Origin: Chrysomallon squamiferum
Taxonomy: Eukaryota > Mollusca > Gastropoda > Neomphalida > Peltospiridae
Assembly: GCA_012295275.1 (NCBI GenBank)
Contig: CM022667.1
Coordinates: forward strand, 21,270,667-21,334,666
Direction: 5' to 3'
Length of the DNA stretch: 64,000 nt
Below the pieces are notes generated by a model that saw only the letters and a program-made list of their open reading frames with translations, ran no database searches and was not told the origin of the DNA. A program made the position numbers and the translations under genes. Shown one piece after another: positions 1 through 64,000 of the stretch; position 1 is the first letter of the stretch, and each line of letters opens with the position of its first letter.

Positions 1-2010
1 AGTACATATAAATCTCATGAATATGTTTCATGGGAATAGGTAAAACAAAACCTGAAATTCTCCGATGGCGCTAATTCTCATTCTACCTAAAGCCACAGAA
101 CAACATTTTCAAAGACCTTGGCATCAATGTTCGAGTCTATCGAACATAAATAAAAATATATCTACATCCACAGCTCATGGAGTGATTGAAAATTCCCTGT
201 TTGATTTGTCGCTAAACTCCAAAACGCAAGTTTTTAACATGATAAAATTTGTCAAATCATTCTTCCGAGACCAATACTATCATTGAACTGTAACCGAATT
301 CATACTCTGTTCATCTGAAAACTAAATGATTTTCTAATTGATGATTCGTATTTCATATAGCAAGTTAGTGTAAGACGTTTCATCTAAACGATACGCTTTA
401 CAATGTACTGTCATTATTTGAACAAAACGGCTGCATTCGTAAATCTTTTTAACCATTTGTTTCTGAATGGCAATTAATCTTTGCTAACAGTTAAGTGAGG
501 CACTAAACATAAACACATCTTTGATTCTTACACGTGGTTTAAAAAAAGTAAACTGAAATGTATACAAAAAGAACCAAATAACCGACAAGGACGACGACTT
601 CTGGCGCATTATTCTATTGACCGTTCCTTCGATTTGATCAAAGGCCGTGGTATGTGTTCTCCTGTCTGTATTAAAGTGCTTGTAACAGATTATTTCGTTT
701 GCTGCTGCTTTGTTTGATGACTGGCTCAAAGAAAGATTTAAGCTATGTTAATATGTCACTGAGGAATGTTGTCACATGCAATGGATTATACTTAAGTTAC
801 ATAATTTTTTGTTTAGGCATTCAGATACAAAATAAGCATATTAGCCAATATTTATGTTTCATCTCGTTAACTGTTACAAGTACATTGTTAATATTTAATC
901 TATTTAGCCTGATTTATTTAATGTTTAACCTGCCAACATCCTGTACATACAATGAACACAGGAAGGAATGTTTATTTGACAATATTTTAGAATAGAGCTA
1001 ATATTGAGAACTTCACAGATAATGAGAAAAGAAAGGAAAAAACACCATATTATGCGTTACTCTTTTTTCCATTAGCGGCAGGCATCTTTTACACAAACTT
1101 TTGGTAGACATGAAAGCTCATATCACATATATAAGTAACTTAAAGTACTAGCTTGTCTGGCAATTAATTATTATGGACTAGCTATCATGGCTTATTCCTA
1201 TTACACCCCAGCATTTTGTATTTTTGCCTTCCAGTTTAAATATGATGCAATGAGAAGGCGGGGTTCTTCGGTACTATACTACTAACTGCTATAAAAATTG
1301 AAGCTCGTTCTATTTAAAAAAAAATAAAAAAATAAAAAATTGACTTGACAGTGAAACCGATTTCCTTCTTTAAAATTTATCAACATTGCCACCAACTTTT
1401 CTGAAATCCCACAATTGTCTGGTATATTGAAGTCAATTATAATAGCTGTGTTCATTTATTTTCAGAAATAATTTGACAGTTCTGTGTGTACCTATGTACA
1501 TTGCTTCCATTACAACGCTTAATAAAATAATTAATTCGTCCTTCATTCATTTTTTTACTGTATTACTAATTTATTATTTTAGTTTATATTCAGGACTAAT
1601 CACACATAATCTTCCCTTCGTAACGAATCCCAGTACTCTCTTTTCATCCTTCCTTCATTCGTAAATATATATTTTTTCGTCATCCATACTTTTATTCATA
1701 TTTATTTATTTATTGACTATTCATTCATTATTCACTCCATACCATCGCAAGTTACTTCTCTCTCTCTCTCTCTGCATTGCCTAATGGAGTTATAACTAGG
1801 TTGATAATTATTATTTAGGTTCAAGTATGCTCGTGTCGTGTTGTGCTTCACGTCAGGTATGTTTCCACAACGACTATAGGAATCTTCCCCTCGCTTATCA
1901 CACTGACCTATTAAACACATTTATATATAACTGTGCAATCGTGTTCATTTCTAGAGTTCATCAAAAACCTGAGAAAAAAATAAGAAAAGTAATAACTTTA
2001 AAAACTGGCC
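1..2010. other. Upstream flank of the methyltransferase gene, no supported gene
   Basis: AT-rich sequence with only short open frames that lack splice-compatible edges or recognisable protein families. It presumably holds the promoter and 5' UTR of the methyltransferase gene whose first coding exon starts at 2011. A short CT repeat sits near 1757-1773. I see no convincing TATA box or upstream exon. Confidence 0.5.
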
Positions 2011-10987
<8,977 letters not shown>

Positions 10988-11301
10988 ATCTGAGATACAC
11001 GTTATTATTCTGTGGATAGCTTTGATTTAAAAACATTCAAAGTTACCTTTTACTATCGTCTCTGGATAATATTACATAACACGTGTTACAGTTCTATTCA
11101 GATTGCCCATTAGATAATTATATAATCTTTATTATTGTGTTTGTTAGTGTGTGTACGTGTGTTGAAATGTGTGTTTATATATATAAGGGAAGGAGAATTT
11201 TGTTAGGGGGGTTGTTGGTTTTTTTGGGGGGGGTTGTTATTCTTTTGTGTAGAAAACAAAAACTCTTCATCAAATGGACACTGTGTTTCCTTATTTATAT
11301 A

Positions 11302-11307
11302 AATAAA
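11302..11307 (+). terminator. Candidate poly(A) signal of the methyltransferase gene
   Basis: AATAAA 315 bp after the stop codon. A second copy at 11563-11568 is an alternative. Confidence 0.4.
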
Positions 11308-12331
11308 GCCAGATAATCAGTTGTTTGAAATCGGTTGAGAAAAACTCAAGCTGACGGTGCATGGTATAAAATACGCATTTATAATAGCAGAAATTAAGCA
11401 AATAATTTATCTGAAATGAAGAAAACCCATAAAATTTTGCCAAGGGTTTAATAAATAAACGTCTTTGTTAGTACAGAAGCTGGAAATCAGTAGATTATAA
11501 GCTGTTACAAACCTGTACACCAGCTGTGCTAAATGATTTGAAGGTTATTTGTGAGAATTCCGAATAAAGATGTTAATTAATATTTTGTTTTGTTTGATTA
11601 TTGTTGTCAATGTCTTTTGTAAATTGTATGGAATTGTAATTTTATTTCATTGTGAAGGGTTTAAGAACGGATGGGTGGAGTTCACGAAATTGTTTTGCCT
11701 GTAATACAGTTATTACCTAATGAAGAAACTGGTTGCTAACGAAAATGTTACATACTTGTTTGCATGGAAGTTTAGAAACAACATTATTAAAATGCAGATT
11801 GAAAATGCAAAAACGCGGCCTAATTTTTAACAAATTTGTACGTAAAATTTATCAAAACAGTTACATAACAGATTTGTTTATTAAATTGAATTAATATTTA
11901 CATATAATGTAATCTCTGTTAAAATCGTGGATTTTTGGCATATACGTAATTAAATCGACTTTTATGTGTGACCTTCAAATAAGCCTGTGACACAAACTGC
12001 GACCACGCAGCTGTTAACTGTAATTCTAGTGTTCGCGCATTATAATTGAAGAGCGTTTTTTTTTTTTTTTATTATATAATATATATACCGCTTTCTAATG
12101 ATAAACTTGATCGACTCTTTGACAAACTGCTCGGTGGCGCCTGAAGCAGTTGCCATACTTGTCATACCAAGTGTGAAATCCACTGTCTTCAAACACTGGA
12201 TAATGTCAGTTGTTATTTGCGTTTAAGGAAGAAACTAGTATTTCACCAACTTCAGAAAACTGTGAATTAAATTATCTTGATATAGTATCTTAGATATTAG
12301 CAGATACTTTTTTCTTTTCTTTTTTTAAATA

Positions 12332-12377
12332 TTTTATTTATTTTATTTTATTTTATTTTATTTTATTTTATTTTATT
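12332..12377. repeat. TTTTA pentanucleotide repeat
   Basis: About nine TTTTA-like units in the intergenic region. Confidence 0.85.
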
Positions 12378-13702
12378 TGTCCCCTCAAAGAATCTCCAGC
12401 CAACAGTTTTTTTTCTTATTTATTCAAGAGGTGCCGCTACTAATCAGTGTTCATTTTTCTTATCATAAATATATCATGAAGTATATTAAGTTAGTGTACA
12501 CAGGTACAAAGTACATGTGGGAAAAGAAAGGGTAAACGGTAATAGATATAAAACAGGCATATCTGATAGGTGAGGGACAGTGGGGCAGAGTGACATTTTA
12601 TTTCCAGCACATATTCAAAGATTTCATTATGTTGATATAACAACCTGTTATCTATGAAATGTCTACAGTGTCAACCAGTTGGTAAATCTGATGTTTAGTA
12701 GATCGTCTGGTATTGACTTTAACGGATTGTTCCTTCAGTGATTGCGGACTTTAGTCCAGAAATACATGAAATTTCGGTTAGTAATATATTTTAATGTCAT
12801 AAAATGAAAAATAATAACTGATAGAAAAACCTAGAAATGTGTCGTTTATTATTTTCTTGCAGAATGAAATTGATTTAAAATGTAAACTGATGATGATAAA
12901 GTTAGAACCTAACTAATTATTGTATTAGTTATCAAACATTTCTCTTGATGGTCTGTGCAGAATTATCATGCAAGTAGGTCAGGTCTTAAAATGCTTTTAA
13001 CAAAATTGTCATATTAGTAGTGTGTGTTTTAAATAAGACAAAATATACAGTAAATAAGAACACACTAACTTCAAATGTGTGTACTCTTCAAATTAAGCTC
13101 ACTGATAGGATTTCTCATACATTGCTTAGAAACCATATAATTTCACAATATGTTTTAAAACTCAGTTTTTCATTGGTGCATCACTGATGCTAAATATATT
13201 CTATTTTAATTCCAATTTGATCAAACCTCAGTCTGTGTAGTCACAGACTCCCAAACTGAGGCCACAAGACTGTCAACCCTGCAGTTTGATTAGTTGACAT
13301 CGAAGTCCAAAGATATTTGCCATTTTACAAAATTGTATTTGTATTTTAAACAGTATCTGTAAACGCTCGTTATCATTTTACTTTATTATTTCCATGTAGT
13401 TTTCAATAAAATTGCAATGCAGTCAAAATTAATTTCTTTACAATGTCCTGAAACCATTAAAATAGTTTTTCTGCTATCCACATTTCAACATACTTTCAGG
13501 GTAGTGTGTTCGGATCCCCCTATCAAATTCAGTACACGTAATACGTGGTTGTCAACAATGCTAGTCCTCTGCTGCAATGTCCAACAGTTACATCGGCCAT
13601 CTCCCTCTCTCTCTTTGTATGTATGTGTGTCTGGTAAGCATTTTACAAGTATCTGTTTATCTTTTATATTTCAGGAACCAGTCTGTTCAATGAAGAGTAA
13701 AT

Positions 13703-16700
13703 ATGTCAGTAATACATAAAGCGTTTGAATCTGTTGAAGGCATCTTCTTTGTACTTGTAAGCATTTTAATATATAACATTCTTACAAGACGAAATAAATG
13801 AATTAGTTACTTAAAGAATGAAGAAAATATTCTCTTTTTTTAGTATATTTTATAATTAAATGAATGTGATGATAGTGATGATGATGATGATGATGATGAT
13901 TACTATTATTAAAATAATGGTTTGTCAGATAGTGTTTGTAATATTTTCTAGGTCAACTGGTATGATCTGTATGTGTATTCATCTCTACAGAAGTTCTTGT
14001 GGCCAGTAGTGGAACAGATTCCACGATGTGCAGAACTCGGAGGACGGAAGTACACGTGTTTCACAGCTAATGTAGTGTCATGGGCGAGAACGTTCTTGGT
14101 CATCCTAATTGCATTCTGCCTCAAGTAAGTTAGATAGTAATGAAAAGAAGTGAAGTATATACTTCATGGCTGAATAATAAAAGCAACATATTTCATGATC
14201 ATGAAACCTTTACTAATAATGGGTGAAAAAAATAGAGCAAAATTTATATGGGTGAATAAGTGTACACAGCTTTATTGATAGCATTTGTCATCTAAAAATA
14301 ATAATGTATCCTGACTGCATTGCAAATATGTTTATCTTCAAAGCAAATATATAATTCAATATTTGGTAATGAAAATTATTTATTTTAATAAGATAAATAA
14401 AATAAAATGAAGTCTGGGTTGTTTTCATTATCAGATACACTGCCTGCTGGACAGCATTCCTGCTCGTCCTGTTTCATGATTTTCTTGATCATCTTGATGG
14501 AATAGTTGCTAAGGTTCAGAGACAGAAGTATGGACCAATAGATGATCCACTACTGGGTGGATTCATGGATGCATTCTGTGACAAGGTTGGAAATCTTTAA
14601 AAGTTAAATTGTTACCCATGACAATGGTTTCTTCTGGTTTGTATGTGTTTTTTCATGAAAGCAAAGCAAAACAAAATGTCTTTATATTTTCAGATTGTAA
14701 ATGTTCTTGCTCTCTGGAGTATTGTCATGGTGACTAATTTCTCATTACTCTCATGGTTACAAACTTTGGTTTTTTTAAGTCTTTGTGCAACCGTCATGGC
14801 ATATGAATTTATTCTGGGTGTCATCAGAGTTCAGGATTACTTCACAGCTTATTATTCTAGGTAAATGAACAAATGTTAAGTGGGTTCTATTACTAATGGA
14901 AGGTATATGAAATTTCTATAGTAATTATAATTATAATTTGAGAAACTTCTTCCACTCCATATAGTAGTATATGGGACTGAGTATGATCATAACAACAATC
15001 CTAATACTAATACTAATGATAATGATGAACATAAAAAAGATAATTATGATGGCAATAATAAGATGTTTAATACTAAATGTTTTAATGGATATGTCTTTAT
15101 TACAGAGAATTCAAGAAAACAGATGAGGTGTTATCTGCAGTGTCTACAGCTGCTGTGATGGAAGGAAAACTCAAAGAGAAATTAGAATCTTTGGCAATTG
15201 CTTTCCTCTGTCTTGGACAAGCATCTAATAATATAATGTCCAGTTTTAGTAAGACTATTTAAAAAAAGTTTAAAAGTTAAGTTTATTTATATAAATAATT
15301 TATGAATTTTTTTTTTATTATTGATTAGGTTCTTATAATTTTAGTTCTTATTGTGATTTTTTGCTGCTGCTGTCTTTTTTGTTGAGTTTGTTAAAACTAG
15401 TTTGCTCAGAGTAAATGCTTCTATATACTGATATATTAGTTAATAAAAATATTTCCAGTTGCTTGTTTACACATGATATCACAACCTTTGGTGATGTGGG
15501 CTATAAAACATTAGTGAACTGAATAATTTGCCTCATTGTAAAAATAGAAATCAATAAAAAAGTGTTACATGAAAATTATGGAATGTGGCATTTCACAGAA
15601 ATATTTTTACTTCTGTGTTTCTGTAGGTGGAGTAACTGGTGTTGTCTGTCTTCTTCTGTCTGTTCGTTTGGCTCATTCAAGTCTACAACAAAAACTGTCA
15701 GCAAGGAAAAAACAAGAACAATTCAAATGTAAACAAACATCATCTGAAGAGAAACATCCTAGAACAGACATCAGCAAAATAAATAAAAGTTCTGAAAAGA
15801 AAATGTATGTACTGAAAATATGATATTAAACTTCAAAATTGGGATAATGGAATATGCACATGCACATGTATATGCACATATACACATGCATGCATATGTG
15901 AACACACACATAAAGATATATACATTATAACAATAACTTGTGAGTTTGTAAAGTTTCAAGGCATTTTTTAAATTATCTTTTGGGAACTGATCTGACATGA
16001 TCAATATGTAATTCCCAAACTGTTCTATTTTTGTAGGAGAAGATTATAATGAAGTGTGTTGCTGTGCAAGTAGATACTGTAACACAACCTGACAACGATA
16101 ACAGAAGGTACACAAAAACTGAACAGTTTAATTTTAATTTTAATTTATTTCCTTTTCAGTTCAGATTAATAAACAAAATTTTAACATTTGCTCAAGATAT
16201 CTTTTTAAAAGTATTATTAAAAATCTGTTAATAGTGAATACCATCCAGTTCAGTTCTGTTAGATTGTCAAGTTTAATGAAGAAATATACTAACAAAGATT
16301 TCAATAAATAAAATTTTCATTACCAGACAGTCTGTAGACAAATTTGAGATGAGAACCCATCATCGACGTCTGTCATTACCTCTCACCCATCTGGATGGAC
16401 GTGTGGATAAAGTGTACACTGTTGGATGTTTTGATCTCTTCCATCAAGGCCACATTAAGTTATTACAGAGAATGAAAGCCTTGGGAAAACAGGTACGTAA
16501 CTAAAGAACTTTGAAAAACAGTTATTTATTTAACAAGAAAACATTCATATCTGACTGTTTATTACTGATACAGAAATTGATCAGAATCAATATTTAAGAA
16601 AAGTACCTTAGTTTTGTAAAATAAAAATAAAATAAACAGATTAAGTAAAAGATTCATCTATTAAATAAATTAATTGTGTATATAATTTCAACACTATAAC

Positions 16701-18172
16701 AAAATGTAAAATGTATGTAACTAATATTAAATTTTAAGTCCAGTGAGAAATTTCTTAGTTACAAGTACCACTGCATGAACATAAGCGCTTTATACTATTT
16801 AACAAGACAGAAGTATTAATTTTAATAATGTTTTAGTTTTACTGAATGCAGAGATTAATCAGTTTAATGAACAGACAGCCCATAGACAAACAAATAAATA
16901 AAAATATACTGTTGTCTCATGACATATTCAGTCAGACTTCTTTATAATGTCCCATAGATAAGAGATGAGTGTTTTTACAGGTAGTTGTAGGAGTTCATGA
17001 TAGTCGCAGCATCTATGATCTAAAGAAACGTGTTCCTGTTGACAACACAGAACAGAGGATGATTAATGTGAAGAGATATGCTGATGTTGTAAGCAGTCAA
17101 TTATATAAAATACATTAAATTAATTTGTGGTGTCAAAAAAGATGTTTTTATTTTGGAAGTAAAATAAAGCAATGTAAATATTAGAAAATCAATATAACAA
17201 AACAAAAAGCACTTCTGAAGTAATTTTGAAGTAATAGAGGTAACAGAATGACTAATTCTTATTTTTTATAATAGACACACATGCACACACACACACTCAC
17301 CCAAACCCATACACAGAACCACATCCGCCTGTTATATAAACAACAACACACACACACACACACACCAGTAAAGAAAAAACAAATAAATAAGAAACCATTT
17401 TATAATTATAAGTTTGCATTACAATAGAAACAACATTCACATGATTCTTCTAATTACTTTGTAATGTGAAAAAATGGAACAATTCTGTAAATCTAAAAGA
17501 AATCTTAATTTTAAATAACCAAAAAAAAATTAAAAATTAAAATTATATTTAAGATTCCAAAAGAAATATAAAAGAAAAATGACATGATTTGGAAACAAAT
17601 ACATTGTATTTTATTTGAGTTTAAATTTAAAATGAAATGAAGGAATAACAGTATTTTGCTGATGTAATTCTCAAATACAGTTGTCTGTAAACTGAATATT
17701 CATGACACAACTGCCAATAAAATAAAACATTTTAAAGATAATGAAGGGGAACTGATTTACTTCACCACCAAGTTAAAATATCAACCATGAAAAATACTTT
17801 ATCATACCTTTTTATGATAAATTTTAATCATTTATTAAGGAAGCAAAAAAAAACAACAAAAAAAACATAAAGACAATTTCAGCTGTTAATGAATTCACAC
17901 AATAAATCTTGTTATCTCAGGTTTTCTGTGTGGCTGGGACAGATCCGACAAACTTCATCCACTGTATCTTTAACAAGACGGATGACGATACAGCTCTGTA
18001 TATCCGTGGAAATGACATGGAGAATTTTCCAGCCAGAGAGCTGTGTGAGTCATTGATGTCAGTTAAATTTCTGCCATACACAGAGGGTGTTTCTTCTACC
18101 AAGTTACGTAAAGATTTGTACAAAGCTGGGAAACTTGAATCTGGGTCTGATGATATTTCTCTTTTTTACTAA
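13703..18172 (+). CDS. CDP-alcohol phosphotransferase fused to a cytidylyltransferase
   Basis: Nine exons join in phase: 13703-13756, 13952-14124, 14435-14585, 14694-14860, 15106-15248, 15627-15804, 16327-16492, 16981-17088, 17921-18172, giving 463 aa. The N-terminal half is a multi-span membrane domain with the CDP-alcohol phosphotransferase signature: D94, D97-G98, A101-K102, then G117, D121 and D125. This fits D(x)2DG(x)2AR(x)8-16G(x)3D(x)3D except for Lys in place of Arg; the longer spacing resembles ceramide phosphoethanolamine synthases. Hydrophobic segments follow near 127-147, 152-169, 211-219 and 231-242. After a charged linker the C-terminal half is a CCT/ECT-type cytidylyltransferase: GCFDLFHQGH (322-331), RYADV, and VSSTKLR (437-443) in place of the usual ISTT-type motif. 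Predicted role: activate a phospho-alcohol with CTP and pass the head group to a lipid. Substrate and acceptor are unknown. Optional exon 16037-16107 would give 488 aa. Confidence 0.88.
16037..16107 (+). other. Optional linker exon of the fusion gene
   Basis: A 71-nt segment with a good acceptor (TTTTTGTAG) and donor (AG followed by GTACAC). Reading the 24-residue linker needs the weak donor GTACTG at 15809. With the strong donor GTATGT at 15805 its inclusion gives a TAA at 16047-16049, ending the protein before the cytidylyltransferase. Direct joining of 15804 to 16327 is in frame, so the main model skips this segment. Confidence 0.4.
16888..16955 (+). repeat. Dispersed repeat copy A, pogo-like end
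   Basis: About 68 bp that closely match 18736-18800. The last part begins CAGTCAGACTTCTTTATAA (16929), resembling the CAGTCAAACCTC-type ends of pogo/Tigger elements. It lies in a fusion-gene intron, 25 bp before the exon at 16981. Confidence 0.5.
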
Positions 18173-18585
18173 CATTCCAAAACAGCCAAAGCACGTCCTA
18201 GACAATTCACTGGGCACTTGTTTCATCCTTTTGTAAACTGATTTCTATTTTTCTAATGAAATTATTTTAACTTAAAAAGTATCACATATTTTGTCTGAAC
18301 AGCAGCTAAATTACTATAAACATGTAAAAAGTTTTAGATTCAACATATTTAATTATGTCATTTTAATCAGGACTCAGTATTTAAAAATAAATCTGTACAC
18401 AGAACGTGATGTATTAATAAATGTGGTAAATTCCTTTCAAATATGACATATAATAAGTAATTATATAAAAAATATACCATTATATAATTCAGGTTCTGCT
18501 ACATTTTTTGTGTTTTAAAATTTTAAACTGATAACTATAAAAGCTTTTTATTTTTACACTTCCTTATTAATGTATGAATTACTTT
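18173..18585. other. Convergent 3' ends of fusion and Schlafen-like genes
   Basis: A 413-bp gap holds both 3' UTRs. Plus-strand AATAAA signals lie at 18386-18391 and 18416-18421. A minus-strand AATAAA lies at 18547-18552, only 34 bp after the Schlafen-like stop codon. The predicted transcripts would nearly abut. Confidence 0.5.
18547..18552 (-). terminator. Poly(A) signal of the Schlafen-like gene
   Basis: AATAAA on the minus strand, 34 bp downstream of the TAA stop at 18586-18588. Confidence 0.5.
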
Positions 18586-21500
18586 TTAACTGTCAACTGT
18601 GCCAGCTTTTTGTGCTTTCGTTTTAGCAATCTGTTGTTTTAATCTGAAAAACAAATGATTAACATTATAACAAGTACTTATTTTGAATAAACTAGTGCCT
18701 TTATAAACTGAAATAACAGCTTATTTTCTAATTGAAAACAAATAAATAAAAATGTACTGTTATCTCATGGCACATTCAGTCAAACCTCTTTATGTCCCAT
18801 CATATAGCACCAACCCCATTAATCCAAAAAACAACAACAAAAAAACTTGAATCTGATTGTATTAAATACTGTCTTCATTTTGTATAGCAAAACTTTTACA
18901 TGCTATTTTTATTAATTCCTTACATGAATGACTTAAAAATAAGCATCTGTCGTGCATATTTTCAACAAAAAGTGAAGAAACTATCACATAATTCAAAAAA
19001 ATGTTTTTATTCCTGCTAATAGTGTTATTATTTTGCAACATTAAGACCTCCTATTCATGTACTTCAATGACTTTACAAATACAAATAAAAATGTTATAAA
19101 ATCTATAAAGGAGTACACTCACTCCCTTCCCTTTGTTTATTGTCTGTAAGGCAAAGCAACATGGGATTTCATACTGATTCACTGACATCAGTGACTTCAA
19201 AACAAATATCTAACATGAAGTTCATTGAGAAAACATTGGTAGTGTAACTAGTCTAAAAAATAGCTTTTTGTTTTTTTCTTTCATTAGTTAAACTACCAGT
19301 TTACTGCACATTTTGTTATTTTCTAAGAAAACTGGGCAAGCACTGATGTATTTTGGGGCCCTTGCTGCAGTTTAGTGAATACAGTATTTCATAATCTCTT
19401 TTTTTAAAGAGGGCCAGTTTTGAGAACATATGAGCCACTGGTCCATTCTAACATTGTTTTAACAATGAGTATTGCATAACTGTTAAACTATATATTATAT
19501 TCTGTTTAACAGTCCTAGCAGGCGCCATAATAAATATATTAGAAAATTGAAAATCATGTTTTTAAATATGATCATAAGACATAAATAATAAATGGTCACC
19601 TCCAAATTTCTGCTTCACAAGCCTCTTTTGCCTGTTGTCTTGACAGTTGTGCAATTTCATTTAATGAATACTAAAAATATTAAAGAATGCATTCCATCAG
19701 ATATAAACCTTTTTAAAATATAATTTTAAATAACTTAAAGAAAAAAATGTGATAATCATTCATTTTTCTATTTCATGCAGAAACTGTAAGTTATAAATCT
19801 GTACACTGGACATGTTGACATTAATAATTATTACATATCTTTGATAAGCTGGCTGTAAAATATTGGCCAGCATAAGAAATAGACCAGGGAGCATTACACC
19901 TAAACAATGATCCAATGGTTAAATCACTTTATTTTTAAAAATGGACAAAAATGATATTATAAAGTTAGAATTTTAATTATAAATTTTATATTTTTGTCGC
20001 TAGATTTATATAAGCTACCTTCACAATGCTGGCTTGTCTGCGCATGTAAATACATCCTTCTTCATTTTCATATATTGGATTGAGATGTATGAGAGACCCA
20101 ACACTGTCATTGTTCCTGGAGTCTTTTTCATTCCATGGTTTGATGATCACCTCTATTACATAATCACTAGGAATCAGACCCTGTTTAATATGAAACAACC
20201 CACAGTAAATGCAGTCATAATTATATTACATTACTGCTCTCTTCGAGTACTTATCTTGAGTTAACACTGAGTGAGAGATAACAGTTGAGTAGTAACATTT
20301 GAACAAACAGGTTGCACCATTCTTATCATTAATAAATACCCAGACAACACCTTCTTCTAATGAAATTTTATAAATCTTTGAATAAATTTATCTTTATGTG
20401 AGCATTTCTAACACTTTTATCTGAGTCTTTTTGTCAGTCTTCTAAAGATATAAACAAGGTACTGATAAGCCAGTATTCATTCTTCAGTTAATTTTTGACT
20501 TATTTGTATATTAGTATAGTATACTGTCAACACAAAACAATACATACAACATTGTACTGGGCAACAGCATCCTTATCGCACCAGCAATATTTCTCAGTTC
20601 TGTATGTGTGGGTTCTTTCTCTGTTTGATTCTTCAGTATTCTCACTAAAAATAAAAATGTTATTTATTAAAATGCTCTTTAATTCTTAAAAGAATCTTTA
20701 TCAAATGGTGATAAAAGTGGGATGTATGCTGGTGGATGCTATTTCTCCACTTTTTAACTTCAAGTTTGTGTCCAGTTTCAGTACTAGAATAAAGTCAAAT
20801 ATATACTAGACTTTTTCAGATTTCTAGCATTAAAACTAACATTAAAACTAACTTGTTTATTTTCTATAATTTTAATTGCATATTTTACTAACCTCACATA
20901 AGCAACAAATATATTAAGATGTCAGATCAAAAAATATATAAATATTAATAACTTTTATATGTACTTTTTGAATTATTAACTTTTCTGCCTCAGTAACAAA
21001 CTTCAACTTCTCACTGAGGGACTTACAGTTTTTACCCTCTTCTTCCCAAGCCCAACCTCACAGACTTTAGCATAAAACTCATTTCCATTATTGTCCCAAA
21101 ACACATTTATAAACAACTTAGAAAAATATAATACTGCACAATTTATTATAAATAGTAGTGTGAATTACTGCATAGCTTCTGAAGAGAAAAAATATATATT
21201 TCTTTACAAAATACATGTATATAATCAAACTTTTGTTGATGGAAGAAGATCTTTGTAAAATGATTACAGATTTGGATGTGTGTGTGTATGTATTTGTAAA
21301 TTACATATCTATATTTACTTGTATAGGTTGCTTTGAGACAGTTTTAATCATCAAACCTGGAATCAAATGAACATTGTCTCAAAATGGCTTCAGGTGAAGA
21401 ATCTTTGTTTATCACAGGTATGAACTTCACCTTGTACAGATGTGGGGGGACAGGAGGTTTGTATCGTGAAAATAAATCCTGCAAAGCTCCAATCACATGA

Positions 21501-22657
21501 TCTTTCTGAAATAAAAGAATATGTGTAGCTATAATCCCATGTTTATTTCAATACAGTTGTTACATAAAATACTACATAATGCTATTTTTAAACCTATAAA
21601 ATAAATGTAATGTTTTAAAACAATTTTAATATTTATTATATTTTATGTAAATGTTAACCATTTTGGAGCACTTCTATCACAAAATATTTATCCATACTCT
21701 GAATTTTTGTTACACTGAGTCAGGCCCAATTTTTTAACCTTCCAGCAGGTAGAAAGGATTAGGTGACTGAAAATTCCTGCATCATCATGTTTAATATTAT
21801 TTTTTACTGAATTCAAGTTCACAATATAGATATATGTTAAAAAGATGATTTAAGAGACACAGTTCTGCAAAATGTAATGTAATTAAAAATTATACTAAAT
21901 TGTCATAATAACAATAAATAACAATAAATAATTAAATAAAAGAACTGCATCCAGTACAATTGGAAATGTTTCAAAATTATAGATCTAGAGATTTCCTAAA
22001 AGATGTATATCAAATGTTATAAGAATACAAATATATGCAGAGCCATTTTTACCAACAGTTTTTTCACTGGTACTTTTCTTTGTGCTACAATAACTACTTA
22101 CTGATACTAACATCTTTTTAAATACCTGATACTGAGTCAGTTTTAATCCAAGCACCATCCCATCATCAGTGATACCCAGATACACAGTTCCTCCTTTACC
22201 GGTGTTCAAATAGGCTGCGAGATTCCTAAACAATAAACAAAATAAGATAGTTGGAGCTTTATTTTTATTTAAAAGAGAAATACAAACTAATTTGCGTACA
22301 TTCTATTAGTGTTTAATTATTAGCACTTGAACAGAATGCACATAATTCAAAAAGTGTCAAGTGACTCTTTTAGACAAATATTTGCAAATTGAAAATGTAT
22401 ATCTACTAAATTACTTAAAATTTTAATTAACAAAAGTAAACTTAGAAATGATAAAAGAAGAAACTATTAAGACAGTAATCTTGCCCTGAAACTGGTTTTC
22501 TTGATGATCCTTCAGTTTTCTTTTCTCTTGCCCACAAAGGAAGATCTTCAACAGCAAAGTTTCTGTGACCTTTGAATTCATGGGTCATATCCTCCTCAAA
22601 TGGTACCACAGTTCCTTGAATGTAATACCGCTTCATTTTAGATTTTGAAACTGCCAT
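18586..22657 (-). CDS. Schlafen-like AlbA_2-domain protein
   Basis: Seven exons read right to left in phase: 22657-22485, 22225-22126, 21505-21431, 21116-21036, 20180-20019, 19670-19600, 18643-18586, giving 239 aa. The AlbA_2 (Schlafen-type) core shows MTHEFKGHRNF, then NLAAYLNTGKGGTVYLGITD, DGMVLGL and ALQDLFSRYKPPVPPHLYK. A later segment, GLIPSDYVIEVIIKPW, is followed by a charged helical tail (SRQQAKEACEAEIWRLKQQ). Architecture fits SLFNL1-like proteins, which lack the Schlafen helicase part. AlbA_2 proteins of this group include tRNA nucleases and the nematode piRNA-precursor nuclease subunits; whether this one cleaves RNA is not known. Exon 1 is joined through a GC donor. Exon 3 could instead run to 21357 (continuing VKFIPVINKDSSPEA), but then phase does not match exon 4. 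It shares a divergent promoter region with CIAO2B. Confidence 0.8.
18736..18800 (+). repeat. Dispersed repeat copy B, pogo-like end
   Basis: Second copy of the repeat at 16888-16955. It has the same AAACAAATAAATAAAAAT start and a terminal CAGTCAAACCTCTTTAT at 18777, close to pogo/Tigger-type ends. It lies in the last intron of the Schlafen-like gene. Confidence 0.5.
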
Positions 22658-23460
22658 TTTCTTTTCCTGAAGAAAATATATATAAAAAAAAAAAAATTAT
22701 TATATATCAAAGAAGAAAATAATTATAAATATTTAAAATTGTCAACTGAACAAAAGATGGAAGAACGAGTCAAGAAAAAAGAAAAGAATTTATACTAATA
22801 ACAAAACCGAAAAAAACATGAAGAAAGAAATAAAGTTAAATAATAATAAAACCAATAATAACAATAAACAATAATAATAAAAACAAATCTTCTTTTTTTC
22901 TTTTTTAATTAAAAGAACACTCAGTAAACCAACTGCATTCCACATGATCAATAATAAATGAAAATTAACATAATTTATTGCAGAAACTTTATATATTAAC
23001 ATCAAGATAATTTTCTAAAGACTGATTGATTATAATACAGAATTTCTTATTCTCAAATATGCTTAATAAGACATTTTGAGTTTTAATTTTTATAATTAGT
23101 TAAATATTACTTCCATTTAATTATTTAGTTTTATTTATTTATTTATTATTGTTTTGTTTTTTTAATTACTTGGGGTTGTTTTTGTTTTGTTTTATTATTT
23201 ATGTTTTGTTTTTACAAGCAGCTTAACTTCAGTAAATTATTTAAATTTTATGAGATATTATAATTTGGTTTTTCACCTGAAATAAAATTTACTGATTTAT
23301 TTATTTTTTAAATTGTTTATTTTAAATCGGAGAATAAATTATATGCATTTAATTATTGATTTATTTAATAATTGACATACTTACTTAACTAAAAACTTAA
23401 ATATAAAACTTCTAGCGTTGTTCGATAAATATATTTTCGAGTGATCTCCCTTAAAAAGTA
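22658..23460. promoter_or_regulatory. Bidirectional promoter region, Schlafen-like gene / CIAO2B
   Basis: The start codons of two divergent genes are 803 bp apart. The interval is very AT-rich, with A-rich and T-rich low-complexity stretches. The last 50 bp before the CIAO2B ATG carry a few CpGs. No TATA box or known binding site could be assigned. Confidence 0.45.
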
Positions 23461-25860
23461 ATGTCGACTGTTCTTGAAAACGCGAATCCTACTGTGTATG
23501 GAAAGTTCGGAGAACGAATAATTTCGCCTGATGAAGAAAACGAAGATGTTGTAGATGAGATCGACGATCGTGAAATTTTTGATATCCTTTCATTTCTTTT
23601 TAATATCATATTTTCAGATGCGGACGATTGGTCCACAGGAACATTCGTCCCCAGTCAAAATTAATTCTGAGCCGATGAGTGCAAAAATGTAACATGAAAT
23701 TAAAAATTATATTTAGTAGGTTACTAGATATATTGTTTTTATTTAAAATCATCACTTCATGAATATTGTCATATAATATCTTTTTATTTAATATTTATAA
23801 ATTTCTTAACATCAAAACATCTGATCCGTGTTATAAATGATCCAGAGCATCCCCTATCACTGGAAGAATTGAATGTGGTTGAATATTCAAGAGTTCATGT
23901 AAGTTACAGTATCGGTTTTAAATCTTGTAATTATAGAAATTTAATAGGAACTTCACAAAAACTTAAAAGCAGTGGACTATTTTCTATGTGTTTTGATTAC
24001 ACATTATAATGATTATTCTCAGTTGTTAGACGGGACATTCCAACCTTCATTATTAAATCAGCTTTTTTCCATGATATATTTTTAAATATTCTCATTTGTC
24101 ATTATTATAACCTGAAATTAATTAGTCTTTACTGTTTCCGATAAAAATAAATAATATTAAAAAAAAAGTGTGATAAAAAGTCTGTTTCCATTTTAAAACT
24201 CAGTTAAACTGCATTCCTTTTTCAAAGACGTGTGCTTTTATGTTTGTATTAAGCTGCCGATCTGTAGCTAAGTATTATTTACAGAATGTGCAGTGGTATT
24301 TCTCATATAATTATCTATAAATATTTTTTTTTATGTATTCCTCATTTATTTTTGTCTTTTATGTTTTAGATCAGTAATGTTGAAAACAAGGTGTCAGTGG
24401 AGTTTACTCCCACAATCCCACACTGCAGCATGGCCACCCTGATAGGTCTTTCCATCAGAGTTAAACTGCTTCGATCTCTGCCTTCAAGGTTTAAGGTATT
24501 TTAGAGTTTGCTTTCTTGTTCCTTTACTGTCATCACTACATGTAGACAGGCTGGTTTGTTTGTATCAAGTTTTGATAATCTATTAGGAAATAGTTTGGTT
24601 GGAATATTTTATCTTTTTTGTAATTTCAGGTTGATGTCAAAATAACACCAGGATCTCATGCTTCAGAAGATGCAGGTTTGTAGAATTAAAAAGTACAATA
24701 GTTATTGATATTTATAGGTAGGAAAATCATTAAATCCCCTTGTTAGTTTTTGCTAGTTATATTATTTCCAATAAAACAAATCTTTTCAGTTTGAGTTCAG
24801 CCAATCTTTTAATACTCAAGTTTACTGATATAAGCCAAAGCCAAAGCTTAATAAAAGCAATATTTCCATTTTTAATAATTACTGATATATATGAATTACT
24901 GTTGTACAGTGTATGTCAGTGTAATGTTTTCTAAACAACTGTTTATCAGTGATGGTGCCAGTACCTAAGGTGTTTGTTATGATATCTATAGGATACGGTG
25001 GTAGAAAACTAAGAATACTGTTATTTATAATTTACAAACATATTCTGTAATTATATACCTGAAAATAAAAACAACTAAAATTATTTATGGTTTTGGTGAA
25101 ACCTAAATTAAAATATGGAATCGGTCAGTTGAATCCTAATTAAGACAGTATCAGTCACAGGAGAATCAAGTATTTGGGTTAATAGATTTTATTTTATATT
25201 AAACATATACAGTTATATTTTATATTAAACAAATATGCCGTTAATGAAATTGATTACACTGCATAATGATGTACAAAAAAACAAAACAATGGAGAAAAGT
25301 ATCTTGCCATATCCTGCTGCCAAATGCTTATCAAAGCAAGGCCAAAGTTTCAAGGTTCTCTCCTGAGACCTTTGTGTTCATCAAAGGGAACTGCAACCAT
25401 CTGCATGTCACTTCCTCAGACCCAAAATCTTCTTTGATATCTGTATAATTTTAAAATTTAAACACTATCTTTAAAAGTTTGTCTTTGCAGATGACAGATG
25501 GTCAAACAGAACTTCAGTTATTTGCATTTATCAGCACTTAAAGGCAGTTTATTTACTTATTATAATTATTAATACATATTTAATATGCGTCTTTGGTTTA
25601 ACTTTTCTCTATTTCATATATAGAGACTAGATAAACTCAGGATTGCACATATTTATATTCTGCAAGTGAAATGTATCTACTGAGACACAGTTTCACTATT
25701 GCTATATTTTACATTAAAACAAAGATCAAATCTTATCATTTCTATTTCAGTAAACAAACAGCTGGCTGACAAAGAAAGAGTAGCTGCTGCTTTGGAGAAC
25801 GTACATCTGTTAGAAGTGGTCAACCAGTGTCTTGCTCCAACCACTAGGAAACACACCTGA
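23461..25860 (+). CDS. CIAO2B: Cytosolic iron-sulfur assembly component 2B (MIP18 family)
   Basis: Subunit of the cytosolic iron-sulfur targeting complex with CIAO1 and MMS19, which delivers Fe-S clusters to DNA polymerases, helicases and other clients. Five exons: 23461-23581, 23819-23898, 24370-24495, 24630-24675, 25751-25860, giving 160 aa, close to the human length. Family landmarks: [48 protein letters not shown] with the conserved cysteine at residue 86, [20 protein letters not shown], and [16 protein letters not shown] near the C terminus. Exon 1 joins exon 2 only if the intron is read as AT-AC (U12 type); no GT-AG alternative restores the conserved FDLIR sequence. Retention of that intron would add 27 unrelated residues and stop at 23662-23664. 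Divergent from the Schlafen-like gene. Confidence 0.97.
23582..23818 (+). other. CIAO2B: U12-type AT-AC intron in CIAO2B
   Basis: The 5' end is ATATCCTTTC, an exact match to the U12 donor consensus. The 3' end is AC. A TTCTTAAC branch-site match lies at 23803-23810, about 10 bp before the 3' end. The exon junction splits the Asp codon (G + AT) of the conserved REIFDLIR segment. Length is 237 bp. Confidence 0.92.
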
Positions 25861-28285
25861 TCTTCAAACTTCAATAAGGAGGAAATCTTCAGACAGCTGT
25901 ATTCATTCCTGTTTAATGTAATGACTGTACAATAATAAATGTCAGGTGTCTGTTTACATTATATGTTAAAACATCAAATACAAGTTTGTTGGCTGCATTG
26001 GTTAAGTAGGCCCTATTTATCTATATGTAAGCTCATATTGGTATGTTTGTTGTATAAAAATTATAAATGAAGAAGATATCTTTTTCATAATTTGACAGGA
26101 CTGTTTAATATCTAACTATGAAAATTTTAATAAGAAATCAGAAATTTACACTGAAAAGAAGTACCTCTATAGTAAATAAAAGCCATGAAGTTGTACATAA
26201 AAGATGTGTTTGCTGGAAAAAAATTGAATTTGACTTCTCTGACTTAAAATATTGAACAGAAAAGAGTTTGACATCTGTGATAGATGGTGATATATATCCT
26301 GTCTAGTGTAGTTTCCTACAACTAAATTGTGTACATGGTATATGTGCTTCTTTGTGTGTGGATAGAAGCCAACAACAAATCTCTTCATCCTGTCAAATAA
26401 AGAGTATTCCATGGACTGGCTGAAATGTTTCTCTTGTAAAATATTCATAAAAATAAACAAGAAAATAAGTTAAATAACTCCATCCCAGCAAAAACCCAAA
26501 ACAAAAACGGAAGGAAAAAAACCACATTCATAAATTCCATATAATTATGAAAAAATACAACCATGATATTTATAAATAAACAATTTTAATTCACACATAA
26601 AAAGCACGTTTCCACTTGATTTGATAAACGAGTATTAATAAAATATAAATACTTACTTTTTTATATAAATAACATTCTTTTTAAGCACACAGCAAACAGA
26701 ACTCTATAAATAATGATTAAAAACCAATACACTTTACTAAAATGTGTATATAAATACAACTTTTTAACAGACATTCTGTAAATTATATTGTTATAGATCA
26801 TTACTAATTGTTTAATTAAATGCAATAACAAACCCAACTGCCAGCCAAAAAACCCAAAACAACCTGATTAAAATGATCACCGGAAATCTTTAAACATTAC
26901 TGGCATCTACTTCAGAATTTTTCCTAAACATAGTATTTAAATTCTTTGGAGCCTGCAAGATTATAGAGACGGTGGGAAATAAATTGCTTTAATGCACTTC
27001 ATAAACTGAGTTTTAATAATTTTAACTCCAATCTTTAGTAATAATTAAATTTCAATTTGTATATTTCTCCTAAGACTTATTATATAATAATAATAATTTA
27101 TTAATATAAAAAGTTTTGAGTAAATTAAAAGAAAGTGACATGTATTTGTGTTGCTTTGATATTGTCATGTCACAGTGCCACATTAATTCAGTGACAGCTG
27201 TTGCACTGTAAAACACAAATACTGTTATATTCTGGAACTGATTCCTGAACAGAAACTAATGGCCTAAATCAGGTTGGAAGATAAAATATAAAAACGATAA
27301 AATTCTTATAAAGATATTGCCAATCAAATTTAAAAAAAAGAAGTAAAAGTTTGTCCTTAATGTAATAGCAGATAACAAGGAAGACATAATTGTACATTTT
27401 AAAATAACAAGTCAAATATCACATTCAATAAATGGTAATTATTAAAACATGCTAAGTATTACAATTCTTTTTCAGTCATTGTGCAGGTAATGTTTACATA
27501 ACCTTTCAGAAAATAACAATGACTATGATTATGAAATCTATCACATACATAGTAAATATCTGTCAACATATTAATTTATATTGACAAACCCAAACACTTT
27601 TAAAATATTTCAGTTATCTAGAAGACAAATATCTAGGTTTATTTTATTTAATTTCAAATTGTATTTCACACACTTCGACCCCAAATTTGAAAAGTTGTGA
27701 ACTAATTTTGTTAACTTGTCTTATTGTTGAATGATTATGTCAGTATGTCTACGTTAATTGAAGCTAGCCATTTATTAAATGCATTTTTTTGTTTCCCAGC
27801 CATTAGTAATCACTTCATTATTACTTGGTTTGTGCTTGTCTTTGCTTATAATAAAGTGTGAAATGTAAGTAATAAACGCTGCCTTTTCTTTTTTCTGGTG
27901 GTCCTCTTTTTGAACTTGTCATTAGCAAAGGCTGGTTGGGTTATGAAGCACTTCTTTGGATGTATACAATGTTTTGTAGCACATTTTGTTATTTAGACTT
28001 AAGATATGAGGTAATTGTTGTACATGATTAGGTAGATTATGTAAGTTTTGTATTTATAGATTATCATCAGACAACTGAGATTATAATAATCATCATATTT
28101 ACTATAGCTTCTTGAGCCTTTCTTTGGATTTAATCTCAACAAATTTACAATGGCATTAGCTAACTTATTTTATACCCATTCTTAGCTTTTATTTGACTAT
28201 AAATTAGTGAAAGTTTATAAAAAGAAGAAGAAGAATGTATTCCATTAGTTACTAGATACAGAACTGCCATATTAGTAGTAAAAGA
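25861..28285. other. Convergent intergenic region, CIAO2B / ANKAR-like
   Basis: About 2.4 kb between stop codons. A CIAO2B poly(A) signal AATAAA is at 25934-25939. A minus-strand AATAAA at 27771-27776 is one candidate for the ANKAR-like 3' UTR. A 97-codon open frame on the minus strand at 26167-26460 has no family resemblance. Otherwise AT-rich sequence without features I can name. Confidence 0.45.
25934..25939 (+). terminator. CIAO2B: Poly(A) signal of CIAO2B
   Basis: AATAAA 73 bp downstream of the TGA stop. Confidence 0.55.
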
Positions 28286-31200
28286 TTAACATGATAAATG
28301 ACTATTATTTAACGATGGTACATGATTGGACATCTGTGATGAGCGTGATCGACTTGTTAAGATTTGTCCATCTTCTCCTATCAGATTTGAGGCTGAACTC
28401 CTTACATTGGACCCATTTCCTGTTCCATCGAAACTAAGAATTGTCATTGGTCGAGAATCATCTTTATCAGGTTTTACTCGAATTAAACTAGTTCGACCCT
28501 CTCTGTAAAAAATATAAGCCCAAAAGTATAAATTATTTGTTATGCATAATTAATTTATTTTTTTAATTTTAATAATATCACTTTATCTCTTCACTTCACA
28601 TGAAATGAACAAACAAAAGTTCTGTATTAATTGTTTCTGATACTTTTCACAAATAAAATACAATATTAAAATAATAAACTTGATTTTCCTCTAGGTTATT
28701 TATTTTTAAATATTTAATGGAACTGTTAAGAATGGTTATTTTTGTTCATGCCACACAAACTAACATAAATTAAAACCATCTCATATTTATTTCACATAAT
28801 TATGTATTACTAAATTCTGTTATTTGCATTCACTAATAACTAAAGCTTTTCTTACTTAATTGTCAGTTTATTTACAATTTAGCAAATGTTATTTTTATAC
28901 TTACGGAATGGCAGGCAAACCAACTTTCTTGTAATGTTGCCAGCCTTCGATGAAAGCAGGTGAAAGTTTATAGTGCTTTGTAAAATATTTTATCTCTTGC
29001 ATCAGATATGGATCACTTCGACATCTGTGTAGAGAGAAAAACTTTTGATTTTCAGTAAATCGTTTACAACACTAAAGTTATATAACATAACTCCAAACTT
29101 TCTTTCTGCAGATGTAACTAAATCAGTTACATATTACCACAACCAATAACTTAACATACATCTCATATTTTAGATAAATCAGTTCACTGACTTTCTATTT
29201 AAGGCTATACTTTTTAAGGAAAATAACCTATTTTGGGTCTGCTATTAAATCTGCACAGAATTCAGTAGAGGTGTAAATATGATTGATGGTATCAGGAACA
29301 TTATTTTTTTTGTTCATTCAGAACTTATGACCCATTCAAGAGGTGTTACCAAGCAATACTATTCATAATAAATAATATAAAACCATCTTAATGTCTACTG
29401 ATGTGCAAAACATACTATTACTTGCTTTTGAAAGGTTATGAACCCCTACCATCCTATACTAAAATTAAGTGCTGAGATACCAGGTCTAAGACTGGTAGCA
29501 TGCCCATGTCGATCAAAAATTTCAAATTTCAAAAAATCTCTGTTTCCAAAAACACTGATTCAGTAAAAGTAATATTTTCTAAACATATGAATTGTTCAGG
29601 ATACACCAGTGGAATGCTCTGTACTGAATTAAAAAATTATAAGAAAAAAGCTACTTGTTAAGTAGTTCTCTCTCTCCTCTGTGGTTGTAGGACAGGTACC
29701 CAAGAGCTATGGCTGCACATCCTCTGACTTGTTCGGCTTTAGAAAGCAGCAGGCGACAAAGATGTTCAACTGCATTGATAGCTAAAATAGCTGCTGGAAC
29801 CCCTGAAAACAAAATTTACAATCAAATAATGATTTAACATAGCAGATAAAAAATATAAATTTCACTGAATTTTATTAGAAAGTAATATTAATAATTATGA
29901 TGATGATAATAAATAGTTTCTTTTTGGGGGTATTCACTGGAAACAACTATCTTCAAAGTTTATAAACAATTTCATATTCTGTTTATCATTTTTTGATTTA
30001 GTTTTAGTTTCTTTTTATTTTTAAATATTAACTTATTTAGAGAATAATTAAGAAGGTTGGTACAAATTTGAAATCGGCTACCTGCTCTTGTATGAGCCAG
30101 TTTAGCAATGGAATCAGCAGCAAGCATCAGAATGGTGTCTGATGTTGAGTTTTCTAGGAGATCAACAATCAGCTTGATACCTGCAGCAGAAGACTTGGCT
30201 TGTTCTTCATCTGGGATGATTCGAGCTAGAATCACTATCTAAAAAACAAAAATTTATCACAAAAATAAAAACAAACAGATTCATATAAAAAACAAACTAG
30301 ATTAAAAATTATTTTTGTACCATTTTCTTTGTCAGTAATTATTATAATGAGGTGATTGATAAATCAAAGATTTATTGTACATAATGGCCAGTAAATGTTT
30401 GAAAAAACAAATATTCAGTTTTACATTAGTTCTTATATAGCTTTCTTCTTTTATTGTTGTTGTTGTTGTTGTAGTTACCTGTTAAGACATTTGGTATAAA
30501 TAGTTTACAACATATTTTATATACTTCCAACTTTTATTTTATTTCATGAGACCTAGCTTTGCTAAGCATCTGTATGAGCTTGTTATTTTATTGGATCATT
30601 TATCAAAAACTGATAAATATAGAAATATAACAAAGAGTTGCAAGCACTTAAAATATAAAACATTTTTTTTCCAATACCATTAACATTCCTTGATAGTTGT
30701 TGTTAATTCATAATTGAATGAACATGAATAAATAGTCTGATTTGGAAAAATATCAAACATGTTATTCAAAAAGTATGAATTTTTTCTTTTGTTGTTGACT
30801 AAGAAATAATTCCAAAATGACCAATATTAGCACAGCATAGAAATTTTCTGAACTCTGAGTCCAATTAACTAGCAGATCTGGAAGTTTCTGAATTGACCAA
30901 TATAATCCTAATGTGACATAATCCTCATTAACCTAATACCTTGAACAGACAGTCAAAACCTTTTCAAGAATAATCAGCTTTGGCTTATTTAGAAAATAGG
31001 TGGAAAAACAAACCAGAAATAAACTGTTAACACATTTTATTATTATAATTATTATTATTATTATTATTTCATTTGATGCCTTTACTTTTTACATTATTTT
31101 ATTTGAGTTTTTAAATAATAAATGTTTTTGATTTAAATAAATAATTTTTTTAAAAAGAAAAAAGTTTGTAATGAAATATTTCTTACTAGTTAAAAACTAC

Positions 31201-34200
31201 TGTTTTATTTATATTGTATATGCATATATTAAATATTGCTTAAAAGACTTAATCATATATCATTAAACATTATGTAATCATATTTTTGAATACAAAAAAT
31301 AAAAATATAAACTAGGTTTCTAAAGTAATATTTTCATTGCCAATTGAAAATTGTGCCTAAGATTTCCAACTACCTGATAAGCTGCCTCACAACGAAAATA
31401 TTCATTATCTGACATCAAGAATGGAATAAAGGATGCAAAGCGAACACCTCCCTGTTCTGCTATTTCCTTCTGCTGCATTACATTATTGTAGGCAAACGCT
31501 GCCAGTGCAGATCCAGCAAGCAGCCGGACAGTGCTGTCCTGAGAGTACATCATTCGCAGTATACGCACACAGCTGAAGTCTGGGTACCGGTGTATTTCAT
31601 TTAAAATAGCTTTGTTACCTGTGGTAAATTACATAAACAGATTTATTTTACAGTTTATAATTTGTTATTACTAACAGCTGTACACTTAATATATAAACTA
31701 TATACTTGGCAATAAAATATATAAATAAAATAAATCATGATTTTCATAGTTTTGTTATCAATTCTAAAATAAAATTTATTTTACATTTATAGAAATCCAC
31801 TATAATTATGAATGATTGTATAAATAATTGAAATTACCAGTGACTCCTGTAGTATAATATAATAGTTTCCATTAAGTAAATTTGTAATAAAATAAATTCA
31901 ATATATTTTTATATTTAATTTAATACATATACTAAAATAGTTTCTGGAGTAAATGAACTGTCAATTGCAGTTATGAAAGCTAAACATTTTTAATTTAACA
32001 TTATTATAAATGTAAACCAGAAAAAAATTATTCTTATTATTTTTTTTCCCTCGACATTAAATTTAATTTTCTTGTAATTAATATTATTAAATTTTATATT
32101 TCTGGAATCCCTATTTTGGAAAATGATATTTATATTTATTTGATATCTATGCATTTTTATTCATTTATTAATTATTTACATTGTTGCTGTTATTGTTGTT
32201 GTTGCCTTACAAGGCTAACTGATAGAGATAACAATATAATTAAGAATCTGTCTCTTAACAATAGTCCAATAAATCAGATTATGGGGAACAGCTCATATAA
32301 CCACATTTATCCTTTAAACTTATTTAATTATTAATTGTACTTCTTGCTATCTGTATAATGAAAGAAACTAAATTAATTTGCAAATCATACAGAATAAAAG
32401 TTACTGTTAGCTCTGTATTATATAAAGGTCAAGGTTCAACACTTCAAGATAACTGTGATCTTCAGTGATCATTTATATTTAATGCTCTGGAGATAACAAC
32501 AAACAAATAATAATTACTTGTGTTTGTCAGGTCCAATGAAGTTTATAATAAATCAATGCATCAAATATAAATGAACACATGGTTGATTTAATCTGGTAGA
32601 TTTATTTATTTATTTATTTTAATGTTATTATGTTGGGGGTTCTTTTTTTTTTTTATTCTTTTTTTTTTATATAATAAATATTTATATAGACAAGGATATT
32701 GCCATTGTATCGGTGGCTAAAAATATGATTATGCAATATCTATTGTGCACAAACATTCAGTTCTACATAGTTTAAAAACTGTAAATTGTTTCACTTTATT
32801 TGTCTTCTTAGAAATGTCACATCTCTCACTAAAGATAATGCAAAAAACAAAAAGTGACAGAAAAAGACAACAAACAAGCACAAAACCCCAACAAAATTGT
32901 TCTAATATACAAAGGAACAGGTATGTCTTTTCTGTTATAAAATGTATACATATCCATAAAGTAATGATGCATGTAATTATAATTATTAATATAAAGCAAT
33001 CGTATGTAAATTACATCTGCAGTGTAATCAGCTTGTCTGACTGTGCTTGTTAATACCAGCATGAAGAGACCAAATATATAACTAATTTTAGAAATATCTA
33101 AAAGAAAATAAATAAATAAATAATTTTTAATTTTTTTTTAAGAAATTCATTAGATAAATACTTTCTGAACATAAAAGTGAGTTTACGATGAAGAAGAAAA
33201 ATAATTATAAATCCAAGAAGGATTAATAAATCACAGAACAAACATCATTTAATCAGGTTGAAAACTATTAACTGCAGACATTGTAACAGATATCTGAATA
33301 TAAAAATCAATTATTGATTTGGTTACAAATCATGAAACACCTTCACAATAATTTGCAGATGCTATCTGAACTAGTGTATTGATCACAATAAGGCAACAAA
33401 AAGACTGCTTGCCAAATACACTGATTCAGACTCCTAGGTCTCACAGTACATCTACTGGAACAAGTGATACTGATGAATTATGTATATGTTAATCAGTCTT
33501 TTAACAGGAGGAGATTATGTAGCTGAAATGTTAAGATTTATAAGTTACTGAGTGCAGTAGAGGAAAACACACACACAAACACACACACACAAAACACACA
33601 CACACACACTGACATATATACTTACAGACATACACACAAAATAAGAATAAAAAGAATAAATGAATATAGCAGAAGAATATAAGCTTAGAGGATAAGAATT
33701 ATTCTGAAATATTTCTGAGATTTTTGTTTGAGTATCAACACAATAACAAATAAAGTGTTTTGTAATATCTGTTATTGATATGAACCTTCTTAACCTTCTC
33801 AAAACCACATTCCTATGCTATTTCTAATAACTTGTCTTACTGTTGTTGTTAAAACCAGCATGAAGAGACCAAGTCTGTAAAATCTGATCAAGCATGACCA
33901 ATATATTATTTGTTAAGGAGGTCTATTCAGCCATGAAATATTATGATCATAATGGAGAATATATTAGTGCGTACCTGTTCATAAATAAGAGATGATATTT
34001 GTTTTCAGAAAATGGGAGACATGACTGGAATTTTGCCAGAAAGGAATAATAATCATGTACTAAACTGAGATAAATCTCACATACAAAGCCAAATTCAATT
34101 ACTGATCACTTTGCAACTGTGCTGACAATATTAACATAAAAAAAATATATTTTAGTATAAAAAAAAATATCTGATTTTGAAAAATTATCTTTATGTGTCT

Positions 34201-36964
34201 TTCAAAAGACAACAACAGCATTGTAAGTTCAGTTCATAGTTTAATATCAGCTTGACAGTAATTATAATCAATGTTCAGTGCAGTTACTACATACTAATCA
34301 GATCAAAACAGAAAACTAGCCATACACTCATTTGTCTAACAATATCTTACAGACAAATTTTATATAAGATATATGTATTTTTATATATGTCACAGTAAAC
34401 ATATTTTTTCATAAATGTTTTAGCACTGAAGTTATCAGGAATATTTTAATAAAAATGAGAAAGATTATAAAAATAATTATATTAAAATAAAAATGTAATA
34501 TTAATAGAAAACAAAATCAGAAAAGAGGAACTACAAAATTTCTAAAATAAAAAGACAAAAATAAAAACCCACCTTGAGTGTCTTTTATGAATTTTTTGTT
34601 TCTGCTTTTATTTTATTATTAATATTTGTTTTTTTCTTCTTAAATCAGAAAATTAGGTTATTTATTTTCTTGTTCTTAATCTACATATTTATAACAAAGA
34701 AAATGGAGGCAATTTTCAGTAAATTCTAAAACACTTTCTGATTATGTTAGAGAAGATGAGTATGTTAATGACTGAAATCACCTATCATCTGTCATATGGT
34801 TAAATAAAAGGAAGTTTTACAATGCTCAAGAAATGCAGAACACATTTTTCTTTTGGTAGTTTTCTAAGCACATCTTCTAACAAACATAATATCAGTTGTG
34901 TTAAAGTATTTTGTCGTTTTGCTTAAAATTAAAAAAATAAACATAATAATATTATTAACAATAATATAAATGACATGTAAGCAAAAGAATTTTGGTTCAT
35001 TGTTTAAAATCTGGCAGAAAATATAGACTAATGCAGATATTTAGAAATAAATATTTAGTAAAGAAACATTTATATAAAGATTTAGTCTCCACCAAAATAC
35101 TTCTAATTAACTATAAGATTTCAAATGAGAAACTCACCCATTGATACATGCCCAAGAGTGACAGCTGCTTCCACTCTGATCATCTCATTAGCTGAATGGA
35201 TCATCAGTGCTACAAGATACTTAACACCCTGAGAAGATGAAATTGTCATCTGATTCTTGTAATGAGGAACATTTCCCACAGCCACACAGAGATACCTCAG
35301 TGTCCGAATAACACTCAGTCCTATATAGTCTTTGTCAGACTTCAGTTGCCTTACCAAAGGATGAATTCCATTAGCTTGAGATATCTGCGTCTGCTGGTTC
35401 ACTGGTCCTTGAGCCAGAACACCAAGAGCTTCAGATGCTATGAAATGAAGGTTTTCAGAAACTGTGTTTAGAAACTCAATCAACATTCCAACACCAATAC
35501 CATTAGCCATCTCTCTTTGTTCCTCCAGGTCATCTCCTGCTAGAGCCCATAGAGCCAGAGCAGTGTTTTCCTGTAATTTTTCTGCTCTACTTTTCTTCAG
35601 CAGCTGCATCAGGAGTCGTTCAGCTCCTTTGTCAAGAATTTCTTTCTGGGTGTGAGTATTGTTTTCTGCCAGACAGTGGATAGCCTGGACAGCACTAAGC
35701 TGTAGATCTCTGTTCCTTGACTGGGACATTATAACCTAAATATCATAATTTTAAATGGTTAAAAAAAAAGATAAAATTTATAGAATTATAATAAAATCAT
35801 AGCAAAATGTTTTTATTAAAAAGTGAAACAAAAGAAGAAACTATTCAATTAGATAGAATGGAAATTATTAAATTGCTAGCAATATTATGTAATAATTATA
35901 AAATAACAAATTATACAATTAAAGAAGCACATTTAGTAATTATATCATATTTATATGAAATTTAAACATTCTTTATTTACCTGCATAATTTGAATGGTCA
36001 CGCCTTCATCTACAAAGGCTACCTGATTGTCCTTGTCACCTTTTGCTATCTTGCTGACAGCATCAACGAGTGTATGTGACAGTTGTGGTTCATTCTTCTC
36101 AAACAATGTTACAATTGTACTGATGCAGCCCTGGGCACTACCAATTGCTTTCTGATGATGTGAACCAGCAGCAGCAATGTTTCCCAGGGCTTCAACAGCC
36201 TGTTCAAGAACATCATGGTCATGAAATGTCTGCATAACCTTCAGCAAGCCAGCAATGGCCTGATTCTGACTCTCAATCTCAGCATAATCTTTGTTAGTAG
36301 CTAGGTGTTTAAGTATTTCAGCTGATAGCTGCACTGTGTACTTGTCCTGTGATTTGAGAAGTTTTATGAATGCAGGGATTCCTCCACTACTCACTAACTG
36401 TTCCTGAACTTCTTCTTCACCCAGAATATTAATCAGTGTCTCAAAAGAAGGATGTTTACAGTGTTCTGCAATGTTGGCTTTTGCCACTTTAACAATAACT
36501 GGAACCCCACCATGGCTGACAACATTTTTCCAGTTTGGATTAACACCTTCAGAAGATGGGTCAGTTAAGGTTCTTAAACATCTACCAGCATTTTCCACCT
36601 CATTTTCAATGTCTGAAGATAACAATTTCAGCAGGTTTTTCCACACTGGAAGTTTCTCGTGATTCTTTTCTATGAAATAGTTTAGGAGACTAATAAACTG
36701 ATGCAAGGCACTGATTTCAACTGCACCATGATTTTGACTATTTGTGGCATCAATTTTAGCTCCAAGTCGAAGAAGACAGTCAACAGTCTGTACACTTCCA
36801 CTATCGACAGCCAGTAAAAATGGGGTGGAGTGAAGATCATCCTGAGTTTCAAGTTCAAGCTGTTCATGATCAGATTCCACAAATTTTTCAATTGATTTGA
36901 TGAAACCACGGAATGTGGCCTGGTGTATGTGAGCCCAGCCACGTTCATCAAATTCTTGCATCAT
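28286..36964 (-). CDS. ANKAR: Ankyrin and armadillo repeat-containing protein (ANKAR-like)
   Basis: Seven coding exons read right to left in phase: 36964-35981, 35735-35138, 31618-31374, 30238-30082, 29802-29655, 29024-28905, 28502-28286, giving 822 aa. The N-terminal ~100 residues contain ankyrin-type sequence (HSTPFLLAVDSGSVQTVDCL, LRLGAKIDA). Residues of about 100-700 are tandem armadillo repeats, for example GGVPVIVKVAK, GGIPAFIKLLKSQDKY, EQAVEALGNIAAAG, LQENTALALWALAG and GIHPLVRQLKSDKDYIGLS. The last exon encodes a Ser-rich, probably disordered tail. Vertebrate ANKAR is much longer (about 1,400 aa), with extra N-terminal sequence; here the start is supported by two adjacent Met codons and an upstream acceptor of a 5' UTR exon, so a shorter form is likely. 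An alternative is that further coding exons lie upstream of 37013. Biochemical role is poorly known for the family. Confidence 0.88.
31619..35137 (-). other. Large intron of the ANKAR-like gene
   Basis: A 3.5-kb intron. Two copies of a short dispersed repeat (ACCAGCATGAAGAGACCAA) occur near 33055 and 33854, each preceded by similar TG-rich sequence. A CA-rich tract lies near 33569-33609. No coding exon was recognised, and short open frames here lack family resemblance. Confidence 0.45.
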
Positions 36965-37013
36965 ACTGACAGTAATAAATTTTACCTCTTCAGTTCACAT
37001 AACCCATTTTTTC
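36965..37013 (-). promoter_or_regulatory. 5' UTR exon segment with a short uORF, ANKAR-like gene
   Basis: On the minus strand a TTTCAG acceptor at about 37013 precedes a leader with an upstream ATG, a five-codon frame and a TGA, then the ATG ATG start of the protein. The uORF could dampen translation. Its 21-bp core recurs upstream at 40532-40552. Confidence 0.4.
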
Positions 37014-38261
37014 TGAAATACAAAAATAAATTTTGATTATCATTTCAAATTCATAACTATTACTAAATATGTCAATAGTTGCAAACATTTGTATTTTCAG
37101 ATTTTTCTTACTTGAAATGAACATTATATCAGGTTTTTTTTTAACATTATTTAATTTATACATATACATTCTTCATATTGAATACTTACAAATAATATAG
37201 CAAACACATATACACACACCAGTATCCAGATACATGTCAAATAATATATATATTAATGTATTTGTATTTGCTTATGTAATTATATTTGTATATTTTGATA
37301 TGGGAGACTACATATTTAAACTGATTATTAATTAATTAAAATGTATAGATGTTATCTTAAATCATCAGATTAAAAAGCATCTCAATACAATATCTGATTT
37401 TATTTTTATAAATTATTTATTCACAGGTAACAAACATTTACAGATAAGCAGCAGTTATCTGTCTAAATATTTACATAAAAAATACATGTATATATAACAA
37501 ATAAAACAATTTACCAATACAAAATAACAGTGATAAAATAAAATCATAAACAAAAATAACTGTCTAATACTACTGGTACTACTACGTCTGCTATAATAAT
37601 AATAATAATAACAACAACAACAACAAAAACAAAAACAACTACTACAACAACAACAACAATAACAACACTGAGAAACGTTATGTTAATCCAATACATATAA
37701 TTCCAGTTTTGGTGAATCCTTACTCCAGTCACGCACCTGTCATTTATCAAAATCGAAGCTTTCTACAGTGTCCACGAATCTGAACTCTGAACCACGAAAA
37801 AACATCCACAATGAATAAATATTTTAAAATACTAGTCCTGCTATAGTTATAGAAATCTAAATAAGTGACTTTCTTGTTGATACTTCAAAAAAAAGTTTCC
37901 ACAGGAAGTACAATGCCGTTATATCATTGGTTGCTAACAACTCTTGACAGCTGACTGGCTCAGTTCGTGCTTTTCATTACCAAATGAACTAGAGAACGTA
38001 CACAGTTGACGAATGCGACATGTATTGATTAAAAGCAGTATGTCACACACTGCAAAGCAAATCATGCCTATTTCGATACCGGACGTCCAGAACTATAACT
38101 ACTCTATAATTAAGCAGGTACCTAATAAAAATATTAGGTGCTTCATATAAAACTTGCAGTTACCTGTTAATCTAATACTTTTTAATGGATTTTTCAGATA
38201 CTGGAGAATAATATAGTTATTGAAATATTTGATTTTTTTTTTTTTTTATCAAATAGTGACA

Positions 38262-38295
<34 letters not shown>

Positions 38296-38370
38296 GTTTC
38301 ATAAAGCTTTTCTTCCCATTTCTGATGTACATGTTATTAGATGTAATAACTTAGTAATGTTTTGTTATTT

Positions 38371-38372
<2 letters not shown>

Positions 38373-38451
<79 letters not shown>
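38373..38451. repeat. (CT)n microsatellite
   Basis: About 40 CT units. It is complementary to the AG tract at 38746-38825 and of nearly equal length. Confidence 0.95.
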
Positions 38452-38454
<3 letters not shown>

Positions 38455-38735
38455 AATTTAATTATCATTATATAACTTTGACGTCAAGAATTTTTCATAA
38501 AACTTTTGGACCTTATCAAATGACAAAACAATTATGTAATTTCATTTTCCATACGCTGAAAGTGAATCTGGCCATGTATTCTAAATATTATTATTAGAAC
38601 ATTTTATTTTAGTTTGCTGCATTGAAAAACATTAAGAAATTAAAGTGGATTATTTAAAAACGATAAGGAGGTGACAGATATGAATGCAATCAAATTCAAT
38701 TTAATATACTTTCATGTTTCCATGATTGGATAAAG

Positions 38736-38745
<10 letters not shown>

Positions 38746-38825
<80 letters not shown>
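38746..38825. repeat. (AG)n microsatellite
   Basis: About 40 AG units, 294 bp downstream of the complementary CT tract. Together they form an 80-bp inverted pair. Confidence 0.95.
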
Positions 38826-38829
<4 letters not shown>

Positions 38830-39317
38830 TGACTCAGTCTGGTAAATTAATGTGTTGAAATAGAATTAATGACCTGACTGGAATATGTAGCAGCAGTGCG
38901 AATCTTAACACTTTTTCAGTTGATAAATCTGCGATAACTTACTTGGAAAATGATACAGTACATTATCACCTACATCATATATTTAAGTTACAGTTTGCAT
39001 TTTATTCATTATAATACAACTTTTATTTTAAAAATTGTTGTATGCTTGTGATAACGAAATTGACAAAATCGTGCTTTTCGTCATTACCCGAGTTCACTAT
39101 GTCCATGCTTGAACTTGTATTCAGCATGACCTACAGGACCAGTGTCTTGTTGTTCATTTTTATATACACCCTTACACAATACAAAAATATATTCAAGTCT
39201 CTCATCTGAAAGATATACATGCATTTGAATATACAATTAAAGATATATATATTCAAAGTTTATATCTTTCAATTCTTTGTGCTTTATTAATTATTTAAAC
39301 GGCAGCTTCTTTAAATT

Positions 39318-39378
39318 TTGAATTTAGCTCACGGACTACTTTTGTAAACCACACTTGGGCCACATTTGGGAACCACTG
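39318..39378 (-). mobile_element. Fragment resembling a hAT-type element end
   Basis: On the minus strand it begins CAGTGGTTCCCAAATGTGG, like the CAGTGGTTC-type terminal repeats of many animal hAT elements and their MITEs. No opposite end or 8-bp target duplication was found, so it is a remnant or a chance match. Confidence 0.35.
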
Positions 39379-40286
39379 AGACAAATAAATGAAATATCGA
39401 CAATCCCCACAATAGGAGCGATAACGAATTAACATTTCATCAGATGGTGTTGCTTCCGATTCAGCCGTGATTGGTTTGAAGTTAAAACCAAATCATTGAT
39501 GTCTGAACCGTGTTCAGTGTGTACATTCTGCCAAACGCCACCCGAATAAACACTCAGAGCTTGTACTGTGTAACACCATCAAACTATGATGTTAACGTTT
39601 TCATTTATATAATGAATAAGAAGACAGTCACTGCTGATAAAACAAAATGACTGGGCTGGCTGGATTAAGGATCAACTTTGATCGTTATTAATTTTGACAT
39701 TGGTGCTGCTGCTGTTTGTTGCTGTAGACATATAAACATTGACTGGAGTGTAGAGGTATCCTGCAGAAATATTCTGTAGCAGTAGCCTCATTATCATGGG
39801 GGTGATTGTGTATATCTTGTATAAATAGTGATCATTCATTTCAACAGACTGGATTTGTATCTGTCTGTTTATTAGCATAAATGTGTTAAATTCTTCTTTT
39901 ATTTTGTATTTCAAATATTGATTTTATTATTTCTTAACGTGTACAAAAAAAAAAAAAATTCTTTGTTTCTTTTCTTTTTTAAAGATGTTTCTTTTTGTTT
40001 ATTATTATTATTAAACCGTACTTAAGAAATTTATTTTTATTTTAATGAACTGCTTCAGTAACTGCCAGTGTGGAAAAGTATAATGGTGAAAATAATTATT
40101 ATTTTCTAGTTTGTAGCCTGTGGCGGAATTTGACCTGGGACATCGAGACTCTGCGTGAGCGGATATATATTCCGGATTTGCCCGTGGATCATAACATCTA
40201 ATGAAAATTCTCTGCTAAAGAGAATAAATATGAAAGAAAAAAAAAAGTATGGACTGTTATGGAGTATCGAATAGTGCTGCTATCGA

Positions 40287-40287
<1 letters not shown>

Positions 40288-40344
<57 letters not shown>
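40288..40344. repeat. ATT microsatellite
   Basis: About nineteen ATT units. Confidence 0.92.
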
Positions 40345-40345
<1 letters not shown>

Positions 40346-41234
40346 TTATTTTTATTTTTGTATTTTTCTATTCTTGTCCTTTTTTGTTGTTGTTGTTTTG
40401 TTGCCTGGCAATATATATAGTTTAATGTGCATAATACCATATGGAAATAAATACATAAATACATTTTCAAAATTATATAGGTTTATCGTTGTTTTTGTTG
40501 TTTTGTACTCTTGGACACCGCTTTTGAACTGTTCAGTTCACATAACCCATTTATGAAAAACACAAAAAAATAAATAAAAACTAAAAATTAAAAACAAAGA
40601 GAAAATAAATAAATAAATAATTTGAATGGGAAATAACTTTTTATTAAAAAATTGGCGTTAATAAATTTATCTGGAGACAGACATTGCAATATTCAGTTTT
40701 CTTAAATTCAGTGAATTGTTACAATAATTCGCTAACAATATGATGTGTGTGTATGACAGTGGCGTGCAGAGGGGGGCATACAATAAGTGAAAAGAACTTA
40801 ATAAATTTGGTTGATTTATATTTAAATCGAATAAAGTGTTCATTTTGTGTTTTTATCTGCGTTTACATATTCGGAATAACTTCCTTTCTCATATTTCTCA
40901 GTACTAGGCCTTATACGTGAGTCTTTGGGGCACACGGTCAAGGCTTTGGCCCCGGTCATCACCAGACCTCTGCTGGCCATTGGTGCGCGCGTGTTATTTA
41001 GAAAAACTACGGTAACTATTGACCTATTTCGTTTATTTTCGGAAGTTTGTGCCTCCTCGAATGACAATATTTTTTATTTTATAAATTTTATTTTAATTCA
41101 GATATAGATCAGACATCATTTAATGAAATATCAAAAGCTATGTTTTACATATATATTTTTAATCTGTATTTATTTATATGTTGTAAAATATGTAGATGTA
41201 CGGAAATAACCGAATCAGGCGTTAGTTCATCAAA

Positions 41235-44200
41235 ATGGCGGACGAAGAGGAGGTTTTGATAAATGGAAAGTCTGTCGATGATCTCCGGATTACAGATTTA
41301 AAACTAGAATGTGACAAAAGAGGTCTCTCTAAAGCGGGAAGTAAAACTATGATAGCCGAAAGACTTAAAGCGGTAAGTTGCACATGCATGCGCTTGATTA
41401 GGTCTTTGTTTACATCAGCTCATTGCAACCCTAGAAGTAGGGCACAGATTTTGCCCAAAACGGATCACCTGTCACTTTGCAAAATGGAACTTTTAAACGT
41501 GCTAAAATCCCAGCTGTTTAAGTCGTTTTCTGGAATGCATCATATACAATTCAGATTTATGAAATTTTGATTGTTTATTTATTTTGCACATTGAAAGGGG
41601 AAGTAACTAATGTAAACAAAAAGAAACTCGTCACATCAAATACTGAAATAGGCTTTATTTTTAATATTTACTGCATTATGAACATAAATTGTTAAGATTT
41701 TGATGTATTATACATAAAGTTATACAAAAGTACTTATATGGGATAATGCATTTGTACGTATTGCTGTTTTTCAGTTTAGTCTCAACAATTTTAATTTTAA
41801 ATTTTTCAGCAACTTCTGCTTGAGAAACTGCAAAAAATGCCAGTGAAACTTTCAAATGAAGGTAGGTTATTGAGTTATCTGATCTTGAATTTTACTTTCA
41901 TTTCCTATCTTATCTTTCTTACTTTCTTTTAAAAGTATATTTATATAATTATTATATTTTTTTTCAGAAGTGAAATCAATGAGTATTGTTTTTAAATGTA
42001 ATTGAAATTAACAAAAAGAACAAATAAAAGGAAGCCATATAAATGATATACTCATATAGTATAAAATCAAATGATCTTGGAAATACAAACTTTTGGAACA
42101 TCTAAAATTAATGCTTTTTTAACAATATTCTTAAAGTGGAACAGAAACAAATTGAAATATAGACAACATAAATTTATTATATTATTGGTTGAGTAGTGTG
42201 AAAGAAAGGCATGATGTGTTTGGATTGTCAAGTTATTTGCTGAAATACAGTGTATCATTAGGATAAATACTAGCCTGAATACCTAGCTGTTTTTTGGTTT
42301 ACTTTTTGCTTGTTTTTGTTAATCATAACAAGACATTATTCTGCTCAGAAAATATGAAGTAAAAAAAAAAAATCATGCAGTAATCTTGGATATGAAAATG
42401 TCTTCAGCCAGATCCCCACACCAGAGTGTAGTGTACTAAATAGCTTGTAGTTTTTGTCATTAGCACATGATGGATTTATGAATATTTGCCATCAGCAAAC
42501 TCATAATTGATCAGCCTAAAAAAGAGTAATAGAAAACATTACATTTCATTTCAAATATCCTTAACTACTGCTTGGTTAGCAGGATTGTATTTTTATGTAT
42601 AGAGAGTAATAATTTGCTTAGTAACCCCCCAAAAAAATGAAAACAAAATACAAAATATTTTATAAAAAAAATTAAAATTCCAGAAAAAACAAAGCCAGTT
42701 TTGTAGGCTACATAAATACGTAAATTATACTACATTTATACACCAATTATGAATCGTTAAATCAGTTGACTATAGATATGATATCTGATGGAGCTTACTA
42801 AAAATTCTTGACAGCTGATAATACTTTTCATACATACATACATATGTTACTACAAATTACAATTACATACATTACATACATAAATGTACATACATGTACA
42901 TATATAAAATAAATATATAACAACCCACCATTGAAATATGCATTCTTCTGAACGTTTAGACTGGTCTGAAAATTATTTAATATTTATCAATTAATCTTTT
43001 GTCTTTCAGTTGACATGGTCAAATCACCTAATATAGATGTAAGTATGTCTTAGGGTACTTTTAAATTATTATTATTTTATATATATATATATATATATTT
43101 ATTTATTTTATTTTATTTTTTGAAAGTAATATGTTAAAATATTATTTAAAGAAATTTTGGTAATTAATTTGCTTCATATTACATTTCTAATCTGAACCAA
43201 AACATGCCTCCTCTGTAGTAGTCTTAAAACATATGAAAATTATTAACTTAAAAAGAATACATAATTATATTTCATCTGCAGTATATTTAAATTATATTAC
43301 AATATAATTCTGTCTTAAATAAAGAATAAGTGATTCAAAACAGTTGTAAATGAAGGTGAAATGAGTTACAATATTTTATACTGATGAAATTATTATTAAA
43401 TAATGCTACATAGATTTTAAATTCAGATATTTTAATATCGGATAAATCTGTATTACATCACCTGTAATCTCCCTTGCAATGAAATATGATGTTAGGAGGC
43501 CCTATCAAAAATAATGTCCTTCACTTAGAATTAAAAATTATTTTTGTATTGAATTCATTAGGTGTGCCAGAAAAGCTGTGGTTGACACTGTGTGACAAAC
43601 AAAACAGTTTGGTCAGACTCTGTGTTCTGATTGTTCAGTTAATATTTGGCAGAACAAAGATAATTTTCTAAATAATAAAACAAGACCACAAAACAACTGA
43701 AATATAGACAACCTAAATTTATTATATTATAATATAATAAAGAAAACAAATTATTTTCCAAAAATTATTTATTCTAAAATAGAATATTAATCAAAAAGCT
43801 ATTATTAATTATAATACATATCTGTAACAAATACAATATTATTTTTAAAACAAAACATTTATATATATATATATTAAACTTTTTAGAGTATACATCTTTT
43901 CATAAAAAAAAGGACATTTTAGATGGTATCATTGTTGATACAAATTTTAAATAACTGTATAACTCATTTGCTGAATCAATAAATACAGCATGTTTGTAAT
44001 AGAAAATATGTGAGTGTTTTAAATCAGAATTAAAAATGAACACTGTGAATTTTCATTTATTTATAGTTTCTCCTTTCTTTATTGCTTTGAAGGTTGGTGA
44101 ATTAATAAAATAAAATATTTTGAAAGATATATTATTAAAAACAAATATTCTGACAACTCTGATAATTATTTTTATTTATCTATTATTCTTTTTTTGTGTG

Positions 44201-45049
44201 TGTATTTATAAATCTATGTTTATAATTATACATCCACAAACACATACTTTATATAGTTACAGAATGCAGTTGCAGACAATGATTTTATCAGACAGTATTT
44301 TGAACAACAGCAAAAATCCATGCAGGTCCAGCTTGAACTAAAAAAACGGGTAGAAGGTTAGTCTGTATTTTTCATTAGAACGTTCTTTGACTTCTCTTTA
44401 TTAAAAACCACTATATATATATATAAATACAATTATTATTGCTTTGTTGTAATACATTTTTCTTATAAATTAATTTTCTAGTCCATGATTTTATAATTTA
44501 ATAGATTTGATATAGCACTATATTTCAGTTTACAAGAAAAAATATAAAGTGAATAATAACCAAAATAAATTGACGCAGGTTAGCTTTCTTATAGTATATT
44601 TTGGCAATATAGAACCTTAATATTTTGTATACTCTGCAGTTGTTATTTTATTTAGTGAATAAAGCAGCATTTCACTAATGCGTATTTCTGTAACAAATTA
44701 TGGATGTTCAATAGCTTCAGAATTGTAAGAGGTTTAGTGTCACATTCTTATATTGTGTGTCACATACAAACTGTTGTTTCAATGAAAAAAAATTATATTT
44801 TTAAATTTTTGAAAATAGCTTCATTTTATAATTTTTTAATTTTTAATTTTATTCAACATGATGCCAATAAAAAGCCAAAATTTTAAAAGGTAATTGCCAT
44901 GTTGACTTAAAAATTCAAGAAATGTTAATTATTATTGCTTTAATCTGAAATTTAGTATAAAACATATATATCACAATAATTACTTTCATGGAACATTGCA
45001 GTCATGTTAAAATTACTTAAGGAAAATAATAATAAAAGAAAATTTATCA

Positions 45050-45087
<38 letters not shown>

Positions 45088-46457
45088 GTATAGAAAGATT
45101 TCATCCAGCTGCGATTTTACCATAGCATGGTTGTAAATCATGAATATAAATATAAAATTATATCCATGACAATCATACATACAGGAATAGATGTTTTCAA
45201 CCATAGCATTCAAGATCAGACATGACTGAGACAGTTGATCCAACACTGTGAAGCTGTCAGTGTTAATTTTCCCACTTCATAATTCAAATCATGTTTCAGT
45301 TTCACTACAGCTAGAAGAGACTTTGAAATTACCAAGTTTACTCAGAAATCCATATTACACAAATTGTAATCATGTTTTGTTATAATAAAACAATTAACTG
45401 AATATGAGTATTATATGTCTATGTTTATAATTGTGAATGTTTATTTCACAACTGTTTCAAAGTCATGTATAATAATAGTAGAGAAAATAATGAATGTAAT
45501 AAAAAACAAACAATAGGTATTTCTAAAAGAAACTTAGAATTAATATAAACACAGTTTTAACAACAAAAAAATGAATTCTCTTAAATATACCCCAATACAT
45601 ATATATTAATATGTGTTGTGATCTAGATATTGAATTAATGTGTGATAAAATTTCTACAAAAATCTTTGATTGTCATGTTACAAAAGCATGCTTTTGTGTT
45701 TTGTGTGTGATCTTGTGAAACAAAAATATTTTATTTTTTCTAGATACTAATAAATATTCATATTTACATTAATTTTCATATAAATGATTCTGAAATTGTT
45801 TACTATTATAATAGAAATGGGTGTGTGAAAGAAAAATGTTTATGTTTGTCTTTGTGTATGATAGAAAAACGTAGCCATTAACATCAGTTTTTCTTTATTG
45901 TGTCTGTCAGTCTTTTCTGAATTTGTATTTTATATATTCTACCAATTAATATTTTCTTTAATGCAAACAACAGAAGATTTTATTTTTATTTTTATTTTTA
46001 TTAATTTAATCATTAGAATTCCAAGCATTTTTTGAGAAATATATATATATATATACACACACACACCAGATTTTATTGGGAATCAGTATTTGTTAATAGT
46101 ATGGAAATTTATGGATGCAGCACTTTGTTACCCTTATTTCTTGATTACATGATATCTACATAAAATAAACAGACAGCTGAGTAAATCTTAATCTTAATAT
46201 TAATATTATTATTACAGGTTGAAAATCCTTTGTCTGAAATGCTTGGAACTGGAAGTGCTCCAAACATTCATATTATTATTATTATTATTATCGTGATTTT
46301 GGAATATAAGCATATACGCTATTTTTTATATAATAATTTTATACATGAAATGAAGTTTATATATAGAAAAGAGTCTGACAACTGTAAGATACTGTTATTT
46401 CTGTTGCTCAGAAAATGTTTTGTATTGTGGAATTTTGGATAAGGTCTCCTCAGCCTC

Positions 46458-46494
<37 letters not shown>

Positions 46495-49400
46495 TTACTT
46501 TTGTCAGTCTCACATGGCCTTTCTAATCTTATTTATTTTAAGGTTTTATTTGTATTAACAAAGATTGATACCAGTTCAAATAAATCAGTCTCTTGGATGA
46601 ATACTTCTTTGTTCACAATTAACATTTTTTTCATAACTCTACAATTCTTATTCCCACCATCTGCTGCATCCCTAACTGCATTTCAAAATGCTTGTCTTTC
46701 GTTCAGATTTTGTTACCACTACAAGCTTTATTCATTTGTATTACAGATTAAAAATGAATTATTGCAAACCAATCTGACTAGATCAGTATTAATTTTGAAT
46801 GACCAAACAGTTTATATATACACATACACACATAAATGTAAATATATCTTGGAGACAGTATGATTCAAAGATTTTGATGCCTACTTTTATAAAAGAAAAC
46901 AAAGTTCTGAAAAAAATAATATAAAATATAAATGGTTCGATAATAATAATAGCAAAAAAAAAAAACCCAAAACAAAAAAATGTATATATATATATATGGT
47001 TAAAAACATAAAAAGTTATGGACATGTAAGGGTATTCATTAATGTTTTTCATAAAAGACAAATTACAGTTATAATTTAAATATTTTGCTTGGTAGGATTT
47101 CTTGTCCACTGGCATTATTTATAGGATAAAAAAAAAAAAAAAAAATAAAAATTAAATTAAAAATATTAAATAATAATAATAATAATAATTCGTTTTCCAT
47201 ACGCCACATGTTGGAAACATTGAGTTAGGATCATTATGTATGTTATATATTTATTTTAGAGGAAAAGCTAAGGGAAAGTGCAGAAGAAGAAAAATCATCA
47301 GCGGATGAAGGTCTCAAACAAACGGGTCAAACAGAAGTCTCACCGGATTTTACATCACAAGAGAAGGTGAAGGTCACAAAACGGAGCGCACCTGCTCAGT
47401 CTGCAAACATGGTGAAACGGCGTTATCGAAGTAAAAATACTGATAAAAGTATGTTGCTTCGAATGGTGATAATATATATTTTGATATAATTTTTCGTAAA
47501 TATGTATGGTAAACAGAGCATGTTCTATAGACAGTGTATTACTCGGACGGAAAACATTACATATTACTTTAGCGTGTGCGTCCACGCCGAGTATAAACAA
47601 AATGGCGACGGCAGCCATTTCTTATAATTGTAATTGCTGTCGTTTGTATTTTGTTGTCTTGTTTTTTATGTTTTGGTGTATTAACATATGTTTTTATTAT
47701 AATAATTTTGCTTGCATCATAATTCATAATAGTCTACAATGACTTAATTTTAATTGTTGCAAGATTATCTTACTTTGAATCGAATGTATGGGGCACAATC
47801 ATCATCATCGTGGTATACCGTATAGAAAATAAAATGGGCAAATTCAAAAAATGATAATATATCTTTAATAGAAAATACCCGAAGGTAAAACAAAATCGTA
47901 GCATGGATTCAGAAATAAAATATATAAAAAGATGCAGGACATTTCTGTTAATGAAAATAAAATGATTTTTTTAAAAATTTGATTAATGTAAAAATGAAGG
48001 AAAGTATTTAGAAATCTCTGCAAAAGAAATCGATGTGACAAATAAAAACTGAAACGTACGTTAACAAAAATACTGAGAAGAAGAAAGTATCTTTTGTATT
48101 CACTTCAGTCATTCTATATAAGAAAAAAGTTATGAATTGCAATAAATGTCCCTGATAAATATAAGATTGTCAATATATATATTAAATGTACCAGTACTTT
48201 TAATAAAAAAAACTAAACAAATTTTTGTGGCATCATATATTAAAAACTATTAATTAGGATTTCAAATTTTAATAAATATTTTTCTTTTCTTTTTTCAGAT
48301 GATAAAAAACGTTTAAAAGAAATTGATTCAAATGGGAAAGAAACCAACATACACAAAAGCAGAGAATCCAGATCCAGATCACGATCACGGTCGAGATCTC
48401 GATCACGATCATTATCATCTAGGTAATCATCGCGTTGCATATTACTCATGTTCTTCCCATTTCAAATAACGAAACTTGCTGAAGTCATGGTACTGAGTTG
48501 TTTGTTTTGTATTGGAAATTTTAATTTAAAAAAAAATGTATACATTTTTTATTATTATTATTAATTGATTTTTTAACATTAAGAAAAGATTTAAATAGGT
48601 TTTAAGAAAATATTTTATTAAATTCAACTTTCCACAAATGGTTATTAATGTTTACTTCATTAAATATCTGTAGATGTCTGCTTATTATTATATTTTTTTT
48701 TTTTGTTGTTTAGTAACTAATTTTATTTTATAAGTTGTAAGCTAACTGTAATGTATTTGTATCTTGGTATACCTTTTTATTACTATATTTATTATTATTT
48801 TTTTTAATGAACTATAGCAGTGTTGACTTAGTTTTTAAAAAGATCATTTGAGTGTTGCTAAATTTTGTGCCAACTAGAATTACATAGAATATCATTGTTA
48901 AATAGCAGGGTTATTTTTTCTGATGAATATTGCTTTCAATTTTTGATTTTGATATTAATTTTTATAGATATAGCTGTTAAAATAATTATGGCAACATTTT
49001 ACTAATTCTTTTTATAAGAATGTGATAATGATATTGACCTCATTAGAAAACTGCACATTCAGTGTATGTGGAATATATTTGGATAAGTTGCATTTTTCAA
49101 AATACCTTTTGCATTACTTAATGGTACCATGACTTTTGAATGTTCTTGATTTGCAGAGATATTGCTTTGTGTACATAAATATATTAGCTTTAAGACGATA
49201 CAAATCAGCTATGCTCTGCAGAGTTTTTGAAATACCAGCACCTTTGTTGCTGTAGATGCTTTTGATTGTTAAAATTAACTAGGCATTAACAAGACTATAG
49301 TCATTGTATTTTAAGGTGCACACCCACATTTTACAGACACCTCTCTATTCATTTGAGGTGTATTGAAGAAGATGTATCTTCCAATCATAACTAATGGAAT

Positions 49401-50940
49401 TTTGACTAACAAAAGAACGTGGGGTGGGGGGCAATTGCTGTTATTGTCTTTTACAACAATTCACTGTTACACAGTGCATTTTTTAATTGAATAACAGTTG
49501 GCCCACCTTATCCACATACAGAAAAAAACCCAACAAAAAAACCCTGCTGTATGATAAAAAGATGTAATTTTACCCTGTAACCATTCATAATAGGAAACCA
49601 GATACACAGGTACCATTAAGAACTGCTAAAACCCATGTAAATTACACTGACTAGAAAATCTGGGAAGTTGTATATGTCACCTTGAGTGTACAGTTTACAG
49701 ATGTTTTCAAACTGCAGATAAGGTGGATTGGCTACAATTATATTTTTGATTAAATGGGTTTGTTTATTAGACATACAGATCAATACACATTGTCCATGAA
49801 CCAAATATATGTCATGGTCGTGGTCATCTAAATTATTTTACATGTAAGCTGCTGTCTTTAAACAAATTTTAGTTGGATCTATTATCATTCATCGTGTAGA
49901 TATATTTTTAGCAAATATAGTTGTGAATATATGAATTATTAATAATTAAATAAGATTAAACATAAATCAACCAAAATGTAGCATTGCTTGAAAGGATCTT
50001 TAACATTTATTTGGTAAAGATTCTGTTTATGCTGTAGTTAATAATTCAATATTTATAGATGATACTTACCTGAATACAGAAATTTATGTCAAGGAGCAGC
50101 ATATTTTGTTTCTAAATTTTGCTTTCCAACCAAAAATGACAACTGATTTTGTCAGTTCACTCTTTTTAACAGCAGCAAAAATTACTCATTTCTGCCATTA
50201 TATTTGTAGATAATAATTAAAATGTTTTTACAGCATTAAAATTGTATAAATGTAACAGCCACTTAGGTCATCTTTTTAAAATAAGCAATATTAATTTTAT
50301 ATCGGAAAATGACATTTAAAAAAAAATTACTTATGTAATTAAGAAACACTGACTGAACTGGTAAGTGACAAAGCAACCACTGAAATTGAACAATTTTCTA
50401 AAACAAATAGGTAAATGCCTTAGAGATATACATATATTTTGTTGAAAAGTACATAACAGCATGCTCCTACCCTTTAAATGGACAGCTTGATTACTGGATT
50501 AAGAAAATGACAGTTATAAATAGTAATTTGTTGCCATGCCATTAATAATATAAAAACAAAATACATTGCTGTAAGCATAAGTTATTTTCTTAAGTTTGTA
50601 CAGTTTTCTGCTACTTAAACAATAACTGCTTTATTCAAGTTCATATAATATTTAAGCATTTTATTTGATTTCAAAGCATGAAAAATGATTCTTTTTAACA
50701 TTAATTTAGCAGAGAAAAAGAATGAATGAAAAAAATTCAAAGTGAATGTTTGAAATTAAGCTTTAAATACTTGCATTAAGGACATGAATTTAAGTTATAA
50801 TTTTATTTAATTAAAATTTGTTTTTGGTTTTTAACAAACAATATTTATTCAATAACTATTTTACCACTTCAGTTGTATCTACATTTTTGATGGATGACAG
50901 TTTTCATTATATTTTTATCAATTTTAAGTTTTTATTATTA

Positions 50941-50988
<48 letters not shown>

Positions 50989-53900
50989 ATGAGTATATAT
51001 ATTTTTGGTATTGTACATTTTCATTTTGTTCTGCTTTTTTTTTTTCATCAAGATTTTAGTCAAAACAATTCTGATTGTTAAAATCTTAGTAATTTGTGAA
51101 TGAACACTTGTACACTGACATAACTGCAATGAAATGACAGTCCTGAAGGGTTTGACATATTGTCAATTTCATAAGGGGTTGTTCAGAATTATTAATATTT
51201 TCATGGTCATACAATGTGTGTGACCTGAGATATGTTTTTCTTAGAGTTGTGTGAGCACTGTTAAATAAGATAGTTTTTTTTAATTTGTTTTATTCATAAT
51301 TGCTAATGTCTGGCATATGTATCTAATTTTGTTTGTGTAAGACTCCGTTAGAGTAAGTTTACAAGTGACAGTTTTACTTTTTATAACAGTTGTTAAGGCA
51401 AATTAAAATCGGAACAAACAAAATCCACTCTAGACCATGAAAATGTTGATTTTTTGGACACCCATATGATACGCATGTCCTTTGATGTACATGTATGTAT
51501 GCGCATCCTGTGTGTGTGTGTGTGTGAGTGTAGTTCTTTCTTATATTTTTGTTACTTTAAAAAATACACACATTTGCACATGCTGCCTATTGTACTTAAT
51601 GTACATTTATGCTTAGGCAGTCTTGGTACTGCTGACAATATATGTGCATTGTAAATAGCATTCAAACTGTAACAGCCTGTCAGAATTTGTTGTCACTGAA
51701 ACTAAAATAGATTGACATTTTCTCCAACTGTATCTTCATTGTCATTGTAGAAATTCATTAATGAATAAAAAAGTAAAACACATGCGCCTGGTTGTTCCGT
51801 GTCCACTTGTTTCTTGTGCGCTTTGTTGTCTGTGAAACTATTTTATTTCAGTGCCCACACCTGACAAACTGTTTAATGAATGTTAATTTACAGTGACACT
51901 AAATTTTATTAGGCATATTTTCCTATGCATAACAGATCTTAAATCGAAATTATTCACAAAAACAGTATTTACTTAAATAAGATAGCTACATAAATTTAAT
52001 GTATACGTAATTTATATAATGGGTTTGTAATATTTACATAAGCATATGTTCCTATTCTTTCAAAAGATAAATATTTATCACATTTTTAATTATTTGATCA
52101 ATATTTATTCATACTTTTGCTTTATTGCAACAACCCCTGACACTTTAGATATCAATTGATTCATTTCATTGTTAGAATATTTATATGTATAACGTCCAGT
52201 GTTTTACATTGTATAACAGCGTGTAATTTTCAAGTCCTAAAATAAACTGGAGTGCTATCTACACATTAATTTGTAAATTCATATGTTTCTGCTATATGAA
52301 TATATCACATTATTATTAATTTTTAAGAATTGCTTAATTACCATCTTAAAAAGAATCTTTCCTCTGTTCTGGGCACAGCCTTTCACTGATAAATAATTTT
52401 AAAAACATTTAACAGATCAGTTTATATATTTTTATTGGTAATCATGCCAAACAAAATTTGTACAGATCTGAATTTTTTCTTTATTATGAGGAAGAAAAGT
52501 CATATTTTGACCCTTTCATCTTTATAAAGTATTTTATGAATTTAATTGTTTAGAAGGATACTTTCTACATAATCAAGAAATATATATGAATTTTACAAAT
52601 TTTTATTTATAATTTTAAACACAAATTGTACATTAGGTAGTTAAAAATATAAAAAGATGTAAATATTTAATTTTGAATGTCAACTTTAATAAAAAATAAA
52701 GTAGAAATAAAATAAATGACAAAGGAGACTGTTAAATGTAACATTGCAGTTTAATTTTACAATTTATCACACCACAGTACTGGATGCCACCATTTAATTT
52801 ATACTGCAGACAAAATGTTAAAGTATGTTAATGTTTTTGTAAAACAATCTGCATATAAATAAGAAAATGTGTAAACGGATGGGTAAAATACAAAGGGCAT
52901 GGTCATAAATTTCCTTTTTATTGACTTCAGTTTATTTTCTATTTTATTTGCTGATGTAGCACTAGCAGATCTCTGTTTACAGTATGGTTTTGAATTGAAG
53001 TCTTATTAAAGTAAATAGATATATGTAACAAATTTGTCTATTAATGTTTTTAAAAAATGCATTCGTTAAGGCCATCTTTTCATGAATGTTGAAACAAATC
53101 AAAAGATTTGGGTATTCAAGTTGATATGCAATAACTTACTTTTTATAAATTTTTTCTCCAGAGATAAAAACAAATCCACTTACGCTTGTTAAAAAACAAA
53201 ACAAAAAAACCCCTTTATAGATGGGTTGTGTTTTTGTATTGTGTGTTAGTTTTAATTGGCTACTGTGGAGATAAAATGAATTTATTCAATCATGAAAATG
53301 TAATTTGGAGACAAAGGAAATAAAACATACAAATCTAAAATTTAAAGAAAATATGATTTCTCAAACTTCCTCAAACTAAATGTTTTTCATAAACATGAAG
53401 GTAATTTTCAGAGGGTTTTAAGTAACTTAAAGCAAAAAAAAAAAAAAAAGTATTTACATATGTATTTAAAAATAATTGTTGCATCCAAGTGTTAGTCATT
53501 GTTTGGTACTCTCTTGGATGTAATATAGTCATGCTGGTTAGAGTATAATTGTGGTGATTAAAAATGTTTTCTGATCAAAACAGCTATTTATATACCAGTA
53601 TAAACAAATAAAAATGCTTTATTTTATTACAACTTAGATAAAAATAATAATTATAATAAAAAAATCACAATAGATTATTAGTAGCTATTGCAAGCATTTT
53701 GATATTCTCATTCATAAGTAAAATAACATTGCAGTATATTTGTTAAATTTTAAAGTAATGTATTCTATATATTTCCAGTAAATAACGGATCTGATTAAAA
53801 TCTACAAAATCCATGTAGCACCATCATTTTTTTTTTTAATAAATAAGAATTATGAGATTAACAAATTATATAAACTTTCATTTCCTCACAGGATTTTAAT

Positions 53901-56900
53901 TAATTTGCACTTAAGAAGTTTGGCAGATACAGCAATCATTCTGTTGAGAAAAATATATTTTTATATTTTCAGTCCTCAACCTAAAGCATCTAGAAGCAGA
54001 AGAGCACCTAAACTTGATTCTCCTCCAAGACAATCAAGCAGACTTTCATCTAGACAGAGAGCAACAAAGAATCGTAAATCACCTTCTCCTTCATCTGATT
54101 CTTCAAGATCTAAATCAGCACATTCAGATTTGAGTAATGATGACACTGAAGAAGAAGTGATGGAATCACCAACCAGAGGCCGTGGTAGAGGCAGAGGAAG
54201 AGGCCGTGGACGAGGGCGAGGAAAGGCAAAAGCAAAGCAGCATGTTTCATCAGATGATTCCAATTCTCCCCTTGCTGAAAAAGTTTGTAAATGCTTTCCA
54301 TCAGTAGTTTCACAAAAATCATACGTGTTCAGTCATTAATGTTTAATCAGTAAAATTCGGAACATGGTATTGAAAAAAAATAGCAGTTTTGAAAGATTCC
54401 TTGGTTGTACGTAAAACTGTTGCTCATACAAAATCCAAAATTAGACACAAGATGGAATACATTTTTAACCGAGCTTGTTTAAAAAAAAACCTTCATTGTT
54501 TCAGGCTCTGAATAAATGTAGTGTGTCACAGGAGGATATCTTTAGCATAAAAAGTTTTAATTATTTGTTTGTAAGGTAACAAACAAGTCCCAGCAAAAAG
54601 AAAACCGAACAACTGTTAGTCTTTTCTTCTCTGCAGATGTATTTACTTTCTAAACCATGAATCTAGTAGTTGAGTATCTTGGTTTTTAACGTCTTTAGTA
54701 ATAAGATCATATTCAGTTTTTTGCCATGTAATTTGTGGGAGTTTTAAACTCCTAAAACTGCTTTAAAAAGTATTTCATAAAAACATTTAATTAATTTTTA
54801 GGTAGTATTGGCAAGTTCTAAATTACATTTCTTGTCTTTCTAAAAGATATTGTCATTTATGACTTTGTTGGGGTGTTGTATATATTTTACAATCATTAAT
54901 ATTATGAACATAGTGTTTATTCATTTGTAGGAACCAGTGCCTATACATAAATCAACCAGAAGTAGACGTTCCAGTGAAAAACAAGAGAGCATGAAAGTGG
55001 ATATAGAGGAAACTAAAATAAAAAATGAATTACCTAGTCGAAGGGCATCAGGTCATAAAGAGAAGAAATCATCTGTCACAGAAAAGGAGGTGCCAAAGGA
55101 AATGAAAAGTTCAGGTGATGCTAAAGATGTTTCTATACCTCATGAAGAAACCACTGATATTGCCAAAAAGAGATTGTCTGATTTGAAAGCAAAACGGCCA
55201 CAGTCTTCAGAAGAACAAACTGACACAAAAGACAAATCATCTTTCCAGACAGAAGAGATATCACTGACCAAAATTAATTCTGAAATGACAGCAACAGAGT
55301 CATTATCAGAAAAACTACAGACAGAAACTAAATCAGACTCCAAAAAAACCATTTTACCTGAAGTAAAAGGTAAGGCAGCTAATTATGAAACAGATAAAAA
55401 ATCATTGCTATCAGAAGAGACTGAAGAAAATATTAAGGCAGAAAACGAAAGTAATACACCAACTCCTATAGAAATTCCTAATGAAAGCAGTGTTTATACA
55501 GGTAAAGAAAAAATATCTTCACCGAAAAGGGATGAAGAAATGAAGATAGATAATAAGGAGAAAGGATCACCTATGGAGATATGTGATGAAACTGATACAA
55601 ACATTAAAACAAATGTATTGATCAATAAAGAAGAAACAAAAGTTACAGAATCTGAAGCTGTAGAAAAGAAAGAAGTGTTGGAAGTGAAACAGAAAAAGTC
55701 TGTTGAATCACTGAAAAGTAGTGAAAAGCAGACAGTTTCAGAATTACCTGAACAAGCATTGGCTGTTGAAAGTGAAATGCCAGTTGTGGAAGGGGAACAA
55801 AAAAATGAAACAAATTTATCACAAGATGAGAGCTCTGTGAAACTGCTAAAGCCTACAGCATCATATAGTGAGGTTTCAGATGAAACTTCAAAACAGGATT
55901 CTGAAACCAGTTTGGGGAAAAAAGTAACTAGAAAAATTCGCAGGTGGAATGCACCAAAAGTAGAAAAAATGCCAAGTGAAAAAATTGAAAAAGAAGAAAT
56001 TGCTGAAGGTGCACCGTCTCCAAAGAAGGCTAGATGTTGGTCTTTTAGTGCAGAGAAAGTTGGTGATTCTAAATCCGATTCCAAAATCGAAGATATTGAA
56101 ACAAATCCAGAAGAAAGAGAAATGGATGTTGGACAGGCTCATTCAGTACATAAAGAGGAAAGAGAGGAAAAACAGTTAACACATGAAGTAGATAAAGAAT
56201 CATTACCACAAATGGAGAAAGACTTGACACATCAAAAGGAGAGTAAGACAGTACCTCCAGAGGAGGTTACATTAACACAACAGGAAAATAAGCTGATACA
56301 CCAAAAGGAGAGTAAGAATTCAAATCAACAGGAATTTAAAAATGCAAACCAGGAGGAAGGTACGAATACACACCCAGAAGAGAGTAAGGATACACACCCT
56401 GAAGAGTGTAAGGATACACACCCCGAAGAGAGTAAGGATACACACCTGGAAGAAAGTAAGGATACACATCCAGAAGAGAGTAAGGATAGACAGCCAAAAG
56501 AGAGTAAGGATACACATCGGGAAGAGAGTAAGGATACACACCCAGAAGAAAGTAAGGATACACATCCAGAAGAGAGTAAGGATAGACAGCCAAAAGAGAG
56601 TAAAGATACACACCCAAAGGAGAGTAAGGATTCACACCCGGAAGAGAGTAAGGATTCACACCCGGAAGAGAGTAAGGATTCACACCCGGAAGAGAGTAAG
56701 GATACACCCCTGGAAGAAAGTAAGGATACACCCCAGGAAGAGAGTAAGGATACACCCCTGGAAGAAAGTAAGGATACACCCCAGGAAGAGAGTAAGGATA
56801 CACACCCAGAAGAGAGTATGGATACACACTTAGAGAAGAGTAACGATATACATCGGGAAAAGAAGAAGAATATCCATCAGGAGGAGAGTAAGGATATACA

Positions 56901-57508
56901 TCATGAAAAAAGTAAAATAATGCACCAGGAAGAAAATAAGATGACAAATCAGGAAGATGGAGAATCAACAAATAAAGAGGAGGCAACACTTGAATGCAAG
57001 AAAGTCTTAAGAAACCAAGAGGAAATGGTTCGAAAACAAGATAAGGAAATAGATGAATCAAATGAACAAAATATCCAGATGGAAACGGAGGAATTGAAAC
57101 TACATAAACAAGAAATTTCTAATAAAATTGAAAAATCTTCCAGTGACTCTTCAGCCAAACAAATACCAACCTCTGTCCAGAGTTCTTTAAAGAAACCACA
57201 GTCATCGGGAGAAAGTGATACATCATCAGAGTCTGGAGATGAGGATAAAGACAATCAGAATAAGAGCAGCATTTCCAGTTCAGATGATGAAAAAAGTTGT
57301 CCATCTGTAAAAAATGCAGCATCTGATTCTGACAGAAATAATTCATCAGATGAAGAGGGAACAGCACAGCAGGAAACTGAAGATCAGAAGACAAATCAGA
57401 AAGAAGAAATAAAGTATGTTTCAGTTGATAAAAGTAATAATTAATTTGAAATATGTTCTAAATACTGTTTTAGAAATTCTTTGAAGGTAGATTGTAAGAC
57501 TATCCTGT

Positions 57509-57539
<31 letters not shown>

Positions 57540-58169
57540 TGTTACAAAATTAGCTTTTTATTACCTCCGACATTTTGTCTGATGATACAGAACAATAATA
57601 AGATATTGTATTAAAAATAAAATTAAAATAAAGATAACCATACTAAAATGTATTTGATACCAGCTTTTTTTTTTCTTTTTTTTTATAATTACTAAAAGGA
57701 ACTTTTTAAACAAAAAACCCATAACTTTAAAGTGCACGAAATAATAATAAACTTTATTAGCAGTACACTATGTATGGTGTGAAAAAAGAAAGGTCAGACA
57801 GGTACCAGTTTAAAATAACAGGCATTTTTGTTTTCATAGATGACCAAAAGAAAATTACAAAAGCATTTTCCAGAACGTGATTGCTAATGATATTTTTTAT
57901 GAAATTATTATTTAAAAAAAAAAAAAAATACAAATACAACAACATATGTGATGTAATTTCTTATTCAGATCTGAAACTATAGCTATGGATATTGACCCTC
58001 CAAAGCCAACTGAGGATGAAACAACGAAGGTTAGTTTTATTTCTAGATAGATTTTAAATTATTTTGTATCTCTTACAGAAACAGTAGAATATTGAGTGTT
58101 GCATCAGTTTTATTTCTATACAATACTTGTGGAAGCTGCTTATTAATTTAAAAAAAAAAAAAAAAATAA

Positions 58170-58222
<53 letters not shown>

Positions 58223-60402
58223 TTATCTTGTAATTGATTTTAAGATTCATGATAAACAGTTGTTAGTTTAAAGTTCAGTTAATTTTTATTACATAAAATT
58301 CAGTGGAATTTAAATAAATAAATAAATTACAAAAAAAAAAATAATAATAATAATAAAAAAAAAAAAAATCATACAAAAAAAGAACACCACTAAAATATTT
58401 GGCCATATCTTATATTCTCATACTGTATTGTCTCCACTATGTGGTAGATAGGGGGAGAATCAAGCCCAAGTTCTCTGAAACTTGGTTCATGGTCGTGCCT
58501 GGAGGTGAGATGTCAGGTTTTGCCGATTTCCAACCCCTGACTGCAATGTCAATCCTATGTTGCCATGAGGTCGAATGTCTTCCCAAGAAACTAGTTCAAA
58601 AGACTTAGCACACATTTATTACTAACTCTTTAAAATGTTGTGGCTTAAGGAACGATATTAATTAGCCAAACCTGAGAAAATAAAGAAATAATGACAGACA
58701 TTCACTGTTCAGGCAGTCCTGACTTCCAAGAAAAAGAAATGGTACATCAGTACTCATTTTCAAAACAAAGGAACACTAGAAACAAAAAACATTCTTTGAA
58801 GTGGTATTGTTTTTGTTTTTTTTAACTTTCTTGGAAGTGGAATGTGTATTATGTGATGACAGATTTGAACAAATAAAAACTATAATGTGACAGACAGCTG
58901 GTATTTTTCAGTGGAGTACTGACTATTGAATGATAAAAAATATCAGAGATGTATTCAGAAAATAGTACAGTACTTTTAAGGAAGAGAGAAGTTTGAACAA
59001 TTTTGTTGTGCATATCTGCAATCTGTTTGTGTGAAATATAACAACATGAAGAAACGTTTTAACAAAACAGTGAAAACTGCTTTGTGGATAGAGTGAGAAT
59101 TATCAAAGTGTGAAATATTAAATAGAGCTGTTGTTTTAGAAACTTGTAAAATGGATAATCAATTAATGAAAGAAATTTGAAATGTATTCATTTCATTTAT
59201 TCAAAAGGAACTTCTTGTTTCTATATGTGGATGTTATCACAGTTCATTTGTAGTTCAGATACTAAACAGTTTGGAAAGATGCTATGTTAATCAGCTTAAA
59301 AAAGAAAATGAACTTTTTTCTCCAGAAACTCTCGTGTTTTAACATTGGACGTGTAATCCAAATACTACAGTCAGGATATGCATATTTGTATAAACCTTGT
59401 TTGTGATTGATTTGTAAAGTTAAAAAGAACAGCAAAAACTGGAGCAAAACGATTCAGTAATTTATCTGATTCTGATTACAACTATAAATGTCAAATTATG
59501 AATGTTATTGGATGCCGTGTTACTGACATGCAGTTTTATAGCACACTTTAAGAAGTTTGTATATTGTGATATGGCAGAGAAGAAATTTATTTTAATTGTT
59601 CGTAAAAATACATTTTTGGAGTACTTGTTTCTTTAGCTGTTTCAGTAATAAGACAATGAAGAATATTACATCTGAAAAAAGACTTCACTATTCTTGCACA
59701 GGACATTTTGATAAAATAGTAGCTGGACATGATTTAAGAAGAAGAAAAGTAAATTGTCATTGTTATACAAGTGAAAACAAATGGAAAGTCAGTGCATAAT
59801 TGTAACCTATTACGTGAATTAAAAAACAGAAAAGACTTTCAAGTTCTGGCAACACTGAGATTATCAAAGCCCAATCCCAAACTGAATGAATTTTTCTCCA
59901 TAACTTTTCCTGTTCATGCGGGTTGGTTCTTGCTCATTGAACCTCAAGACGTCGACAGCATTTAACGGGTATTCTCCAATTATTCAGTCAGTTCACTTGG
60001 GTTTTCAGAAAACAATAAAATGTTTTTCAAAATTACATATAATTTAATTTTTGTGTCTGAAATGACCTCTTTTTTTGCAGCTTCTAATCTGATTTTTGGT
60101 AAGACAAGTTGCAGCAAGACATGAAGATTTCTTTTTAAAAAATTTACATTTTAATACTTTAACATCTTAAAAAGTAAATAAATAAATTTAACTGTTATGT
60201 TTTAATTTCCAGTAAGAGGAAAAGAAAACACAAAAAAATAACATGAAAAGGAGTAGACAAAACTCCAACTATAAATGTATTAATTGGATTATCCAGATGT
60301 CTTCAGATACATTTGTTGTAAATGCTTTTGACAGTAATATATTATTAGTAATAATCTTTTGTTTTTGTATTTGTTTTCATTAAATAGACCTTATTATTAT
60401 TA

Positions 60403-60440
<38 letters not shown>

Positions 60441-63400
60441 TTGGCATAGTAAGATTTCAGGTAAATGAAATACTTAAAGACAAAAACAAAAATTTTGTAT
60501 ATTGATAATGCATAAAAAGGATTACACAGGTTTTTTGACTCCCTATTCATGATTATTTAATTTTATTACTATATTTTCTTTGCTTCATAACTTCTTAAAA
60601 TTCAAACTGCTTAATATGAAATACTATGTTCTTTTTCTTAGCTGTTTGCAATACATATGTGAATATGTGGCCTGATAATAAATATTTTTCATTTAATTAT
60701 TATTAATTTAATTGAAAATTCTGTAATTTTCAATATACAGTAATATCTTTTCACAATAGCATTTTGATTTAGACAGTGCATGGATCCAACATTATAGAAA
60801 AAGTTAAACTTTGAATGTTGGACATATATTAAACATAAAGTGACCAAAGGAAAAAAAATGGCTTGATTTTCAGGTACATGAAAAAGAACAAGTGAAAAAT
60901 GAAACGAGAGAAATTCCAAGAAGGCGTTCATTACTCTCAGGTATTAAAAATATACTTTATTTATCAATAACTTGTAAATAATAAGGATAAAATGCATATT
61001 TTTCTCTAAAATGTAATAAATGTATGTTGGCAGAAAATAATTGCAAAAGGTTAATTCTTGTACATAAATTTCATTTTGTTGGATTATTTTTGCAGCAGAT
61101 TGTTAATTTTATTAAAAGTAACAAAAAGCGATTTCCTGAAATTTTTAATTTCCAGTAAATGAATAGTCCGTATTGTGAAAATAGCAAAACTTTAAATCTG
61201 TCTCTTCTTCATATTAATGGTTGTTTCTTTACTTTAAAAGGGGTAATTAATTATTAATTAAATTGATCTTATTAGTAAAATAAAAAAATAAAAATAAACT
61301 TATAATAGGTAGAATTTCTTGGAAGTAAAATTGACATATTCTCATAATTTGCAAATATCAGGAAGCAGATATGAAATGAAGAAAGAAGACAATGAAGATA
61401 AAGAGCAGAAGAAAGACAAACCAGTAAAAAAAAGGAAATGGGGCTCATCGCAAGCCAAATATGTCAGAAAATCTCAGAGTATGGAAATTTCAACCGATTC
61501 TCTTAAGGTATAAATTATTATCAGACATTCACACACATAATAACTGTTGTTAATTTATAAGCTTCTATTTTTATTCATAATCCACTTTTTGCCTAAATAT
61601 TAAAAGTATACTTTGACAGATTTATGGAGGATTAATACTTGCCAGATTACATTAAAGTAATTGTTATATCTGCTTTTTTAATTTTTTTACTAGGGTATAA
61701 TAGAAGATGTAAAAATGTTCAATGAACCAATTTTGGAACTTGGAACAGAAGGCATGCAACTGTCAGACAAGGAAGAAGATAAAAGAGATGTAAAGATTAG
61801 AAGAACAGTTGTACAGGTAAACAGTGACTGATTCCATTAGTGAACAGGATTTGTGAAGCCAGTTCTCGTAAATATTTTTATTTGTAGATGGAAGGAATCT
61901 CGTCAGTGACCTGGTTGCCAGCTGGGCATTTAGTAAATGCCTCTTCAGCCTCTAAGTACTCCAGTAATCCTGTTTATGTCATTTTGCTCCAAAAAATAAT
62001 CAATCATTTTGACATGTTTACATATTGCATATAATTGGTTCCAGGGTTTAATATTGTCTGGATATTATGAAAACACTGCTGATAGCTACATATGTATTTT
62101 ATTTACCATATAGGTAGTTCCAGGTGAAGCTACAGAGGAAGGTGACAAGAGACACACAGTCCTGAAATCAGAAGGAGAAGATGCAGGTGAAATGTCAGAG
62201 GAAGAAGTTCATGAGGACATTAAAAAATGTACTGCATTTCAGTGAAGTTATATGTCAGAACAACTATCATTGTCCGTCATTGGATTTAACTGTTTAGGAA
62301 TTAAAAAATTATTATAATGGAGATGGATAGTGTAGTGTTTTAATTTATTAAAACAATAACTTATTTAATTCTGTTAAAAGTTCTGTGTAGCCAGTTAACA
62401 AAAAGAAAAGAAAAAAGAGTTTGTCTTGAAATGGGCAAATGATAAAAATGTTTGTTGTAACACTTTTGTTAGAATTACATTAGTCTTTATTATTTTATTA
62501 CAGCTCCTGAATTGAAAGTTATCCGTCGAGTAAATCCTCAGATCTCACTGGAACCAGATGAACCTCAGGCAGCTCGTCGTTCTCCATCACCAGCCAGAAA
62601 TCCTGTCAACAGAGTTGTCCACATTCGTAACTTGGTGCGGCCTTTTACAGTCGGTCAGCTGAAAGAATTGCTGAAGAGAACAGGCAGCTTGGTGGAGGGA
62701 GAGAACACTTTCTGGATTGATAAAATCAAATCTCACTGTTACTGCACAGTAAGAATTTACTTCATCACGTTTGCCATTTCCAAATATTTTTTTATTAAAA
62801 TTGTTTTATTCAAAATTACTGGTAATGAATATTTGTATCTGCAGTGTCATTTTGTGCAAAGAAGATAATGAAATCTATGTTCTAAATTGTTAAATCTAAA
62901 TTTAAATTTCATGAAATTTTGATTAAAATGTATTAAACTTACTGTTATTTAAAACTTCGTTTTTCTTTTTCTTTCATACAAGTTTGAAACTGATGAACAA
63001 GCAGTGGCCACAAGAAAAGCTCTTCATGGTACAAGGTGGCCTATCTCTAATCCTAAAATCCTAAGAGTTGAATATGCATCTCAGGAAGAGGTTTGTTTTT
63101 TCTTTATTTAAACAAGATTTTGAAACATATCCAATTATGAAAAAAAATTATACTGTCTAAGGTCGTATCATTTTTAATCTTGTAGTATGATTACCATGTA
63201 TTTTTTTAATTAATTTATTAGGATTATGTACCATATAATTTTATCAGAAATAATAATCTTTCAGGATTACTTTCCAGATAAAGTCAGGAATACAATAAAC
63301 ATTTTATGTTTTAACACATGTATAGTATTTGGTTGTGTTGTGTTTATATGTATCATTGAAAATGACTAATCTGTGCATTTTGTTGTATTAGCAGCAATGT

Positions 63401-64000
63401 TTTAATCAATAAATACTTAATGAAAGTCAGTTTGTAGTATTTGTAACCATCTGATTTAAGCCGATCTCTGGGGTTTTTTCAGTTGGAATTCCACAAAGGA
63501 CAAGAAGAGCTTAAAATGCCATCCAAGCCAGCTAAGACTGAAGTGAAAAAGAAGGAAAAAGAAGAAAAACTAGAAAAGAAAAAGAAAGAAGAAGAAAAGA
63601 AGCCGCCTATAAGAGAATGGGATAGAGATAAACTAAAAGATAGAAAAAGATCAAGGAGTCCTTCCAGAGACCGAGATTTTGATCATGACAAAAGAAGAAG
63701 AGATAGAGAAGAGGAAAGAAGCAGAGAGAAAAAAGATCGAAAACCAGCAGGTTTGTTCAGTAGTTTATTTTGTTTTAATATTTTTTATACCAAGTTTCAA
63801 TTTATTTTTTGGTCAAATAAATCACATTATTATATATGGAAATGAGTGAAAAAAATTAACAACTTTAGTGCATTTTGATCTTGAGGATAATCCAACTTTT
63901 ACTAATAAAATACTGTAATCTGTTTTGTTTACACTGAATTTAATTTTCATTAGAGCAGGATAGCACTTAATCTCTATGAAAAAAATTTAACATTGCTTTT
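41235..64000 (+). CDS. ACIN1: Acinus (apoptotic chromatin condensation inducer 1), 3' truncated
   Basis: Exon-junction and splicing factor of the ASAP complex (with RNPS1 and SAP18); nuclear. Sixteen exons visible: 41235-41372, 41810-41861, 43010-43038, 44263-44356, 47260-47448, 48299-48422, 53973-54282, 54931-57413, 57969-58029, 60874-60940, 61362-61507, 61694-61816, 62114-62186, 62504-62748, 62983-63090, 63483-63750, encoding at least 1,503 aa. Order: SAP DNA-binding domain (about 10-46, [18 protein letters not shown]), coiled segment, RS stretch (exon 6), RG repeat (exon 7), a huge Glu/Lys-rich exon 8 with an 8-residue tandem repeat, the conserved KKRKWGSS block (exon 11), RTVVQVVPGE, an RRM (about 1331-1415, [20 protein letters not shown] and [10 protein letters not shown]), then an RE/RD-rich tail. 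Exon 16 ends in phase 1 with a GT donor, so the gene continues. The RNPS1/SAP18-binding motif is expected beyond the edge. Confidence 0.95.
44357..47259 (+). other. ACIN1: Acinus intron 4
   Basis: A 2.9-kb intron with TG (45052-45084) and ATT (about 46456-46490) microsatellites. The 147-codon plus-strand open frame at 46420-46863 is largely ATT-repeat translation and not a gene. Confidence 0.5.
45052..45084. repeat. (TG)n microsatellite in Acinus intron 4
   Basis: About sixteen TG units. Confidence 0.88.
47500..47640 (+). promoter_or_regulatory. ACIN1: CpG-bearing patch with YY1-like motifs in Acinus intron 5
   Basis: A small cluster of CpGs in otherwise very AT-rich intron sequence. It ends in CAAAATGGCGACGGCAGCC (about 47598-47616), which carries a YY1-type AAAATGGCG core. 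The same CAAAATGGCG string overlaps the Acinus start codon at 41231-41240. It could be an internal promoter for a shorter isoform that begins before the RS exon. Motif resemblance only. Confidence 0.3.
48423..53972 (+). other. ACIN1: Acinus intron 6, 5.5 kb, no nested gene seen
   Basis: AT-rich sequence with a poly-T tract (about 50948-50984) and an A-rich run near 53436. Short open frames on either strand show no family resemblance. I see no repeats with defined ends. Confidence 0.5.
50948..50984. repeat. Poly-T tract
   Basis: A run of about 37 T in Acinus intron 6. Confidence 0.85.
54182..54228 (+). repeat. ACIN1: Coding RG-dipeptide repeat in Acinus exon 7
   Basis: Seven consecutive Arg-Gly pairs followed by KAKAK, encoded by varied codons (CGT, AGA, CGA / GGT, GGC, GGA). 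Codon variety suggests selection on the protein rather than recent slippage. RG tracts bind RNA and can be methylated. Confidence 0.85.
56377..56976 (+). repeat. ACIN1: 24-bp coding minisatellite in Acinus exon 8
   Basis: Twenty-five tandem 8-codon units, the first eighteen close to consensus EESKDTHP (variants DRQP, DSHP, DTPL, DTPQ) and the last seven degenerate. The unit length is a multiple of three, so copy changes keep the frame. The translated repeat is highly charged and probably disordered. Near-identical neighbouring units, for example three consecutive EESKDSHP, indicate recent expansion. Confidence 0.95.
57508..57534. repeat. Poly-A tract in Acinus intron 8
   Basis: A run of about 25 A in the intron downstream of exon 8. 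Confidence 0.8.
58030..60873 (+). other. ACIN1: Acinus intron 9
   Basis: A 2.8-kb intron with an ATT repeat (58170-58220), A-rich low complexity (58331-58380), a GC-richer patch of unknown origin (58430-58610), two overlapping short plus-strand open frames (59596-59965) and a poly-T tract (about 60409-60439). None is a supported gene. Confidence 0.5.

Follow-up and report, generated by a model that had tools for sequence, protein, structure and literature searches.

Among known systems, the archaeal proteins IPCT-DIPPS and AF2299 (PDB 4mnd, 4o6m) carry a nucleotidyltransferase domain of another type than CCT in front, ahead of a membrane half (matched at 296-489 in 4mnd), whereas the protein from Chrysomallon squamiferum described here ends with a cytidylyltransferase of the CCT type. 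The archaeal order, with the nucleotidyltransferase N-terminal to the membrane half, is opposite to that of the Chrysomallon protein and of 89 of the best 120 of 126 relatives. In Fom1 (PDB 5x3d) and in three stretches from a viral collection (L041-L043), a CCT-type cytidylyltransferase is fused to PEP mutase and not, as here, to a phosphotransferase; in register, the motif-I position occupied by Asp in PCYT2 is moreover Gly in Fom1, not Val. Human PCYT2 is the best PDB sequence match of the cytidylyltransferase half, but two of its stretches match and it lacks a membrane half, whereas the Chrysomallon protein combines one such stretch with a membrane half, and its family replaces the PCYT2 Asp and Arg with Val/Ile and Tyr.

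On the transferase side, Drosophila CPES is likewise a CDP-alcohol phosphotransferase, with a published (A/Y)R motif and a spacer of 8-16 residues (PMC9550178, partial text). The Chrysomallon spacer of 14 falls within this range, but its motif reads A-K, and CPES is a Golgi-lumen enzyme whereas the active site here is predicted from the charge pattern to be cytosolic. No protein named CPES occurs among the best 120 of 191 relatives or among the fold matches, which is no test of kinship. PntC resembles the present case in the proposed reaction, CTP plus 2-aminoethylphosphonate (AEP). It is LicC-like, and a motif scan for the GXG(T/S)R consensus of that family (PMC6697681, partial text) found no match in the Chrysomallon protein.

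Gene structure and predicted topology

The window, a 64,000-nt stretch of Chrysomallon squamiferum DNA, contains the gene at 13703-18172 on the + strand (Table 1). The initial annotation implied nine exons, which have GT/AG borders and join into a single frame of 463 aa, and it proposed that a CDP-alcohol phosphotransferase and a cytidylyltransferase are joined in one polypeptide. The joining is borne out, since both halves lie in one spliced frame and both exceed their Pfam cut-offs in the 463-aa form: CDP-OH_P_transf (PF01066) matches residues 56-216 at 28.5 bits against a cut-off of 22 (E 2.3e-6; 31.8 bits in the relative P0001), and CTP_transf_like (PF01467) matches residues 319-444 at 46.3 bits against 21 (E 6.1e-12), as a single stretch with a single HxGH. 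The diagnostic residues D94, D97, A101, K102, G117, D121 and D125, together with GCFDLFHQGH at 322 and VSSTKLR at 437, are positioned as had been claimed. The Asp set of the pattern D(x)2DG(x)2A...G(x)3D(x)3D is complete from D94 to D125, with K in place of the usual R.

The exon structure stood only in part: the nine exons are in frame, but a further exon was overlooked and a later donor is preferred for exon 6. With these changes the frame is kept and encodes 488 aa, scoring 760.7 bits against 741.6 for the shorter form in a profile of 13 orthologues, and the VQVD stretch of the added exon is found again in gastropod relatives. The 488-aa form is the better fit to orthologues; the 463-aa form is also in frame, and therefore both could exist as isoforms.

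Table 1. Exons of the fusion gene in the window
Feature	Position	Strand	Basis
Exon 1: start codon ATG, N-terminal helix; donor gtaagc, in frame	13703..13756	+	splicing
Exon 2: juxtamembrane helix and first membrane helix	13952..14124	+	splicing; helix borders by homology to P0001 model
Exon 3: CDP-alcohol phosphotransferase motif D94..D125	14435..14585	+	splicing, Pfam, motif
Exon 4: membrane helices 3 and 4	14694..14860	+	splicing; helix borders by homology (P0001 model)
Exon 5: family-conserved EGKLKEKLES block and fifth membrane helix	15106..15248	+	splicing, relatives, P0001 model
Exon 6: membrane helix 6 and a tail of basic residues; donor after 15808 preferred to that of the initial annotation after 15804	15627..15808	+	splicing, 13-orthologue profile	
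Overlooked exon: linker, VAVQVD; in frame with donor 15808, stop with donor 15804	16037..16107	+	splicing; +19 bits, 13-orthologue profile
Exon with GCFDLFHQGH (HxGH), cytidylyltransferase half	16327..16492	+	splicing, Pfam
Exon with LKKR lysines, cytidylyltransferase half	16981..17088	+	splicing
Last exon: RGND and PYTEGVSST motifs, stop codon	17921..18172	+	splicing, Pfam, motif

In a structure model of P0001, two domains are predicted with confidence and the linker is loose, and six membrane helices are predicted for the window protein. Across 45 relatives, the mean number of K+R is 2.6, 6.4 and 6.4 in the loops and tail on the active-site side versus 1.0, 0.3 and 0.3 on the opposite side, although the stretches of the first set also contain more residues (18-29 versus 8-13). 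This pattern predicts that the C-terminus and the active-site loop share one side, likely the cytosolic one, with both active sites at the cytosolic face; on this prediction, the earlier concern that they would lie on opposite faces of the membrane would fall away.

Spread and domain order of the fusion

The forward order, as in the window, means that orthologues are not always separate genes: among the matches listed, the forward fusion is present in molluscs, Lingula (brachiopod), rotifers, Branchiostoma (lancelet) and Tubulanus (ribbon worm). Most relatives have no function name in their database entries, and the catalytic patterns of both halves are retained in 62 of 69 long relatives; the phosphotransferase motif is lost in P0058, P0086, P0092 and one lancelet copy, P0062. 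Short contigs of relatives do not speak against the joining either: in three of them (P0057, P0032, P0016) the whole fusion frame leaves 91 to 157 bases to spare, not enough for introns of the size found in the window, and such contigs resemble spliced transcripts. No published report of an animal phosphotransferase-cytidylyltransferase fusion was found in the literature searched, mostly without subscription papers. The fusion is real and conserved, and uncharacterised in that literature.

A reverse order, with a different type of cytidylyltransferase, was scored by position in 9 of the best 120 of 126 relatives, including Amoebophrya. In the tree, 16 of 62 rows were scored as reverse, all within one 28-row part (93/86, not starred). 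Over all listings the reverse-type cytidylyltransferase occurs in at least 17 proteins, with the phosphotransferase motif in 17 of 17 (the order by position in all but three), and motif IV of this partner carries an Arg, as it does in GCT.

In both sequence and fold, the closest matches of the phosphotransferase half are the prokaryotic enzymes PIP synthase, PGP synthase and AF2299. A pattern-based scan of 67 prokaryotic neighbourhood stretches confirmed three loci, of which two from Magasanikbacteria (L025, L026) hold full relatives of this half and the third (L027) matches over only 36 residues. Neither PEP mutase nor cytidylyltransferase was recognised by eye among the frames listed around L025 and L026, and no relative of the phosphotransferase half was found on viral contigs; prokaryotic gene neighbourhood gave no clue to the substrate.

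Probable coupling of the halves and possible head group

The fusion is probably a make-and-use enzyme; in the reading that we tentatively prefer, a head group, most likely AEP, is activated with CTP and then transferred to a lipid alcohol. The cytidylyltransferase half would convert CTP and a phosphorus-bearing head group to a CMP-activated form, the phosphotransferase half would pass it to an alcohol such as ceramide or diacylglycerol, and the activated group might be handed over within or between protein copies. That the two activities are coupled is quite probable: both Pfam matches lie above cut-off, the joined form is conserved with its catalytic patterns, and the two opposite joinings of phosphotransferase and cytidylyltransferase point to coupled function. 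Motif loss in some members weighs on the other side. AEP itself is a plausible but tentative assignment.

The evidence for AEP begins with a PEP mutase gene, containing EDKLFPKTNS, in the same genome. Of 43 named PEP-mutase species, the fusion is listed in 15, or 18 with congeners; one of the 15, Sycon, was matched through an identifier that we take to be its own. These PEP-mutase species come from the best 120 of 6288 matches and first cluster names only, so that absences there are weak; the fusion listings cover the best 120 of 126 and the best 120 of 191, with many rows lacking an organism name. The other 25 species, without the fusion among the matches listed, comprise seven cnidarians, two limpets, Argonauta, Capsaspora, eight insects and others, and no cephalopod fusion is named in either fusion listing. 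Yet Octopus vulgaris produces ceramide aminoethylphosphonate (CAEP; PMC12335516, partial text), and a PEP mutase (P0166) is present in this species. Conversely, no PEP mutase was seen among the best 120 of 6288 for Branchiostoma, bdelloids, Tubulanus and most gastropods; the missing cephalopods and cnidarians weigh more than these absences, because full-length fusion relatives score high. In the protist Nk52 the phosphotransferase half stands by itself (P0098), and PEP mutase is found there too (P0232). Expression of phosphonopyruvate decarboxylase and of AEP transaminase is reported for bdelloids, where the fusion also occurs; their phosphonate genes are read as foreign, and a phosphonoacetaldehyde hydrolase is reported as well (PMC3499245, partial text), which fits break-down rather than synthesis. 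The PEP mutase profile supports a phosphonate head group, but is no proof of it.

The window protein has Tyr in place of the Arg of RTEGISTT, as do most forward-type proteins (Y in 93 of 103, R in 1, 9 unscored). Tyr in motif IV also occurs in Fom1 and in all four viral-collection stretches, L041-L044, where L041-L043 continue into PEP mutase and L044 is matched over the cytidylyltransferase part only. As a marker of phosphonate enzymes it was rejected, since it is also found in L051, a stretch carrying no annotation, and in L047 and L048, where the annotation shows no PEP mutase for about 4 kb to each side. In the same comparison of eight hits, L046 and L052 have Arg, as does L049 by eye, and motif IV is decayed in L045, a PEP mutase of Segatella; L050, read in a wrong frame, was left unscored. 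A supposed likeness to Fom1, Val before the motif-I Gly, was withdrawn, the two being one residue out of register; what remains is absence of the PCYT2 Asp, a position at which all 103 forward-type proteins carry Val or Ile. The 2-hydroxyethylphosphonate cytidylyltransferase of Fom1 is among the nearest folds, the closest being glycerol-3-phosphate cytidylyltransferase.

The nearest solved relatives by sequence, headed by human PCYT2, are phosphoethanolamine and glycerol-3-phosphate enzymes, which weighs against AEP. The same make-and-use enzyme might employ phosphoethanolamine, forming CDP-ethanolamine and then ceramide phosphoethanolamine or an ether lipid, which would account for the fusion not tracking every PEP-mutase animal; ceramide phosphoethanolamine is present in mussels and octopus (PMC8708635, PMC12335516, partial texts). 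This is a serious but rather unlikely option, given the single cytidylyltransferase domain and the missing PCYT2 Asp; separate CEPT-like and CCT-like exons were also recognised by eye in the genome, which suggests that the ordinary route exists alongside. Alternatively, with a different head group or acceptor, the enzyme might work with CDP-glycerol, CDP-choline, a sugar alcohol or an unknown phosphonate, comparable to archaeal inositol-lipid or solute synthesis; this would suit the closest fold, the prokaryotic affinities of the phosphotransferase half and the GCT-like Arg of the reverse-fusion partner. We judge such a product about equally unlikely, as none is named for molluscs in literature and database searches. 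The choline box of CCT contains Trp, and by eye this residue is absent at the expected place in the window protein.

Two further readings question the coupling or the protein itself. In the one, a genuine protein has a regulatory or degenerate half, and activity is confined to the membrane-held cytidylyltransferase; P0086, P0092 and the lancelet copy would fit, but both motif sets persist in the great majority of long relatives and in the window protein, making it improbable. In the other, splicing prediction has wrongly joined two adjacent genes, an ATG in the exon at 16037 being able to begin a separate protein. With the same fusion in several phyla, including whole frames on contigs too short for comparable introns, this is more improbable still.

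Possible implications for invertebrate phosphonolipids

CAEP is a main membrane sphingolipid of molluscs and cnidarians, reaching 29 mol% in mussel haemocytes (PMC9174665, partial text). The literature searched, with subscription papers mostly outside it, assigns no enzyme to the attachment of its head group. It is intriguing, if speculative, to suppose that invertebrate phosphonolipid synthesis is completed by the make-and-use fusion, its missing last step, which arose twice in opposite orders (in animals and in alveolate plankton) and was replaced by other enzymes in cephalopods and cnidarians.

The gene provides one concrete, conserved candidate for the CAEP head-group step, with donor synthesis and transfer in one chain, and the fusion would be a clean example of a substrate handed over at the membrane surface. 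If AEP is the head group, it would supply a missing piece of phosphonolipid synthesis in invertebrates; if the head group is different, it would still represent a Kennedy-type pathway within a single animal protein, joined in two opposite orders.

Gene model and domain composition

As the initial annotation had proposed, two domains lie in one polypeptide: the spliced frame of 463 aa matches the Pfam families for CDP-alcohol phosphotransferases (PF01066, residues 56-216, 28.5 bits, cut-off 22) and CCT-type cytidylyltransferases (PF01467, residues 319-444, 46.3 bits, cut-off 21). Its nine exons join in frame with GT/AG borders, but this model overlooked an extra exon, within which a stop is reached when the donor after 15804 is used. 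Against a profile of 13 orthologues, the 488-aa form containing this exon scores 760.7 bits versus 741.6 for the 463-aa form, and its extra residues include VQVD, a stretch shared with Pomacea, Littorina and the relative P0016; Haliotis has a similar one. From sequence, we take 488 aa to be the probable main form, the 463-aa form being also possible.

Exons of the fusion gene and other open frames in the window
Feature	Coordinates	Strand	Remarks
Exon	13703-13756	+	GT/AG, 463-aa frame
Exon	13952-14124	+	GT/AG, 463-aa frame
Exon	14435-14585	+	GT/AG, 463-aa frame
Exon	14694-14860	+	GT/AG, 463-aa frame
Exon	15106-15248	+	GT/AG, 463-aa frame
Exon 6	15627-15804 or 15627-15808	+	alternative donors, 463-aa or 488-aa form
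Extra exon	16037-16107	+	in frame only with exon 6 end at 15808
Exon	16327-16492	+	GT/AG, 463-aa frame
Exon	16981-17088	+	GT/AG, 463-aa frame
Exon	17921-18172	+	GT/AG, 463-aa frame
Open frame, 837 aa	54931-57444	+	24-base unit repeated ~22 times (56366-56900); no Pfam match
Open frame	35951-36994	-	matches ankyrin and armadillo repeats

Distribution and precedents of the fusion

The two halves are joined in relatives too. When 5.8 billion proteins were searched with the 463-aa form, the best 120 of 126 matches, some of them fragments, comprised 89 forward fusions (phosphotransferase half first), nine reverse fusions, eight lone phosphotransferase halves and 14 lone cytidylyltransferase halves. 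Named forward-fusion owners among the matches listed are bivalves, gastropods, a chiton, Lingula, bdelloid and monogonont rotifers, Branchiostoma and Tubulanus, joined by a calcareous sponge if the scpid-type identifier is, as we presume, Sycon ciliatum. Source labels for these matches read uncharacterized, hypothetical or unnamed, apart from a few that name a domain and two Branchiostoma rows labelled "PCYT2" (ethanolamine-phosphate cytidylyltransferase). For the 12 joined frames checked, the contig leaves 91 to 831 spare bases, which in intron-bearing animals suggests spliced transcripts.

Both halves' patterns are kept in 62 of the 69 proteins of at least 415 aa within the first 70 rows (P0066, 376 aa, excluded); the exceptions have an altered motif IV (P0002, P0003, P0005), are short with one pattern not found (P0054, P0070), or yielded no phosphotransferase motif (P0058, P0062). 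The latter two, like P0086 and P0092, are forward fusions with the cytidylyltransferase motif kept and the phosphotransferase Asp motif not found. A lone cytidylyltransferase of this type, P0120, lies beside a partial SPX-domain match under the Pfam cut-off.

The archaeal precedent mentioned in the initial annotation is borne out by IPCT-DIPPS, which, by the title of 4mnd, likewise joins a nucleotidyltransferase to a CDP-alcohol phosphotransferase. Searches of 5.39 million open-access papers listed no report of an animal fusion with a CCT-type partner and, as far as they show, this form and its mirror image are undescribed. In three viral-collection contigs (L041, L042, L043), a CCT-type cytidylyltransferase is fused to PEP mutase in a single frame.

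Candidate head group

PEP mutase catalyses the committed step of phosphonate synthesis, and its gene is present in the C. squamiferum genome (contig C7, seven tblastn pieces, EDKLFPKTNS present). Among the best 120 of 6288 matches to the Mytilus enzyme, counted by hand, 43 species are named; the fusion is listed for 15 (14 by name, Sycon by its presumed identifier) and in a congener only for three, and no fusion is listed for 25, including Octopus vulgaris and seven cnidarians. Ceramide aminoethylphosphonate (CAEP) is made, with N-methyl-CAEP, by Octopus vulgaris (PMC12335516), and CAEP is made by cnidarians as a group (PMC8708635, PMC9174665); candidate genes of the 2-aminoethylphosphonate (AEP) route are described in Acropora (PMC3640398). 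Since CAEP and PEP mutase occur in these animals without a listed fusion, it is unlikely that CAEP formation depends on the fusion alone. Bdelloids, also forward-fusion owners among the matches listed, express phosphonopyruvate decarboxylase and AEP transaminase, and PMC3499245 reads their phosphonate genes, with phosphonoacetaldehyde hydrolase, as foreign and serving phosphonate use.

The bacterial AEP cytidylyltransferase PntC, as described in PMC6697681, belongs to a different family from the fusion's cytidylyltransferase. The motif given for ceramide phosphoethanolamine synthase, D(X)2DG(X)2(A/Y)R(X)8-16G(X)3D(X)3D (PMC9550178), has R where the window protein has K. By eye, ordinary CCT-like exons (L035) and CEPT-like exons (L039, L040) also occur in the genome. 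We tentatively favour AEP as the head group; phosphoethanolamine seems less likely, and some other head group about as likely as phosphoethanolamine.

Predicted membrane topology and the reverse fusion

In the model of the relative P0001 (mean pLDDT 83.6; residues 284-334 below 50), the chain forms a long helix at the N-terminus, six further helical stretches that look membrane-spanning, and an alpha/beta domain at its end. Across 45 relatives (forward fusions, single halves, one reverse-type row), mean K+R is 2.6 in the active-site loop, 6.4 in the helix 4-5 loop and 6.4 in the C-terminal tail, versus 1.0, 0.3 and 0.3 in the remaining, outer loops; the former are longer (18, 29 and 29 residues versus 8, 11 and 13), and per residue the first outer loop resembles the active-site loop while the other two differ. 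Under the positive-inside rule, a cytosolic location is likely for both the active site and the cytidylyltransferase, contrary to the earlier concern that they might face opposite sides. An even number of membrane helices would place both termini on one side, which fits a partner at either end.

Reverse order was established by position in P0095, P0106, P0107, P0109, P0112 (with an additional EF hand), P0114, P0116, P0117 and P0119, two of these nine from Amoebophrya and the remainder unnamed sequences. Among all matches listed, 17 proteins have the cytidylyltransferase type of the reverse fusions (GT[FY]D motif I), order by position being checked for 14 (all but P0258, P0261 and P0275); all 17 keep the phosphotransferase motif and have F before the motif-I Gly, and motif IV has R in 16, with one unscored. 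For the forward type, the 103 matches listed all have V or I at that position, and motif IV has Y in 93 and R in one, nine being unscored. The predicted model of P0257 (mean pLDDT 80.5) shows the same two folds in reversed order. A tree was built from 62 rows of the phosphotransferase half, with two Magasanikbacteria rows as root. All 16 rows scored reverse fall within one 28-row part of it (93/86, not starred), though the bootstrap had not settled and the long branches do not allow safe conclusions on finer detail. A phosphotransferase family with two opposite joinings is the best evidence that it would use a CMP-activated donor made by its fused partner.
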